From the NCBI RefSeq assembly GCF_003841505.1, contig NZ_REGA01000004.1:248001-312000 (forward strand): 64,000 nucleotides of DNA. The letters are read 5' to 3'. Made by a program: the position numbers and the translations under genes. The notes below the pieces were generated by a model that was not told the DNA's origin, did not search any database, and saw nothing but the letters and a program-made list of their open reading frames with translations. The number at the start of each line of letters is the position of its first letter. The stretch's first letter is position 1. The DNA comes from Natrarchaeobius chitinivorans. GTDB lineage: Archaea; Halobacteriota; Halobacteria; Halobacteriales; Natrialbaceae. This document shows positions 1 to 64,000 of the stretch, piece by piece.

Positions 1-2
1 GC

Positions 3-713
3 GAGTACCGGCGCAACGACCCGCTCAACCGCATCGACTGGAACCGGCACGCCCGAACCGGCGAACTCGCGACGATCGAGTTCCACCAGGAACGGGCCGC
101 ACGCGTCCTCGTCCTCGTCGACGCGCGGAAAGCCGCCTACGTCGCTCCGTCACCGGACGCGATCCACGCCGTCGAGCGATCGACCGGCGCTGCGGTGCGG
201 ATCGCCGCGACGCTGCTCGAGTCGGGTGACACGGTGGGGCTTGCGGGGCTCGGTCCGACGACGCGGTCCGACGAGGACGGCGACCGCGGCGTCTGCTGGC
301 TGCCGCCCGCATCGGGGAGTCGTCATCGAATTCGGTTGCGCGAGGCGCTCGCGACCCATCCGCAGTTTTCCACGCTCGAGCCGCCACAGGAAGCCAGGTG
401 GCTCTCCCAGATGCGAACCCTGCGACGACGACTCTCCGCCGAGACGCAGATCGTCCTGTTGACCCCGCTGACCGACCATGCAAGCGTCGTCATCGCCCGC
501 CGACTCGCGTCTCACGGCCACGCGGTCACCGTCGTGAGTCCCGATCCGACCGCCGAACGAACGACCGGCCAACAACTCGCGCGGGTCGCCAGACGGGTCC
601 GACGGTTCGACCTCCAGCGCGTCGGCATCCCGGTCGTCGACTGGGGGACCGACGAGTCGCTCGAGGAGGTATTCACCCGGTACGACGCGGCGACCGGCGG
701 TGGTCGCCGATGA
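3..713 (+). CDS. DUF58 domain protein, C-terminal part (5' end outside window)
   Basis: The reading frame is open from the first bases of the window, so the start lies upstream. The visible part opens with the DUF58 signature (DPLNRIDWNRHARTGE) followed by a hydrophobic strand (ARVLVLVDARK) typical of the von Willebrand A-like half of DUF58. DUF58 proteins are usually partners of MoxR AAA+ ATPases in membrane or envelope systems of unknown mechanism. It overlaps the next gene by four bases (ATGA), so the two are translationally coupled. A second DUF58 gene lies at 23110-24717. The family call is secure; the role is inferred from family context only. Confidence 0.85.
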   Translation, partial: EYRRNDPLNRIDWNRHARTGELATIEFHQERAARVLVLVDARKAAYVAPSPDAIHAVERSTGAAVRIAATLLESGDTVGLAGLGPTTRSDEDGDRGVCWLPPASGSRHRIRLREALATHPQFSTLEPPQEARWLSQMRTLRRRLSAETQIVLLTPLTDHASVVIARRLASHGHAVTVVSPDPTAERTTGQQLARVARRVRRFDLQRVGIPVVDWGTDESLEEVFTRYDAATGGGRR

Positions 714-1321
714 CCGTTCCGGCCAGCCAGGATCGATCAGCCGAGGACGAGGAGCCTATCGACCGGTCCGAACACCGCTTCGAAGAACGGGCCGAGGTCG
801 ACCGGCGGCCGACGGTCGTCGCCAGTTCGGTCGCTACCGTCGCTGTCGGTCTCTGTACCGTGATCGTCTCGACGGCGACGGCCGCAGGCGGGGCTGTCAC
901 ACTCCTCGGTGGCCTCCTGCTGGCCGGCGGATTGCTCTCGAGACGCGCGCGCTGGCGGCGACTTCTCGTCGACATCGGCTCGCTCACGGCGTTCGCCGGC
1001 GTCGTCCTCTCCGGACTCGAGGGGGCAGCGGTCGAACCGACGCTCGTGGCGACGGTGAGTCTCGTCGTCGCCTGGGACCTCGCCGGCAGCGCGATCGATC
1101 TGGGAGAGCAACTCGGTCGCGACGCCGACACCCGGCGTCTGGAGGGGGTCCACGCGGTCTCGAGCGCGCTCGTGGGACTGATCGCGATGGCCGTCGGCTA
1201 CGGGACGTTCACGCTGGCACGGGGCGGCCAGCCGATTTCGGCGCTGGTGTTGTTGTTGCTCGCCGGGACGGTCGCGACGATGGCGCTCGGCGTCAAGCGA
1301 AGCTGGGGCGGGACTCGGTGA
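710..1321 (+). CDS. Membrane protein coupled to the DUF58 gene
   Basis: 203 residues starting at the ATG inside the ATGA overlap with the DUF58 stop. Residues 1-40 are hydrophilic and acidic, then come about six hydrophobic segments in three pairs, separated by short charged loops. I recognise no catalytic motif. Haloarchaeal DUF58 genes are often followed by a small multi-span membrane protein of this sort, so this is probably a membrane partner in the MoxR/DUF58 system. The product is hypothetical; the start is well supported by the overlap. Confidence 0.8.
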   Translation: MTVPASQDRSAEDEEPIDRSEHRFEERAEVDRRPTVVASSVATVAVGLCTVIVSTATAAGGAVTLLGGLLLAGGLLSRRARWRRLLVDIGSLTAFAGVVLSGLEGAAVEPTLVATVSLVVAWDLAGSAIDLGEQLGRDADTRRLEGVHAVSSALVGLIAMAVGYGTFTLARGGQPISALVLLLLAGTVATMALGVKRSWGGTR

Positions 1322-1396
1322 CGGTGGAGCTGATACGGATTGGGTGGCGGGCACAAATGGGAGCAACCATACGGCACCGACGGACGGCAGACCGTA

Positions 1397-2407
1397 TTAG
1401 GCCGGAAGATCGAGATACTCGTCGTTCAGTTCCCACTCGCCGTCGCCGTTGCGGACCATGTACTCACCGTAGTAGGGAACGCGGTTCGCGACGACCTCGC
1501 GAAACGCCTCGCGGATCTCGGGTTTCGTCATCTCGCCCATCGGTCTGAGGTCGTCGTTCCGGTTGAGACAGCCCTTCAGGTACCCTTCGTGAGTCACGCG
1601 AACGCGGTGGCAGTTCGCACAGAACGTCGGGTTTTCGACGGGATCGACGATTTCGACCATCCCTCTGCCGGCGTTCGAATCGGATCGGTCCCCGTCGGTA
1701 CCGTCACCGCCGCCGATCCAGTAGCGCTTCCGGTCGTGCATCTCGCGGTGTTCGATCTCGTCCGCCTGTTCGGCGAGCCAGTCGTGAACCCGCTGGATGT
1801 CGATGTTCCACTCGGGCTTGCCCGTCAACTCCGGCATGTACTCGATCAGTTGCAACTGGAGCCCGTCGTTTTCCGCGACGTGGTCGACCATCTCCGGGAC
1901 GTACCCCGCCGTGTGCTCGAAGACGACCATGTTGAGCTTGACCGGGTCCAGCCCGGCCTCGAGCGCCGCGTCCACGCCCTCGAGCACCTTGTCGTACGCC
2001 CCGCTTTTCGTCACGGCAGCGAAGTCCTCCGGATCGAGCGCGTCCTGTGAGACGTTGACCCGCTCGAGTCCGGCGTCGACGAGGTCCTCCGCTCGGCCGG
2101 GGAGGAAGGTTCCGTTGGTCGTCAGCGAGACTTCCATCCCCTCGGGGGTTCGTTCGATGATCTCCTCGAGGTCCTGTCGCAACATCGGCTCGCCGCCGGT
2201 GAACTTGACTGCATCGACGTCGAACTCGGCGGCGACCTCGAGAAATCGGACGACGTCGTCGGTCCCCATCTCGTCGTCCTGCGGGTCCATCGGTCCGCGG
2301 GTATCCCCGAGCCCCTCGTTGTGACAGTAGATACAATCGAAGTTACACCGATCGGTGAGCGAGACGCGGACGCCTGACACCTCGCGTCCGAACTCGTCGG
2401 TGAGCAT
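1397..2407 (-). CDS. moaA: GTP 3',8-cyclase MoaA
   Basis: Radical SAM enzyme that converts GTP to 3',8-cyclo-7,8-dihydro-GTP, the first step of molybdenum cofactor synthesis in the cytoplasm. The N-terminal 4Fe-4S motif is C21-x3-C25-x2-C28 (CNFDCIYC), and the second cluster motif C-x2-C-x13-C ([10 protein letters not shown]...GC) lies near the C-terminus, as expected for MoaA. At 336 residues the length is normal. Oddity: the protein ends in DLPA, so the Gly-Gly tail of many bacterial and eukaryotic MoaA proteins is not seen. It is a single gene with no other molybdopterin gene nearby. Confidence 0.93.
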
Positions 2408-2566
2408 GTGCTCCGGTTGCAGACGGATCCGCTTAAACTCGCCGGGTATTTTCCGACATCGTAACCATATCTGGTTTCGTCACCGCCGAGTCGATCGGGC
2501 CGAGGCCGACGCGATCGTTCAACCGGCGGCACAAGAGCTACCCGCTCGAGTCTCGAAGACGTTCTC

Positions 2567-2791
2567 ATGGACGAGGACATGCTCGAGGATCAGCGCCGAC
2601 TCGTCGAACTCGTCGAATCCGAGGGATGGGACGTCACGGACCTCGAAATTTCCGCGTACGACAGCCCGTGGGCCGACGAGGACGACCCCGAAGCGACCGT
2701 GACGATCACGGCGCGAAAACCCTACGACAGCGAGGACGACGAGGAAGAGGGAGACGGCGAGGACGACGAAAACCCGTTTCGGCTGAAATGA
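2567..2791 (+). CDS. Small acidic hypothetical protein
   Basis: 74 residues, divergent from moaA. The first two thirds look folded (LVELVESEGWDVTDLEIS, then a strand-like ATVTITARKPY); the last 20 residues are almost all Asp and Glu. The pattern resembles a short haloarchaeal alpha/beta protein with a disordered acidic tail. I do not recognise the family. Codon use and acidity fit a real halophile gene, but there is no motif to assign a function. Confidence 0.6.
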   Translation: MDEDMLEDQRRLVELVESEGWDVTDLEISAYDSPWADEDDPEATVTITARKPYDSEDDEEEGDGEDDENPFRLK

Positions 2792-2942
2792 CGGCGGCCG
2801 TCGGGTGTAGTTCTTGGGTGAATCGTTGGGTGTGGTTCTCGAGGGGATCGCCGGCTGTGTCCTCGAGGGGATCGTCGGCAACCGGAACGAAAACGCGGCG
2901 GTTCCGGCAGTCGATCCCCCGCGTTCGATTTACCGATCCGCC

Positions 2943-4409
2943 TCAACCTTTGATGTTACACACCGGGAACGTCCGCGCCACCTTGTCGCCGATTCCAAGC
3001 GCGTCGGAGACGCGGACCACCTCGTCGACGTCCTTGTAGACGCCCGGGGCTTCCTCGGCGACCGTCGCGCCCGACTGGGCTTTCACGTAGATTCCCTGCT
3101 GATCCTCGAGTTCGTCCCTGACGTCCCCGCCCCAGTACTCGTTTTTCGCCTGGGTGCGGCTCATCAGGCGGCCGGCCCCGTGGGCGGTCGAGCCGAACGT
3201 GAGGTCCATCGACTGCTCGCCCCCTCGGAGAACGTAACTGCCGGCACCCATGCTTCCGGGGATGATGACCGGCTGGCCGACGTCGCGGTAGGCCTTCGGG
3301 ACCTCGGGATGGCCCGCGGGGAAGGCTCGCGTTGCGCCTTTGCGGTGGACGTACAGCTCTCGGTTTTCCCCGTCGACTTCGTGAACCTCTTTCTTCGCGA
3401 TGTTGTGGGCCACGTCGTACAGCAACTCCATCTCCATCTCCTCCCACGGCCGCTCGAAGACGCGTTCGAAGACCTCTCGCGTGCGGTGCATGATCAGTTG
3501 CCGGTTGACCCACGCGAAGTTGATCGCCGCGTTCATCGCGCCGTAGTAGTCCTCGGCGAGTTGCGAGCCGGCGGGCGCGGCCGCCAGTTCCTTGTCCGGG
3601 AGCCGGTCTAACAGCCCCTTGTGTTGTTTCTCGATCTTGCGAAGGTAATCGTTGCACGTCTGGTGGCCCAGCCCCCGCGAGCCACAGTGGATCAGGACGA
3701 CGATCTGGTCTTCCTCGAGTCCGAACGCCTCACCCACGTCGTCGTCGAAGACGTCCGTCACGCGCTGGACCTCGAGGAAGTGGTTGCCCGATCCCAGCGA
3801 GCCGATCTGGTTCTTGCCGCGGTCTTTGGCCTTCTGGCTCACCTTCGAGGGATCCGCGCCCTCGCGCATCCCCTCGTCCTCGCAGTGTAACAGGTCCGAC
3901 TCGATGGCGTGGCCGTGCTCGAGCGCCCAGTCGACCCCGCGGGCGAGAATTTCGTCGACGGTGTCGACGCCGGATTCGACGATGCCGCCGCCGCCGAGTC
4001 CCGACGGAACGTTGGCGAACAGCGAGTCGACGAGCTCTCTTTCGTTGCCTCGTAGCTCGTCGTACGTCAGGTTCGTCCGCATCATTCGGACGCCGCAATT
4101 GATGTCGTAGCCGACCGACCCGGGCGAAATACAGCCGTCTTCGGCGTCGAGTGCGCCGACGCCGCCGACCGGGAAGCCGTAGCCCTGGTGGCCGTCGGGC
4201 ATACAGATCGCGTACTTCGTGATCCCCGGCAGGTGGGTCGTGTTTTTGATCTGCTCGAGCGTCTTGTCCTCTTTGATCTCCTCGAGGAGGGGCTCACTCG
4301 CGAGTACTCTCGCGGGCGCGCGCATATCCCCTTCCTGTGGAATCTCCCAGACGTACTCACGCACTTTCTCGAGCGTGATACCGTCGGCGTCGAAGGTGGG
4401 CTGACTCAT
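2943..4409 (-). CDS. rtcB: RNA-splicing ligase RtcB
   Basis: 488 residues; joins 2',3'-cyclic phosphate and 5'-OH RNA ends using GTP and Mn2+, and in archaea ligates tRNA exons after intron removal. All key family features are visible: the metal Cys in DINCGV (C105), the GSGNHF motif, the metal His in HCGSRGLGHQ, the DVAHN motif, and the guanylylated His in AHGAGR near the C-terminus. I chose the ATG at 4407-4409 because the protein then begins MSQPTF and aligns with the usual RtcB N-terminus; the longer frame adds only unlikely residues. No intein is seen. It is a stand-alone gene. Confidence 0.95.
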   Translation of the reverse strand: MSQPTFDADGITLEKVREYVWEIPQEGDMRAPARVLASEPLLEEIKEDKTLEQIKNTTHLPGITKYAICMPDGHQGYGFPVGGVGALDAEDGCISPGSVGYDINCGVRMMRTNLTYDELRGNERELVDSLFANVPSGLGGGGIVESGVDTVDEILARGVDWALEHGHAIESDLLHCEDEGMREGADPSKVSQKAKDRGKNQIGSLGSGNHFLEVQRVTDVFDDDVGEAFGLEEDQIVVLIHCGSRGLGHQTCNDYLRKIEKQHKGLLDRLPDKELAAAPAGSQLAEDYYGAMNAAINFAWVNRQLIMHRTREVFERVFERPWEEMEMELLYDVAHNIAKKEVHEVDGENRELYVHRKGATRAFPAGHPEVPKAYRDVGQPVIIPGSMGAGSYVLRGGEQSMDLTFGSTAHGAGRLMSRTQAKNEYWGGDVRDELEDQQGIYVKAQSGATVAEEAPGVYKDVDEVVRVSDALGIGDKVARTFPVCNIKG

Positions 4410-4513
4410 AGCCGATACTCCGACCCGGACGATGAAAGGTGTTCGTCTCTCCGCCCGAGAACGACGGCCGCCGACGGGAAAGGCCACCCACGGTGTCCGC
4501 CACTCTCGTCGCC

Positions 4514-4621
4514 GCCGTATCAGTCCCTACTCGTGCTGATGCCCCATCAGTCCTCACTCGAGTCGATGCCGCATCAGTCCTCACTCGAGTCGATGCCGTA
4601 TCAATCCTCACTCGAGTCGAC
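4514..4621. repeat. 27-bp tandem repeat, four copies, at the 3' end of the DoxX-type gene
   Basis: Four head-to-tail 27-base units start at 4514, 4541, 4568 and 4595. Units 2-4 are nearly identical; unit 1 is diverged. Read on the minus strand, the unit carries the last codons of the DoxX-type gene and its stop (GIDSSED-stop). Only the copy at 4595-4621 is translated; the other three lie in the 3' untranslated region. Confidence 0.9.
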
Positions 4622-5719
4622 GCCGGCCGGGTCCCCCTCGAGACGATCGATATCGGGAGCGAGCCGCTCGAGTCGGCCGTCGATCGCGTACGGGCCGCCG
4701 CCGGTGATGAGCAACACTGAGGCCATGCCGAACAGGGCGACGTGGGCGAGGACGGGGTCATCGGGCAGGGCGAAGAGCGTGAGCGTGAACATGGCGATCG
4801 CCGTGGCCGCGCTGGCGCGGGTGAAAAAGCCGGCGATCAGTGCGAGCCCGAGACAGATCTCCGCCAGACCCGCACCGAGCACCCAGAGTTCCGGGCTGGC
4901 CGGCACGACCGCGGTGAGGTCGTACCGGTCGACGACCGCGAGCGCGAGGTCTGGCTGGAGGATCTTCTGGGTGGACCCGAGGTAGACGAACGTCGCGCCG
5001 AGTCCGAGACGGACGACCGTCGGCAGGAACCGGTCGACTCCGGCGATGTGCTCGCCGAACGCGTCCGCACGGTCGTGAATCGGATCGAGACGCCGGTAGA
5101 CCGTTCCCCGGGAACCCGCGATCCGTCCGAGGACGTGATCCGCACTGGGTCGCCCGCCACCGATCAGTGCGATCGCCGCGAACCCGCCGACGAACTCGAG
5201 TTGCAATAGCAGCGTCGGCCAGATCGCCGCGCCCACGAGGTAGACGGCGAGTCCGAACATCGCCACGACGCGCGTCGCGACCCCGAACAACAGCAAGAAC
5301 CCGAGTGTCACCTGGAGCAGTCGCAGGTCGACCTCGAGTGCGGGGCTGACGAAGTAGCCGCTAAAGCCCGCGCCGATCAGCGGAATGCCAAGCGAGATCC
5401 GCAGGAGCCAGGGGACGTACTCGTCGTACTCGGTCATCGCGAACTGGAACGCAGCCAGATCGTGCTGGAGCGGGCGAAATGCGAGATAGCCGCCGAGCGC
5501 GGCGATGACGAGGGCCCCACCACCGAGAAGCGGTCCGACGACGAACGGATCGGAAAGCGCCTGCGCGAGGAACTCGCCGACCTCGACGTCCCGCGTCTCG
5601 TCGACGACGTACTCCTCGTGGCCGGTCGCCGTTCCGACTCCAACCGAGAGGACCGTCACGACGACCAGTACCGCGTGACCGACGGCCGCTCTCGAGAGTC
5701 GTCCGACAGGGCAATTCAC
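4601..5719 (-). CDS. DoxX-family integral membrane protein
   Basis: About 372 residues. A signal-like first helix is followed by an extracytoplasmic stretch (GHEEYVVDETRD) and about eight membrane helices in two four-helix halves; the second half (LGLGATFVYLGSTQKILQP and following) has the DoxX/DoxD pattern. Such proteins are linked to membrane quinone or redox processes, but the role here is unknown. The start is uncertain: a GTG at 5734 extends the frame by five codons. The TATA-like box at about 5744-5753 predicts transcription from near 5720, which favours the GTG at 5717-5719. The 3' end lies in a 27-bp tandem repeat. Confidence 0.8.
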   Translation of the reverse strand: MNCPVGRLSRAAVGHAVLVVVTVLSVGVGTATGHEEYVVDETRDVEVGEFLAQALSDPFVVGPLLGGGALVIAALGGYLAFRPLQHDLAAFQFAMTEYDEYVPWLLRISLGIPLIGAGFSGYFVSPALEVDLRLLQVTLGFLLLFGVATRVVAMFGLAVYLVGAAIWPTLLLQLEFVGGFAAIALIGGGRPSADHVLGRIAGSRGTVYRRLDPIHDRADAFGEHIAGVDRFLPTVVRLGLGATFVYLGSTQKILQPDLALAVVDRYDLTAVVPASPELWVLGAGLAEICLGLALIAGFFTRASAATAIAMFTLTLFALPDDPVLAHVALFGMASVLLITGGGPYAIDGRLERLAPDIDRLEGDPAGVDSSED

Positions 5720-5961
5720 GCTCGAGAATACCACAACCGACGTGAAATATACTGCCCATGGCTCTCTCTGCGCGACGAGCGTGGACCGAAACGGTTCGTA
5801 TCAGTATTGCTGGGCGAGATATCGGGACGGTTCGCACCGGTGTGAACGCCCGGTATCGAAACGATCCGTGACGAGATGGGCGGCCGAAGGTCGTCCGGCT
5901 CAGCCGGAATTGCATCGTGGGAAGGAATACCGTTATATGGGTCCAGTTCCCACACCCGGCA

Positions 5962-6147
5962 ATGAGCACACAGGTACGAACGCCAACGGCCCGGGTCTGC
6001 GAACGGTGCAATCGGGCGGAGTACTGGGACGACGAACTCGGATCGTGGCAGATCGATCGCGAAGACGGCGAAAAGCAGGTCGGGAACCCACACTGTCTCC
6101 ACGAGTGGGACATCAACGGGACGTTCAATCCCGTCGTCGGCGAGTAA
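5962..6147 (+). CDS. HEWD family small zinc-type protein
   Basis: 61 residues. It carries a CERCN pair near residue 13 and a later CLHEWDINGTFNP stretch, the hallmark of the haloarchaeal HEWD family. The Cys pair plus the later Cys/His suggests one bound metal ion. A TATA-like box (TTATATG, about 5931) sits about 30 bases before the ATG, so the mRNA is probably leaderless and the ATG at 5962 is preferred over the one at 5917. The function of the family is unknown to me. Confidence 0.8.
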   Translation: MSTQVRTPTARVCERCNRAEYWDDELGSWQIDREDGEKQVGNPHCLHEWDINGTFNPVVGE

Positions 6148-6253
6148 CCGACGGTGCCACCGCAGTTCTCTCTGGAAATCGCTTCGAACCGGACCGCTCG
6201 ACGGAAGTGACCGGGAGCAGGCTTTTCACCTCCCGGCGACATCACCCACTACG

Positions 6254-6556
6254 ATGCCGACCGTCTACATCACGGCACCGCCGGACGCGGCCGACCGAAT
6301 CGCCGAGACGGTAGTCGAGGAACGTCTGGCCGCCTGCGTCAACCGACTGTCGACGACCTCGACCTACCGCTGGGAGGGGGAGATCCACCACGACGAGGAG
6401 GCGATCTTGCTGGCGAAGACGACCGACGACGCGTACGCCGATCTCGAGGAGCGCGTCCTCGAGGTCCATCCCCACGACGTGCCGTGTATCGAGCGATTCG
6501 ACGAGAACGACGTCCTCGACTCCTTCGCGCAGTGGCGTGCGGACAGCGTCAGGTGA
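6254..6556 (+). CDS. cutA: Divalent-cation tolerance protein CutA
   Basis: 100 residues, the usual CutA1 size. It starts with the strand MPTVYITAPP, has the conserved VEERLAACVNRL helix, YRWEGEI and ending motifs HPHDVPCIERF and FAQWRADSV. CutA1 forms very stable trimers with a ferredoxin-like fold; it was linked to copper tolerance in bacteria but its archaeal role is unsettled. It is upstream of and co-directional with L11, with about 145 bases between them, so probably separately transcribed. Confidence 0.93.
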   Translation: MPTVYITAPPDAADRIAETVVEERLAACVNRLSTTSTYRWEGEIHHDEEAILLAKTTDDAYADLEERVLEVHPHDVPCIERFDENDVLDSFAQWRADSVR

Positions 6557-6701
6557 CGGCGGCGGTCCGCGTTTCGTCGACGACCGCTGCTGGTCGAACC
6601 CTCGTCGCTCGTCGTCGAAAATCTGAGATACGATAGCTCGTCACAGGCCTCGACTAGCCGAAAAAGCAACCCTTAAAACTCGCGCACGGGTTGTGACGGG
6701 T

Positions 6702-7175
6702 ATGGCTGGAACCATCGAAGTGCTCGTTCCGGGTGGCCAGGCCAATCCAGGCCCACCGCTCGGTCCCGAGCTCGGACCGACGCCCGTCGACGTACAGGCG
6801 GTCGTACAGGAGATCAACGACCAGACAGAAGCGTTCGACGGCACCGAAGTGCCGGTAACCGTCGAATACGACGAGGACGGCTCGTTCGACATCGACGTCG
6901 GTGTTCCGCCGACGGCGGCGCTCATCAAAGACGAAGCCGGCTTCGACACCGGTAGCGGCGAACCCCAGGAGGACTTCGTCGCCGACCTCTCGATCGACCA
7001 GGTCAAAACGATCGCAGAGCAGAAACATCCGGACCTGCTCGCCTACGACACGATAAACGCCGCGAAGGAAGTCGTCGGCACCTGCGCATCCATGGGCGTC
7101 ACCATCGAGGGCACCGACGCTCGCGAGTTCAAAGAGAAAGTCGACTCCGGCGAGTACGACGACGCCCTCGCCTAA
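6702..7175 (+). CDS. rpl11: 50S ribosomal protein L11
   Basis: 157 residues. The N-terminal domain has the L11 signature (VPGGQANPGPPLGPELGP), and the C-terminal RNA-binding domain has KHPDLLAYD and VVGTCASMGVTIEG. It binds the GTPase-associated centre of 23S rRNA. The ATG at 6702 is preferred over the GTG nine bases upstream; a TATA-like CTTAAAAC at about 6672 fits a leaderless start there. In this genome L11 is about 6 kb from L1-L10-L12, with unrelated genes between. Confidence 0.96.
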   Translation: MAGTIEVLVPGGQANPGPPLGPELGPTPVDVQAVVQEINDQTEAFDGTEVPVTVEYDEDGSFDIDVGVPPTAALIKDEAGFDTGSGEPQEDFVADLSIDQVKTIAEQKHPDLLAYDTINAAKEVVGTCASMGVTIEGTDAREFKEKVDSGEYDDALA

Positions 7176-7181
7176 TCAGCG

Positions 7182-7201
7182 GACCCGTCGGTTCATTTTT
7201 T
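7182..7201 (+). terminator. Possible T-tract terminator after L11
   Basis: Six T residues at 7196-7201 directly follow the L11 stop (7173-7175). Haloarchaeal transcripts often end at such short T-tracts. It overlaps the last codons of the convergent methyltransferase gene. Confidence 0.45.
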
Positions 7202-8236
7202 CGTTCGGCGTTTCTCGAGACGTGCGAGCACGTCGAGATGGTGGCTTACGAACGAGAGCTCCGCCGCTTCGAGCTGTCGCCGTCGCGTCGAGACCCACGT
7301 CGTCCGATCCGAGGGGTCGAGAACCGTCGCCGGATACGCCGCGAGCGCGTCGTCGATCGTCTCGAGGATGGCCTCGAGAAAGACCTGTTCTGTGGCTGGA
7401 TAGCCGCCGGACTCGCCAGACCGCGGTCTGACGATCCAGTCGGACCCGCCGGTCGCGAGCAGTTCGAACCCGTTCGCCGGAAGCGCCGAGAGGAGTTGCC
7501 GGCCGGTCGTGCTTCCGCCGTCCCGGTCGCGGACGTCGTCCATGTGCCGGTGGTAGAGCCGCTCGATCCGCTCGTCGAGCGGATGCGGCGGCGCGAACCC
7601 CGTCGCCCCGTCGAACGTGATCGGTGCGTAGAGGAGGCCCCCGGGCTCGAGACGAGTCGACGCAGCGTCTAACGCGCGATCGAGGTCGACCACGTCGAGG
7701 AACGCGGCGGCGATCACGGCGTCCGCCGTCCCGGTCCCCCTCGAGCGAGCGTCGTCGGACCCGGACACCCTCGAGCGAGCGTCGTCGGGTTCGGGCCCCG
7801 TCGACCGATCACCGTCGTCGCCCGTCGCCGTCGAGAGCGCATCGGCCACCTCGAGGGAGAGATCGATCCGCCGGTCTCGGGAGCGGGCGTCGACGGTCGT
7901 CTCGAGTCCGTCCTCGCGGCGTTCGGCTTCGGGCACGTCGGAACCATCTACGATCCGATAGCCAGCCGCCTCGAGCCTGTCCGGCAATCGCTTCCGAGCG
8001 GCGACGACGCTCTCGGGGTCGCGATCGATCGCGTGGTACCGGGTTCGGGTTGGCAAACACTCCCACTCGACGAGCCGGGACACCATCGTACCGACGCCGC
8101 ACCCGAATTCGGTCACCCGAACCGGTTCGTCGATCTCCGCAAGTTCCGCCGTAAACTGCTCGAAGACGCGGCGGTTCAACGCGCGGTCGTCCACGGTGCG
8201 TTTGGCCTCGAGATACGACTGCATCGAGGGAGTCAT
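7193..8236 (-). CDS. SAM-dependent methyltransferase (class I)
   Basis: 347 residues. The SAM-binding motif I is VTEFGCGVGTM near residue 42, followed by an acidic motif II (YHAIDRDPES), so this is a Rossmann-fold methyltransferase. A repetitive, diverged loop around residues 140-170 (SRVSGSDDARSRGTGTADA) is an insertion of low complexity. It is the last gene of the run that starts near 11952 and follows the GT4 gene; its ATG lies inside a 35-base tandem repeat that copies the GT4 stop region. The substrate is unknown; context suggests a small molecule or lipid head group made by the operon. Confidence 0.82.
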   Translation of the reverse strand: MTPSMQSYLEAKRTVDDRALNRRVFEQFTAELAEIDEPVRVTEFGCGVGTMVSRLVEWECLPTRTRYHAIDRDPESVVAARKRLPDRLEAAGYRIVDGSDVPEAERREDGLETTVDARSRDRRIDLSLEVADALSTATGDDGDRSTGPEPDDARSRVSGSDDARSRGTGTADAVIAAAFLDVVDLDRALDAASTRLEPGGLLYAPITFDGATGFAPPHPLDERIERLYHRHMDDVRDRDGGSTTGRQLLSALPANGFELLATGGSDWIVRPRSGESGGYPATEQVFLEAILETIDDALAAYPATVLDPSDRTTWVSTRRRQLEAAELSFVSHHLDVLARLEKRRTKK

Positions 8237-8325
8237 CCGGACTCACCCCACGGATTGCTCGCAGGCGTCATTCGGACTCACCCCGCAGCTTTCCCGCAAG
8301 CGTCATCCGGACTCACCCGCCTCGA
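8233..8325. repeat. 35-bp tandem repeat at a stop/start junction
   Basis: Two full 35-base units (8233-8267, 8268-8302) follow the end of the GT4 gene (8303-8325), each carrying TCATYCGGACTCACCC. On the minus strand each copy ends GGTGAGTCCG-ATGA, matching the GT4 C-terminus with its stop. The methyltransferase ATG uses the ATGA of the last copy. The unit length is not a multiple of three. Confidence 0.85.
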
Positions 8326-9493
8326 GTCCGGCCAGGAATGCTCGCACGTCGGCCATCGTCTCCGACCACGAGGGATGAGCGGCGGCCGTCTCGAGAGCTT
8401 TCTTTCCGAGCGCCGCGAGCCGCTCCCGATCGGCAGCGAGACCGTCGATCACCGCCGCCAGACCGGCCGTGTCCGACGGATCGATCAGTACGCCGTTCCG
8501 GCCGTCCGCGACGATTTCGTCCGCGCCGCCGACCGCGCTCGCGACTGGCACGACGCCGAACTCCATCGCCTCGAGGTAGACCATGCCGAATCCCTCGTAG
8601 CGAGACGGCACGGCGAGAACGTGCGATCGCTCGAGGACCGACGCCAGACGATCGTCGTCGACTTCGCCGGCAACCGACACGCGGCTCCCAACGCCGAGTT
8701 CGACGATCCGGTCGCGAACCGTCCGCGCGTAGGCCGGTTCGGCCTCGTGGCTGCCGACGACGGTCAGGTTCCAGTTTCGTTCCGCCCTCTCGAGTGCCTC
8801 GAGGACCGCCGTGGGATTCTTTCGGGGAGTCAGATTTCCGACGAACGTGACGCGGAGGGGACCGTCGTCGGTCGCCCGCCGGTCGACCGCTTCGGCCGAG
8901 ATCGCAGCCCCCTCGCGTCGGCCCGCCGGCGGTGCGACGAGCGTCGGCACCGAGGTCAGTTCCGCCGTTCGATCGCGAGTGTACTCGCTCGTACAGATCG
9001 CCGCGTCGACGGAGGAGAGATACCGTTTCTCGAGTTCGCGTGCTCGCTCACGGGAGTGGTCGCTCGCGTCGTCACCGTGGCCCCGGTCGTCGCCCCCGTT
9101 CTGATCGTCTCCGTAATCCCGCCCGCCACCGCCGTTTCGATCGCCGCCGCAGATTTGACCGCCACTGACCGGTTCGAACGCGGAATCGACCGTTGCGGAA
9201 GGAGTCAATCCAGGGGCAGCCGACTGTAGCAGGTGAACGAGCGCGACGATCGTCCCCGGACGCTCGAGGCGGCAGTTGTGACCGACCAGCTCTCGGTAGC
9301 AGAGTTCGTCCTGCAGCAGGACGTCGAACGATCGGTCGAGTTGGTCACGAACGGCGCGTTCGGATCGACCAGCCAGTGAAATCACCTCGACGTCGTCGCC
9401 TCGCTCCTCGAGAATCGACACCAGCTTTCGGTCGTACCGATAGCCGCCGGACGTCGTCTCGAGGTCGTCGGGGACGACGAGTCCGACCTCCAT
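8303..9493 (-). CDS. GT4-family glycosyltransferase
   Basis: 396 residues, GT-B fold. The N-terminal half begins MEVGLVVPDDLETTSGGYRYDR, a GT4-type start with a glycine-rich acceptor loop. The C-terminal half has LTVVGSHEAEP, the PSRYEGFGMVYLEA motif (E-x7-E, nucleotide-sugar binding) and GGADEIVADGRNG. An internal low-complexity Gly/Asp stretch (residues about 150-180) is an insertion. The start is the ATG at 9491-9493, two bases after the stop of the PTPS-like gene, which fixes the operon order. It probably adds a sugar to the product of the PTPS/dehydrogenase steps (inference). Confidence 0.88.
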   Translation of the reverse strand: MEVGLVVPDDLETTSGGYRYDRKLVSILEERGDDVEVISLAGRSERAVRDQLDRSFDVLLQDELCYRELVGHNCRLERPGTIVALVHLLQSAAPGLTPSATVDSAFEPVSGGQICGGDRNGGGGRDYGDDQNGGDDRGHGDDASDHSRERARELEKRYLSSVDAAICTSEYTRDRTAELTSVPTLVAPPAGRREGAAISAEAVDRRATDDGPLRVTFVGNLTPRKNPTAVLEALERAERNWNLTVVGSHEAEPAYARTVRDRIVELGVGSRVSVAGEVDDDRLASVLERSHVLAVPSRYEGFGMVYLEAMEFGVVPVASAVGGADEIVADGRNGVLIDPSDTAGLAAVIDGLAADRERLAALGKKALETAAAHPSWSETMADVRAFLAGLEAGESG

Positions 9494-9495
9494 CG

Positions 9496-9873
9496 TCAGC
9501 AGGTGCGTTCGTGGGCGACGCTGGCGACGTCGTCCTCTTCGATCTCGATCCGAAGCTCGGACACTCCGTCGGGCTCGAGGTGCTCGAGCAGTCGGTCGCC
9601 GAACAGGCGTGCGAACCGCTCGACGCTCGGGTTCCGGTCTTCGAAGCCAGGACAGTCGTTGAGCGTTCGATCGGCGTAAAACCCGCAGACGGCGTCCATC
9701 GCCCGACGTACGTCGTCGATGTCGTGGACGTATCCGTGTTCGTTCAGTTCGGCGTTTCGGATCGTCGCCGCCACGGTAAAGTGATGGGAGTGAAGCTCCC
9801 CTTCCGGCCCCGGATCCGGAACCGTCAGGTAATGCTGGGCCACGAGGCACTGCGAGACGGTGACGGAGTACAT
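9496..9873 (-). CDS. 6-pyruvoyltetrahydropterin synthase-like protein with Glu in place of the catalytic Cys
   Basis: 125 residues from the ATG at 9871-9873. The zinc ligands of the PTPS/QueD fold are visible: H14 (VAQHYL) and H28 and H30 (ELHSHHF). Canonical PTPS/QueD has Cys four residues before the first His of the HGH motif; here that position is Glu (E24), and HGH reads HSH. A Cys-to-Glu change is the mark of PTPS-III-type enzymes, which cleave dihydroneopterin triphosphate to 6-hydroxymethyl-dihydropterin. The neighbours (dehydrogenase, GT4, methyltransferase) argue against a plain archaeosine QueD. A GTG at 9886-9888 would add five residues. Confidence 0.82.
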   Translation of the reverse strand: MYSVTVSQCLVAQHYLTVPDPGPEGELHSHHFTVAATIRNAELNEHGYVHDIDDVRRAMDAVCGFYADRTLNDCPGFEDRNPSVERFARLFGDRLLEHLEPDGVSELRIEIEEDDVASVAHERTC

Positions 9874-9960
9874 GCGCGCCGGTACCACGGACGGCGGGTA
9901 AACACCTCCGTTCGGTCGCGAGTACTGATACTCCGTCTGCGGGGCCGTCGACGGACTGGA

Positions 9961-10998
9961 TCAGTCGTATGCCAACAGAACCTGCACCGCGTCCTCGGGA
10001 CGCTCCTCTATCAGTTCGTACGCATCAGCGGCATTTTCGAACGGGATTTCGTGCGTGAAAAGCGCCGAGAGATCGAGTCGCCGGAGCCAGTTCCAGGCGG
10101 TTCGATGGCGACGCTCGCGGGACCAGCGGCCGGCTAACTCGGGATCGATCGTGCTCACCTGCGTGCTCTCGATCTCGATCCGGTCGCGGTGGAACCGCCC
10201 GCCGAGGTCGAGCGTGGTCTGTTCGGTTCCGTACCAGGATCCGACGAGAACACGACCGTCGAACCCGGTTACCGCAATCGCGTCGTCGAGCGCGTCCGGA
10301 TTCCCCGACAATTCGTAGGTTAGATCGGCACGCGCGTCCTCGCCGAGGATCGATTCGAGCCGTTCGACTGGACACTTCGCCGCCGGATCGATCGTCCGGT
10401 CGGCACCGACCGCCTCGGAGAGCCGACGGCGGTTTTCGCGGGGTTCGACCGTCACGAGCGTCTCGAGGGGGAGTTCGGACAGCAGCGCGGTCGTCAACAG
10501 ACCGACGACACCCTGTCCGACGACGACGACGCGCTCGCCGAGCAACGCACCGCCGTCGAGGACGAGGTTGACGGCAGTTTCGAGGTTCGCGAACAGCGCA
10601 GCCTCGCGGGACGAGACGTCGTCGGGGACGACCAGCAGGTCCTCCGGGTGGGCGAGGAAGTCACTCTCGTGGGGGTTGTAGGCGAACACGCGCCGATCCA
10701 GCCACGATTCGGAGACGTTCTCACCGACCTCGGTGACCGTTCCGACCGCTGCGTAGCCGTAGGACAGCGGGAAGGAGAGATCTTCGTCGAACGCCTCGAG
10801 ACACTCGTCGGCCGGGAGCGAGGCCGGGGCGTCGCCGCGATAGATCATGCCTTCGGTTCCGGCGCTGATCGCCGAGATCGTCGTTCGGACGCGAACCGCG
10901 TCGGGGCCCGGTTCCGGAACCGCTCGAGACCGAATCTCGACGGTAGAGGGATCCGTAAAGTAAAGCGTCCGGCCGTCGACGGCCGCGTTCGCCGTCAT
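9961..10998 (-). CDS. Medium-chain dehydrogenase of the SAGTE type
   Basis: 345 residues, alcohol dehydrogenase fold with a Rossmann motif VVVVGQGVVGLLTTALL. Where zinc alcohol dehydrogenases have the catalytic-zinc Cys, this protein has SAISAGTEGM, and no structural-zinc Cys cluster is seen, so it probably works without zinc. SAGTE dehydrogenases are often found in secondary-metabolite or pigment pathways (for example BchC-like). It lies 87 bases upstream of the PTPS-like gene and 198 bases after the phosphatidyltransferase gene, on the same strand. Confidence 0.82.
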   Translation of the reverse strand: MTANAAVDGRTLYFTDPSTVEIRSRAVPEPGPDAVRVRTTISAISAGTEGMIYRGDAPASLPADECLEAFDEDLSFPLSYGYAAVGTVTEVGENVSESWLDRRVFAYNPHESDFLAHPEDLLVVPDDVSSREAALFANLETAVNLVLDGGALLGERVVVVGQGVVGLLTTALLSELPLETLVTVEPRENRRRLSEAVGADRTIDPAAKCPVERLESILGEDARADLTYELSGNPDALDDAIAVTGFDGRVLVGSWYGTEQTTLDLGGRFHRDRIEIESTQVSTIDPELAGRWSRERRHRTAWNWLRRLDLSALFTHEIPFENAADAYELIEERPEDAVQVLLAYD

Positions 10999-11196
10999 CG
11001 ACGATCACGGCCGGTCGGTGGCCCGGGTCGGAGATCGCTCACGGTGAACCGTTCGATCAGTGCCCACTTGGCAGTTCGCTCGAGTGACAGTTCCTGAGAA
11101 CTGTCGGTATCGATGGTGAGAACGGACGGTCTCGGTGATATTTTTTGACGACTTTCTTCGCTCTTCACCCGATCGACCACCTCCGGCGTGAGCCAC

Positions 11197-11952
11197 TCAC
11201 CGGCGACCGCTCACCGCGAGCCAGTCCCAGCAGAAATTAGCGAGAAACGGTACCGCCACGAGTATCGAGAGCGGGCGCGTGAGGGTCGCAGACAGAACGG
11301 GGAGGATTGCAAGCCAGATGCAGACCATCACGAGCGCACCGAGCGGGCGGCGGAGTCGGTTCGACGGGAGTTCGGAAACGACCAGACCACGTCTGCGCCG
11401 CCACCAGAGTCCGGCGACGAACAGGTACCGTGCGATCCCGACCGCGAGAAACGCGAGCGCAGCCCCGTCGCCCGCAACGGCGACGAGCGAGCCGACCAGC
11501 ACGACGAGGGCGTCCATCTCCACGTCCAGTCGAGCCCCGATGTCCGTCACCTCGTCCAGCCGACGGGCGACCATTCCATCGACCGCGTCGAGCGCGGCCG
11601 CAACGGCGAACAGGAGGGCCGGAACCCAGGCGAGAACGCCGGTCGGCGAGGGCGCTACCACGAACCCGGCGAGTACCGCGGCTGCCGCTCCGCGCCCGAG
11701 CGTCACCCCGGTCGCGAGTGTAAACGGCCGCGAACCGCGTTCCTGTATTCGGTCGATCGTCAGAAAGACGAGGACCGACTCGAGGACGAGCGCGGACCCG
11801 ACGAGGGCGAGAAAGGCAAGCGATGGGCCGCCCGACCACACCACCTCGAGTGCGATCGTCCCGAGAGAAGCGACGATCCAGAGCGCAGCCGTAGCCCACC
11901 CCCACCGCCAGCCGACGCGCCCTGATGATACCGCGACCGACTCGTCAGTCAC
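11197..11952 (-). CDS. CDP-alcohol phosphatidyltransferase family protein
   Basis: 251 residues, about six membrane helices. The family motif D-G-x2-A-R-x8-G-x3-D-x3-D is present as DGMVARRLDEVTDIGARLD followed by VEMD, so the metal-binding and catalytic Asp residues are intact. Such enzymes move a phospho-alcohol from CDP-lipid (or CDP-alcohol) to an acceptor. It starts with GTG at 11950-11952, overlapping the stop of the upstream membrane-protein gene by eight bases. It heads the dehydrogenase/PTPS/GT4/methyltransferase run, pointing to a lipid-linked product (inference). Confidence 0.87.
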   Translation of the reverse strand: MTDESVAVSSGRVGWRWGWATAALWIVASLGTIALEVVWSGGPSLAFLALVGSALVLESVLVFLTIDRIQERGSRPFTLATGVTLGRGAAAAVLAGFVVAPSPTGVLAWVPALLFAVAAALDAVDGMVARRLDEVTDIGARLDVEMDALVVLVGSLVAVAGDGAALAFLAVGIARYLFVAGLWWRRRRGLVVSELPSNRLRRPLGALVMVCIWLAILPVLSATLTRPLSILVAVPFLANFCWDWLAVSGRR

Positions 11953-12313
11953 GGCGAGAGAGTGCGAGGAGTACGACGATCAACAGGAGTTGTGCGAGTT
12001 TGTCGACGATCTCGACCGGCGAGACCGCATCGAGGGCCTCGGGTCGATTGACCGCATACCAGAGGATCACCTGACCGGCGGTAAACGGGATCCCGAGGAG
12101 GTAGAGCAGCCGCCGTCGGTAGTCGACGAGGACGAGCACGATGCCGAGGACGAACCCGGCAGTCGCGACGAGGAAGGCGAGTCCCATCCAGTGTGGCAAG
12201 AACCCGACCCCGAGAACGAGGTGAACGCCCGCGGTGACGGCGGCCAACCCGATCCCGACCCAGTGAAGCGGGGACAGTGACTCGAGTGTGAGGCGATTCT
12301 CGAGGGAGACCAT
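11945..12313 (-). CDS. Four-helix membrane protein
   Basis: 122 residues with four hydrophobic segments (WVGIGLAAVTAGVHLVLGV, MGLAFLVATAGFVLGIVLVL, LLYLLGIPFTAGQVILW, LAQLLLIVVLLAL). A small family of this type is common in haloarchaea; no function is known to me. It overlaps the start of the phosphatidyltransferase gene by eight bases, so the two are likely co-translated. Confidence 0.75.
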   Translation of the reverse strand: MVSLENRLTLESLSPLHWVGIGLAAVTAGVHLVLGVGFLPHWMGLAFLVATAGFVLGIVLVLVDYRRRLLYLLGIPFTAGQVILWYAVNRPEALDAVSPVEIVDKLAQLLLIVVLLALSRRD

Positions 12314-12370
12314 ACGGTGGCGTCAACGCCGAGAGAAAAACCCGTTGTGCCGTGGCCAATCGAACTCGTC

Positions 12371-12976
12371 TCAGATTTTGTTCGCCGGTGGGACGCTTCG
12401 CTCTTCGGGGCTCGTGGCTCCGCCTGGTCCGATCAAAAGGCGGATAACCGTTCCCAGTCCGAGCATCGTCGTGATCCCGGCGACGGCGAGCGCCACGGGA
12501 ACCGACAGCCCGGCGAGGCCGAAGACGAGACTGCCAGTGAAAACGCCGAGCCAGCGTTTGTCCCGTCCGAGTCGGGCCGTGATCGCCTGCCCCATCGCGA
12601 CGATTCCGACCGCAGCGGACGTCGGAAGCAGCGCCAGTCCGACCGTCACGAGGATGACGCCAAAAAACGTCCCGAGGCTCGAGCCCACGATGAAGTAGCC
12701 GGTACTCGTGAGAGCGAGGACGACGAGCAGGGACGGAAACCCGATACAGGTCGAGATGATCGGACTCCGGCGGGATTTGGTGACCGCTTGCGATCCGCGT
12801 CCCTGGAGCGTACCGAGCAACACCGATGCGAAGACGAGCGTTGCAGCGAACTGGATCCCCGCTCGCTCGATCGGTGCGAGCGAGCGATAGTACTCGAGTA
12901 CCCACGCGTGAGCGAACTCTCCGGTCAACTCGAGACCGGTTGCCCCAGTGATAGGATATAAATCTATTGGCCACAT
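12371..12976 (-). CDS. Hypothetical membrane protein
   Basis: About 201 residues from the ATG at 12974-12976 (an ATG at 12997 or a TTG at 13000 are alternatives). It has about five membrane helices with short loops, including ERAGIQFAATLVFASVLLGT and LLVVLALTSTGYFIVGS. No family is recognised. It is divergent from the L1 operon, and its promoter must lie in the roughly 220 bases between them. It may be the first gene of the minus-strand run ending at 7193, with 57 bases to the next gene. Confidence 0.65.
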   Translation of the reverse strand: MWPIDLYPITGATGLELTGEFAHAWVLEYYRSLAPIERAGIQFAATLVFASVLLGTLQGRGSQAVTKSRRSPIISTCIGFPSLLVVLALTSTGYFIVGSSLGTFFGVILVTVGLALLPTSAAVGIVAMGQAITARLGRDKRWLGVFTGSLVFGLAGLSVPVALAVAGITTMLGLGTVIRLLIGPGGATSPEERSVPPANKI

Positions 12977-13139
12977 ACACGAACGATACACTGTCATCAA
13001 AGATATTACTTTCGGTCACGAGGATGATCTGAAAAACGGAACTGCATTTGGGCAGACCGTATCAGTGATCGACAACCGGACGCACACGAGAGCCGGGTTC
13101 GACGGGTTTAAGTTCGCCATGCTACTTCTCTCAATGGAG

Positions 13140-13196
13140 ACAGGCATTGCCTGTTTCACTGACCCGTAGGAGCAAACCTGCGTACTACGGAGGTGA
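13140..13196 (+). promoter_or_regulatory. Leader of the L1 operon with predicted L1-binding stem-loop
   Basis: Two inverted repeats precede rpl1. The first is ACAGGC-ATT-GCCTGT (13140-13154). The second pairs CCGTAG (13164-13169) with CTACGG (13185-13190) around an asymmetric 15-base interior. The Shine-Dalgarno sequence GGAGGTGA (13189-13196) overlaps the 3' arm, so folding would hide it. L1 represses its own operon by binding leader mRNA that mimics its 23S rRNA site in bacteria and archaea; this is the expected place for it. Confidence 0.65.
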
Positions 13197-13199
13197 ACG

Positions 13200-13829
13200 A
13201 TGGCAGAGGATATCGAAACCGCAGTGGCTCGCGCACTCGAGGATTCACCGGACCGGAACTTTACCGAGACGGTCGACCTCGCGATCAACTTGCGCGACCT
13301 TGATTTGAACGAACCGTCGAACCGTGTCGATGAGTCTATCGTCCTGCCGTCCGGAACCGGCCAGGAAACGCGAATCGTCGTCATCGCCGAGGGCGAAACC
13401 GCAGTCCGCGCCGAGGAGGCGGCGGACGAGGTCCTCTCGGAGGACGACGTGGCCGATCTGGACGACGACGACGCCAAGGATATGGCGGACGAGACGGACT
13501 TCTTCATCGCCGAAGAGGCGATGATGCAAGATATCGCCCGGCACCTGGGTACCATCCTCGGTCCCCGGGGGAAGATGCCGGACCCGCTCGCGCCCGACGA
13601 CGACGTCGTCGAGACCGTCAATCGACTCAAAAGTACCGTGCAGCTTCGTTCCGGCGACCGACGAACGTTCCACACGCTCGTCGGTGCCGAGGACATGGAC
13701 GCTGAGGACATCGCCGACAACATCGACGTCATCCTGCGTCGACTGCACGCCGACCTCGAGAAAGGCCCACAGAACATCGACGGGGTCTACGTGAAGACCA
13801 CGATGGGGCCGTCCGTGGAGGTGGTCTAA
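13200..13829 (+). CDS. rpl1: 50S ribosomal protein L1
   Basis: 209 residues, first gene of the L1-L10-L12 stalk operon. It has the archaeal L1 pattern: [13 protein letters not shown] near the start, the central domain with [14 protein letters not shown], and the C-terminal [14 protein letters not shown]1 binds the mobile L1 stalk of 23S rRNA and is the likely repressor of its own operon. A strong Shine-Dalgarno (GGAGGTGA) lies four bases upstream. L10 starts one base after the stop codon. Confidence 0.97.
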
Positions 13830-13830
13830 C

Positions 13831-14877
13831 GTGAGCGCAGAAGCCGAGCGAAAGACCGAGAACCTCCCACAGTGGAAAAAAGAGGAAGTCGGCGAACTCG
13901 AGCAGCTCATCGAGGACTACGAGAGCGTCGGCATCGTCGGCATCACCGGCATTCCGAGCAAACAGCTTCAGGACATGCGTCGCGGACTCCACGGCACCGC
14001 CGTGGTGCGAGTGAGCCGCAACACGCTGCAGGTCCGGGCACTCGAGGACGCCGGCCTCGACGACCTCGTCACCCACGTCGAGGGACAGGTCGGACTGGTC
14101 GCCACGAACGACAACCCCTTTACCCTCTACAAGGAACTCGAGGCGTCGAAGACGCCCGCTCCGATCAACGAGGGGGAAGTCGCGCCCAACGACATCGTCA
14201 TCCCCGAGGGTGACACGGGCGTCGACCCGGGGCCGTTCGTCGGCGAACTCCAGGGCATCGGAGCCAACGCGCGAATCGAGGACGGTTCGATTCAGGTCAT
14301 GGAGGACTCGACGGTCCTGGAGGCCGGCGAGGAAGTCTCTGCGGATCTGGCGAACGTCCTCAACGAACTCGGCATCGAGCCAAAGGAGGTCGGACTCGAC
14401 CTTCGCGCCGTCGTCGCAGACGGCGTCCTCTTCGATCCCGAGGACCTCGACATCGACGTCGATGCCTACCAGAGCGACGTGTCGACGGCGGCCGCTCGCG
14501 CCCGGAACCTCTCGGTCAACGCGAGCTTCCCGACCGCGACGACGGCACCGACGCTCATCGCCAAGGCGACGGGCGAGGCCAAGAGCCTCGGCCTCCACGC
14601 CGCGATCGAAGACGAAGAGCTCATGCCCGACCTCGTCAGCAAGGCCGACGCACAGCTGCGTGCGCTGGCAGCCCAGATCGACGACGAGGAGGCACTCCCC
14701 GAAGAGCTCCAGGACCTCGAGGCACCTGCGCCAGCGGCGGCCGACGCCGACGAGGGAGAGGACGAAGACGAATCGACTGACGACCAAGACGAAACCGAGG
14801 CCGGCGACGCCGCCGACGACGACGATGACGAAGACGACGGCGACGGCGCGGAAGGCCTCGGCGCGATGTTCGGATAA
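13831..14877 (+). CDS. rpl10: 50S ribosomal protein L10 (acidic P0)
   Basis: 348 residues, GTG start directly after the L1 stop. The N-terminal RNA-binding domain ([20 protein letters not shown]) is followed by the P0-type insertion domain and helical spine that recruits L12 dimers. The C-terminal 80 residues are a long Asp/Glu tail ending GLGAMFG, the typical archaeal P0 end shared with L12. This is full length. It forms the base of the ribosomal P stalk that recruits translation factors. Confidence 0.96.
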
Positions 14878-14895
14878 TCAACGGAGGATTCAACA

Positions 14896-15240
14896 ATGGA
14901 ATACGTTTACGCTGCACTCATCCTGAACGAAACGGGCGAAGAGATCAACGAAGACAACCTTACCGACGTGCTCGACGCCGCTGGCGTCGACGTCGAAGAG
15001 TCCCGAGTCAAGGCGCTCGTCGCCGCACTCGAGGACGTCGACATCGACGAAGCGGTCTCCGAGGCCGCAGCCGTCCCCGCCGGTGGAGCCGCCGCAGGCG
15101 GCGCCGCCGCAGCGGCTGACGACGGTGGCGACGACGAGGACGCAGAAGAGACGAGCGACGTCCCGGACACGACGGACGACGACGAAGACGACGAAGACGA
15201 CGACGCCGGCGGCGAGGGCCTCGGCGAACTCTTCGGCTAA
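14896..15240 (+). CDS. rpl12: 50S ribosomal protein P1 (L12 archaeal type)
   Basis: 114 residues: an N-terminal dimerisation domain ([20 protein letters not shown]), an Ala/Gly-rich hinge ([15 protein letters not shown]) and an acidic tail ending GEGLGELFG. That tail contacts translation GTPases. It starts 18 bases after the L10 stop, with GGAGG upstream. Last gene of the operon. Confidence 0.97.
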
Positions 15241-15579
15241 GTCGCGACGCGACGACTCGAGCAACGCCGATTTCTTTCGACGCTGCGTCGGTAGTGACGT
15301 CTCTCTCGTCTACACTGGACAGGGGGTTTCGTGGGCTCGAGGCCGCTGTTCGTCTTTTTGCGTTTCGCGTTTCCCGCTTGCTCACGGGTCACTGCGTTCC
15401 CCGTTCGCTGTTCCGCGGTTCTCGCTCGCTTCGCTCGCTCACGGGTCACTGCGTTCCCCGTTCGCCGTTCCGCGGTTCTCGCTCACTCCGTTCGCTCACG
15501 GGTCACTGCGTTCCCCGTTCGCCGTTCCGCGGTTCTCGCTCACTCCGTTCGCTCCGAACCGCGTACGCTCCGAACCGCG
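15241..15579. repeat. Intergenic region with three 57-bp tandem repeats
   Basis: No gene is seen between rpl12 and the malic enzyme gene. Three direct repeats of 57 bases lie at 15380-15436, 15437-15493 and 15494-15550; copies 2 and 3 are identical and copy 1 differs at a few positions. Each unit ends in a small near-palindrome (CGCTCGCTTCGCTC or CGCTCACTCCGTTC), a motif type also found around the tRNA scar at 20.9 kb. Two short repeats (GCTCCGAACCGCG) follow. The region separates two convergent genes. Confidence 0.85.
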
Positions 15580-17835
15580 TTACTCTTTTTGGGCGTCGAC
15601 GACCGCAACGCCAGCCAAATTGACGATATCTTTGACCTCGTCCCCCCGCTGGAGGACGTGGACGGGTTCGTCCATGCCGACGAGCATCGGGCCGATGGCG
15701 TCCGCACCGCCGAGTCGCTGGAGCAGCTTGTAGCCGATGTTGCCCGACTCGAGGTTCGGAAAGACGAGAACGTTCGCCGGCTCCTCGAGCTCCGAGAAGC
15801 CGTACGTTCCCTCGAGGATGTCTTCTACGACGGCGGTGTCGGCTTGCATCTCCCCGTCGACGGGAAAGTCGACCTCGGGGTCGTCCTGGAGCATCCGCGC
15901 TGCCCGGCGCGGTTTCCGGGTCCCCTCGTTGTCGACGCTGCCGAAGTTCGAGTACGAGAGCAACGCGGCGCGCGGTTCGACGTTGAACCGCCGCGCGAGT
16001 TTGCCGGTCTGTTTCGTCACCTCCGCGAGAACCTCCTCGTCGAGCGTCTGGTTGACGGTCGCGTCGGCGATGAAGATCACGCGGTTTTTGAACGTCAGCA
16101 TGTAGACCCCAGCCGCGTAGTCGACGTCGTCGGCGGTGCCGATCACCTGCAGCGGCGGCCGAAGCGCCGACGGATAGTGGTGGGAAAGACCCGTCAGAAG
16201 CGCGTCTGCGTCGCCCTGTTCGACCATTACGCTCCCGAAGTAATTCGAGTCGCGTTCGACGAGTTCCCCGGCCTCCGTCCGGGTGATCCCCTTTCGTTGA
16301 CGGAGTTCGTGGAGCCGATCCGCGTACTCCTCGTAATCACCGACAGTGGGATCGGCAACCTGCGGGTCGAAATCCAGCCCGAGGTTGGCGGCCGCCGTCC
16401 GGATTTCGGTCTCGTCGCCGATGAGGACCGGCGTCGCGATCCCCTGTTCTTGAATCTGGTAGGCCGCCCGAATCATCTTCTCGTTTTCTCCCTCCGCGAG
16501 CGCGACCGTCTTCGGATCGCTCTTTGCCTTGTTGAGGACGACACGCATCATCTCGCGGGACTTGCCGAGCCGAGCCTCGAGTTCCTCTTCGTACTCCTCG
16601 AGGTCGATTTCGGTTCTGGCCGCTCCGGACTCCATGGCTGCCTCTGCAATCGACGGTGCGACCCGAAAGAGAACCCGCGGATCGACCGGTTTCGGAATGA
16701 TGTAGTCGGGACCGTACTGGATCGGATCCTCGCCGTAGGCTTTGACGACCGCGTCGGGGACGTCCTGCCGGGCGAGATCGGCAAGCGCCTGGGCACAGGC
16801 GACTTTCATCTCTTCGTTGATCTCGGTCGCGCGCACGTCGAGCGCACCGCGGAAGATAAACGGGAAACCGAGGACGTTGTTGACCTGATTCGGGTAATCG
16901 GAGCGGCCGGTAGCCATGATGACGGTATCCTCGCGCGCCGCTTTGGCCTCCTCGTAGTTGATCTCCGGATCGGGGTTGGCCATCGCGAAGACGATCGGAT
17001 CGCCGGCCATGGACCGGACCATCTCCTGGGAGACGACCCCGGCGACGGAGAGGCCGACGAAAACGTCCGCCCCCTCCATCGCGTCCGCGAGGTCACCCTC
17101 CGGAACGTCCCGAGCGAACTGGCGTTTGTACTCGTTGACGTCGTCGTCGTTTGCCCGGGCTTCAGTGATGATCCCCGAGGAGTCACACATCGTGATGTTC
17201 TCGGACCGGCAGCCGAGCGAAACGTAAAACCGGGCCGTCGCGATCGCACTCGCACCCGCGCCGGAGAAGACGATTTCGAGGTCCTCGAGATCTTTTCCCG
17301 CGATATCGGCCGCGTTGAGAAGCGCCGCGCCGGAGATGATCGCGGTTCCGTGCTGGTCGTCGTGAAAGACGGGAATATCGATCTCCTCGCGCAACCGTTC
17401 TTCGACGGTGAAACACTCTGGCGCTTTGATGTCCTCTAAGTTGACGCCGCCGAACGTCGGTTCCATCATCTTCACCGCCTCGACGAGTTTGTCCGGGTCG
17501 GCCTCGTCGAGTTCGATGTCGAAGACGTCGATGTCCGCGAACCGCTTGAACAGCACCCCTTTTCCTTCCATTACCGGTTTCGATGCTTGTGCGCCGATAT
17601 CGCCGAGACCCAGTACGGCGGACCCGTTCGAGACGACGCCGACGAGATTCCCCTTTGCCGTGTACGTGTAGGCATCGGTTTCGTCCGCTGCGATCTCCAT
17701 ACACGGGGTCGCGACCCCGGGCGAGTAGGCCAGTGAGAGATCGCGCTGTGTGTTCGTCGGTTTCGTCGTCGAAATCTCGATCTTTCCTGGCGGGTCCGTC
17801 CGGTGGTACTCCAGTGCGTCCTCGTCTAATCCCAT
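15580..17835 (-). CDS. maeB: Malic enzyme with C-terminal phosphotransacetylase domain (MaeB type)
   Basis: 751 residues. Residues 1 to about 420 form the malic enzyme: [12 protein letters not shown], the catalytic Lys region ([16 protein letters not shown]), HDDQHGTAI and the NAD(P)-binding loop [11 protein letters not shown]. The rest is a phosphotransacetylase-like domain ([32 protein letters not shown]). Such hybrids decarboxylate malate to pyruvate; the C-terminal domain usually regulates, sensing acetyl-CoA, rather than acting as an enzyme. The ATG at 17833-17835 starts [18 protein letters not shown], the conserved N-terminus; the longer frame is upstream DNA. A large antisense ORF over this gene is a shadow. 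Confidence 0.94.
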
Positions 17836-17940
17836 ACCGGGGACACAGCGGGCGATTACTAAAAACAATGTGAAGGTGACACTCGACGATTGTCGAACTA
17901 TGACCGCTCGAGCGGGGATCGCCATCCACGCATTCGACCG

Positions 17941-17948
17941 TTTTATAC
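17941..17948 (+). promoter_or_regulatory. TATA box of coaD
   Basis: TTTTATAC lies 24-31 bases before the coaD ATG, the spacing expected for a haloarchaeal leaderless transcript. Confidence 0.6.
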
Positions 17949-17971
17949 GGACTGCCCAATTGGGGTGGGGT

Positions 17972-18451
17972 ATGGACGTCGCGCTTGGTGGGACGTTCGA
18001 CCCCGTTCACGACGGCCACCGACGGCTGTTCGAACGGGCGTTCGAACTGGGTGACGTGACGATCGGATTGACGAGCGACGAACTCGCACCGAAGACGCGA
18101 CACGTCGAACGACACGTCAACTGCTACGACGAGCGAAAGGACGCCCTCGAGTCCGCCCTCGAATCGATCGCCGCCGAGTACGGTCGCGAGTTCGAAATCA
18201 GGCCGCTCGAAGCGCCCACCGGGATCGCGACGGAACCGCAGTTCGACTACCTCGTCGTCTCGCCGGAAACCCGCGACGGTGGCGAGCGAATCAACGAGAT
18301 CCGCCGTGAGCGCGGCCACGATCCGCTCGAGGTCGTCGTCGTTCCCCACGTCCGCGCCGACGACGGTGACATCATCTCGAGTACCCGAATCGTTCGCGGG
18401 GAAATCGACGAACACGGACGCGTTCTCGAGGGCGGGAACGACGATTCCTGA
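17972..18451 (+). CDS. coaD: Phosphopantetheine adenylyltransferase (archaeal type)
   Basis: 159 residues. It opens with the nucleotidyltransferase signature GGTFDPVHDGHR and later has ISSTRIV, the second conserved motif of this fold. It joins ATP to 4'-phosphopantetheine to make dephospho-CoA, the penultimate step of coenzyme A synthesis. The archaeal/eukaryotic class differs from bacterial CoaD in sequence, as seen here. The stop codon overlaps the first base of an 82-bp palindromic element. Confidence 0.93.
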   Translation: MDVALGGTFDPVHDGHRRLFERAFELGDVTIGLTSDELAPKTRHVERHVNCYDERKDALESALESIAAEYGREFEIRPLEAPTGIATEPQFDYLVVSPETRDGGERINEIRRERGHDPLEVVVVPHVRADDGDIISSTRIVRGEIDEHGRVLEGGNDDS

Positions 18452-18532
18452 TACGGATTACTGTAACGATTTACCGGCGCAACCGTCGCCCAGGTCGCGG
18501 TTGCGCCGGAAATGACTTACAGTAAACCGTAT
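18451..18532. repeat. 82-bp imperfect palindrome after coaD
   Basis: The outer arms are ATACGG-A-TTACTGTAA (from 18451) and TTACAGTAA-A-CCGTAT (to 18532). An inner stem pairs CCGGCGCAACC (18474-18484) with GGTTGCGCCGG (18499-18509) around a 14-base loop. The whole could form one long hairpin. It looks like a MITE-type element or structured RNA end rather than a simple terminator, since it lacks a T-tract. Confidence 0.7.
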
Positions 18533-18633
18533 GACCCGAGAGTGAGCTGGCGACTCCCGAGCTGAGTTTTGATTGCATAATACACCGTTAGATCGACTAA
18601 TCGGTGGACTGACCCGACGAAACGGTCACCGAG

Positions 18634-18942
18634 TTACCAGCGCGGCGGTTCGAGACCGGCGTCCTCGAGGAGGTCTTTCCACCGCGTCTGGATCGAGAGC
18701 CGAGAGACCTCCGCTGCGTCGGCGACCGTCCCCTGAGTTCGACCGTCTCCCGCAATCAGAGCGCCTGCGTAGATGCTCGCCGCGAGGACGGCCCGCTTCG
18801 ATCGGTCGTCCTCGGGGACGTCGGCGAGAAAGAGATCGATCGCACACGACCGCGCGTCGCCCGACAACTCGAGGCGATCGGCTACTCCCTCGAGTTCCTC
18901 GAGCCACGGCTCGTACTCGATCCGATCGCGAGCGCTGTGCAT
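18634..18942 (-). CDS. Single-cyclin-fold TFB-like protein
   Basis: 102 residues from the ATG at 18940-18942. Residues about 10-95 read as one cyclin repeat of transcription factor B (VADRLELSGDARSCAIDLF, KRAVLAASIYAGALIAG, VADAAEVSRLSIQTRWKDLL). A normal TFB has a zinc ribbon, B-finger and two cyclin repeats; here only one cyclin repeat exists, so it cannot act as a full basal factor. It may compete with or modify TFB/TBP complexes, or bind DNA through its C-terminal helix-turn-helix-like end. Longer upstream starts are possible but look non-conserved. Confidence 0.72.
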   Translation of the reverse strand: MHSARDRIEYEPWLEELEGVADRLELSGDARSCAIDLFLADVPEDDRSKRAVLAASIYAGALIAGDGRTQGTVADAAEVSRLSIQTRWKDLLEDAGLEPPRW

Positions 18943-19180
18943 GCCCAACCGTTTCGCCTCCCCGGAAATAAATCCCGTGTCCAGATCTGTGCTGATCGGA
19001 TTTCCGAGGGTAATATCCACGAGGATTAGCAATAGGTCGCTACTCGAGCCAACGTTCGGCTACGAATTGATAGGCAGAGTGGCTGTTCTCGGTGATCTGG
19101 GCTAGGAGATAACTACTAAAGCGGGAGCCTAGCCAAGGACGAGCAGACGCCTTCACCCCCGTCGGGTTTCCGCGTCCGTC

Positions 19181-19354
19181 ATGAAGGAACCAACCTGCAA
19201 ACTCGTCTGTACCGGCTGCGGGCTCGAGATGCCCTACCGGGACCGTTCGCTGGCCGAGCAGGCCGCTGAGTTACATCAACTTCGAGATCCGGAACACGTC
19301 ACGTATATCGTCCCACCGGACTGGTCCCCCGAAGAGCCGGTAAAACACGATTGA
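19181..19354 (+). CDS. 57-residue zinc-finger-like microprotein
   Basis: It begins MKEPTCKLVCTGCGLE, giving Cys at 6, 10 and 13, then a basic/aromatic stretch and a HQLRDPEHVTYIV segment whose His residues could complete a metal site. Haloarchaea have many such small zinc proteins. An inverted repeat (GGCTAGG at 19100, CCTAGCC at 19128) brackets a TATA-like ACTACTAAA upstream and could be an operator. The stop codon is directly followed by the right end of a TnpB element. Confidence 0.65.
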   Translation: MKEPTCKLVCTGCGLEMPYRDRSLAEQAAELHQLRDPEHVTYIVPPDWSPEEPVKHD

Positions 19355-20644
<1,290 letters not shown>

Positions 20645-20825
20645 TACAAATGTAATAAGACGAGATAGGTTAAATATCTGCTGCAATACCAGGCCGTACT
20701 ATCGTCGGTGGTTTGTGAAAGGTAGTGTCGGATTCATCCCCGCGCTAAAACACGGGGCTTTCTCCTCAATTCCCCGTAATCCGGATCGACAGGTTCTTAC
20801 CCGATTCGATAAAACCCGGACGTGA

Positions 20826-20909
20826 GCGCGGGTAGCCAAGCCAGGAAACGGCGCAGCGCTTAGGACGCTGTCCCGTAGGGGTCCGCCGGTTCAAATCCGG
20901 TCCCGCGCA
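20826..20909 (+). tRNA. tRNA-Leu (anticodon UAG)
   Basis: 84 bases. The acceptor stem pairs GCGCGGG (20826-20832) with CCCGCGC (20902-20908), with discriminator A. The anticodon stem CAGCG/CGCTG holds the loop CTTAGGA, giving anticodon UAG. A long variable arm (class II) and the T arm with GGTTCAAATCC are present. CCA is not encoded and there is no intron. Confidence 0.95.
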
Positions 20910-21672
20910 TCGAGCGAACGGAGTGAGCGAGAGAGCAGGAGCGGATTTGCAGCCCAGAGGACGAGCGAAGCGATGTCCTCGCGGTTCAAATCCGGTCCCG
21001 CGCATTCTCCGCGAACAATTTCGTGAGCGGAGAATGCAAGATACGGAATTGAACCCTGAAAGTCGCAGCGCGAACGTAGTGAGCGACCGTCTTCCTTCGG
21101 TTCAAATCCGATCTCGAGCACTGATTTCTCGAGAGGGGCACCTCGCCGGTGGCGATGTTCTTGAGGTAGTCGTCGTTCAGCATCCCACGACTGATTGATC
21201 ACTTCAGGCGGACGATCAATTTGCTGGTCAATATTCGCAACCAATAGTATAAAAGCCGATAGTTTCCCCAACCAATCAGTTGAATAGAGTTTGAGTTGAT
21301 CGGGACTAACGACAGTTTTGCTCTCGAGTAACCCCTTAGAACGCGAATCGGTTGGAGCGCGGTGAGTCCGTCACGAGTCGCTGTGACCGATGCTGGGTCA
21401 AAATAATGGCCACCAGTATTGTTACTGAGTCAAATACCCCCCGAATCGCGTTTATTCTCGCAAACGTGTTGTCGGTGGTAGGGCACTAATATACTCTATA
21501 TGCAGGAATTCGTTCACAAGTTCGGGTTTATTTGTTATATTTTATGCGAGTTCCAGGAGTCTGCCTGGCTTATATTGGGCATTCCATGCACTACTAAAGT
21601 GGCCGCGGAACCTCGAGTCCTCACCGAAAACGCAACCGAAAGAGAGAGACTTAGACAGTATGCTCGTATTGA
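20910..21672. other. Non-coding region with tRNA-Leu 3'-end duplicates (att scars)
   Basis: The last 24 bases of the tRNA-Leu gene plus one flanking base (20887-20910) recur exactly at 20982-21005. A diverged copy (CGGTTCAAATCCG then ATCTCGAGCA) lies at 21098-21120. Such duplicates mark past integration of elements into the tRNA. No integrase remains. Near-palindromic GAGCGAAC-GNAGTGAGCG motifs occur at about 20912 and 21070. The rest (21130-21670) is AT-richer and I see no gene in it. Confidence 0.75.
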
Positions 21673-22584
21673 TTATTCTTCCTTTCGAGAACCCTTATCT
21701 GTGCCACCTCTCGGCTGAAAGTGGACTGTAACAAGCCAGTCACTTCTCTGATCGCCCTGAGTTACTTCTACTCGAACTGGACGCTCGAGTCCGACGGCGA
21801 GTCCGGTCGCGACAAACGAGGGGATCGGGTGGTCGAATCTATCGAGCGGCCCCACAGCGCTTCCAGAGATTCCGACCGTGACTCGGCCATCGGCAGGTTC
21901 GACGTCCGGATCGGCACTCGAGGCGAGTTCCAGGTGTTCGACGAGTCCATCACATAACTGAGCCGTAATCGTTCGGGGATGAGAGCCGAGTTCACCACGG
22001 AGGCCGTGTTCGAACTCCTCGAGTAGCAGCGACCCGGTCGGTTCGAACACCAGTCCTCGGTCGCTGTCGTCGAGGACGAACGGCATCGGTAACGAGTCGG
22101 GAAGTTCACCCGGGGCAAGTTGGTCAGCAGACGTGTGCGCAGGGATATACAGCTGTGCGCCTCCGGTTTCGGCGGGAATATACAATCGCTCATCCTGGAC
22201 TCCGAGTTCCTCACAGATCGCACCGCCGTTTATCGCATACGTCGCATACAGTCGCTCACCGATATCCGCGGCGACGAACTGACCCGGTGTGAGGTAATAC
22301 GTAAGCACGCCACCGAACAGGCCCGTCAGTCCGAGGACGACCAACACGGTGCGAGTGGATTCGAAGAGTACGCCGCCACCGATAGCCAAACACCCGACCA
22401 CCGCCAGAGCGACCGCAGTCTTGCGGTAAGACGAGCGTTTAGCCCGTGCATATTCTTCACGTAGTCGACGGTTTTCGGCTTCGAGTAGTTTTGCCCGTGT
22501 CGTTGCATCGACACCGGCGCTCTGTGGCGAGACGGACCCGGTATCTTCGGACTCCGAACGTGACGTGTGTGTTTCAGTATTCAT
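21673..22584 (-). CDS. Membrane-anchored hypothetical protein
   Basis: 303 residues. A Ser/Thr-rich N-terminus and a short coiled coil (KLLEAENRRLREEYARAKR, about 32-50) lead into two membrane helices (about 57-100). The remaining 200 residues form a soluble domain with LYIPAETGGAQLYIPAHTS and a repeated strand pattern. A haloarchaeal family of this shape (I believe DUF7982, not certain) accompanies DUF58 genes. The start overlaps the end of the neighbouring membrane-protein gene by four bases, so it is third in the DUF58 operon. Confidence 0.72.
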   Translation of the reverse strand: MNTETHTSRSESEDTGSVSPQSAGVDATTRAKLLEAENRRLREEYARAKRSSYRKTAVALAVVGCLAIGGGVLFESTRTVLVVLGLTGLFGGVLTYYLTPGQFVAADIGERLYATYAINGGAICEELGVQDERLYIPAETGGAQLYIPAHTSADQLAPGELPDSLPMPFVLDDSDRGLVFEPTGSLLLEEFEHGLRGELGSHPRTITAQLCDGLVEHLELASSADPDVEPADGRVTVGISGSAVGPLDRFDHPIPSFVATGLAVGLERPVRVEVTQGDQRSDWLVTVHFQPRGGTDKGSRKEE

Positions 22585-23117
22585 TTCGGATCTCGAGGCG
22601 AGGTCGGTGAATTCGATGGTGATTGCGCTACTGTCTCAGATACCAATCCAAGCGCAACGAGTTCGTACCGGTGGATACCGTAACTCGCGACGGCAAGCAC
22701 GACGACGGTCACACCAGCACCAAGACCAAGCGACCGTGACTGTACCGCCCAGACGAGACCTCCCAGTGCAATCAGGCTCCCGATGGCGACGAACCCGATA
22801 GTCAACTCCGCGGAGCGACGCAGGAGGCTCCCAAGCAACAACGTTCCAAATCCGAGTTCGATGATTCCGATGGCAACGATCTCAGAGCCTATTCCGGTAC
22901 CCGGGAGCAACGCGACGAGGAAAACGTGGCCCAGAGCGAGCGCGTACGGGACGCCGAACAGAGCCCACATACCAGCCACTACCGCACCGGCTACAATGCC
23001 CAGTGGCCCGAATACGAGCCCGAAGCAGAGACAGATGCCAGGAACTGCCACGAGCTCCATCCAGTGGTACGTCGCTGTCTCGAGCGCGATATCCGGTAGA
23101 TTCAGTTTCTCACCCAT
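22581..23117 (-). CDS. Five-helix membrane protein in the DUF58 operon
   Basis: 178 residues from the ATG at 23115-23117, which overlaps the DUF58 3' end by eight bases. It starts MGEKLNLPDIALETATYHW and then has about five membrane helices. The arrangement (DUF58 gene followed by a small membrane protein) matches that at 3-1321, although I see no clear sequence match between the two. Function unknown; likely a membrane partner of the DUF58 protein. Confidence 0.72.
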   Translation of the reverse strand: MGEKLNLPDIALETATYHWMELVAVPGICLCFGLVFGPLGIVAGAVVAGMWALFGVPYALALGHVFLVALLPGTGIGSEIVAIGIIELGFGTLLLGSLLRRSAELTIGFVAIGSLIALGGLVWAVQSRSLGLGAGVTVVVLAVASYGIHRYELVALGLVSETVAQSPSNSPTSPRDPK

Positions 23118-24717
23118 TAGAATCAGCTCCTGTCGGTATATCAGAACGACCTTCCGTTGGCTCATCAGAGCGACCTCCTGTTGGCTTATCAGACCTACTC
23201 CCTGGCATCGCTGTGGAGTGAGTATGCCCAGCAGCAAGTACAGTTGCCAGTTGCTCTCTCGGTGCGACCTCCAGGGCCGTGACTCCCTCGAGTCGATCGA
23301 GGTCCCGTCGGAGTTCCTCGAACGCAACGTATCGATCGTACGACTCCTCTACGGTTGCCAGTGACCCCGGTTCGAACAGCACCGACGGCGTAATCAATAC
23401 GAGTACGTATGACCCGTTCGTACGGGCGATTTGAACGGCTTCTCTGAGTGCAACGGGATCCGAGTCGTCGGTGAACAGTATCGTCCACGGCTTGCGTTGT
23501 TGCGTGCGTAACGTCGTTCGAAGCGCGCTGCGTAACGGCTCCGATTCTAATCGGGTCTGGTACGTCTGGCGCTGTCGATAGAACGGACCGAGCGTGCGAC
23601 TGAACACGTCTCGGTCGCCGTGTTCGAGTTTGCGGACGGCCACTCGAGCCCTGGTTGGAGGTGCGTTTTTCCATCGTCTCGGTCCCTCGACTGGCGTCTG
23701 TGTCGTCGATCGGGGCGGTTCGGACGTGTCCGTACCCGGCCCGGGTTTCCGTCTGCCGTGATCCGGTGGTGATTCGATGGTCGCCTCGAGATCAAAGAGC
23801 TGCTGGCGGATCCGTCGATACTGCGTCAGGTCCGTCGTTAGATCCGTTTGGACCGTAATTCCGCTGTTTCCAACCGCGACTAGCCCGACCGGGTCGTCGA
23901 GTTGCCGAGCACTCGCTACGATCGAAAGCGCAACGTCACGGAGGTAATCGAGTTTCGTCTCGCCAGCGGGTCCCGTATCGAGTGTCGACCGGTGGTCGAC
24001 GACGAGTATCGTCGGTCGATCCGTGTTCGCTTCGTACGTGCGGATATGTGGCGTCGCCAATCGCGCTGTTGCTTTCCAGTCGATGCGATCGGTGTTATCT
24101 CCGGGGACGTATTCGCGCAGCTCTGCGGGCGTCAGGCCCGAACCGGACTGGTCACTGCTGTGTTGGCCCTGAACTATCGAAACGCGGTCACCACCGGAGC
24201 CGACGTGGACCTCTCGCGGTCCGCGTGCGTCGACCGTTATCGTCGGTGCCGGTCCGACGTCGAGCGTTTCACGAAACCAGCCGTCGGTTGCCGTTACTGT
24301 CGCCCGGTCGAACTGATGACGCCCGGCGACGGGACACTCGAATCGGATCGTCTTCGATCCAGCCGTCGATTCCGGCTCGAGTTCGAGGACCGTCGACGAC
24401 GGGCCCGACTGATTGACAGTCGCCGTGGGCAATCCGGCGGTGAACGTCAGTGCAAGCTGTGATGGCTCGAGCGCTGCCCTGACAGTGACGGTCGTCGTCT
24501 CCCCTGTTCGAAGTACCGACCGTTCGGGCGTTTGCTCGAACGTAAGTGTCCGGCACATCCGGGACAGCTCCTGGTAAAACCGGTACTGGCGAACCAGTAT
24601 CCAGACGCCGATCATCACCGTTGCGCCCAACAGCAGTGGGTGAGAGACCACAACTGCCAAGACTGCGGTGGACAGCGCAAGCAACCCCACTCCCCACGTG
24701 CGGCGCGTCGGGCGCAT
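23110..24717 (-). CDS. DUF58 domain protein
   Basis: 535 residues. Two N-terminal membrane helices, then a beta-rich region (residues about 60-200), the DUF58 signature YVPGDNTDRIDWKATAR and a vWA-like domain with TILVVDHRSTLDTG (MIDAS-like DxS). The C-terminus is a repetitive hydrophilic tail (GRSDEPTE-type 8-residue repeats). DUF58 proteins work with MoxR ATPases; the MoxR gene here is 12 kb away at 36527-37534. It heads a three-gene minus-strand operon, divergent from the gene at 24902, with a shared promoter region of about 180 bases. Confidence 0.88.
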   Translation of the reverse strand: MRPTRRTWGVGLLALSTAVLAVVVSHPLLLGATVMIGVWILVRQYRFYQELSRMCRTLTFEQTPERSVLRTGETTTVTVRAALEPSQLALTFTAGLPTATVNQSGPSSTVLELEPESTAGSKTIRFECPVAGRHQFDRATVTATDGWFRETLDVGPAPTITVDARGPREVHVGSGGDRVSIVQGQHSSDQSGSGLTPAELREYVPGDNTDRIDWKATARLATPHIRTYEANTDRPTILVVDHRSTLDTGPAGETKLDYLRDVALSIVASARQLDDPVGLVAVGNSGITVQTDLTTDLTQYRRIRQQLFDLEATIESPPDHGRRKPGPGTDTSEPPRSTTQTPVEGPRRWKNAPPTRARVAVRKLEHGDRDVFSRTLGPFYRQRQTYQTRLESEPLRSALRTTLRTQQRKPWTILFTDDSDPVALREAVQIARTNGSYVLVLITPSVLFEPGSLATVEESYDRYVAFEELRRDLDRLEGVTALEVAPREQLATVLAAGHTHSTAMPGSRSDKPTGGRSDEPTEGRSDIPTGADSNG

Positions 24718-24901
24718 ATTCCTGTGGAACCACGGTACCGTGTTGAACCTGTTGGTTACCCCGCTTCATACGGACTGCTGTGAGTCATTACCGGAGCGAC
24801 CGCGGGACGGCGCCCGGTCGTTCCGGTACACAGGTACAGCAATCCATATCAGGACAGGGACGGGCAGACAGTTTTTTGTCTCGACTCCCGTATCAGTAAC
24901 T

Positions 24902-27028
24902 GTGAACGACGTCGTTGTTCGGTGTATCACCGTCGTTTTGGTCGTCTCATTCGTTCTGTTAGCCGGTGTTACCGGCGCAGTTCCGGCGGTGAGTACCTCG
25001 AGCACCGAGGGCCTCGTTCTAGCGCAGGCCGATAATTCGTCCGAAAACGTGACGCCTCGACATCAGAATCCGGACGAGTACAGCTCTGCGGGTGACGATG
25101 ACGAACTCGCAAAGTGGCTTACAGAACACCTCGACAATCGTCTCGGTGACAGTTCAGTCGCGCTCGAGGAAGGCGAGTACGAAATGGCGAGCGAGTATCT
25201 CGACGACGAGTACTACGAACGCGTCGAACAGTACGTCGAGATTACCGGTGATACCGACGGAATCGACGATATCGCGACCGAGGACGAACCCGACTCGGAA
25301 ACACGGAGTGCCTATCTCACGGCCGCCGAGGAACAGGATACGCTCACTTCGCTCGTCGGACAGTACAACGAAACGAAAAGCGAGTACGAAACGGCACGAG
25401 ACGGAAGCGAACCGGAACGCGCACACGATCTCGCTCGTGAACTCGAATCACTGACCGGCGAAATCGAAGAGACGAGTACGAGAGCCATCGAACAGTACGA
25501 GTTTCTCACCGAAGAGACGGGATCCGACTACACGGACACGATCGATTCGATCGACAATACGAAAGCGGCCATTCAGGAGGAGCAAGCAGGTGTTCGATCG
25601 GAGCAGTTCGTTGACACTGAACTGGTACTGGATCCAGCGACCGAAAGGGCGTCGTTCGAGAACCCACTTCGCGTTCGCGGTGAGATACGTGCTGCTGACG
25701 ATTCGACCCCCTCGTACGATGGACTAAATATCACGGTCGAGGATCACCCCGTCCCAGTTCAGACGTACGAGAACGGGACGTTTACGTTCGAGTATCGACC
25801 GACGGTCGAACCCGTCGCTGCGGATTCCCTGTCCGTCCAGTACACGCCCGCCATCGAGACACGCTACGTCGGGACGGAGACGTCGATACCGATTTCACTC
25901 GAGCAGACGGAACTCGACGTGGCGATCACCGAGCAGACGTCGACTGCTGCGTACAACGAGACGCTCTCGGTGTCAGGAACGGCCACTGCAGCGAATCAGT
26001 CGGTCGACGAGCTCCCGGTTACGGTCAGACTCGGTGGGGAACCGGTCGGGACGACGACCGTCGAAAACGGTTCGTTCTCGAAGCAGATAGCCGTCCCCGC
26101 AACCGTCCCCGACGGGGACCAACCGGTCAGCGTTTCGTTCGAACCCACAGACCGAGCCCTGTCGACAGCCACAGCCAATGGGTCCGTCACGATCGAGGAG
26201 ACGGCAACCGAACTCGACCTCGAAGCCGAGTGGACGAACCAGTCCGATATTCGAATCGATGGGCGCCTCGTGACTACCGACGGCGTCGGAATCGAGGGGC
26301 AATCGATCGACCTCGAGATCGATGGCATCACCGGTGAAACGGTGTCCACTGACGAGGACGGAGCGATCGCGACGACGGTCTCTCCGTCCGATCCCACGCA
26401 GTCGGTGACAGTGAGTGGAACGTACGATGGCTCGGATACGAATCTGGACCACGCTCGGGATGAAGCCACGGTTGCACCAGCTGGCACGGACGAGGATGGG
26501 GTGGAATTCCCGTCAACGCCGGTTCTCGTCGGACTCGGGGGGACCGTTTTCGCCCTCGCTGTGGGGCTCGTCTGGTGGATCCGGCGGCGGAAACCAGACG
26601 AGACCGACGAACGGGGCGACCGATTTCGGGATCCAGCGGTTTCATCGCCCGCTGATTCGACCGCGGTCGCTCAGACACGCGTCAATTCAACGCTCGAAAG
26701 GGCGACGGATCAGCTCACCGATGATCGCACGGATGCCGCTGTACGAAACTGTTATACGGCAGTGAGGGATGCACAGCAATCGATTCTCGAGACCGATCAC
26801 GTCTCGGCGTTGACACACTGGGAGTTCTATCACCGGTACCGAGCGAACGTCGACGATGCAACGTCGCTCCAAACCGTAATGGAGGCATACGAACGAGCAG
26901 CGTTCACTACCGATTCGGTCTCCCGCCAGGAGGCTAAAGCCGTGCTCGAGGCGGCCCACCGGCTCTGTTTCCCGGAGAGTGTTTCGTTCGAGGACGACTC
27001 AGAACCTGCGGCAACAACGGACGATTGA
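24902..27028 (+). CDS. Secreted multi-domain protein with C-terminal DUF4129-like domain
   Basis: 708 residues from a GTG at 24902-24904; this start puts a clean signal peptide (VVRCITVVLVVSFVLLAGV) at the N-terminus, unlike the longer frame. Residues about 40-220 are an acidic helical region; about 230-560 contain Ig-like or carboxypeptidase-regulatory-like repeats (LNITVEDHPVPVQTYENGTF; LPVTVRLGGEPVGTTTVENG). One membrane helix (LVGLGGTVFALAVGLVWWI) precedes a cytoplasmic domain resembling DUF4129. The topology suggests an envelope sensor or scaffold that joins outside ligands to the MoxR/DUF58 machine (inference). Confidence 0.8.
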   Translation: MNDVVVRCITVVLVVSFVLLAGVTGAVPAVSTSSTEGLVLAQADNSSENVTPRHQNPDEYSSAGDDDELAKWLTEHLDNRLGDSSVALEEGEYEMASEYLDDEYYERVEQYVEITGDTDGIDDIATEDEPDSETRSAYLTAAEEQDTLTSLVGQYNETKSEYETARDGSEPERAHDLARELESLTGEIEETSTRAIEQYEFLTEETGSDYTDTIDSIDNTKAAIQEEQAGVRSEQFVDTELVLDPATERASFENPLRVRGEIRAADDSTPSYDGLNITVEDHPVPVQTYENGTFTFEYRPTVEPVAADSLSVQYTPAIETRYVGTETSIPISLEQTELDVAITEQTSTAAYNETLSVSGTATAANQSVDELPVTVRLGGEPVGTTTVENGSFSKQIAVPATVPDGDQPVSVSFEPTDRALSTATANGSVTIEETATELDLEAEWTNQSDIRIDGRLVTTDGVGIEGQSIDLEIDGITGETVSTDEDGAIATTVSPSDPTQSVTVSGTYDGSDTNLDHARDEATVAPAGTDEDGVEFPSTPVLVGLGGTVFALAVGLVWWIRRRKPDETDERGDRFRDPAVSSPADSTAVAQTRVNSTLERATDQLTDDRTDAAVRNCYTAVRDAQQSILETDHVSALTHWEFYHRYRANVDDATSLQTVMEAYERAAFTTDSVSRQEAKAVLEAAHRLCFPESVSFEDDSEPAATTDD

Positions 27029-27129
27029 TCCGGACGAACCGAGAGGCGACGACGGGAAACCCCGTGTTCGCTCGAGTGCCTCGAACACACCGACCGACTT
27101 TTGGTACCGTCGTTCTCATCAGTAGATGA

Positions 27130-28299
27130 ATGGTCGACCGCCGGTCACTCCGATTGCTCCTCCCCGAGCCACTTCGGGCTCTCCCAGCCGATCTCGTGGG
27201 CGTCCTCGCGGTGACGCTGCTGGTCAACATCGCCGTGTTCGTACCGATCGTTCGTGAGACGCCGTTACGTATCGTTCTGGGGTTGATTTTCGTCCTCTTC
27301 GTCCCTGGCTACGTTTTCATCGCCGCGTTGTTTCCCGAAGCCGGTGAGTCGCCGACGGCCGGTTCAGACCACCGAAGTGAAACTAAAGGTGGCGAATCCG
27401 AAGACCGGCCCACCGACGACTGGGGAACGGAATCCGGGTGGGGAGACGCGAACTCGGAGACGGCCGAAGACGCAGGTCTAGTCGAACAGGGGGAGCTGGC
27501 GGTCCGGGAGGGCATCGACGGAATCGAACGGGTTGCGCTGTCGTTCGGGCTCAGCATAGCGATCGTTCCGCTGATCGGTCTCGTCCTCAATTTCACACCG
27601 TGGGGAATTCGGCTCGTGCCCATCATGATCGCCGCGACTGGATTTACCGTCCTTACAGCGGCCGTCGCTGCGATACGACGGTGGCAGTTGCCACCGGAGG
27701 ACCGATTTTCCGTCCCGTATCGTGCGTGGTACGAGACGGGCCGATCCGAGATGCTCGAGCCCGAGTCCCGGGTAGACGGCTTGCTAAACGTCGTACTCGT
27801 CCTCTCGATTCTGCTGGCGGTCGGCACCGTCACGTTCGCGGTCGTCGTTCCGCCCCAGGGAGAACAGTTCTCAGCGGTGTATATCTTGACCGAAGACGAC
27901 GACGGCGACCTCGTCGCAGACGGCTATCCGACGTCAGTCACCGCCGGCGATTCGGCCGAAATCGTCGTCGGTGTCGACAACAACGAACACCGAACCGTCG
28001 AGTATACGATCGTCGTCCTCGAGCAACACGTCGAATTCGTGCCGAACGAAACATCCACCGATCCGGAAACGCTACAGGAAAACGAGACGGTCGTTACCGA
28101 GCAAAACGAACTCGACCGGTTCAATACGCGACTCGAGCACAACGAATCCTGGCATCACAGCCACGAATTCGAACCGACGATACCAGGTGAAAACACGCGC
28201 GTCGTGTGGTTGCTGTTTCCCGACGGCGACGTCCCCGAAAACCCGTCGATGGACGACACCGAGTACACCGTCCATCTCTGGGTCGACGTCGACGGGTGA
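27130..28299 (+). CDS. DUF1616 domain membrane protein
   Basis: 389 residues. About four membrane helices at the N-terminus and in the middle, with an Asp/Glu/Gly-rich loop between helices two and three (residues about 75-115). A fifth helix near 225 precedes an extracytoplasmic domain with DGYPTSVTAGDSAEIVVGV, the DUF1616 hallmark. DUF1616 proteins are archaeal, of unknown role, and often sit near glycosylation or surface-protein genes. It lies between the secreted DUF4129-like protein and the ABC transporter. Confidence 0.83.
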   Translation: MVDRRSLRLLLPEPLRALPADLVGVLAVTLLVNIAVFVPIVRETPLRIVLGLIFVLFVPGYVFIAALFPEAGESPTAGSDHRSETKGGESEDRPTDDWGTESGWGDANSETAEDAGLVEQGELAVREGIDGIERVALSFGLSIAIVPLIGLVLNFTPWGIRLVPIMIAATGFTVLTAAVAAIRRWQLPPEDRFSVPYRAWYETGRSEMLEPESRVDGLLNVVLVLSILLAVGTVTFAVVVPPQGEQFSAVYILTEDDDGDLVADGYPTSVTAGDSAEIVVGVDNNEHRTVEYTIVVLEQHVEFVPNETSTDPETLQENETVVTEQNELDRFNTRLEHNESWHHSHEFEPTIPGENTRVVWLLFPDGDVPENPSMDDTEYTVHLWVDVDG

Positions 28300-28360
28300 C
28301 TCCGTTCGGTCTCCCCGCAAACCGAGACAGTTACTTATCTAGAGATTAGTTGGCATCCAC

Positions 28361-29116
28361 ATGGCGGTCCCCACGCTCGAACAACGAACGACAGTCCCTC
28401 CAGTCGTGAACGCAGCCAGCGTCACGAAGGTCTATACCCGGGGATCAGAGCCGGGGCGGTTCGGCCGATTGATCGGGCGTTCCGAACCGGCGACAGTCGA
28501 GGCGGTGTCTGACGTCTCGCTTACCATTCGGCCCGGTGAAATCGTCGGGCTCGCCGGTCCGAGCGGAAGCGGCAAATCGACGCTCTTGCACCTTCTGGCC
28601 GGCCTCGAGGTCCCGACCGAAGGCGCAGTGCAGTATCAGGATACCGATCTCGCGTCGCTGTCGAACCGACGCCGAACGCGGCTTCGTCTCGAGGAGATCG
28701 GAATCGTCTTTCAACAGTTTCACCTCCTCGACTCGCTTTCAGCCCGGGCAAACGTCGCGCTTCCGCTGGTCGAACTGGGAGTGGGCCGTCGGAAGCGCCG
28801 ACAGCGTGCGTCGGAGCTCCTCGAGCGGGTTGGACTCGGCGATCGGATCTCCCACCGGCCCGGCGAACTCAGCGGCGGTGAACAACAGCGTGTCGCCATC
28901 GCGCGAGCGCTCGTAACCGACCCAACGCTCGTGGTGGCGGACGAACCGACGGGAGAACTCGATACGGAAACCGGACGACGGGTGCTCGAGGAGTTCACGC
29001 GGGTTGCAGAAGATCGGGCCGTGGTCCTCGCCTCCCACGACCGCGAAACGCTGGCAATCGCTGACCGTATCGTTCGGTTACAGGATGGAACGATCGTCGA
29101 CAGCGCCGACGCATGA
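28361..29116 (+). CDS. ABC transporter ATPase, MacB/LolD type
   Basis: 251 residues. Walker A is GPSGSGKST (66-74), the Q-loop is VFQQFHLL, the signature is [15 protein letters not shown] and Walker B is [12 protein letters not shown]. The D-E and following His (LASHDRE) are intact, so it should hydrolyse ATP. Residues 28-45 are an insertion before the first strand. It overlaps the next gene by four bases; the three genes form one transporter of the mechanotransmission (MacB/LolCDE/FtsEX) class, which works on envelope substrates rather than transporting through a pore. Confidence 0.92.
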
Positions 29117-30327
29117 GCCTCCGAAACCGTCTCGCTCGGTGGAGCGGACTGCTCTCGACCGGCGTCCGACGCACCCTTTCCCGGGCGACCGATACGAACC
29201 AGCAGCGTATCCAGTTTACCGTCCTCGGTGTCGCTGCGACGATTGCCCTCCTGGTCGTCGTCACCGGGATCGGCGTTGGGCTCGCGACGAGCACGACCGT
29301 TTACGACGACGACGTCGATTACTGGATCATCCCCGACACGGACGGTGACCGCTCGCTGCTGGTCGCAACCGATCAGCCGCAGTTTGGATCGGTTCACGAC
29401 ACCAACGATCGAATTCGCGATCACGACGACGTGACGTTCTCGTCTCCGATTCTGGCCGAGGTTTTACGGGCGGAACACGGCGATCACACCGAGTTCGTAC
29501 TCGTCGTCGGCGTTATCAACTCGGACGGCCTCGATCAGGTCGCAGGGGTTTCGACGGCGGGGCTCACGAACGATGACCCCTACTACGACGGCGGAACCGC
29601 CGGGGGTGAGCGGACGGGAGAAGTCGTCCTCTCACAGAGCGCGGCGAACGTACTCGAGAGTCAACCCGGCGACCGGATTACGATCTCGAACGCGGAGTTT
29701 ACCGTCGAACAAACTGCTGCCGGCGAGACGGCCGGGGCTGATATCCCGATCGCGCTGGTCCAGCTGAGCGAGCTTCAGGAACTCACTGGAGCGGACGGGT
29801 ACGACCAGGCGGATCAGTTCGTCGTCGGAGCCACCACACCCGGGGTTCAGTCGGAGCTCGAGGGGGTGTATCCGGAGTCGAACGTCCTCACGCGCGGTGA
29901 GATGACTGCGACGTCGGTCGTCGATTCGGACATCTCGCTTGCACTGTCGCTTGCGGCGTTCGTCGTTGCGCTCGTCATCGGCACGCTGTTCGTGTTGACG
30001 ACGGCCGGTCTGGAGATCGTCGCGGACCGCACGCAACTGGCAACGATGTCTGCGATCGGAATCACGACCCGAAGTCAACTGGTACTGACCGGTGTCCAGA
30101 CGATCCTACTGACGGGTATCGGGGGTCTCGTCGGTTCGATTGGCGGCCTCGGATTGATCTGGCTTACGAACGCCGTCGCAATGGAGACGCTGACGACCGA
30201 GCCAATCGCAGTAGCCCATCCGCTTTTCGTCGCCTACGGCGTCGGCGTGGCACTGCTCATGGGCGTTCTGTCGATGCCGTATCTCCTGGTTCTCACTCGC
30301 CGCGTCACCGGAGGTGTACCGTCGTGA
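29113..30327 (+). CDS. ABC transporter permease, MacB/FtsX type (first)
   Basis: 404 residues. One N-terminal membrane helix ([20 protein letters not shown]), a large extracytoplasmic domain (about 55-280) and three C-terminal helices in the FtsX fold. Overlaps the ATPase gene and the second permease gene by four bases each. Probably forms a heterodimer with the next gene product. Confidence 0.88.
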
Positions 30328-31574
30328 GCGAGATCGGACGCTGGGTCCGCCGATGGATCGCCCGCATCCGGACCGCAGGCGCCATCACGTTCACCCAGCT
30401 TCGCCATCAAAAGCTCCGACTCGGCCTCGCGATTATCGGGATCAGCCTGGCGGTTCTCGCGATGACGCTGCTCGTCGGAACCGGCGTCGGCGTGATCGAG
30501 ACCGGGGAACAGCAGTTCGACACCGCAGACCGCGACCTGTGGATGACCGCCGGCGAGACGCGGCTTACGCCGACCGGTGGAGGCGGATTCCAGAACACGT
30601 TGTACGATTCGCGTTCCGTCTCCGAGAACGTGTCTCAACACGACGGCGTTCGCAACGCGGTTCCCCTCGCCTTCCAGACGGTGTACGTCACGACGGAGGA
30701 CAAAGAGGAGTTTCGGACGTTCGTCGGAAGCGGGACCCCCGCAAGCGGCTCGAGTGTTCAGGTGATCGACGGAGAGTCGTTCGGCGGTGATCCACACTAC
30801 GCAGGCGGAACGTACGACGGTGAGCGAACGGGCGAGGTGTTGATCGATCGGGAAACGGCACAGCGTCTCGACGTCGAAATCGGCGATACGCTCTACGTTG
30901 GCGGCTCCTACGCTGCTGCCAGGGAAAACGAGGTAACCGTAGTCGGCATCTCGCCCACGTTCGAGCAAATGCTCGGGGCTCCGACGGTGGTCATGCCACT
31001 CAGTGAACTCCACCAGGCGACCGGATCGACACAGACCGAACCGGCAACGTTCATCACGATCACGCTCGAGGACGACGCGGATCTAGACGCCGTCCAGCGG
31101 GACCTGCAAGCCCAGTACCCCGAGTACGAGATTCGATCGAATCAGGAACAACTCGAGGCGGTGTTACAGGAACAGGTGCTGGTCCTCGCTGCAGGCTTTA
31201 CGCTCGTCGTGCTCGCTATCGGTGCGGGGATCGCCCTGACGGTCAATCTGCTTGCGCTCGTCATCTACCAGCAACGACACGCGTTCGCAGTGCTCAGGGC
31301 CCAGGGGCTGTCCTCGAGTCTCCTGGTGCTATCCGTCGTCGGGCAGGGGCTGGCGATCGGCGTGATCGGTGGTCTCCTGGGCGGCCTTCTTACCCCACCC
31401 AGCGTCTCTCTGCTCAACCGGATGACGGTTGCCGTGGTTGGGTTCGACGGACTGGTCCAGCTCGAGCCACGCCTCATCGCCGGCTCGATCGTGCTCGCGA
31501 TCGCCATCGGTACGGTTGCAGCTGCGATCGCCGGCTGGCGGATCAGTCGCACACCGCCTCTCGAGTACCTCTAA
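30324..31574 (+). CDS. ABC transporter permease, MacB/FtsX type (second)
   Basis: 416 residues with the same layout as the first permease: N-terminal helix (LRLGLAIIGISLAVLAMTLL), extracytoplasmic domain (both carry a YAGGTYDGERTGEV-type motif, here and as [14 protein letters not shown] in the first) and three C-terminal helices. The two are paralogs. It ends the ABC operon. The likely cargo is an envelope lipid or surface protein, given the neighbours. Confidence 0.88.
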   Translation: MSEIGRWVRRWIARIRTAGAITFTQLRHQKLRLGLAIIGISLAVLAMTLLVGTGVGVIETGEQQFDTADRDLWMTAGETRLTPTGGGGFQNTLYDSRSVSENVSQHDGVRNAVPLAFQTVYVTTEDKEEFRTFVGSGTPASGSSVQVIDGESFGGDPHYAGGTYDGERTGEVLIDRETAQRLDVEIGDTLYVGGSYAAARENEVTVVGISPTFEQMLGAPTVVMPLSELHQATGSTQTEPATFITITLEDDADLDAVQRDLQAQYPEYEIRSNQEQLEAVLQEQVLVLAAGFTLVVLAIGAGIALTVNLLALVIYQQRHAFAVLRAQGLSSSLLVLSVVGQGLAIGVIGGLLGGLLTPPSVSLLNRMTVAVVGFDGLVQLEPRLIAGSIVLAIAIGTVAAAIAGWRISRTPPLEYL

Positions 31575-32138
31575 GACGGACTGGTGTCGCGTGTTATCGG
31601 TGATCCCAGGGTGGCGATCACCGGTGAAAAACGACGACAGTTCGTGTGAGACGGGCGGTTGGTCGTCACTGCTGGGGCCGGTATCGAGTTCGACCGGGTG
31701 TTTCGCCAGTCTCGTGTCGGGTTCAGCCTCTCGTAGAAAGACGAAGCGCACATCCTACCGACGGACACGAGCCCATACCACAGGCTCGCTATCGAAGCGT
31801 TTTGTCCGCTCCTCGAGGTCGCAAATGCGGTGCTCCCTCCGCTCGCACGAACTCACAACGGATGGGTTTCACGGGATACCAGCGGCCAGTCCGTCGAAAC
31901 ACCTCGCGGTGGGCACGCGTTGATCGTCTGCCGAGAAACTCCTCTTGGGCAGCGTTTTTATACTGTCGGACGGCAGTCGGTGAGGCGTTGATCGCGAATT
32001 CGCGGCCGTCGCCATCGGAGACGGCCGCAGGAGCGACTGACCGTCGAATAGTTCTGTCCGACAGAATTACCCATGGGCTGGTTCGAAGGTCGTTCCGAGA
32101 AAGCGGTAGAAAAACGGGTCAGAACCGTCGAACGCCGC
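31575..32138. other. Intergenic region, 564 bases
   Basis: It separates the ABC operon from the convergent surface-protein gene. The only structure I see is the inverted-repeat element at 31960-32067. ORFs in it look like chance frames. Confidence 0.6.
31960..32067. repeat. 108-bp inverted-repeat element, copy 1
   Basis: The ends are ATACTGTCGGAC and GTCCGACAGAAT (11 of 12 bases inverted). The centre is a perfect hairpin, GCGGCCGTC with GACGGCCGC. A second copy is at 45667-45776. MITE-like, or a structured RNA. Confidence 0.7.
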
Positions 32139-33647
32139 TTAGTCCAGTCGGCGGATGCCGAACACGACGACGGAGAGGAACGCGACCAGCGCTGCGGTCA
32201 CGCCGAATCCTGGGATGGTGTCGTCGTCTTCGGTCGGCTCATCGTCGTCGGTCACGGGTTCGTCGTCATCGGCGACCGGTTCGCCGTCGTCAGTCGGTTC
32301 GTCGTCGGTCGGTGCATCATCGTCAGTGGCTGGATCGTCGTCCGTTTTGTCGGGGTCGTCGTCCTTCTCGTCAGGGTCGTCATCGTCGTCCTTCTCGTCA
32401 GGGTCGTCGTCCTTCTCGTCAGGATCATCATCGTCGTCATCCGATGGTGGAGATGGCGACGGGCTTGGGGACGGTGCAGTCCCGGTATCCGTCTCGAGCG
32501 TGATCGTCCCTTCGCTCGTCTCGAACTCGCCTGCATCGTTGGTGGCGAAGTGGATCCACTGGTAGTCACCGTCGTCCCAGTCACCGAGCGTTTCGACGGT
32601 GATCGTCTCCTCACTGCCGCCCACGAGACCGGTCGCCGACGCGTCGAGCGTGACGCCGTCTGCATCGAAGTCGACGTCCTCGAGGTCACTGTGCTCGGCG
32701 GCGACGAGCGAGAAGATGGCTTCGAGAGATACCGAACCATCGACTTGGTCAGCGGAAACGGAGGTGCCGAGGATCTCGAAGTCGTCCTCGAGGATAGCCA
32801 CGCCGTTGACCTCCTCGATCGTCGTCGAGATCTCGATATCATCAGAGTCGATGTCGTCTATGTCGGTCCCCTCGACCCCGATCGTGGTTTCCTGGTCACT
32901 GAAGGTTTCACTATCGTACAGAACGATGGCGTGGTGTACGTCACCAGTGATGTCCGTATCGGCAGTGAAATCGGCGTCGTTGCCAGGTTCAACCGTGCCG
33001 GAATCCGTCACGTCGGATGGTTGGTCCTGTACGGCAAATGAATCGACGCCGTGAATGGTCGCGTCACTGGCTGGTGGGTGAATGTCGCCATCCTCGAGTT
33101 TCAGGTCGTCCCCGTCTGCGGTCCCGACGACTAACGCGACGTACTGTCCGGTATCCGCGTCGTCGTAGTGAGCCACGTTGTCCCCGTTCAGGTCCAGCGA
33201 CTCAGTGAAATCCACGTTGTCGTTGAGCGACTCGTTTGGATCATCAAGCAATCCCATCAGGTTACCCCCCTCGAGCGAGGATTGGTTCGGGTCCAACGTC
33301 CCGACCACGACCTCGAGATCGTCGTCTTCGTCGTGGTTCGATAACTCTTCGTCGAAGACCAGCGGAACGGTCCCTCCTGAGTTGAACACACCGACGTACT
33401 CTCGTTCGAGGGAGTCCGGTGTTCCAACGATATCGAGCAGAATATCCTGGTTTTCTACAACGGTAGCCGCATCCGTGCTATCGTAATCCGCCTGCAGCGT
33501 AAAGGGGCTATTCTCGTCGATCGAGAACTCTCCGCCACTTGACTGCTGGGACATCGTTCCTTGCGCTGACGCCGCACCTGCGACACCAGCAAGCGGTGCC
33601 GCCAGCATGATCAACACCATGCCAACTGTGACAACTGTCTTAGACAT
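32139..33647 (-). CDS. PGF-CTERM surface protein with acidic stalk
   Basis: 502 residues. A signal peptide (VLIMLAAPLAGVAGAASAQG) is followed by an acidic beta-rich domain of about 350 residues, then a proline/serine hinge and a stalk of DDPDEKDD and TDDDEP repeats. The end is a PGF-CTERM sorting signal: IPGFG, a hydrophobic helix and basic RRLD. Archaeosortase A removes this signal and a lipid is attached, so the protein should sit on the outer face of the membrane in the S-layer. It is convergent with the ABC operon and divergent from the next surface protein. Confidence 0.9.
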   Translation of the reverse strand: MSKTVVTVGMVLIMLAAPLAGVAGAASAQGTMSQQSSGGEFSIDENSPFTLQADYDSTDAATVVENQDILLDIVGTPDSLEREYVGVFNSGGTVPLVFDEELSNHDEDDDLEVVVGTLDPNQSSLEGGNLMGLLDDPNESLNDNVDFTESLDLNGDNVAHYDDADTGQYVALVVGTADGDDLKLEDGDIHPPASDATIHGVDSFAVQDQPSDVTDSGTVEPGNDADFTADTDITGDVHHAIVLYDSETFSDQETTIGVEGTDIDDIDSDDIEISTTIEEVNGVAILEDDFEILGTSVSADQVDGSVSLEAIFSLVAAEHSDLEDVDFDADGVTLDASATGLVGGSEETITVETLGDWDDGDYQWIHFATNDAGEFETSEGTITLETDTGTAPSPSPSPSPPSDDDDDDPDEKDDDPDEKDDDDDPDEKDDDPDKTDDDPATDDDAPTDDEPTDDGEPVADDDEPVTDDDEPTEDDDTIPGFGVTAALVAFLSVVVFGIRRLD

Positions 33648-33882
33648 GCTCCCAACACAGTCTTCTTACTAGTTATTTCTTTCTATTTGCATATATATTT
33701 AGTTTCACACAAAGGTGGCAACAGTCAATACAACCAGTCGAGTCGGAAAAATAACGCCGAAACGGATCTGTCTTGGAATTCCCATCAAAAATCAGGCATT
33801 AGGGGTCCACAGTGTGGCACAATGGGGTGAAGGAAAACCGATACCATATAACTAATATGCCTCGAGATTCAGTACGCAAACT

Positions 33883-35040
33883 ATGAAGAAGCCCCCAACG
33901 CAGTATCTCGTTTATTTTGTACTACTGGTCGTCGTACTGGGTAGCCTTACGAGCATCTCAGCGGTCGTTCTTGCCTCCGGCGGATACAACCTCTCTATGT
34001 CTGAGTCTATCGATACACCGGACAGAACTGTATCCCCGGGTGAACGCACCTACGAAATTTCAGAGATGGGGGTCGTCGACCAGGGCGATCCAATCACCGT
34101 GGACGTGACCGGCGATGAAGGCGAAGTCGTCCTTCTCAATGCCGATGGCGACGTGGTCGATGGCCCGATCGAAATCGACGACCAGCGGTCGACGGAACAG
34201 ATGACCTTCGAGACGACGAACCTAGAGCCCGGCTCGTACGCGCTGGTGATCGAAACAAGGGGATCCGATTTCGAAGCCGTGTATCCCGTCGTCGTGTCTG
34301 GATACGATATCGACGTCACGCATTCTGACACGGTTGAGGCGGACGACGAGATCGAAATCGATGTCACCGTGTCACAGCAGGCGAGTCAGACGACGCCGGG
34401 AAGCGTTCAGGTCGCCGTCTGGGACGACGACACCGTCGTCCGTACAGATGCAACACACGATTCCGGTGACAGCTATTCGGCCACCGTTTCCGCGTCGGAA
34501 TTCGACGTCGGCACGGAGTACAACGTCTACGCTGTGGCACAGGGAACGGAGAAAGTCGATCTCATCGGTGAAGAGGAGATCCTGGGAGTGAGCGACGAAT
34601 CGACGGTGAAAATCGTCGAGTCCGGCGGTGACGACGACCCACCAGCGGACGATGACGAGCCGGCGAACGGCGACGACGAATCGGATGACGACGAGGGCTC
34701 GGACGATGACGACGAATCGGACGATGGCTCGGATGATGACGACTCGGATGACAGCGACGGAACGGATGATCCCGCCGGCGACGACGAGGGGACGGCCGAC
34801 GACGGTGACGATGGCTCGAGCAGCGACACCATCGGGAGCGACGACGGCGACACGGACTCGAGTGAGGACGAAGACGACACGCCGGACAACGTCGTCCAAC
34901 CGAACCAGGACGACGGGTCGGGTGGGGACGACGCCGGTAGTGGCGAGGAGCCGAGTTCGGATTCGATTCCGATGTCCGGACTGTCGCTGATACTGGTGGG
35001 TTCCATCGCGATCGCGTTGTTCGTCCAGATTCGGGACTAG
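33883..35040 (+). CDS. Secreted acidic-stalk protein with C-terminal membrane helix
   Basis: 385 residues. An N-terminal signal/anchor (YLVYFVLLVVVLGSLTSISAVV), two Ig-like domains (about 45-130 and 140-245), then an Asp/Ser stalk of about 110 residues and a final helix (SGLSLILVGSIAIALFVQI) ending RD. It resembles the PGF-CTERM protein in layout but the end lacks PGF, so it is probably held by its own helix. It is divergent from the PGF-CTERM gene across an AT-rich 235-base region, so both may be regulated together. Confidence 0.83.
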   Translation: MKKPPTQYLVYFVLLVVVLGSLTSISAVVLASGGYNLSMSESIDTPDRTVSPGERTYEISEMGVVDQGDPITVDVTGDEGEVVLLNADGDVVDGPIEIDDQRSTEQMTFETTNLEPGSYALVIETRGSDFEAVYPVVVSGYDIDVTHSDTVEADDEIEIDVTVSQQASQTTPGSVQVAVWDDDTVVRTDATHDSGDSYSATVSASEFDVGTEYNVYAVAQGTEKVDLIGEEEILGVSDESTVKIVESGGDDDPPADDDEPANGDDESDDDEGSDDDDESDDGSDDDDSDDSDGTDDPAGDDEGTADDGDDGSSSDTIGSDDGDTDSSEDEDDTPDNVVQPNQDDGSGGDDAGSGEEPSSDSIPMSGLSLILVGSIAIALFVQIRD

Positions 35041-35080
35041 CCCGAGAGATTTACGGTGGTTCCCTCTCTTGAGTCAATCA

Positions 35081-35362
35081 ATGCCAACGCGTCGTCGAAA
35101 ACAGTTCATTCACGGCCAGTTCGCGTGGATGGTGGCGACCGTGTTCCTCCTCGTCTTGCTCGAATCACTCTCGTACGAACTGTTTTTCGTGCTCTCGCTA
35201 ATCGGATTACTGATCATGACCGAACTGACGACCCCGGTCAACGTCACACCGGAGTGGAGACGACGCATCCGCTGGCTGATCGGTATCGGCCTGGTCGGGT
35301 TCGCCGTCATCGTCACGCGGCGTATCGTCGAAATTCTGCCGCCGGAGGTGCTCCCGCTGTGA
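35081..35362 (+). CDS. Small membrane protein
   Basis: 93 residues from the ATG at 35081 (a TTG 12 bases upstream is less likely). A basic start (MPTRRRKQFIHGQ) and three membrane helices. No family recognised. It lies between the stalk protein and the DUF4350 gene on the same strand, so is probably part of the same module. Confidence 0.68.
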   Translation: MPTRRRKQFIHGQFAWMVATVFLLVLLESLSYELFFVLSLIGLLIMTELTTPVNVTPEWRRRIRWLIGIGLVGFAVIVTRRIVEILPPEVLPL

Positions 35363-35408
35363 CGTCCGGACGGCGGGGACAGCGACGGCCCCGGGAGCGT
35401 GTCACGGG

Positions 35409-36530
35409 ATGAGTACGAGACGCTGGATCCGACAGCAAACCGGCGCCGACCTCGAGTGGCCCCGCGTCCTCCTCGTCGCGCTCGGTGGCGTATTGCTCGT
35501 AACCTTACTCGTCGGCGCGAGCATGTCGGGGACCGCGTTCGGTCTGTTTAATCCGTCGTGGGACGGGACGTCCGAGTTCCGGAGTGCGGTCGACGACGAT
35601 CCGGAAACCGAGTTGCGACTGCTCGAGGACCCGGACCGGTATCCAACAGACACGGCGAACGAAAGCGTCGCGTTCATCGTTGCACCCGAACAGGGCTACG
35701 ACGAGTCCAGCATCGAGTCGATTCGCGAGTTTCTCGAGCACGGCGGAACGGTAGTGGTCCTCGACGACAGGGGGTCGACGGTGAACCCGTTGCTGTCGGC
35801 TCTCGGCGGCGATGCGCGTATCGAAGACGGCGTCCTCATGGACGAACGTAACTACGACCGCGGTCCCGCGATGCCGGTCGTCGACCGGACCGGTGACCAC
35901 AGGTACACCGACGACGTCGACCAACTTACGCTCAATCACGCTGGCGCGGTTGCACCCGGAAACGCAACACCGATCGTTTCGACGAGTGACTTTGCGTACC
36001 TGGCGGCGTCACCGACCGCCGAACTCGACAGCGAGACGAACGTGACGAGTTATCCAGTCGCCACCGTCGAACCCGTCGACGTCGGCGCGGTCGTCGTCAT
36101 CAGCGACCCCAGCATCGCGATCAACGCGATGTACGATTCTTCCGATAACGCCGCGTTTCTCGCCGGGTTGTACGCCGATCACGACTACGTCCTCCTCGAC
36201 GTCTCGCACACCGAACGTCTCCCGCCGCTGGTTTCTCTCCTCGAATCGATCCGACTCTCCGGGGCGTTACAGATCGCGCTCGGAACGGTCACGGTCGGAC
36301 TCATCGCCGTCGTGACGAACCCGCGAGCTCGTCCCATCCGTGTTGCGGTGCGAAATCGCGTCGCCTCGTGGACGGCCGATTCGGCACCCCCAGCCGGGAA
36401 ACCGGTGGGACTCACCGATGACGAACTGGCGAGTGTCCTCCGGAGTCGGCATCCGGAGTGGGACGACGAACGCATCCAGCGAGTGATAGCAGCGTTTAAC
36501 CGAACGCGGTCGAAAGGCGACGACGAATGA
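35409..36530 (+). CDS. DUF4350 domain protein
   Basis: 373 residues. One N-terminal helix, then a DUF4350 domain (ESVAFIVAPEQGYDESSIESIREFLEHGGTVVVLDD), which has a glutamine-amidotransferase-like fold related to GldG-type ABC accessory proteins. A second helix (LQIALGTVTVGLIAVV) precedes a small cytoplasmic C-terminal domain. Overlaps the MoxR gene by four bases, so the two are coupled. DUF4350 with MoxR is a standard pair of the MoxR/DUF58/DUF4129 systems. Confidence 0.87.
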   Translation: MSTRRWIRQQTGADLEWPRVLLVALGGVLLVTLLVGASMSGTAFGLFNPSWDGTSEFRSAVDDDPETELRLLEDPDRYPTDTANESVAFIVAPEQGYDESSIESIREFLEHGGTVVVLDDRGSTVNPLLSALGGDARIEDGVLMDERNYDRGPAMPVVDRTGDHRYTDDVDQLTLNHAGAVAPGNATPIVSTSDFAYLAASPTAELDSETNVTSYPVATVEPVDVGAVVVISDPSIAINAMYDSSDNAAFLAGLYADHDYVLLDVSHTERLPPLVSLLESIRLSGALQIALGTVTVGLIAVVTNPRARPIRVAVRNRVASWTADSAPPAGKPVGLTDDELASVLRSRHPEWDDERIQRVIAAFNRTRSKGDDE

Positions 36531-37534
36531 GCCAGACGGACCAGTCAGCCGAACCCGATCTCGACACTCCCCAGGAGATCTCCGAACGGATCACCTCCGA
36601 GGTCGAACAGGTACTCATCGGCAACGAGGACGCGATCGAACAGCTCACCGTCGCTGTTCTTACAGGGGGTCACCTCCTCCTCGAGGGCGTCCCTGGCGTC
36701 GCGAAAACGACGATGGCACACCTCTTCGCACGCGCGACTGGTCTCGACTACCGCCGGATCCAGATGACACCGGACGTGTTGCCCGCGGACATCACCGGAA
36801 CCAACGTGTATCGCGAGAACACGGGGGAGTTCGAGTTACAACGCGGTCCGATCTTCACCAACCTCATCGTCGCCGACGAGATCAACCGTGCGACGCCGAA
36901 GACACAGAGCGCGCTGCTCGAGGCGATGGCCGAAAATCAGGTCACCATCGAGGGAGACACGCTCGAGTTACCGGACCCGTTTATGGTCATCGCGACACAG
37001 AACCCGATCGAAATGGAGGGCGTCTTCGAACTGCCCGAAGCACAACGCGACCGCTTCCAGTTCAAACTCACCGTCGACCTTCCGGATCGCGACGTCGAGG
37101 AGCAACTGCTCGACGCGTTCGATTCGGAGCCGAATCTCGGGCCTACCGACGTGGATCAGGTCGTCGACACCGATTCCCTGCTATCTGCGCGCGAGCAAAT
37201 CGAGGACGTCTTCGTCGCACGACCGGTCAAACGATACATCCTGGATCTCGTCGGCCAGACGCGGGCGCATCCCGACGTCGCACACGGTGCATCGCCTCGA
37301 GCGAGTCTGACGTTCCTCCACGGTGCCAAAGCCCGCGCGGCGATCACTGGACGTGACTACGTCGTCCCGGACGACGTCAAAGCACTCGCCGGGTCGATAC
37401 TCGCTCACCGACTCGTGTTGAACGCGGAGGCGGACCTCTCGAACACCCGGCCGGACGAGGTCGTTACAGCGGTGGTCGAGTCCGTCGACGTACCAGACGT
37501 CACGCCACCAGCGGACTCGTCGTCGGAGTCGTGA
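36527..37534 (+). CDS. MoxR family AAA+ ATPase
   Basis: 335 residues. Walker A is GVPGVAKTT (about 54-62), Walker B is LIVADEINRA, the sensor-1 region is FMVIATQNPIE and the arginine-finger region is LPEAQRDRFQF. The lid domain is complete. MoxR ATPases remodel partner complexes, typically with vWA/DUF58 proteins, and so couple ATP use to envelope processes. Here the DUF58 gene is on the opposite strand 12 kb away. Confidence 0.93.
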   Translation: MSQTDQSAEPDLDTPQEISERITSEVEQVLIGNEDAIEQLTVAVLTGGHLLLEGVPGVAKTTMAHLFARATGLDYRRIQMTPDVLPADITGTNVYRENTGEFELQRGPIFTNLIVADEINRATPKTQSALLEAMAENQVTIEGDTLELPDPFMVIATQNPIEMEGVFELPEAQRDRFQFKLTVDLPDRDVEEQLLDAFDSEPNLGPTDVDQVVDTDSLLSAREQIEDVFVARPVKRYILDLVGQTRAHPDVAHGASPRASLTFLHGAKARAAITGRDYVVPDDVKALAGSILAHRLVLNAEADLSNTRPDEVVTAVVESVDVPDVTPPADSSSES

Positions 37535-38329
37535 CTCTGGATACCAGAGTAAGTGGACGAATCTCCACCTCGGGTGGGACGACCACGTGGTATCGGCGTT
37601 CCCCCCGCTCTCGAGCGAGCACGCCCCAACGCGGCGGAGTTACTCGCGCTTAGCCATCCCCACCGGTACCAAACACGGTGGCAGCGCTCACGAAACGAGG
37701 TCTCGGTGTATGACGTAGGGAGGAGACGAACCGCAGAACCCACTCTGTGGTCGATAAGTACCGATTCAACCGGTGACCGTCTGTGCAGATTCCACAGGAC
37801 ACACTTTCAGTGATTCTGCACTTCTCCTCAGTAGCTACGGCTGTTTGGATCTCTCGCTTACTGACAAGATACAATTCGGTGGAGTCCAGATATTTGGATT
37901 GTAATTCATCTATGTTCGAATATTGGTTTTAGCGTCCTCCCAGTTCTGTGGATAGATTTCCGGTAAATCATCGCGATCTGTATTGCGCGTTAAGAACACT
38001 AGTAATGTAGCCAGTGACCACACCAATTTCGTATCGACCAGCTGCCAGCGGCGGTGCCAGTCTGGAGACTCCCTGCTGGCCATCCGACCAGGCGAAGAAT
38101 TCCACAGCAACGGCTCCCGGCGTTGTGGCACCACGACATATTTTACACACGTACTATGTTAAATTTGTACCTGTGTGGTAATCTAAATCCAGATTATACG
38201 TCTTTCATGGAACACACTCGAGAAACCTTGAAACTAGCTGCAAAAGCAATTTCCTATACTTATTTCTACTGACGGATGCGATTGGCGTCGATCAATCCGT
38301 TTTATTGTACCTGACTGTCTCCTTCCACT
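37535..38329. other. Region without a confident gene, 795 bases
   Basis: ORFs on both strands here are short, out of frame with each other and lack recognisable domains. Minus-strand stretches around 37910-38150 (AVEFFAWSDGQQGVSRLAPP in one frame, LTRNTDRDDLPEIYPQNWED in another) have protein-like composition and might be one frameshifted relic, but I cannot name it. The stretch is AT-rich after 37800. Confidence 0.45.
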
Positions 38330-39130
38330 ATGGCTCCCGCAATTACGCACTTTCTCGTCGGAGCTGCCCTCCTCCTTCTAGTCGTCACACCGTTCGCCAG
38401 TCGGTACGATATCGATCGAGAGCATGCCGTCTGGCTGATTCCGCTCGGTGGTATCTGGGGGCTTGCACCCGACGTCCATCATGTAACGCCAGTGTTCGAA
38501 ACGCAGCTGTACGCGATCCACAACTCCCCATGGGTCGATTTGTTCGGGTTACACTACACTCTCGATCGACCTGCTGTTCGCGCCCGGTATCTCGAAAGCG
38601 TCTTCGGGTCGATCGTCGTGTTCGTACTCGCAGTTGCCGTCTTCTGGGGCTCAAGGTGGGCCAATCCGATGTCGACCGACGGAAAAACTCGTGGACGGCG
38701 GATTACTATTACCTGCAGGAGAACAGTGATCGCCGCAGCCTATGCAACCATCGCACTTGGCGTCGTTGTCAGTATTCAAGAAAATTTCCGCGCCGTCAGT
38801 GCACTGGTCGGGACCTCGAGCGTGCTCATCGGTGGATTGCTATTGATCCCGATTGGCACTGGTATCGGGTTCTGTTACGGCGGTGGACTCCAGCTCGGGT
38901 TGAATTCTCAACAGCGCTCTCGTCCCGGATTCGGAGCTGTCGCTGGTTGTCTCAGTGGAGTGTTCGTCTGGATCGGCGGCGTTGCCGTCGGTGTGCCGAT
39001 CTGGTTTTGGCTTCGGTCTGTCCATTCCGTTCCACTTCCGTTTTTCCACGTGGAGAGCCTCATCGGACTCTGCATCTACGGGCTGGTGTTTGGCACCATG
39101 TACAGCCTACTCTGTAACGAGCCAGGCTAA
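38330..39130 (+). CDS. Multi-span membrane protein (metal-dependent-hydrolase-like N-terminus)
   Basis: 266 residues. The start MAPAITHFLVGAALLLL and LAPDVHHVTP resemble the YdjM/LexA-binding-type membrane hydrolase family (His in helix 1 and a D-x-H pair after helix 2). About seven membrane helices follow. Function unknown; a similar but shorter protein is encoded at 50510-51067. Confidence 0.75.
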   Translation: MAPAITHFLVGAALLLLVVTPFASRYDIDREHAVWLIPLGGIWGLAPDVHHVTPVFETQLYAIHNSPWVDLFGLHYTLDRPAVRARYLESVFGSIVVFVLAVAVFWGSRWANPMSTDGKTRGRRITITCRRTVIAAAYATIALGVVVSIQENFRAVSALVGTSSVLIGGLLLIPIGTGIGFCYGGGLQLGLNSQQRSRPGFGAVAGCLSGVFVWIGGVAVGVPIWFWLRSVHSVPLPFFHVESLIGLCIYGLVFGTMYSLLCNEPG

Positions 39131-39446
39131 CGGTGGATGCCAAAGCGAGCACCGATATACTACCCGTCGATCAGTAGCCGAGTTGCAAGGGGAGATATCT
39201 CGTCCAGGTGTGTCGATAGTTAACAACGGCGGATGGATCCCTTGCGAGTAATTGACTAGCTTGAACGCACATGTTCTTTTTGGCTATTCCGGCCGACACA
39301 AGGTCGTAGCCATCGAATTACCTCCTGAACTCACGGGATTCTAACTGGCGCTGCTCTGCCGAACTGTCTCGACGCAGTGGTCACCGGCAAGAACATTGGC
39401 AAAAAGATATATGTGGCTTTCCAACCAATTTGTTTCTGGATTGGGG
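39131..39446. other. Intergenic region, 316 bases
   Basis: No gene seen. A TATA-like AGATATATG at about 39408 lies about 38 bases before the 39-residue ORF. Confidence 0.5.
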
Positions 39447-39566
39447 ATGTTTCCGAGTATCCGAGCCCTTGGGGGGAACAGTGGCGATTCAGCACTGACA
39501 GAGGCAACACAAGCTGACGTGGATGCTGCAATCGAAGCGCTCGAAACCGATGATGCGGGTGAGTGA
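39447..39566 (+). CDS. 39-residue acidic microprotein
   Basis: Starts MFPSIRALGGNSGDSALTEA and continues with TQADVDAAIEALE, a short amphipathic helix. The helix matches the microprotein at 44182-44361 (EATQEEVDAAMEDVE), so both belong to one undescribed small family. A TATA-like box upstream supports expression. The stop lies next to the right end of a TnpB element, so the 3' end may have been changed by insertion. Confidence 0.5.
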   Translation: MFPSIRALGGNSGDSALTEATQADVDAAIEALETDDAGE

Positions 39567-39577
39567 ACTACCCCACC

Positions 39578-40873
39578 CTACCGCTCGCCTGATGGCTCGC
39601 GCTTGAGGGTGGGGCTTCCTGCTTCCACGACGCGCTTTGCAGGAACCGAATGGGTTCCCGTAGGGAGCGCAGTCTCCACAGGCGTTGATTCGGATCGTCC
39701 CGCTCCTAACTGCTTGATACCGCGAGAAAGGATGTTCCACGCTGCGTTCCAGTCCCTGTCGGCCGTGAATCCACAGGAAGGACAGGAGTGTTCGCGGACC
39801 CACAGTGGTTTGTCGGTCGAGACACCACACGCCGCACACTCTGTGGTAGTGCCGGCCGGATCGACAGCCACGAAGTGCGTGCCTTCGCGTTCGCATTTGT
39901 ACTCGAGCATACGCAGGAACGTTCCCCACGCCGCTCCGGCACGGTTCCGAGAGTTACCGTCAAGTTCGACCAAGCCTTTCGCGTCAAGGTCTTCGACCGC
40001 CACGAGACCGTACTCCCGAGCGTAGTAGTCCGAGAGTTTGTGAAGGAAGTCACGGCGCTTGTTCTTGAGGGTGGCGTGACACTCGGCCACTCGACGGCGT
40101 TGCTTCTCGTAGTTGTTCGACCCGTGTTGCTTCCGCGAGAGCTTCCGTTGCTCTCGCTCGAGCCGTTCTTGCTCGTCCGAGAGGTCAACTGATTCGATCG
40201 CGTGGCCGTCGGTGTCGTGGGCGTACTTCAGGATGCCCACGTCGATACCGACGACGTTCTTCGGCCGGTCGGGCTTTTGCGGTGGCTCTCGGACGACTTC
40301 GACACCGAAGGTGGCGAACCACTCGCCCGTCGGTTCCTTCTTGAGCGTGACCTGCTTGAGTGCGGCGTCATCCCCAGAAATCTCCGATTTCTGATGGGCT
40401 GCACGAGAGCTGTCGCTCTTGTGAACGTCAGGGATCTCTCGGTGGAGCCGGATCGGAATGTCCGCGAGTTTCGAGAGTGACAGCACAGTCTGACCGCCCT
40501 TCTTGTCGAGCTTGAAGCCAGACTGATTGTATGTGAAACTGCGGAAGTCGCGCGGCGGCTTCCACTTGAGTTGGCCGACGCCGTAGCCGTTCTGCTTGAG
40601 CGCAGAAAGGCTACTGAGGTTGTCGAACAGTCGTTCGACGACGGTCTGGAGAACCTTCGAGTACACGTCCGAGAGACCATCCCACCACTTCTTGAGATCG
40701 GGAAGCTCCGACCGAAGTGTGGTCATAGACGGTAACTCGCTGTGGTTCTCTCGGTATTCGTTGAGGCGGTAGCGAGTGTGATTGTACAGTTGCCTACAGA
40801 TATCGCGGTGGCGGTCCAACTCCTCGCGTTGGGTGTCGGACGGCTCGAGGCGATACTTGTAGGTGTAGTACAT
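39578..40873 (-). CDS. tnpB: RNA-guided endonuclease TnpB
   Basis: 431 residues. The RuvC residues are intact: Asp in VVGIDVGILKYA, Glu in LVAVEDLDAKGL and Asp in ADRDWNAAWNILSRG. A zinc finger (CAACGVS and CPSCGF) is present. The N-terminal domain begins MYYTYKYRLEPSDTQREEL, typical of this subgroup. The C-terminus extends past the RuvC Asp by about 45 residues. Its ATG overlaps the stop of the small upstream gene by one base (TGATG), so the two are coupled. The protein appears intact. Confidence 0.92.
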   Translation of the reverse strand: MYYTYKYRLEPSDTQREELDRHRDICRQLYNHTRYRLNEYRENHSELPSMTTLRSELPDLKKWWDGLSDVYSKVLQTVVERLFDNLSSLSALKQNGYGVGQLKWKPPRDFRSFTYNQSGFKLDKKGGQTVLSLSKLADIPIRLHREIPDVHKSDSSRAAHQKSEISGDDAALKQVTLKKEPTGEWFATFGVEVVREPPQKPDRPKNVVGIDVGILKYAHDTDGHAIESVDLSDEQERLEREQRKLSRKQHGSNNYEKQRRRVAECHATLKNKRRDFLHKLSDYYAREYGLVAVEDLDAKGLVELDGNSRNRAGAAWGTFLRMLEYKCEREGTHFVAVDPAGTTTECAACGVSTDKPLWVREHSCPSCGFTADRDWNAAWNILSRGIKQLGAGRSESTPVETALPTGTHSVPAKRVVEAGSPTLKREPSGER

Positions 40874-40995
40874 CAGTTCTCGCGTTCCTCTATGAGTTCG
40901 TCGAGTTGGTCACGGATGAACGACGAGAGATTCAGGTGTTGCTCCTCGATCCACTCATCTTGGTCCTCCCGAATGGTGATAGTCTTCCGTTTCAC
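40873..40995 (-). CDS. Ribbon-helix-helix-like small protein upstream of tnpB
   Basis: 40 residues from the GTG at 40993-40995; GTGs farther upstream would add a few residues. VKRKTITIREDQDEWIEEQ followed by LNLSSFIRDQLDELIEERE fits a strand and two helices of the ribbon-helix-helix DNA-binding fold. Haloarchaeal tnpB genes often carry such a gene just upstream. It may repress the element or bind its ends; the role is untested as far as I know. Confidence 0.7.
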   Translation of the reverse strand: MKRKTITIREDQDEWIEEQHLNLSSFIRDQLDELIEEREN

Positions 40996-41230
40996 CGTAT
41001 GCACATAATGCACTCTGTGCGTAAAACACTGCCGATTGCGTGGGCCTGTGGGCCTGCTGTAGAACAGTCCAAGAAACACGAGCGACGCTGTATCCCCTCC
41101 CTGCTCGCTTCGCTCGCTGAGGAAAGGGGCTTAGCGCCTCAATTCAGCTAAATCGCGATTTGCTTCTCGTCATACTAGAACGGATTAAACATCCATCAGA
41201 CGACCGATTATGTGGAAGCGGCAACTGAGA

Positions 41231-41262
41231 GTGTGATCGAGCCGATCACACAACGTATATGA
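41231..41262 (+). promoter_or_regulatory. Palindromic operator and TATA box before the 7TM gene
   Basis: A perfect 9-base inverted repeat with a 3-base spacer (GTGTGATCG, AGC, complement; 41231-41251) sits directly upstream of a TATA-like GTATATGA (41255-41262). The 7TM ORF begins about 25 bases later, consistent with a leaderless transcript under control of a dimeric regulator. Confidence 0.5.
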
Positions 41263-41284
41263 ATACTGAACAGTAGTATACAGT

Positions 41285-42013
41285 ATGTCGTCTGCGGCGT
41301 GGGTCACGTGGCTGCTGGTGGGAAGTGCCGTCGGTGTCGTTATTTCGACGTATCCGTACCTGGCGACGGTGATCGCCTACCGACAGCGGGACAACGGGTT
41401 GGCATATATCGTTCTTTTGATGGGGGTTGCGATCTGGAACGGGCTGTTCGTCGCTCAAGCGTTGGATCCGGACCCACTCGTGAAGGGGTTTTTTCTCACG
41501 CTCTCGATGGTCGGTGCTGTCTTGACGGCACTGGGGTGGTTCCTCTTTGCGAGTACCGCGAGCACAACGCCGCCGCTCTCACGAGCGCGGCTCCTGTATC
41601 ATCTCGTTGCGGTTCTGGTCGGGGTCGATATCCTCCTCATGGTGACCGCTCCCAGTCACTCGATTTCGTGGACGATACTCCCGGAGAGCGGTCCCCTCTC
41701 GACGTTCGTGATACTCTCCCCGCATGCGGGCTACTGGTTCCATACGGCGTTGCTGATCGCGTTGTTTACGGCGGGCGCAGTGTTGTTTGCCCGTGCCTGG
41801 TGGAACGGCATTGACACCCAGTATACGCGTGCGTACGCCGTGTCCGGACTCCTAACAGCTGTGGCTGTTCTCGTGAGTAACAGCGTTCATCCCGGCGTCA
41901 CGGTCGCCCCGCTTGCTGCGGCGTCACTCACGACGATCGGGTGTGTGCAGGCCTATCAAAAGCGGACCGCGAAGGTACCGATTCTCTGGCGGTGGCTCGA
42001 CCGATCACCGTGA
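41285..42013 (+). CDS. Orphan 7TM sensor protein (histidine-kinase N-terminal type)
   Basis: 242 residues with seven hydrophobic segments and little else. The pattern (AYRQRDNGLAYIVLLMGVAIWN, then LSMVGAVLTALGWFLF, SHSISWTILPESGP) fits the 7TM region found at the N-terminus of haloarchaeal sensor kinases. The kinase domain is absent; the protein ends shortly after the last helix (WRWLDRSP). Either it is a stand-alone sensor or a remnant. A palindromic operator precedes it. Confidence 0.72.
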   Translation: MSSAAWVTWLLVGSAVGVVISTYPYLATVIAYRQRDNGLAYIVLLMGVAIWNGLFVAQALDPDPLVKGFFLTLSMVGAVLTALGWFLFASTASTTPPLSRARLLYHLVAVLVGVDILLMVTAPSHSISWTILPESGPLSTFVILSPHAGYWFHTALLIALFTAGAVLFARAWWNGIDTQYTRAYAVSGLLTAVAVLVSNSVHPGVTVAPLAAASLTTIGCVQAYQKRTAKVPILWRWLDRSP

Positions 42014-42402
42014 GAGTCCTCGTCGTGGCTCCGGCGTTCGATCACCACCCGTCGCGGATTGGGTGAGACGGGAATCGCGATACCAGCGCTGGCATCTTCC
42101 CGTCACCACCGTCGTCGCGTCTCTGTCACCCTCGAGAACAGCGCATCGCCTCAGCTTTTGGACTCAACCGTCACTGTCTCTCCGAAGCCGAGCGACGTTC
42201 TCTCCACTCCCGTTCCAGACGACGGGACCGAAGCCCTCGATGAGCCATGTACGACCAATCGCTCGCGCACGCGATGTAGCACTATATCCCGTGTGTCGTG
42301 AATTCAGCTCAGTCATCACCTGTGTCGCGAATTCAGCTCGTCCCGGGATTTGGGTAGGCCTCAGCCAAACCGGAGGTCCTGGCACCCGCTCGGAACCGAA
42401 CG
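42014..42402. other. Intergenic region, 389 bases
   Basis: No gene recognised. A 20-base direct repeat (TGTGTCGTGAATTCAGCTC) occurs at 42292 and, with one change, 42321. It separates convergent genes. Confidence 0.5.
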
Positions 42403-43341
42403 TTAATCCGCATTCGCCGGGCGCTCTTCTGGGGCTCTCTCACGCGGTTCAGTCCGGTCAGTACGGTCCGGTTCCGCAAGCGGATCCTGAAATCGATCGA
42501 TGATTGAGTGTGCGTCCGGGAGCTCCGGCCCACTGATCGTCCTGCAGAGCGTCCGGGCGCGTTCGACTCGCGTCCGTCGCCACGACTTCTCTCGGCGTTC
42601 GTACGTTCGAACCCCGCGAAGGAAGTCGATCTTCCTGAACTCGGGCCAGTACGGCGTACAGAAAAAGACCGCGGCCTCGTTTCCGTTCGCGTGCCACGGG
42701 AGGAAATTCGACGTCCGCTCGTCCCCACCCGTCCGAATAATCAGATCGACGTCGCGAATCGGGCGCTCGTACAGACGCGCTTCGATCACGTCGACGTCGA
42801 TGTCGTCGGGCTCGAGCGAGCCACGCTCGACGTCGCAGGCGGTGGTTCGGGCCGCCTCGAGGAGCTGATTTCGGCCACCGTACGCGAGGGCGATATTCAG
42901 TGTGAACTGCCCGTACCCCCGGGTTCGGTTCTCGGCGTACCGAGCCGCATCCCGGACTCGAGGTGGGAGTTTGTCGACGTCTCCGATCGCCCGGATTCGA
43001 ACGCGACGCTCGTGTACCTCGGACGTATCCGCGAACTCGCGGAGTTTCGTCTCGATGAGATCGAACAGCGACTCGCGTTCCCCTCGCGGCCGCTCGAAGT
43101 TCTCCGTCGAAAAGGCATACACCGTGAGCTCGCGAACCCCCAGCTCTTCGCACCACTCGAGGACGTCCTCGGTCGTCTGCGCTCCCCGCCGGTGGCCCGC
43201 CGACGGATCGACTCCTCGGTTCCGGGCGTAGCGTCGATTTCCGTCCTGAATTATCGCGACGTGGTCCGGGCAAGAGTCGATAGACCGACGGAGGTGTCGC
43301 TCGTAGATGGTCTCGACGCGTCCCCGCACCCAGTCCCTCAT
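42403..43341 (-). CDS. uppS: Polyprenyl diphosphate synthase (UppS type)
   Basis: 312 residues from the ATG at 43339-43341. It contains HVAIIQDGNRRYARNRG with the catalytic Asp, the LTVYAFSTENFERP motif, LNIALAYGGR and DLIIRTGGDERTSNFLPW. cis-Prenyltransferase that builds long polyprenyl (dolichol-type) diphosphates, the lipid carrier for N-glycans and other surface sugars. The last 45 residues are a charged tail (RTDRTEPRERAPEERP) beyond the family core. It lies about 2.6 kb upstream of the glycan region. Confidence 0.93.
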   Translation of the reverse strand: MRDWVRGRVETIYERHLRRSIDSCPDHVAIIQDGNRRYARNRGVDPSAGHRRGAQTTEDVLEWCEELGVRELTVYAFSTENFERPRGERESLFDLIETKLREFADTSEVHERRVRIRAIGDVDKLPPRVRDAARYAENRTRGYGQFTLNIALAYGGRNQLLEAARTTACDVERGSLEPDDIDVDVIEARLYERPIRDVDLIIRTGGDERTSNFLPWHANGNEAAVFFCTPYWPEFRKIDFLRGVRTYERREKSWRRTRVERARTLCRTISGPELPDAHSIIDRFQDPLAEPDRTDRTEPRERAPEERPANAD

Positions 43342-43707
43342 CAGTATTGTCAAAACAGTCCGAGGATATGTATGTTGTTGTAGGCTCGAGCGGCGACCGG
43401 CTGGCGGGGAGAACTCGAGTCGGCGCTACTCCCAGCCGATCGCGTTCGGGGGGTAGTGGCCGAATCAGCGGATACGGGTTCGAACGCGTTGCTCACGGCG
43501 TCGAACTGACTCCAGGCCAGCCGAAAACGTCGTCTCAATCCGGGCCGGTTTTGAATCCCGCCAGCGGGTCCCGCGCCACGGAGATGGTTCGAGATTCCGT
43601 CGGTCGAACCGTGGTCGGATCTTCGCTTCGGGGTAAATTGAGTGTGGTAAGTGCAATCTCCTGGAACTATTCGGATCAGTTATGGTCATTCAATCGAATG
43701 GATCCGC
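43342..43707. other. Intergenic region, 366 bases
   Basis: No recognisable gene; short frames on both strands only. It contains the uppS promoter region and the promoter of the zinc-ribbon gene. Confidence 0.5.
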
Positions 43708-43908
43708 ATGACCGTTTCAGAGAACCCCGTCAATACGCTCCCGGAACGCTGTGAGAGTTGCGACGGCGTGACCCAGCACGTCGTGACGGTACAACTCATC
43801 ACCGAAGGCGATTCAGCTGACAACAGCCCCTACTCGCGGGAACCGTATCGTATCGCGGAGTGCCAGCGGTGTGGGGAGACACAGACGCTGCGGATGAACG
43901 ACGCCTGA
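43708..43908 (+). CDS. Small zinc beta-ribbon protein (DUF7835 type)
   Basis: 66 residues from the ATG at 43708-43710. Two Cys pairs (ERCESC and ECQRCGE) flank YSREPYRI, the layout of a haloarchaeal zinc beta-ribbon family that I believe is DUF7835. Function unknown. Confidence 0.75.
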   Translation: MTVSENPVNTLPERCESCDGVTQHVVTVQLITEGDSADNSPYSREPYRIAECQRCGETQTLRMNDA

Positions 43909-44181
43909 GACGGGTTACTGCACGTCAGTTCCGGCCCATCCGCGACCCGAGCGACTGGTGGGTCGGGACATCGTTCCAGCGGTCCGTATGAGCCACCGGC
44001 TCTTTGCCGGTTTCGCGATCCGGATGCACGAGAACCGTCTCTCGTCGGGGCTGTCATAGCACAGTTCGGAGCCCCCCTCGGAATTACCCGGAGAACGGGA
44101 AGTACAGGCGAAGGGCTTACCGGAACGGCCAGCGGTGCTCGTTGCAGAGTATTCCATTGGTGATAAGTACAAATAACACAT

Positions 44182-44361
44182 ATGTTCAAGTGGATACAGT
44201 TGTTTGCTTACATGAGAGGGGTTCAAATGGGGGACCAACAAACCACAGCGGACTCGAGTTCGGACAGCACCCTCGAAGAAGCGACGCAGGAAGAAGTCGA
44301 TGCGGCGATGGAAGACGTCGAACAGACCGAAGAGAACGCCGATGACATTCTGATCGCCTAA
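44182..44361 (+). CDS. 59-residue acidic microprotein
   Basis: Starts MFKWIQLFAYMRGVQMGDQQ; ATGs at 44212 and 44227 are possible starts. The core STLEEATQEEVDAAMEDVE matches the microprotein at 39447-39566 (ALTEATQADVDAAIEALE). It is followed 18 bases later by a second tiny gene with a zinc-type motif, so the two form a micro-operon. No known family is recognised. Confidence 0.55.
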   Translation: MFKWIQLFAYMRGVQMGDQQTTADSSSDSTLEEATQEEVDAAMEDVEQTEENADDILIA

Positions 44362-44379
44362 CCGTGAGACACAGGACAG

Positions 44380-44529
44380 ATGAGAGACGAACTCGAGTCG
44401 ACACCGGCCTGTTCCGATGGGGAGCATACGCCCGTCTGGGATCCGAACGAGGGAACGAGCGTCTGCGAAACCTGTGGACGGACAGGAGCTGAAATTGTCA
44501 ACGACCTCGGACACAGTCTGTATCCCTGA
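44380..44529 (+). CDS. 49-residue zinc-type microprotein
   Basis: MRDELESTPACSDGEHTPVW with C11 and H16, then CETCGRTGAE (C33, C36): a likely single zinc site. It follows the acidic microprotein closely and is probably co-transcribed with it. Confidence 0.55.
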   Translation: MRDELESTPACSDGEHTPVWDPNEGTSVCETCGRTGAEIVNDLGHSLYP

Positions 44530-45939
44530 TTTCTGATCCGCGTCACCACTCGCTATGAGTTATTTTGGGCAACAGGTATATGCTTACTCGCATAATTAAT
44601 TGTTATAGCGAGGGTCCGGATGCCTGTCGTTGCCACGACCGAAAAGCGCCCGGACGGACGATCACCCTCGCTACTAACCTCACCGCATCCGATCGAAGCC
44701 GGCTGTCCAAGGACTGGGGGCCTTGGACCGCAACGGCTTTTCGACGTGTACAGCTATCGTGGATAGCCACAGCACCGCTGGAGTGTCCGCTCACTGTCCA
44801 AGGTTTTCCGGATCGCATCGCTCTAGCGCCACGTTTTCAACCAGCCTATGTGCTTGGCTCCGCCAGTTTGTTCGATCGCTCGGCGACACGTCGCTGAAAC
44901 GGACAGCGTCATCCCTTGCCGATGGGACGTCGTCACGGCTTTGGGGGCCGCCGGCCACTCGTTCACTGCGTTCGCTCGCGAGAGCAGTACCACTACTGGC
45001 TCACCACGTTTGCTTGCCGTGTCACGCGACTCCGGCCAGCCCGCTCGTTGGCTTCTTCTGGCCGTGTGAATTGAGTTGCGATCCGGCGGTCGGCTAAGTC
45101 GCTACAGACGAATAAGTGCGGTCCCGGAATGGCGCAATGTATGGTTGACAGCCATTCACGGGACAGCACCCCTTGCCGCTAGTCGGAAATCAAGTTGTTG
45201 GTTAGCGCAATCGGAACCGGCCTCGCGAGAGTCTCTCTCCGACCCCCCAAAGGTAATACGTATGAACTGTCCCGTGCTATTATATACCAGGAACGTATTG
45301 CGTTGAAATGGACGGGGAAAGGGAGCTTCGTCAATAGTCGATCACTCCTGCAATCACTCCTCGTCCCCCCACGTATGTCCACGGCGAGACACGACGCAAT
45401 CGATGGGGTGTAGGGGATGGCGATCGTCTCATCTGTCCGATCGTCTTGCTGGGACAACTAACACCCACCCAGCCCTACGAATCCGTTCCCCGCGACCGCA
45501 TTTATACAGAGAGTCGGTCTTACTGCATCGCCGAAGCGGTCCCGGTCAGTGCGGATTCTCAAGCCCGGTCGGGTCGGGAGCCTCCGCGATCGACTCGGGG
45601 CGCTCGTCGGAACCGGCGCTCGAGCGGTACATCGCGTCCACTCGAGCGCATACCGACTGGTCGCTGATACTGTCGGACAACAGTCAGTGAGCCATCGGTC
45701 GGGACTTCGCGGCCGTCGCCATCGGAGACGGCCCCAGGAGAGTGACCGATCGTCGAACAGTTCTGTCCGGCAGTATGTAACGTGGCCGAACGCAATCTCT
45801 GGCAAGAAATCTCCGACGCTCTCGCCCCACGAAGTCCATTAAGGGAGCGTGTTGAGGCCAGGACAGCATCCGTGTGACAGGTCGATACCGACGGTGGAGT
45901 CCCAGCCAGGCGGTTACTCGTCGGGAGACACCGCGTCAG
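44530..45939. other. Gene-poor region, 1.4 kb
   Basis: No convincing gene. It holds several inverted repeats: TAGCGAGGGT (44606) with ACCCTCGCTA (44664), preceded by an AT-rich box; GTCCAAGG (44705) with CCTTGGAC (44721); CACGGGACAG (45157) with CTGTCCCGTG (45267); and copy 2 of the 108-bp element. The density suggests small mobile element remnants or structured RNAs. ORFs up to 124 codons have unlikely compositions. Confidence 0.5.
45667..45776. repeat. Inverted-repeat element, copy 2 (110 bp)
   Basis: Ends ATACTGTCGGAC and GTCCGGCAGTAT; centre GCGGCCGTCGCCATCGGAG shared exactly with copy 1 at 31960-32067. The closing arm differs by one base (GACGGCCCC). Confidence 0.7.
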
Positions 45940-46869
45940 TTACTCTATTTCGTGGATTAGCTCTCGAGTGGCTTTTCGAACTGCGGCGTCGCTTTCGTCA
46001 TCGGGTTCCCAGCCGAGGGCCTCAAGTTTCTCGATCGACAGCCGCATCTTCGGCACGTCGCCGGTCCACCCCCGGTCACCGCCGGTGTAGTCGTAGGCGG
46101 GGTCGAGGCCCAGTTCGTCGCTGACGATATCCGCGATACGCGTGACGGAGGTCGTCGTTCGCGTTCCCAGGTTGTAGGTGGCGAGCGGTCCGGTGGCGTG
46201 CTCGAGGACGTACAGCATCGCATCGAGGCAGTCGTCGACGTGCATGTAGGATTTCTCCTGGCGACCGTCCCCGAGGATCGTCAGCGTCTCCGGATGCTCG
46301 GTCAGTTTCTCGATGAAATCGGGGATCACCGCACCCCGCAGTCGGGGGCCGACGATATTCGCGAACCGAAACACCCGGACGGTCAGGTCGTGTGAGTGGG
46401 CGTACGTCGAACAGAGGCCCTCGTCGGCGAGTTTGCTCGCTCCGTAGGCGCTGATCGGCTCGAGGGGCGCGTGGTCTTCGGGCGTCGGTCGCGGTGCCTC
46501 GCCGTAGACCGTCGACGTCGAGGTGTACGCGAGGTCTGAAACCCCGGCGGTTTCCATCGCCTCGAGGACGTTGTAGGTCATCCGCGTGTTGGCTTCGAAC
46601 TGCTCGCGCGGGGTGTCGGTGTTGACGGCCTTCGAGGCCGCGAGGTGAACGACGAGATCGAAGGCGTCGGTGAGAACCCCCTCGAGGGCGTCGGGTTCCG
46701 TGAGGTCGCGTCTGTAAAGCGTCGCGTCGTCGTGGACCCAGGACTCGTCGCCGTTCGAACAGTCGTCGACGACCGTCACGTGGTCGCCGGTTTCGAGCAG
46801 CCGCTCGGTCAGATGTGAGCCGATAAAGCCCGCGCCGCCGGTGACGAGCACCCGTCGATTTCCCGTCAT
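45940..46869 (-). CDS. NAD-dependent sugar epimerase/dehydratase (GalE-like)
   Basis: 309 residues, extended SDR fold. NAD motif VTGGAGFIGSH (about 8-18), catalytic S-T-S..Y-x3-K as TSTSTVYGE and YGASK, and the HLAASKAV strand. It converts one nucleotide sugar to another, probably by C4 epimerisation; the exact substrate is not readable. It overlaps the upstream epimerase gene by four bases. A decayed paralog lies at 53766-55026, which matches this gene much more closely than its neighbour does. Confidence 0.88.
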   Translation of the reverse strand: MTGNRRVLVTGGAGFIGSHLTERLLETGDHVTVVDDCSNGDESWVHDDATLYRRDLTEPDALEGVLTDAFDLVVHLAASKAVNTDTPREQFEANTRMTYNVLEAMETAGVSDLAYTSTSTVYGEAPRPTPEDHAPLEPISAYGASKLADEGLCSTYAHSHDLTVRVFRFANIVGPRLRGAVIPDFIEKLTEHPETLTILGDGRQEKSYMHVDDCLDAMLYVLEHATGPLATYNLGTRTTTSVTRIADIVSDELGLDPAYDYTGGDRGWTGDVPKMRLSIEKLEALGWEPDDESDAAVRKATRELIHEIE

Positions 46870-47783
46870 CGGTACTGCTCACACACCTGCTCGATGCCGT
46901 CCTCGAGCGAAACGGTCGGTTCCCAGCCGGTCTCGTCGCGCATTCTGCCCGCGTCCGCACAGGTGTCGTGGACGTACACCGACTCGGGGATCGGGTTCTC
47001 GACGTACGTCGGCTCGATATCGGTGCCGAGTTCGTCGTTGAGCATCTCGACGAGGTCGTTGAAACTACAGGCCGTCCCGGTTCCGAGGTTGTAGACGCCG
47101 GTGAGTTGGTGTTCGGCCGCGAGCTCGAGGCCGCGAACGACGTCGTCGACGTGCGTGAAATCCCGCGTCTGCGTGCCGTCGCCGTAGAGGACGGGCGACG
47201 CGCCGCTGGCGAGGTCGTCGGCGAACTGCGCGATGACGTTCGCGTACTCCCCTTTGTGTTCTTCGGCTCCGCCGTAGCCCTGGTAGACGGAGAAAAACCG
47301 CATCCCGGCCATCGACAGCCCGTAGTGGTTGGCGAAGTACTCGCCGTATCGCTCCCGGGCGAGCTTCGAGGCCTCGTAGCCGGTGTTGACCGCCACCGGC
47401 ATGCTCTCGGGCGAGGGCTCGGTCTGGCTGCCGTAAATCGACGAGGTGGAGGCGTAGACGACGGTGTCACAGCCGTCCTGGCGCGCCTGATCGACCACGT
47501 TCACGAACCCCTCGACGTTGACACGAGCGCCCGTCGTGGGATCGTCCTCGTGCATCGCATAGGAGGACAGCGCCGCGAGGTGAAAGACGACGTCGACGTC
47601 CGTCGGTAGTTCGTCCTCGAGCACGCTGTGCGTTCGGTAGTCGACGTCGGCACGGAGGTTCTCGGGCGTGCCGAGATACTCGTCGTCGATCGCGACGACT
47701 TGGTTGTCCGCCGAGAGGTGGTTCGCGAGGTTCGAGCCGATAAATCCGGCTCCGCCAGTGATCAAGACGCGTCTGTCCTGCAT
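46866..47783 (-). CDS. NAD-dependent sugar epimerase/dehydratase
   Basis: 305 residues, extended SDR fold. NAD motif ITGGAGFIGSN, catalytic YASTSSIYG and YEASK, and FHLAALSS. First gene of a two-gene operon with the GalE-like gene. Probably acts on UDP- or GDP-linked sugars for surface glycans. Confidence 0.88.
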   Translation of the reverse strand: MQDRRVLITGGAGFIGSNLANHLSADNQVVAIDDEYLGTPENLRADVDYRTHSVLEDELPTDVDVVFHLAALSSYAMHEDDPTTGARVNVEGFVNVVDQARQDGCDTVVYASTSSIYGSQTEPSPESMPVAVNTGYEASKLARERYGEYFANHYGLSMAGMRFFSVYQGYGGAEEHKGEYANVIAQFADDLASGASPVLYGDGTQTRDFTHVDDVVRGLELAAEHQLTGVYNLGTGTACSFNDLVEMLNDELGTDIEPTYVENPIPESVYVHDTCADAGRMRDETGWEPTVSLEDGIEQVCEQYR

Positions 47784-47851
47784 GGGGCAGTATCTATCAC
47801 CGATCGGTGATAACTCTACGGAAAGACTGTCACGATATCGTGGTCGGATCC

Positions 47852-48034
47852 CTACGCTCGGTCGTCGTCCCAGACCTGCACCGCAGGCGTCTCACAGCAG
47901 TCACAGACAGCAGCAGCGTTTCCTTTGTAGGAGTCCCGGACCAGCGTTCCGTCCTCACAGTACGAACAGTTCCCCCCGACGAGCGCGTCGACGACGGTTC
48001 CAGCCGACGGCTCACTTTCCACGAGCTGTTCCAT
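47852..48034 (-). CDS. HVO_A0556-type zinc finger protein
   Basis: 60 residues with NCSYCEDG and VCDCCETP Cys pairs around a short basic loop (RDSYKG). The layout matches a small haloarchaeal zinc finger family named after HVO_A0556 (family name from memory). It is upstream of and co-directional with the epimerase pair. Confidence 0.72.
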   Translation of the reverse strand: MEQLVESEPSAGTVVDALVGGNCSYCEDGTLVRDSYKGNAAAVCDCCETPAVQVWDDDRA

Positions 48035-48229
48035 TACAGCGAATACACGTCATCCATATGCAATAAACATTTGGGCCAACCGTGGACGATTGTGATTTGA
48101 TAGTCGGTTAGTGGTGTTGATGTTTGTATGCATTCGGCAAAAATATCCTTGCTACGGAACATTTGAATAGCTACTATTATTAGGTCTGCATCGAAACCAC
48201 CAGCAAACTGGACAGTTAGCTCCATAATT

Positions 48230-49459
48230 ATGTCTTCCAGATCGAAATCACACGAGGGGGAATCTCTCCAGCCTGAACGCGGGGGGCAGGTGATCGGCAC
48301 GCAGTCGGCCGACGAGTTACTGGTAGATCGGACGAGCGAGTTCGATCCGGAACTGACCGTCGTCATGCCGACGCTCAACGAAGAGGCGGGGATCGAAACG
48401 TGCATCGAGTGGATCAAAGAGGGGATCGAGGAACTCCAGCTCCGGACGGAGATCATCGTCAGCGACAGTTCGACGGATCGCACCCCGGAGATCGCACGCG
48501 AGTTAGGGGCGATCGTCGTCGAACCCGACGAGGGCGGCTACGGCTACGCCTACCGCTACGCGTTCGAGCGAGCGCGCGGCGAGTACATCGCGATGGGCGA
48601 CGCCGATACGACCTACGACTTCAGGGAAATTCCGCGGTTACTGGCCGAACTCGAGACAACCGGGGCGGATATGGTGATGGGCAGTCGCTTAGAGGGCGAG
48701 ATCAGGCCCGGCGCGATGCCGACCTTGCACCAGTACGTCGGGAACCCGCTACTGACGAGGTTTTTGAACGCCTTCTACGGGGCCGGAGTCAGCGACGCCC
48801 ACAGCGGCTTCCGGATCTTCACCCGCGAGGCCTACGAGACGATGGATCTCGAGACCTCAGGGATGGAGTTCGCCTCCGAGATGATTATGGAAGCCGGCGC
48901 GAAGGGGCTGGACATCGTCGAGACCCCGATCGTGTATCACGAGCGCGAAGGCGAGGAGACACTCGAGAGCTTCAAAGACGGCTGGCGACACGTCCGATTT
49001 ATGCTCGTGAACGCGCCCGGCTATCTGTTTTTGGTTCCCGGATTGGTGTTAGGTGTGTTCGGGGTACTCGTGATGGGAACGGCAGCAAGCGGGGTATCCG
49101 TAAGCGGCGTGAATCTCGGCATCCACTCCATGATCGCCGGGAGTTTGCTGGCCATTATCGGATATCAGGTCTCGAGTCTGGGCGTCTTCGCCGCCGTGGC
49201 GAGCGACCCGATTCAGAAACCCTCCGATCCGATTACAAGGCGTGTGATAGGATCGTTGTCGCTCGAGCGCGGAGCCACCGCCGGGTTGCTCGTGTGTGGA
49301 GTCGGCGGGCTGTACGCTGGGTTATTGGTGTATCAGTGGGTCTCGAGTGGGTTCGGGTCGCTCGCGTTCACAATAGGTGCGCTTGGGGCGTTTACCGCGA
49401 TCGTGCTTGGGATGCAGACGGTGTTCTCGTCGTTTTTCCTGAGTGCGGTCGATCGATAA
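48230..49459 (+). CDS. GT2-family glycosyltransferase (dolichol-phosphate sugar synthase type)
   Basis: 409 residues. A disordered N-terminus (residues 1-40) precedes a GT-A domain: VVMPTLNEEAGIETCI, VSDSSTDRTPEIA and GDADTTYD (the D-x-D motif). About four membrane helices follow at residues 255-400. This layout is typical of enzymes that charge dolichol phosphate or move sugars onto lipid carriers in haloarchaeal N-glycosylation. It is divergent from the epimerase operon. Confidence 0.88.
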   Translation: MSSRSKSHEGESLQPERGGQVIGTQSADELLVDRTSEFDPELTVVMPTLNEEAGIETCIEWIKEGIEELQLRTEIIVSDSSTDRTPEIARELGAIVVEPDEGGYGYAYRYAFERARGEYIAMGDADTTYDFREIPRLLAELETTGADMVMGSRLEGEIRPGAMPTLHQYVGNPLLTRFLNAFYGAGVSDAHSGFRIFTREAYETMDLETSGMEFASEMIMEAGAKGLDIVETPIVYHEREGEETLESFKDGWRHVRFMLVNAPGYLFLVPGLVLGVFGVLVMGTAASGVSVSGVNLGIHSMIAGSLLAIIGYQVSSLGVFAAVASDPIQKPSDPITRRVIGSLSLERGATAGLLVCGVGGLYAGLLVYQWVSSGFGSLAFTIGALGAFTAIVLGMQTVFSSFFLSAVDR

Positions 49460-49545
49460 GCGCAGGTGAGCGGGGATACTGATTCCTGTGTTGAAGCGTG
49501 TTGTGGAGTGACGAGATGTGGTGTGCGTAGCGGCGGGTGGGCCGA

Positions 49546-49740
49546 TCACAGACCCGGCAGAACTCGGCTCGCACCAGCTTTTCGCCGGCATCGAGTACCG
49601 TGGGGACGCGGTCGTGGTCGGTCGCTTCGGCGTAGACCCGCATGACAGGTTCGGTCCCGAGAGCGGACTCCCAACCATGCGCCGTCCGCGAGCATGAGTT
49701 TGACCCCGTCCGCCGTATTCACATACTCGAGTTCAGTGCC
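49546..49740 (-). pseudogene. Phosphohexomutase C-terminal fragment
   Basis: One frame reads NTADGVKLMLADGAWLGVRS, the other resumes with VMRVYAEATDHDRVPTVLDA; together they make the C-terminal phosphate-binding domain of a phosphomannomutase/phosphoglucomutase (normally VRPSGTEP-x-RVYAEA). A one-base shift breaks the SGTEP loop, and the first ~400 codons are missing. Confidence 0.75.
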
Positions 49741-49805
49741 ACGGCGATACTCAGTGAACGAACGCGGCCAGAACACTAACGCTTCCAGCCGTCACCCAGT
49801 ACGAT

Positions 49806-50012
49806 ATGAGCGATTGCGATCCCACCACTACGGGCCAGCAAGCCGAATCGGACCAGTCGGGGCGCCGGTCTCTCGTGGTTGCAGCACTCCACATCGAGAA
49901 TGCAGCCGAACCCGATGAAGTCGTCCTGTTCACCGACGACATCAAGCACTGTACTGAATGGGTCGCGGCTAGCGGATCGAACTCCTTTGTTGAGGTCCGA
50001 GAGTACCGCTAA
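49806..50012 (+). CDS. Small protein, possibly DUF7511 type
   Basis: 68 residues. The second half (SLVVAALHIENAAEPDEVVL, then CTEWVAASGSNSFVEV) resembles the haloarchaeal DUF7511 family: a strand, a short loop, a W-x-A motif and a final strand. Assignment from memory and uncertain. Confidence 0.55.
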   Translation: MSDCDPTTTGQQAESDQSGRRSLVVAALHIENAAEPDEVVLFTDDIKHCTEWVAASGSNSFVEVREYR

Positions 50013-50152
50013 CGCGGAACCCAGTACTATCCAGTGGTCGTGTCGTGCTGCTGTGTTGTCGCCGGCTGGATTGGTCTGGCGGTCACAGAGTGCGTACGGA
50101 GGCGGTCTCAGGATTCTGCCCGCAGTTGGTCGAGTTCGCTTCTACAGGTGCG

Positions 50153-50400
50153 TCATCGACGGTGGGCTGCCTGTGGATCAGTTGATTCATCGGTGGTCGG
50201 TTGGTCGGTCGCTGCGATCCCACGCGGCCCGAAGCGGTGACCGACCGCGAAGGTTAGTGCTCCAGAGGCAGACGACAGGCCGGCATAGGCGACGATGAGT
50301 GGTTCGGTGGCAACCGTGTATCCAGAAGTGGGCCCACATGCCACGTGAAGACCGCGAGAGCCATGAGAACACCGGCTGCCAGTGATACACGGTGGCGCAT
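50153..50400 (-). pseudogene. Frameshifted small membrane protein
   Basis: A plausible start (MRHRVSLAAGVLMALAVFTW) runs into nonsense after HVGPLLDTRL, while another frame continues with VATEPLIVAYAGLSSASGAL and TFAVGHRFGP. Joined, they give a two-helix membrane protein; a single frameshift near 50310 separates the halves. Confidence 0.5.
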
Positions 50401-50509
50401 GCATGTCGTGGTGGGGGGTGGAAAGAGAAGCCACGGGGTGGGGAGTTCGCTCCCGGCATGGGAGACCGACGTGTTGTGGCCACCACTGTGGCGGGCTCTC
50501 CTCATTTGC

Positions 50510-51067
50510 TCAAGGGCGCTGCTCAGCCGTCGAAGATCGGGATAGCGCGGCGTTGATTGGGGCCAGTCCTGGATAGCCGTCACGACGCCATAGGACGAGG
50601 GCAATCGCGGCGAAGACGAACTCCGAGAGGAAGTACGGGTCGTTCAGGGAGGCCAGGAAGAGTTCGGTCACGGTCGGCGCACCGTTCTCGTACGATTCGA
50701 CCGGGACGACAGGCCAGAGCAAAAAGCCGGGATCCGTCCCACCCCACAGCGCAGGGGCCGCATCAACGAGGGCGTGTGAGAGTGCGCCGATGCCGAAGGC
50801 AATCCCGGCGAGCGTGAACCCGTATCGGTCGGCAAGGATGTAGACGGTGATCGTCAGTGGAACTAGGACGAGCAGCGAATGAGCGAGCGTTCGTCCCGTT
50901 GGGAGTACGCCTAGGTACCACGCCAGTGGCTTGTCAACGAGATCGGGGAACTGACTGCCGACGATAACCGCCAGAATTGGACGGTGGACGGGTGGGCGCT
51001 CAAGCGATGTTCGTGCGTAGATCGAGTAGCAGATGTACGCGATCGCAGCGTGTCCGAGTGGCCACAT
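50510..51067 (-). CDS. Membrane-bound metal-dependent hydrolase family protein (YdjM type)
   Basis: 185 residues. MWPLGHAAIAYICYS has the helix-1 His; SQFPDLVDKPL has the D-x2-D metal motif; LAHSLLVLVPLTI and ALSHALVDAAP carry the conserved His residues. Five membrane helices. The family occurs widely, with unknown substrate. Often called LexA-binding inner membrane hydrolase. Confidence 0.85.
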   Translation of the reverse strand: MWPLGHAAIAYICYSIYARTSLERPPVHRPILAVIVGSQFPDLVDKPLAWYLGVLPTGRTLAHSLLVLVPLTITVYILADRYGFTLAGIAFGIGALSHALVDAAPALWGGTDPGFLLWPVVPVESYENGAPTVTELFLASLNDPYFLSEFVFAAIALVLWRRDGYPGLAPINAALSRSSTAEQRP

Positions 51068-51935
51068 TCGTTTAACGGTGTTCTCGAGGGACGTAAAAAT
51101 GGGTGAAATTCGTTCCCAGCGTACAACTAGGGACGTCTGCGAGCATCGGTGGTGACGACGAGCAAGCCACCGCTCGTGGCACAGACCTCACGACGTGAGC
51201 ATGCAGCCGATTTCAAATACACTCGAGTGAATGATACTACGCTACGACGCCGAGGCGGACACTGAAGTCGACCAACCGTCGACCGCTCGAGTTGCTCGAG
51301 TCACTCCATGAGGAACATGCGATTCCGGTCGAAGTCAGACAGGTCGACCCCCCAGCGAGCGCCGCTGGTGGATTTCGGTGACGACGTTGAAACCCGACCG
51401 CTCGCGGGCATGTGGGACGATTTTCACGACCACCCAAACACTACAGGAGAGGCCCGAGAGTTCCCCTTCCAAACGGTCTCGCAATCGAGAGAATATCATA
51501 GGGAACGTCGCCACCGGCGTCAGCGGCGACCCCGTCTGGGCGATGGAATGCTGGGGAACCGTCGCTCCGACAGAACCCGCCATCGGCTTGCCGAGGAGGC
51601 TGACCGGACCGGATGGCTTCGGTCGCCGACTGCGTGCCACTCGAGGACTGGTCGTCGTCGCCCATGTCATCCGATTCGGATTCTGATCCGACTCCAAATC
51701 TCAAGCCGACCTGCACGCGCTGTAAACCTGTGTCTGGGTGGATCTCTTCGCGCCCCATTATATATACCGCCTGGCCGTCCGCGCCCACTACTACGCGAGC
51801 GGGTAGTTATTCAAATGTGGGCAGCGAATCCGGCGGGACTTCGGTTGCGCATTTTCGGCCCGTGTTCAGGCGATGTGGAAGCTGAAATCAATCACAATAG
51901 GTCAAATCCAGCTGGAGACCATCCGGGAGCAAGTA
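51068..51935. other. Region of gene remnants, 868 bases
   Basis: No intact gene. A plus-strand start at 51231 (MILRYDAEADTEVDQPST) breaks, and another frame supplies LELLESLHEEHAIPVEV and RQVDPP; this looks like a small broken haloarchaeal protein (51231-51370). A minus-strand frame at 51441-51758 follows a TATATATAATG box but resembles no family. Confidence 0.4.
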
Positions 51936-52370
51936 TTAGAGCACAAATCGGAATTGCGGGAGAGTGGTGGGTGGGACCGCATCACGTGGCACCCACTGGT
52001 AGTCGCTGATTCCCTCAGCGAAGTTCGGCCGCGGGTCCGACAGGAGGTAACAGTCGAAAATGCGATAGGCAGTAAGCGTGTGCGTATCGGACGCGTGGGC
52101 GTACCAGACGGTCTCACGAGGAGTGCCGATCGTGATTGGACAGTCGAGTTCTTCACGTAGTTCACGGCGAAGTCCTTGAGTTAGGGACTCGTCCGGCATC
52201 ACACCACCGCCGGGGAGCGTCCAAAACGGCGAGCCATCGGCGTGGCGCTCCTGGACGAGCAGCACACAGTCAGCAGTTGTGATGCGTGCTTTCGCGCCGG
52301 CTCTGATTTGGTGGTCTTCAGCCACCGTTGACAGTGAAAGCGTGTCTGTAGCGTCCCATCCCCCCCTCAT
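51936..52370 (-). CDS. NUDIX hydrolase
   Basis: 144 residues from the ATG at 52368-52370 (52379 also possible). The NUDIX box GGGVMPDESLTQGLRRELRE (G-x5-E-x7-R-E-x2-E-E) is intact. It should hydrolyse a nucleoside diphosphate linked to another group. The longer upstream frame lacks family similarity. Confidence 0.85.
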   Translation of the reverse strand: MRGGWDATDTLSLSTVAEDHQIRAGAKARITTADCVLLVQERHADGSPFWTLPGGGVMPDESLTQGLRRELREELDCPITIGTPRETVWYAHASDTHTLTAYRIFDCYLLSDPRPNFAEGISDYQWVPRDAVPPTTLPQFRFVL

Positions 52371-52738
52371 GAGATACATGAAGAAGATCTGGCATTTAAT
52401 CCTTTCTCGGCCTTGAGAAGTTACTGTGGATGAGGCTTCCCTCACGTATGATGTCCCTCGCGACTGCGGACTCGCATCGTCTAGTGCCTCTCGAGATAAT
52501 TTTCTGAAATCACCCTGATCTGTGTCGTCTACACCACCAAGCGTGCTGTAACCGAACCAACTCCAGCACGCAGGACGATTGCCCCCGGTCCACATATTCG
52601 TCATCTATTTGTTACGGTATTAGAGATAATCAGCTGTCAAAAGAATGGCTGTGAGATGAAAATGAGACTGATATCTTCTGGGGGATGTGAGCGGAACCGG
52701 GATGATAGTTACCGAAGTATACCCGGAGGATGCATTAG
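52371..52738. other. Intergenic region, 368 bases
   Basis: Divergent promoters for the NUDIX and nucleotidyltransferase genes. An SD-like GGAGG lies 10 bases before the latter. No gene seen. Confidence 0.5.
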
Positions 52739-53710
52739 ATGAAGGCAATCGTCCTTGCTGGCGGATACGCAACTCGCCTCTGGCCGATCACAAAACACCG
52801 TCCGAAGATGTTTCTCCCAATCGGAGAGACAACGGTAGTAGATCGTATCTTCGCCGAACTTGAAGAAGATAATCGCATCGACGAAGTTTATGTCAGTACG
52901 AACGAGAGATTTGCATCTGATTTCGAATCACACCTCGCGGAGAGCAAGTTCAACAAACCACAACTCTCGATCGAGGAGACGACTGATGAAGACGAGAAGT
53001 TCGGCGTCGTTGGGGCCCTGGCACAGCTGATCGATCGGGAGAATATCACCGACGATTTGCTGGTCATAGCGGGAGACAACCTGATCAGCTTTGACATTTC
53101 TGACTTTATCGATTATTCCCAGAAAAAAGATAGGCCGACGCTTGCTGCCTACGATGTCGGCTCCCGTGAACAGGCAAAATCCTATGGTTTGGTCGACCTC
53201 AAGGGCGACCGTGTTATCGACTTTCAAGAGAAACCTGCCGACCCGAACAGTACGCTGGTCTCGATCGCTTGTTATGCTTTTCCCCAAGAAACGCTTTCGT
53301 TGTTCCCAACGTATCTGGAGGAAGGGAATAACCCCGATGAACCCGGGTGGTTCGTCCAGTGGCTGCAAACCCGTGAACCGACATATGCGTATACGTTCGA
53401 AGATGCGTGGTTCGATATCGGTACGCCCGAAAGCTATCTCGATGCCGTCGCGTGGCATCTGGATGGGGAGTCGTGCATCCACCCATCCGCCTCACTCAAG
53501 AACACGACGGTCGGCGAGAACACCCACGTGATGGAGGGTGCCACTCTCGTTAATGTTGCGCTCGAGAACGCGGTAGTCTTTCCGGAGGCAACGATCGAAG
53601 ACGCAACCATTCAGCGATCGATCATCGGCCCCACCACCTCGATCACGGGGTTCGATCTCGCAGGTGCGTTGCTCGGCCCACAACAACAGCTTTCGAACGA
53701 CAGCGACTGA
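52739..53710 (+). CDS. Sugar-1-phosphate nucleotidyltransferase
   Basis: 323 residues. The N-terminal signature is VLAGGYATRLWPITKHRPK; LLVIAGDNLISFD supplies the metal Asp; the C-terminal quarter (from CIHPSASLKNTTVGENTHV) is a short left-handed beta-helix. It couples a sugar-1-phosphate to an NTP. Resembles the AglF class in haloarchaeal N-glycosylation. The lower GC than the upstream genes hints at exchange of this part of the cluster. Confidence 0.88.
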   Translation: MKAIVLAGGYATRLWPITKHRPKMFLPIGETTVVDRIFAELEEDNRIDEVYVSTNERFASDFESHLAESKFNKPQLSIEETTDEDEKFGVVGALAQLIDRENITDDLLVIAGDNLISFDISDFIDYSQKKDRPTLAAYDVGSREQAKSYGLVDLKGDRVIDFQEKPADPNSTLVSIACYAFPQETLSLFPTYLEEGNNPDEPGWFVQWLQTREPTYAYTFEDAWFDIGTPESYLDAVAWHLDGESCIHPSASLKNTTVGENTHVMEGATLVNVALENAVVFPEATIEDATIQRSIIGPTTSITGFDLAGALLGPQQQLSNDSD

Positions 53711-54075
53711 TAGGACAAATCCTTCTGAGAGCGGTTGACCAGAACTCAGTTCGGGTTTGCGATTTTCAGGCTTCTAACCCGAGAGCAGCGATCCGATCGG
53801 CGAACTGCAGCGTCGCTTTCGTCGTCGGGTTCCCAGCCGAGAGTTTCTGGATCGCCAGGCGCATCTTCGGCACGTCGCCGGTCCAGCTTCGATTGCCGTC
53901 GGTGTGTTCGTGCGTCTGGTTGAGATCGAGTACCGCCCTGACGATATCCGCGAGACGAGTGACGGAGGTCGTGGGTCGTGTCCCACGGGGATAGGTTGCA
54001 AGCGGTCCCTCTCTCACTCAGGGACGGGCAGCATCGCTGGGTCTCCGGTCAGTTTCTCGATGAAATCGGGGATGA

Positions 54076-54818
54076 GGCACTGTCTAGATGAGAGTTTGAG
54101 GAATGAGCAGGTGGTGGCGAGAAGTGTCCATGCAACTCGCCAACCTGCTCAAAGAGAGCTTAGACGTGGACTGTGATGAGGTTTGGGAGAACGAGCGCAC
54201 CCCGACACCCGTCAGGGTGTTCGGGGTGCGTCTCCATTCGATGGGACTGTCAGTTCGGGAGGTCGTCGCAGTGCTCGAATTACTCGGTATTGACCGTTCT
54301 CACGGCGCAATCTGGAACTGGACACACAAACTATCAGAGGAGCAGAGCGACCCGCCGACAGCGCAGCCGTCGCGGGTCGCGGTCGACGAGAAACAGATCG
54401 AAGTAGACGGCGAAAAGAAGTGGTTGTACGCCGCGATCGACACAGAATCGAAACTATTGCTGGAAATCGACGTCTTCAGCCGCCGCGGGACTGACCCCGC
54501 GGCGGCGTTCCTGCACCGCCTCACCGAGAAACACGATCTCGACGAGACAGAGTTTCTCGTCGATGCTGGCGGCTATCTGACTGCCCTCGCGCGCCACGAA
54601 TTGAGCGGTCAGCTCAATTACAGTGAGCGAAACACCGTCGAAAAGTGGTTTCAGACCGTCTCAATGCGGATTGACCGCTTTCACTCTTTCTGGCGCGGCA
54701 GTCAAGCAAGCGCAAGACGCTGGCTCAGACGCTTCAGACACCACTACAACCACGATCGGCCGAATCAAGCACTCGATGGCCGAACGCCAACTGAGGAGGT
54801 ACTGAACTAGACAGTGCC
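54076..54818 (+). mobile_element. IS6-family insertion sequence
   Basis: 743 bases with perfect 12-base terminal inverted repeats (GGCACTGTCTAG and CTAGACAGTGCC). It is flanked by an exact 8-base direct repeat GGGGATGA (54068-54075 and 54819-54826), the target duplication typical of IS6. It looks recent and intact. Confidence 0.95.
54103..54810 (+). CDS. IS6-family transposase
   Basis: 235 residues. DDE motif: first Asp in RVAVDEKQIEVDG, second Asp in FLVDAGGY, Glu in RNTVEKWFQT; a helix-turn-helix near residue 40 (LSVREVVAVLELLGIDRSHG). Full length, no frameshift, so probably active. An internal ATG at 54130 is an alternative start. Confidence 0.95.
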   Translation: MSRWWREVSMQLANLLKESLDVDCDEVWENERTPTPVRVFGVRLHSMGLSVREVVAVLELLGIDRSHGAIWNWTHKLSEEQSDPPTAQPSRVAVDEKQIEVDGEKKWLYAAIDTESKLLLEIDVFSRRGTDPAAAFLHRLTEKHDLDETEFLVDAGGYLTALARHELSGQLNYSERNTVEKWFQTVSMRIDRFHSFWRGSQASARRWLRRFRHHYNHDRPNQALDGRTPTEEVLN

Positions 54819-55039
54819 GGGGATGAGGGCTCCTCGGAGACTCGACCCGCCGTTGGTCACAAAGCGGCACGGTCGGACGGTTAGGTCGTATGAGTGGGCG
54901 TGCGTCGAAGCCTTCGACGGCGAGTTTGCTCGCTTCGTAGGCACTGATCGGCTCGAGCGGCGCGTAGGCTTCGGGCGTCGGACGAGGTGCCTCGCCGTAG
55001 ACCGTCGACGTGTACGCACGTTCGGTGGCAGCGACCTCG

Positions 55040-55883
55040 TGCATGCTCTCGAGGAGTACGAGAACCCGGCCGTGATGTGGACCCGCGGCAAAGATTCGAC
55101 ACTGACACTGTACTTCATCAACCAGGTCGCGGCGGAGTTGGGCGACGAGAAGCCGATCGGATGTACATCGATCACTCCCAGTCTTTCGACGAGATCTCCG
55201 GCTTCGCCGACCACTAGGCCGACGCGTGGGGCCTCCTATATGCGCGCAGCGAGGGCATCGGGGCATACGTCGACGACCATGGTCTCGACCCGGATGAGGT
55301 GATTTCGGTCGCGGAGTTCCTGGAGCACAACCAGCACCACGTTCGCGACATTCTCGAGTACGAGAACGGGGCGTTCCCGCTCGAGACGTACGTCGGCAAC
55401 CACCTCCTGATGACTGTCGCGCTCACCAACGCGCTCGAGGCGTACGAAATCGCCAGCGTCATCTCGGGCGGCCGCTGGGACAACAGGACGCCCGCGCCAA
55501 TGAGTCGTTCTTCTCACTGCGACAGACCCCGACATCACCCCGCCTCACGATCGCGTCCAGTCGGTCGTCCAGTTCGACGAAGGTGACGGCTGGGACGTGT
55601 TCTGAAACTACGTGGTGGCCGGATACTGTGGACGTGTTCCCTCGAGGATGGGTACGTGGCACAGTCTGCCGACGACCTGCCAGAGGGTGTCGAGCAGGGT
55701 GACGTGCCGATTTCGCCGAAGTACTTTGCTGGGTTCCGATCGCTCGGGAGCGAAGTGGGCACAGAGAAGACAACCGAAGAGCCCGCCTGGTTGCAGGATC
55801 TCGAAGAGAGGACCGAGCGTGCGGGGCGAGCGCAAGATAAAGAGGATCTGATGGAGCGGCTCCGGGATCTCGGGTATATGTAG
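55040..55883 (+). pseudogene. PAPS-reductase-family pseudogene
   Basis: Fragments in several frames follow the order of a haloarchaeal phosphoadenosine phosphosulfate reductase-like protein: EEYENPAVMWTRGKDSTLTL (P-loop-like SxGKDS with S/G to TR), SVAEFLEHNQHHVRDILEY, TYVGNHLLMTVALTNALEAY, and the C-terminal end VEQGDVPISPKYFAGFRSLG to MERLRDLGYM. At least three frameshifts or stops break it. It may once have served sulfur transfer to the glycan. Confidence 0.82.
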
Positions 55884-55954
55884 GCGATCGGTTCTACTGC
55901 TTCTCGATTATCTCGTTTTCGCACTCTAGCCCGTCGCCGAGATCCTTTTTTCGG

Positions 55955-56410
55955 CTACGCAATCTGTTCGAGATACTGATGAACGTATGGGTGGAGGTCC
56001 TCGAAGGGAGGTTCGAACACCCGAAGTTGGCTGTGTTGGTCGTCGGATACCGATACCTGCTGACCGGAGACCGGTTCGACGACGAACGCATTGGCAACGT
56101 AGTGGTTGCTATCGACACCGTCGATTTCGGAGGTGTCGTAGAAGTGCTCGAATACCCCGAGTTCTTCTTGAATCGCTACCTCACAGCCTAGCTCCGTTTC
56201 GGCGACTCGCTGGACGGCCTCCGTCAACCGCTCGTTCTTGAGCACGGTGCCGCCTGGGACGAACCACTCGCCTTTCGCCGGCTCGTTCTCGCGCAACCCG
56301 AGGAGGACACCGCCCTCGTATTTGACGATCAAGTCGACCGAGACGATCGGCATATTGTCGACAATAACTTCCCACTCGTCCGAAGGCACCCAGCGGTCGT
56401 TCTTATCCAT
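55955..56410 (-). CDS. NUDIX hydrolase of the GDP-mannose mannosyl hydrolase type
   Basis: 151 residues. The start PIVSVDLIVKYEGGVLLGLR and the motif GEWFVPGGTVLKNERLTEAV follow the GDP-mannose hydrolase (Gmm/WcaH) pattern, with R-V-A-E-T-E-L-G in place of the strict NUDIX REUxEE. It may act on a GDP-sugar in the glycan pathway. It ends the minus-strand rmlB transcript, nine bases downstream of it. Confidence 0.82.
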   Translation of the reverse strand: MDKNDRWVPSDEWEVIVDNMPIVSVDLIVKYEGGVLLGLRENEPAKGEWFVPGGTVLKNERLTEAVQRVAETELGCEVAIQEELGVFEHFYDTSEIDGVDSNHYVANAFVVEPVSGQQVSVSDDQHSQLRVFEPPFEDLHPYVHQYLEQIA

Positions 56411-56419
56411 CTATCGATC

Positions 56420-57343
56420 TCATGGACGGTGATAGTCGACCGTCTGCTCCAGTCCGTCCTCGAAGGACCACTGCGGTTCCCAGCCGAGGCGTTCGATCTT
56501 GTCCGTCTCGAGGGCATAGCGCTGATCGTGCCCGGCACGGTCCTCAACGAACGTGATCTGGTCGTCCGAGCCACCAACAGCATCGAGGATCGCTTCCGTC
56601 ACTTCGAGGTTCGTTCGCTCTTCGCCGGAGCCGATGTTGTATATCTCGCCCGGCTCGCCCTCGCGGAGTACCACATCGAGTGCGCTGCAGTTATCCTCGA
56701 CGTAAATCCACTCGCGAACGTTCGATCCGTCGCCGTAGACGGGCAGCTCGTCGCCTGCAGCGGCGTTTCGGATAAACTTCGGAATGAGTTTCTCCGTGTG
56801 TTGGCGTGGACCAAAGTTGTTACACGTGCGCGTGATCAGCACGGGGAGCCCGTGCGTTGTCCCGTAACTTTTTGCCAGCAAGTCGGCACTGGCTTTCGTC
56901 GCAGCGTACGGGTTCCGCGGATTCAGCCGGTCGTCCTCGCTGAAGATGCCATCGAGAATTTGGCCGTACACCTCGTCAGTCGAGATCTGGAGAAAGCGAT
57001 CGATATCTGCATCTACCGCGGCTTCGAGCAGCGTCTGGGTTCCTTCGACGTTCGTCCTGACGAACGACTGCGCGCCGTCGATCGATCGGTCGACGTGGGA
57101 TTCGGCCGCGAAATTGACGATCGTATCCGCGTCCGCGACGAGGTCTTCGACGAGGTCAGCGTCACAGATACTTCCCTCGACAAATTCGTGGCGGGGATGA
57201 TCAAGTACGCCGTCGAGGTTGTCGAGTGAGCCCGCGTAGGTCAACGCATCGAGCGTGACGACATCGTCCTCGCGGTTTTCGAGTAGAAATCGGACGTAGT
57301 TGGAACCGATGAAACCCGCACCACCGGTAACGAGTATTTGCAT
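56420..57343 (-). CDS. rmlB: dTDP-glucose 4,6-dehydratase
   Basis: 307 residues from the ATG at 57341-57343. ITVTGG-type NAD motif (LVTGGAGFIGSNYVRFLL), FAAESHVDRSI, catalytic STDEVYG and YAATKASADLL, and RTCNNFGPRQHTEKLIP. Makes dTDP-4-keto-6-deoxyglucose, step 2 of dTDP-L-rhamnose synthesis. The counterpart of Agl12 of Haloferax volcanii. It is divergent from rmlD. Confidence 0.95.
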   Translation of the reverse strand: MQILVTGGAGFIGSNYVRFLLENREDDVVTLDALTYAGSLDNLDGVLDHPRHEFVEGSICDADLVEDLVADADTIVNFAAESHVDRSIDGAQSFVRTNVEGTQTLLEAAVDADIDRFLQISTDEVYGQILDGIFSEDDRLNPRNPYAATKASADLLAKSYGTTHGLPVLITRTCNNFGPRQHTEKLIPKFIRNAAAGDELPVYGDGSNVREWIYVEDNCSALDVVLREGEPGEIYNIGSGEERTNLEVTEAILDAVGGSDDQITFVEDRAGHDQRYALETDKIERLGWEPQWSFEDGLEQTVDYHRP

Positions 57344-57396
57344 ACACCCACGTGTATCCCAGCATATATTTACAGTTTCGGAAAACCAGTGTGTAC

Positions 57397-58296
57397 ATGG
57401 ACGTACTTGTTCTCGGCGCCGGTGGCTTACTCGGAAGCGCACTTGTCAGGCGGTGTCTCGATCGTTCGATCGCTACTGTGGGAACTTATCACTCGACCGC
57501 ACCCGATTTCGAGATCCAACTCGAGCACCACAATATCCGCGACACGGCCGCGTTTCGATCGCTACTCGATACCTATCAGCCTGATACTGTCGTCAACTGT
57601 GCTGCACTCACCGATGTCGACGGCTGTGAAACGAGCGAAGCGACTGCGGCCGCGATCAACGGGACTGCACCCGGTGAACTCGCTGGCGTCTGTGCGGCCC
57701 GCGATATCCAGTTTGTCCACATTTCGACGGACTACGTTTTCGATGGCACTGCAACGGAGCCCTACACTGAATCCGAACCGACGAATCCGATCCAGGTGTA
57801 CGGTGAATCGAAACTCCAGGGTGAGCAGAACGTCCAGGAGACCGATGCTGCATCGCTTATTCTTCGTCTCTCGTTCGTCTACGGCGTTCGTGGTGATACA
57901 ACCGAACTGGTTGGCTTTCCCGCTTGGGTCCGTGAGACGCTCCGTGCGGGCGATGACGTCCCGTTGTTCGTCGACCAGCAGTTCACACCGACTCGAGCAG
58001 GACAGGCTGCAGCAACGATCCTCGACTTTCTCGAGACAGAGGCAACTGGAATCTACCACGTCGCAAGCCGATCGTGTGTAACGCCACACGAGTTTGGGCA
58101 CAAAATCGCTCGGTTACAGGGTGCAAATGCAGACCTGATTCAGGAAAGCGAGCGATCAGACGTCTCGAGAGACGCCCCACGGCCGGCGTATACGTGTCTC
58201 GACGTCCGTGCGGTCGAAGACGAATTAGGGCGTCGACAGCCGACCCTCGAAGACGACCTCCGTGCGATTGAGACGCAGTTCGACGTCTCCGAGTAA
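57397..58296 (+). CDS. rmlD: dTDP-4-dehydrorhamnose reductase
   Basis: 299 residues from the ATG at 57397-57399. LVLGAGGLLGSALVRRC nucleotide motif, NCAALTDVDGCE, catalytic ISTDYVFDG and YGESKLQGE. Final step of dTDP-L-rhamnose synthesis. Counterpart of Agl14. Divergent from rmlB over about 50 bases; their promoters overlap. Confidence 0.93.
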   Translation: MDVLVLGAGGLLGSALVRRCLDRSIATVGTYHSTAPDFEIQLEHHNIRDTAAFRSLLDTYQPDTVVNCAALTDVDGCETSEATAAAINGTAPGELAGVCAARDIQFVHISTDYVFDGTATEPYTESEPTNPIQVYGESKLQGEQNVQETDAASLILRLSFVYGVRGDTTELVGFPAWVRETLRAGDDVPLFVDQQFTPTRAGQAAATILDFLETEATGIYHVASRSCVTPHEFGHKIARLQGANADLIQESERSDVSRDAPRPAYTCLDVRAVEDELGRRQPTLEDDLRAIETQFDVSE

Positions 58297-58391
58297 CACA
58301 TAGTTCGACAGATAGGACACCCCCACGCGTTGATCGCTGCGTGGCATCTGATGGTTGTCTTACTCTCACCCAGTGCAGGCTCGCGACGATA

Positions 58392-58571
58392 CTACAGTTC
58401 GTACTGATCGGCGTGCTCGAGGAAGAAGCGGCGTTCCTCCTCCGGGAGCTCGGCGAATCGGAGCACGTTGTCGCAACTGAGGCCCGGACACTTCATCACC
58501 CGACTCGACTCCAGTTCGTTCGCCGAGACGACGGTACCACACTGCGTGCAGGTGTGCGTAATGATGCGCAT
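58392..58571 (-). CDS. 59-residue zinc-ribbon microprotein in the rhamnose cluster
   Basis: MRIITHTCTQCGTVVSANEL, with C8-x2-C11 and a second pair C28-x4-C33 (KCPGLSC), then a charged helix (ELPEEERRFFLEHADQYEL). It starts two bases after the rmlA stop on the same strand, so it is in the same transcript. Haloferax has a small gene at the similar place between agl11 and agl12, which I recall but cannot check. It may bind a partner enzyme; role unknown. Confidence 0.75.
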   Translation of the reverse strand: MRIITHTCTQCGTVVSANELESSRVMKCPGLSCDNVLRFAELPEEERRFFLEHADQYEL

Positions 58572-58573
58572 GG

Positions 58574-59647
58574 TTAGAGTTTAAGCTGGGAGTTTTCGCC
58601 GACGACGAGTCGCCGACCTTCCGGGAGTTCGTCGTCGGCACGACCGATATTCGCGCCGCGTCCGAGGAGACTATCAACGATCATGCCGCTCGTCTCGATC
58701 GTCGAATCTCCGATGACGACACTGTTTTCCATATGCACGCCCTCGAGACTGGAGTTCGCGCCGACGGACGTGTACGGGCCGACGTACGTTCCGGGTCCGA
58801 TAACTGTGTTCTCCGCTATCGAAACCGGCCCGCGGACGACTGCACCGTCTTCGATGACCGCCGTCTCGTGCAGCGCGACCCGTCCCTCGACGGTAGCGTC
58901 GGGGCCGACGCGACCGTCCTGGTCGAGGTGGTCGTCTTCTAGTACTAGACGATTGGCTTCGAGGATGTCCTTGGGCTTACCGGTGTCTTTCCACCAGCCG
59001 TGGACGACGTGGGAGTCGATCGCGTGCCCGTCATCGAGGAGCATCTGGATCGCATCCGTGATCTCGAGTTCGCCACGCCAGGACGGTTCGAGGCGTTCGA
59101 TCACGTCGAACACGTCGTTCGAGAAGACGTAGATGCCGATCAGAGCGAGGTTCGTCGGCGGCTCGTCAGGCTTCTCGATCAGTTGCGTCACGGTACCGTC
59201 GTCGTCGACGTCGGCGATTCCGAACTGTTCCGGCGTATCGACTTCCTGGAGGGCGATTCCAGCACCGTAGTCGCCAGCCTGGAAGCTTTCGACGAGGTCC
59301 GCGATCCCCTGCTTGAGGATGTTATCCCCGAGATACATCACGAAGTCATCGTCACCGACGAAATCGCGGGCACAGCCGGCCGCGTGTGCGAGGCCGAGTG
59401 GATTCCCCTGGATAATGTACGTGATCTCGACGCCGTACGCGCTGCCGTCGCCGAGCAGTTCCTGAATCTCTTCGCGGCCTTTGTTTCCGAGGATGATACC
59501 GATCTCGGTCACACCTGCGTCTTTGAGGTCCTCGATCGCGTACTCGAGGACTGGTTTGTTCGCGACTGGGACGAGCTGTTTCGGACCAGTGTGGGTTATG
59601 GGCCGGAGGCGAGAGCCTGTTCCACCTGACAGCAAGACACCTTTCAT
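58574..59647 (-). CDS. rmlA: Glucose-1-phosphate thymidylyltransferase
   Basis: 357 residues. LLSGGTGSRLRPITHTGPKQ signature, LGDNILKQGI, and a C-terminal left-handed beta-helix (residues about 245-345). First step of dTDP-L-rhamnose synthesis, making dTDP-glucose. The extra beta-helix makes it the long (Agl11-type) form rather than the ~290-residue bacterial RmlA. Confidence 0.93.
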   Translation of the reverse strand: MKGVLLSGGTGSRLRPITHTGPKQLVPVANKPVLEYAIEDLKDAGVTEIGIILGNKGREEIQELLGDGSAYGVEITYIIQGNPLGLAHAAGCARDFVGDDDFVMYLGDNILKQGIADLVESFQAGDYGAGIALQEVDTPEQFGIADVDDDGTVTQLIEKPDEPPTNLALIGIYVFSNDVFDVIERLEPSWRGELEITDAIQMLLDDGHAIDSHVVHGWWKDTGKPKDILEANRLVLEDDHLDQDGRVGPDATVEGRVALHETAVIEDGAVVRGPVSIAENTVIGPGTYVGPYTSVGANSSLEGVHMENSVVIGDSTIETSGMIVDSLLGRGANIGRADDELPEGRRLVVGENSQLKL

Positions 59648-59695
59648 TGGTTACTGTCTCGGTTACTCTAGTCCAACTGTATATACTTTCAGTTA

Positions 59696-60160
59696 TTATC
59701 CACTCGGCTCTTCATCCCAATCGAGTGGTATTTTATCAGTATCCGGTGGGAGTCGCTCCTCGTCAGGATCCTCGTAATCGTAGAGGTTCGTCGGGAAATT
59801 GATGAGGAATGCGGGCTCGTCACCGATCGCCTTGAATCCGTGCCAGCAGTCACCCGGAATGCGGATCGCCTTTTGTGCGTGTTCGCCGATAATGAACGTG
59901 TTGAGTTCGCCTTGCGTTGGTGAATCTTCGCGATCGTCGTAGATACCGACCTTGATTCGGCCTTTGGGGCAAACGAAGTGATCGACCTGCCCACGGTTGT
60001 GTTTGTGCCAGGCGCGGGTGATTCCCGGGTAGGTCATTGAGTAGTAGGTCATCGCCGGGTCCGGGTCGTACATGTCCCAGTCCTCGCGGAACACTTCGAC
60101 AAGGTGGCCGCGATCGTCCGCGTTTACTTGAAGTTGCTTTGTCTCAACATCCTGGATCAT
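59696..60160 (-). CDS. rmlC: dTDP-4-dehydrorhamnose 3,5-epimerase-like cupin
   Basis: 154 residues. Motifs DDRGHLVEVFREDWD, AWHKHNRGQVDHFVCPKGR and IPGDCWHGFKAI follow RmlC. It is shorter than bacterial RmlC (about 180). Upstream of rmlA on the same strand; counterpart of Agl13. A small possibility remains that it is another sugar-nucleotide cupin. Confidence 0.88.
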   Translation of the reverse strand: MIQDVETKQLQVNADDRGHLVEVFREDWDMYDPDPAMTYYSMTYPGITRAWHKHNRGQVDHFVCPKGRIKVGIYDDREDSPTQGELNTFIIGEHAQKAIRIPGDCWHGFKAIGDEPAFLINFPTNLYDYEDPDEERLPPDTDKIPLDWDEEPSG

Positions 60161-60296
60161 ATACGATGTCTGCTCGTGCGCTGCTTTTAGCTTTATTGAA
60201 ATATTCGTGTTGTGGATCCTGGTTCCCTATCATCTTTGGACATGTTTGACCAAGCAATACCAATGGATTCATTATGTGTTGAATCAGGTTCCCAAT

Positions 60297-61934
60297 ATGA
60301 ATACTCTCGTGATTGGTCTCGATGGCGGGGAGTGGGACGTGGTTGATCCCATGATCGAGGATGGACGACTGCCCAATCTTGAGCGTCTTAAAGAAACCGG
60401 TGTCTCTGGACCGCTCGAATCAATCACACCCCCTGTATCGCCGCCAGCGTGGAACTCAATCCAGACTGGCACAAATCCCGGAAAACACGGTATTTTCGAC
60501 TTCAGTACGTTCGACGAGGAGTACCGTCGTACCTCTATTAACGCGTCCCATCGTCGATCGACTCCCTTTTGGACAGTCATGAACGATCACGGAACGACTA
60601 CAGGATTATTCAAGGTACCGTTCACATACCCGCCGGGAGACGTAGATGGATACCTCGTAAGCGGATTCCCGACACCGAACAGCATCGAAGACTTCGTTCA
60701 ACCGGAAGCACTCAGAGGCATGATCGGTTCGGCTGAAAACCTCTTCGAGGACAAGTCCCTCTACAAGGGTGGAAACGAAAGAAAATTCAAAGAGAATCTC
60801 ATAGAGGTCGCCAAATATCAGACGGAACTGTTCCTTGAATTGGTTGACGACCACGAGACAGAGTTCGCAATGACTGTCTACGACGGATGTGATCGGATCC
60901 AGCACTACTTTTGGAAATACTTAGACGAATCTCACCCACGGTATGATCCTAATTCTCCCCATACCGACGCCATTGAACGATACTACGAGACCGTTGACGA
61001 GGGTATTGGTCGGATTATAGAACAAACGAGCAACGAGTGTGACATTCTGGTTATTTCTGATCATGGCTTCGGCCCACTCTCATACGACATCTATATCGAT
61101 GAATGGTTGGACGATGAGGGATTCCTCACGCGAGATGCTCCCGACTCACCCAGTCGGATCGCCACCAAAACCGCGGCAGAGACACTTCAGTTCGGTTGGA
61201 ACGTGGTGGGCCGAGCTGGACTGCAGGACTTGGTAAAGTCGGTACTCCCTGCCTCTTGGTTTGAGCTCGGAAATTCGCTTCAGGATAATCGACATCAAAC
61301 CATCATCTGGGACGAGTCGGAAACCTTCTTTTCCACCCTGTCTGGACAGGCGCTGTTCATCAATCTCAAGGGTCGATTCACGGAGGGGACAGTAACTCGT
61401 GAGGAGTATGAGGCGGTAGTCGAACGGGTCCGTGAGTCGTTGCTCTCAATACAGCACCCGGAAACCGATGAACGACTTGTGGAAACGGTCGCTCGGAGTG
61501 ACGAGGTGTATTCCGGATGGACAGTGGACGATGCTCCGGATCTCATCGTTCGCACGAATCCAGAGTACACATTAAAAAATGGCCACTCTGAACAGTTGAT
61601 TCTTCCCTCGAAACAGTACGGCCAGGACAGATCCGGGGACCATCGCACTGACGGCATGTTCATCGCTTCAGGGCCGAGTTTCGACTGTGGGACGGTACAG
61701 GATGCGAGCATCATGGACATTGCACCAACCCTGCTTCATATCCACGGGTGTCCGATCCCGAAAACGATTGATGGAGAGGTGCTGCAAGGTGCGATAGCAG
61801 AGGAAATTAAGGAAACCATGTCGATTGAGTACACCAATAAATACGGCGAGACAGATGGGGAGAGACGAGAATGGAACGAAAGCGAAGAAGAGGCTCTAGA
61901 AGAACGGTTGAGTAACATGGGATACCTCAACTGA
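60297..61934 (+). CDS. Alkaline-phosphatase-superfamily phosphodiesterase
   Basis: 545 residues from the ATG at 60297-60299. Metal and nucleophile motifs: VIGLDGGEWDVVDPMI, the Thr/Ser region VSPPAWNSIQTGTNPGKHGI and VISDHGFGP. A type I phosphodiesterase/nucleotide pyrophosphatase-like enzyme, common in glycan clusters, where it may handle glycan-linked phosphate or nucleotide sugars. Four bases separate it from the flippase gene. AT-richer than upstream genes. Confidence 0.87.
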   Translation: MNTLVIGLDGGEWDVVDPMIEDGRLPNLERLKETGVSGPLESITPPVSPPAWNSIQTGTNPGKHGIFDFSTFDEEYRRTSINASHRRSTPFWTVMNDHGTTTGLFKVPFTYPPGDVDGYLVSGFPTPNSIEDFVQPEALRGMIGSAENLFEDKSLYKGGNERKFKENLIEVAKYQTELFLELVDDHETEFAMTVYDGCDRIQHYFWKYLDESHPRYDPNSPHTDAIERYYETVDEGIGRIIEQTSNECDILVISDHGFGPLSYDIYIDEWLDDEGFLTRDAPDSPSRIATKTAAETLQFGWNVVGRAGLQDLVKSVLPASWFELGNSLQDNRHQTIIWDESETFFSTLSGQALFINLKGRFTEGTVTREEYEAVVERVRESLLSIQHPETDERLVETVARSDEVYSGWTVDDAPDLIVRTNPEYTLKNGHSEQLILPSKQYGQDRSGDHRTDGMFIASGPSFDCGTVQDASIMDIAPTLLHIHGCPIPKTIDGEVLQGAIAEEIKETMSIEYTNKYGETDGERREWNESEEEALEERLSNMGYLN

Positions 61935-61938
61935 ACGT

Positions 61939-63468
61939 ATGGCCGATGAAACTGAGAGCGGGATTTTCACCCTCGCTAAACAAGGAAGTGTCACTTTTTT
62001 TGGAAACATTCTAGGAAAGGTTCTGGGGTTTTTGTTCGTCGCTACTGCAACCCGGCTTGTCACCCCTACAGAGTACGGAGTCTACACGCTAACACTATCT
62101 ATCGTTCTATTTATCCAAGGATTTGTCAGTCTAAATATATACCGATCGGTCGATTACTTTATACCACAATTCCTTGACAAGTCTGAGTATGGAAAAGCCA
62201 AAGGAACACTCCGAAATGTATTCATAATTGGCATTCTTTCTTCAATAGCTGGATTTGTTATCGTACTTTTGGGTAGAACAGTTATAGCCGACGTGTTTGA
62301 CGAACCTCAACTGGTCATCGCCCTTACCGTACTTGCGCTATTGATTCCGGTTCAAACGATCTACAAGATACTGATTGCGTCCTTCAATAGCATCAAACGA
62401 ATGGAATACCGAATTCTAATGAAAGATTTGCTGAATCCCTTAGGCCGAATTGTCGCGATTGTCGTCCTCATAACCTCTGGGATGGGCCTCATCGGTTTGG
62501 TCGGCGGGTACCTCATTGGGGTTACATTCGCAGTGTTTATCGGCTTGTTAATTTTCATTTATAAGTCCGATTGGCTCAAGGAGTCAGAAACGGATTCGGT
62601 CTCCAACCGTGCGCTATTATCGTATTCACTTCCGTTGGTCCTTGCAGGAGTTATTTATTCACTTGTCGGACAGATCGATTATTTCGTAATTGGATACTTT
62701 CTCGGTTCGGAAGAAGTAGGTCAGTATCAGGTCGGATTTCTACTCGCCTCAAATCTACTTATTGCGCTCCAAGCGATCACTCCGATTTTCAAACCGATTG
62801 TGGCCGAAAATATGAATGATAACACACTCCTTCAGCGTCGGTTCAGACTAACGACGCGGTGGATAACGATCTTGACGATCCCTCCCGCTCTGACACTCGT
62901 GTTGGCACCAGAGCCGTATCTTTCTCTCTTGTTCACTGATCAGTACACCGCAGCAGCGACCGCGGTCGCCGCACTCTCCGTCGGATACCTTCTCAACGCT
63001 TCGTTCGGACCAGAAGGGATGATGCTCGAGGGACTCGGTCACACTCGTCTCACCCTGCTAAACACAGTCGTCCTCGTCATTGTGAACGCAACTCTAGACG
63101 TGTTACTGGTTCCTGAACTAGGAATTCTTGGAGCAGGAATCGCGACTGGAACCGCTCTTACAGTTGCTGGGATAGCTGGGGTCATTGAGGTTTATTATTT
63201 CCGTGGAATCCATCCATTTACTAAGCGATTGGTGCGGGTGTGGACAATTGGGATGGCCCCGCTCAGTGTAGGTATCGTGATTGTGTATTTAATTGATGGT
63301 TTCCTGCTCATCATCGCACTTCCCGTACTCATTGTACTTTCGTTCGTTATGGGACTTCGCCTGATTGGCGGATTCACATCCGAGGATGCGTTAGTCGCGG
63401 ACCGGTTCGATGATCGAATCGGATATCCATTGGTCAAGAGCCTTCTTATGCCAGACGTTGACAAATAG
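61939..63468 (+). CDS. Oligosaccharide flippase (Wzx/MATE-like)
   Basis: 509 residues with about 14 membrane helices and no long soluble domain. The N-terminus (FTLAKQGSVTFFGNILGKVL) and TPTEYGVYTLTLSIVLF fit the polysaccharide transporter family. It moves lipid-linked glycans to the outer membrane face; the counterpart of Agl15 of Haloferax. It is AT-rich, a sign of horizontal transfer. Confidence 0.9.
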   Translation: MADETESGIFTLAKQGSVTFFGNILGKVLGFLFVATATRLVTPTEYGVYTLTLSIVLFIQGFVSLNIYRSVDYFIPQFLDKSEYGKAKGTLRNVFIIGILSSIAGFVIVLLGRTVIADVFDEPQLVIALTVLALLIPVQTIYKILIASFNSIKRMEYRILMKDLLNPLGRIVAIVVLITSGMGLIGLVGGYLIGVTFAVFIGLLIFIYKSDWLKESETDSVSNRALLSYSLPLVLAGVIYSLVGQIDYFVIGYFLGSEEVGQYQVGFLLASNLLIALQAITPIFKPIVAENMNDNTLLQRRFRLTTRWITILTIPPALTLVLAPEPYLSLLFTDQYTAAATAVAALSVGYLLNASFGPEGMMLEGLGHTRLTLLNTVVLVIVNATLDVLLVPELGILGAGIATGTALTVAGIAGVIEVYYFRGIHPFTKRLVRVWTIGMAPLSVGIVIVYLIDGFLLIIALPVLIVLSFVMGLRLIGGFTSEDALVADRFDDRIGYPLVKSLLMPDVDK

Positions 63469-63542
63469 GATTACATATTGATTTAGTAGAGATTGGTCAC
63501 ATCGGGAGAAGTAGTGACTATCAGGTACTACTCAAAGCGATG

Positions 63543-64000
63543 TTACAAGCTTTCGATTACATCCGCTATCTGTGGGGCAGCTGCATCGTAACTGTACTTC
63601 ATGACACTTCGCTCCCGAGCGCGGCGGCCCAATTCTTGACGATAATCCTCGTTTTCAATAAGTTTCGCGATAGCCTTAGCGAGTTGGGGAACTGATTCCG
63701 GTTCAACTATCACCCCACAGTCGTCCAGTACCGTCGGAAGATCCGAGACATTGGTTGCAACGATCGGCTTTCCCATCGCCATGGCGTCGAATACCTTTGC
63801 AGGGATCTGACCCTCGGTACCGGGTATCCTACGCTGTGGAATCGTGATTACGTCAGCGGCAGCGATCCATTTTGGAATCTGGTCGAACGGCTGTTGGCCA
63901 CGAACGATCAACGAATCACCCCCGATACGGCGAAGGCGTTCAACGTAGTCGGACTCATGGGCACCTACGAGAACGACACAAACGCCATCACGGCCCAGTG
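63543..64000 (-). CDS. GT4-family glycosyltransferase, C-terminal part (start outside window)
   Basis: The frame is open to the window edge (reads CVVLVGAHESDYVERLRRIG then IVRGQQPFDQIPKWIAAADV). The donor-binding E-x7-E motif region is GQIPAKVFDAMAMGKPIVAT. It transfers a sugar from a nucleotide donor in the glycan pathway. Confidence 0.88.
   Translation of the reverse strand, partial: LGRDGVCVVLVGAHESDYVERLRRIGGDSLIVRGQQPFDQIPKWIAAADVITIPQRRIPGTEGQIPAKVFDAMAMGKPIVATNVSDLPTVLDDCGVIVEPESVPQLAKAIAKLIENEDYRQELGRRARERSVMKYSYDAAAPQIADVIESL

Follow-up and report, generated by a model that had tools for sequence, protein, structure and literature searches.

What do two very small acidic proteins encoded in the haloarchaeon Natrarchaeobius chitinivorans have in common, and what could they do? 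The DNA that we analysed (the window) is a stretch of 64,000 nucleotides, positions 248,001 to 312,000 of contig NZ_REGA01000004.1. The initial annotation, made from these letters alone, grouped a 39-residue and a 59-residue protein as a new family of acidic microproteins sharing a helix, located in mobile-element-rich DNA, and proposed that they could be precursor peptides, regulators or antitoxin-like proteins. Both ORFs (39447, 39 aa; 44182, 59 aa) were present at these positions in an ORF check. The features of the locus are given in Table 1.

Table 1. Features of the window discussed in the text
Feature	Position	Strand	Basis
Second member of the family, 39 aa; tnpB insertion sequence end probably in place of its own C-terminus	39447..39566	+	Profile match
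tnpB insertion sequence	39562..41079	-	Shared terminal sequence from ~39562-39571; tnpB 39578-40873; small upstream ORF 40873-41079
Duplicated cassette (microprotein, zinc gene, ~200 bases of 3' non-coding DNA)	44156..44732	+	80% identity to contig C23 segment
TATA-like stretch ACACATATGTT before the microprotein gene, putative promoter	44176..44186	+	Sequence; counterpart in C23
In-frame upstream extension, probably not translated	44182..44226	+	Same frame stopped in C23 copy (MFKHIQLH, then stop)
Acidic helix microprotein, 44 aa (MGDQQ...EEATQEEVDAAMEDVEQ...DDILIA)	44227..44361, stop included	+	Profile row; start by comparison with C23 copy
Zinc-ribbon microprotein (49 aa), the partner of 44227 and 18 bases downstream of it	44380..44529	+	Homologues; weak TFIIB-ribbon similarity

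Shared motif and gene start

The two ORFs had been claimed to share E-A-T-Q-x2-V-D-A-A-(I/M)-E. Searched as DNA, this exact pattern occurs twice in the window, at 39501-39536 and at 44278-44313, whereas 100 dinucleotide shuffles gave no match. A shorter form of the motif has three matches in the whole 4.57-Mb host genome and 0 in the reversed control. On the basis of these two controls, a chance origin of the shared motif was rejected. The third match of the shorter form lies on contig C23, inside a segment with a zinc gene, and a fourth host member, MDEATQEEVEKAILKLEQDEESDILIADE, was found on contig C11, so that the host genome has two members beyond the window pair.

We compared the window cassette with its C23 counterpart. 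The microprotein shows 10.0 synonymous changes in 16.8 sites versus 5.0 non-synonymous changes in 67.2 sites, and the zinc protein shows 12.5 synonymous changes in 34.0 sites versus 13.5 non-synonymous changes in 113.0 sites. Since a one-base difference separates the ATG of the C23 copy from its helix frame, this copy is either a pseudogene, a gene with a TTG start, or a gene with a sequence error. A structured RNA in the 3' non-coding part of the cassette was also considered, with z-scores of -2.4 and -2.2; the folds of the two copies differ, and the candidate was rejected.

The C23 copy also bears on the gene start. The second protein probably starts at the ATG at 44227, because the upstream frame is stopped in C23 and the ATG at 44182 lies inside the TATA-like stretch. 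Thus, both ORFs of the initial annotation exist, but the 59-residue protein probably has 44 residues. The 44-aa form contains 15 D/E and 0 K/R residues (pI 4.05), and AlphaFold predicts a single helix, spanning residues 21-36, between ends of low confidence (mean pLDDT 70). This is what would be expected if the peptide folds upon binding a partner.

Distribution and layout of the family

A homologue search for the shared helix, suggested as a check in the initial annotation, found relatives in many genomes. Profile A2 has five rows, taken from the host genome (G000), G025 and G056. At E<=0.1 it matched 50 of the 125 host-family genomes, spread over 14 of 29 genera; three of these 50 supplied the profile rows and two (G004, G143) look false, as do, on inspection at the same threshold, second matches in G136 and G003. 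Profile A3 has 24 rows and was built from A2 matches, so its own rows match by construction. At E<=1e-3 its matches cover 51 of the 391 genomes in the class, and 46 of these belong to the host family. The other five (G184, G246, G280, G348, G392) are doubtful: their frames are longer, the helix in them reads EATDxxV, and they may not be relatives at all. The named carriers are Halopiger goleimassiliensis and five species of Natrinema, a genus placed in Natrialbaceae; among the five are N. pallidum, N. altunense, N. gari and N. ejinorense.

Most matched frames are short ORFs of one common layout. The family unit is EATQxEVxxAIxxLE, a single N-capped amphipathic helix; in many members an acidic spacer comes next and leads to a short hydrophobic tail (DEIIIAD, DDLLVGS, DILIA). 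Most often the protein stands alone, with about 30 residues (M[DE]EATQEEVxEAIxxLE...SDEIIIADx); this form starts directly with M[DE]EATQ and in most cases has the hydrophobic tail at its end. Among the 24 rows of A3, E3, A4, V9, A12 and E17 are invariant, T and I are each kept in 23 rows and Q in 22. Alignment columns 44-46, in the tail, are nearly all I/V/L, and the tail is absent in some members (L052, L062, L067, L080). For 13 chosen stand-alone genes, pN was lower than pS in 78 of 78 pairs (means 0.20 and 0.63), a comparison biased by the collection of these genes by protein similarity; the window and C23 copies agree with it.

No convincing match was found among 24 members in Pfam, NCBIfam or PHROGs (best E 0.0053, 0.2 and 0.058, respectively), and the PDB gave no convincing relative of the family. 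A viral origin was not indicated by any confirmed relative in viral contigs, phage records gave only two partial matches (48-52% identity), and three queries returned no plasmid match. Five peptide strings of the family were not found in the literature searched, and no title found there on haloarchaeal small proteins concerns it. Taken together, it is nearly certain from sequence comparison that the acidic helix microproteins of Natrialbaceae are a genuine family. Its description as new, acidic and built on a shared helix agrees with the homologues in many genomes, the predicted helix, a pI of about 4 and the lack of a convincing library match.

Upstream element of stand-alone genes

Many copies are preceded by a conserved stretch, TTTTCTC...CTGAATACGCT...TTTA, and a loose pattern flags 24 of 30 upstream regions of family genes. 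Searched alone in 125 genomes, the pattern TGAATACGCTN{7,8}TTTA was found once in each of 10 genomes (control 0), and all 10 matches lie 37-43 bases before a family ATG. This search uses no protein sequence, but the pattern was derived from these upstream regions, so the finding is its occurrence nowhere else in the 125 genomes. The host genome lacks an exact match, and its C11 copy has a changed form. TGAATACGCT may be a candidate regulatory site.

Mobile elements and gene neighbourhoods

Dispersed repeats occur in the window region. ORF 39447 is in neither profile and still matches both (E 4.7e-4 for A2, 3.0e-5 for A3), with 0/3000 shuffles scoring as high. Immediately beside it lies an insertion sequence whose tnpB gene matches NF040570 guided_TnpB (E 1.8e-85). 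The end of this element was set by comparison with copies on C1, C18 and C23, and 41079 is the last listed ORF coordinate rather than a mapped boundary. The stop codon of 39447 (39564-39566) lies inside AGTGAACTACCCC, which is exactly common to the tnpB element and the C18 copy; in the closer C1 copy the alignment begins only at 39571, so the element end is approximate. Because the stop lies in shared element sequence and many relatives have a longer tail, the C-terminus of 39447 was probably cut by the element. Natural short family members also exist, so the truncation is likely rather than proven.

The probable end of 39447 in a tnpB element could mean that mobile elements carry the window copies along as decaying genes, functionless there, in a family that functions elsewhere. 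The frame-disturbed C23 copy near a contig end and the repeats of the region point in the same direction. However, the frames of 44227 and 44380 are open, and within the helix part most changes relative to C23 are synonymous. We regard such decay as somewhat unlikely.

The mobile-element-rich setting of the initial annotation is not general: the LVGS subfamily keeps the same FAH-like and hydrolase-like neighbours in two genera. For the stand-alone genes, neighbour clusters of 31 loci and 13 wider loci were judged by eye, and no gene recurs in most loci; the largest cluster among the 31 joins five loci of two genera. These clusters also contain no recurring toxin partner.

That last result concerns the proposed antitoxin-like role, in which the helix peptide would be an antitoxin and the zinc protein or another neighbour the toxin. 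Two small overlapping genes, an acidic partner and a patchy distribution would be in keeping with it, and two members lie near toxin-antitoxin-like pairs: one G103 member has a VapB/VapC-like pair (PF02697, PF01850) downstream, and one G028 member has a nucleotidyltransferase/HTH pair at a distance of about 2.6 kb. However, the pairs near these members (L150, L152) are self-contained, the VapBC-like one having its own antitoxin, and they do not recur in the loci compared by eye. Stand-alone helix genes are common, and the only recurring partner is the zinc microprotein, whose gene order changes and which apparently forms one protein with the helix in G008. An antitoxin is therefore highly unlikely. 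Nothing in the neighbourhoods examined favours the proposed precursor role, in which a secreted or modified peptide would be made, and this role is extremely improbable: small size is the one point in its favour, while inspection by eye showed no signal sequence, it is the helix itself that is conserved, and no maturation genes were noticed on reading the loci examined.

Pairing with a zinc microprotein

The initial annotation placed a 49-residue zinc-type protein 18 bases after the second microprotein, and the ORF indeed starts at this distance past the stop codon. Its layout is C-x4-H...C-x2-C-G...IVN-x-L...LY. We found weak similarity to TFIIB-ribbon profiles in five of five zinc members (best E 7.4e-5), and the nearest solved chain is PDB 1pft (E 1.1e-4). 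The window protein scores 16.7 bits against PF08271, below the curated cut-off of 29 bits, and its single-sequence model (pLDDT 62) is too poor for a fold search. Judged by sequence, the zinc protein faintly resembles the TFIIB/TFB zinc ribbon, from which it differs in this sub-threshold score, in standing alone with 49 aa and in an altered first zinc knuckle.

Homologues of the zinc protein were identified in 6 of 391 genomes at E<=1e-5, and four genomes (five places) give strong matches (E<=2e-25). Weaker relatives occur in G242, with no convincing partner, and in G353, with none adjacent. At all six strong places (the five at E<=2e-25 and G158), a helix-like peptide stands beside the zinc protein or is apparently fused to it, in three arrangements. 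The microprotein precedes the zinc gene in the window, in C23 (both G000) and in G001 (overlapping ATGA); it follows with an overlap in G007 and G158; and the two share one frame in G008, an apparent fusion. G007 and G158 were considered one event because they belong to one genus and have shared flanks.

The helix resemblance is strong in G007 and G158 (0/3000 shuffles as good) and weak in G001 and G008 (4.8 and 5.2 bits; 6/3000 shuffles as good). Scores of the latter size are weak, since an unrelated frame (L129) in the G353 locus reaches 4.7 helix bits. In a six-frame scan of the G001, G007 and G008 loci (71, 79 and 79 frames), the zinc-adjacent or zinc-containing frame was the top helix match each time. 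A separate protein of G157 (L123) also joins the helix to zinc-ribbon motifs. The changing gene order, the overlaps and the apparent fusion point to a physical partnership between the helix and the zinc ribbon. Strong zinc homologues are present in 4/391 genomes versus 51/391 for the helix, so the majority of helix genes lack a zinc partner of this kind.

The conserved hydrophobic tail, and the lack of fixed neighbours of the stand-alone genes in most genera, would also suit an adaptor or degron-like peptide whose tail docks on a protease or chaperone while the helix carries a client, the zinc protein being one of several clients. However, the tail is missing in the four members named above, the recurring partner is the zinc microprotein, and no protease gene was noticed on reading the neighbours. 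An adaptor is an unlikely explanation.

Comparison with known systems

According to PMC2253796 and PMC3184054, the Brz/Brb pair of Halobacterium salinarum tunes bop transcription; it joins a zinc microprotein to another charged protein of very small size, and the genes of such pairs are adjacent or overlap. The analogous pairs OE2447F/Bp4 and OE3131F/Bp2 are described there in both gene orders. The pairs reported here have the same organisation, a zinc microprotein with a small partner, with an 18-base gap in the window and overlaps in G001, G007 and G158. They differ in the partner: the Brb-side one is basic, whereas the helix peptide is acidic, with no basic residue, and belongs to a family with many stand-alone members. 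A Bat-type regulator cooperates with Brz/Brb; none was noticed in the ORF lists of four pair loci and C23, read by eye; the one PAS protein in the pair-locus lists (G001) is a histidine kinase, and it and the PAS or GAF histidine kinases near three helix genes (L030, L035, L157) have no DNA-binding domain in a Pfam scan. The likeness drawn here is one of organisation.

Like the CPxCG-related zinc finger microproteins of haloarchaea (PMC2253796, PMC11241148), 44380 has fewer than 70 aa and one CxxCG pattern (CETCG). Their definition (PMC2253796) asks for another Cys/His pair, its members separated by two or three residues, at a distance of 7-40 residues, but the other half of 44380 is C-x4-H (CSDGEH), with four residues between C and H, which lies outside this spacing. 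The helix family with the zinc protein is a variant of the haloarchaeal zinc-microprotein pairs, one with an acidic partner family.

Proposed role and implications

The family, its sequence conservation, the promoter-like element and the gene pairing were seen directly. Of the three roles proposed initially, regulator fits best. We favour a two-protein regulatory module of acidic helix peptide and zinc protein that would work like Brz/Brb, because of the signs of partnership and the Brz/Brb precedent, and by this analogy we give it slightly less than an even chance. The helix peptide would bind the zinc protein 44380, and the small complex would tune transcription, as Brz/Brb does in Halobacterium. 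Stand-alone members are the majority and would need other partners; these forms might bind related zinc-ribbon or other transcription proteins.

A bolder and distinctly improbable extension is that the 30-residue peptides are lineage-specific modulators of transcription initiation: a helix clamping TFB-type zinc ribbons, expressed singly from a promoter of its own and, in a small number of genomes, supplied together with a decoy zinc ribbon or fused to one. If true, such a TFB-clamping helix would put the archaeal initiation machinery under the control of a peptide.

A ~30-residue protein conserved in about 14 genera, often with its own conserved promoter-like element and absent from the libraries searched, is a kind of gene that annotation can miss. 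That it pairs with a zinc microprotein resembling the TFIIB ribbon, in either gene order and once apparently as a fusion, predicts a two-peptide complex. If borne out, this would carry the Brz/Brb idea beyond a few operons to a family of many members.

Small ORFs and repeats around the cassette

Three further small ORFs were noted in the window, in addition to the pair of acidic helix and zinc-ribbon microproteins.

Small ORFs in the window
Feature	Coordinates	Strand	Remark
68-aa ORF	40873-41079	minus	end meets tnpB start
60-aa ORF	47852-48034	minus	paired CxxC motifs
66-aa DUF7835 protein	43708-43908		Pfam E 1.8e-25

By eye, the 68-aa ORF looks like a small DNA-binding protein, and a Pfam search of it returned no match. 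The 60-aa ORF possibly encodes a zinc microprotein. The DUF7835 protein gene is located upstream of the microprotein pair (44227 and 44380).

We also compared the window with host contig C23, which carries a copy of the cassette containing this pair. A second common segment (window 45290-45645, C23 358-700 in locus L003) has 73% identity, and its orientation is inverted relative to the cassette. Thus, the block has been rearranged. Furthermore, host contigs C43 and C19 carry copies of about 120-140 bases from window 45046-45218 at 77-79% identity, and this stretch may be a small dispersed repeat.

Helix-family members in other genomes

At E<=1e-3, four helix-family matches were found in genome G103 and five in G028 (loci L149-L155), which suggests a local expansion. 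One helix-family member in G103 is followed downstream by a VapB/VapC-like pair (PF02697, PF01850; L150 2546-3281). In G028, about 2.6 kb separate a member from a nucleotidyltransferase/HTH pair (L152 83-1110).

A tail-less member was identified in G054 (L122, about 2840-2900), where it reads MTDDLPEATQQDVEQAIDQLEEDDDAR, and also in G159 and G161. It overlaps the end of an upstream gene, with a DNA-methyltransferase-like gene close by. The surrounding DNA may belong to a provirus or to some other mobile element.

The ELEEATQ...VGS/IGS subfamily was compared at six loci (L156-L161, from G031, G109, G107, G007, G158 and G051). Since the same FAH-like and hydrolase-like genes adjoin its members in five of these loci, across two genera (the exception is L160), the subfamily member looks like a stable chromosomal gene.
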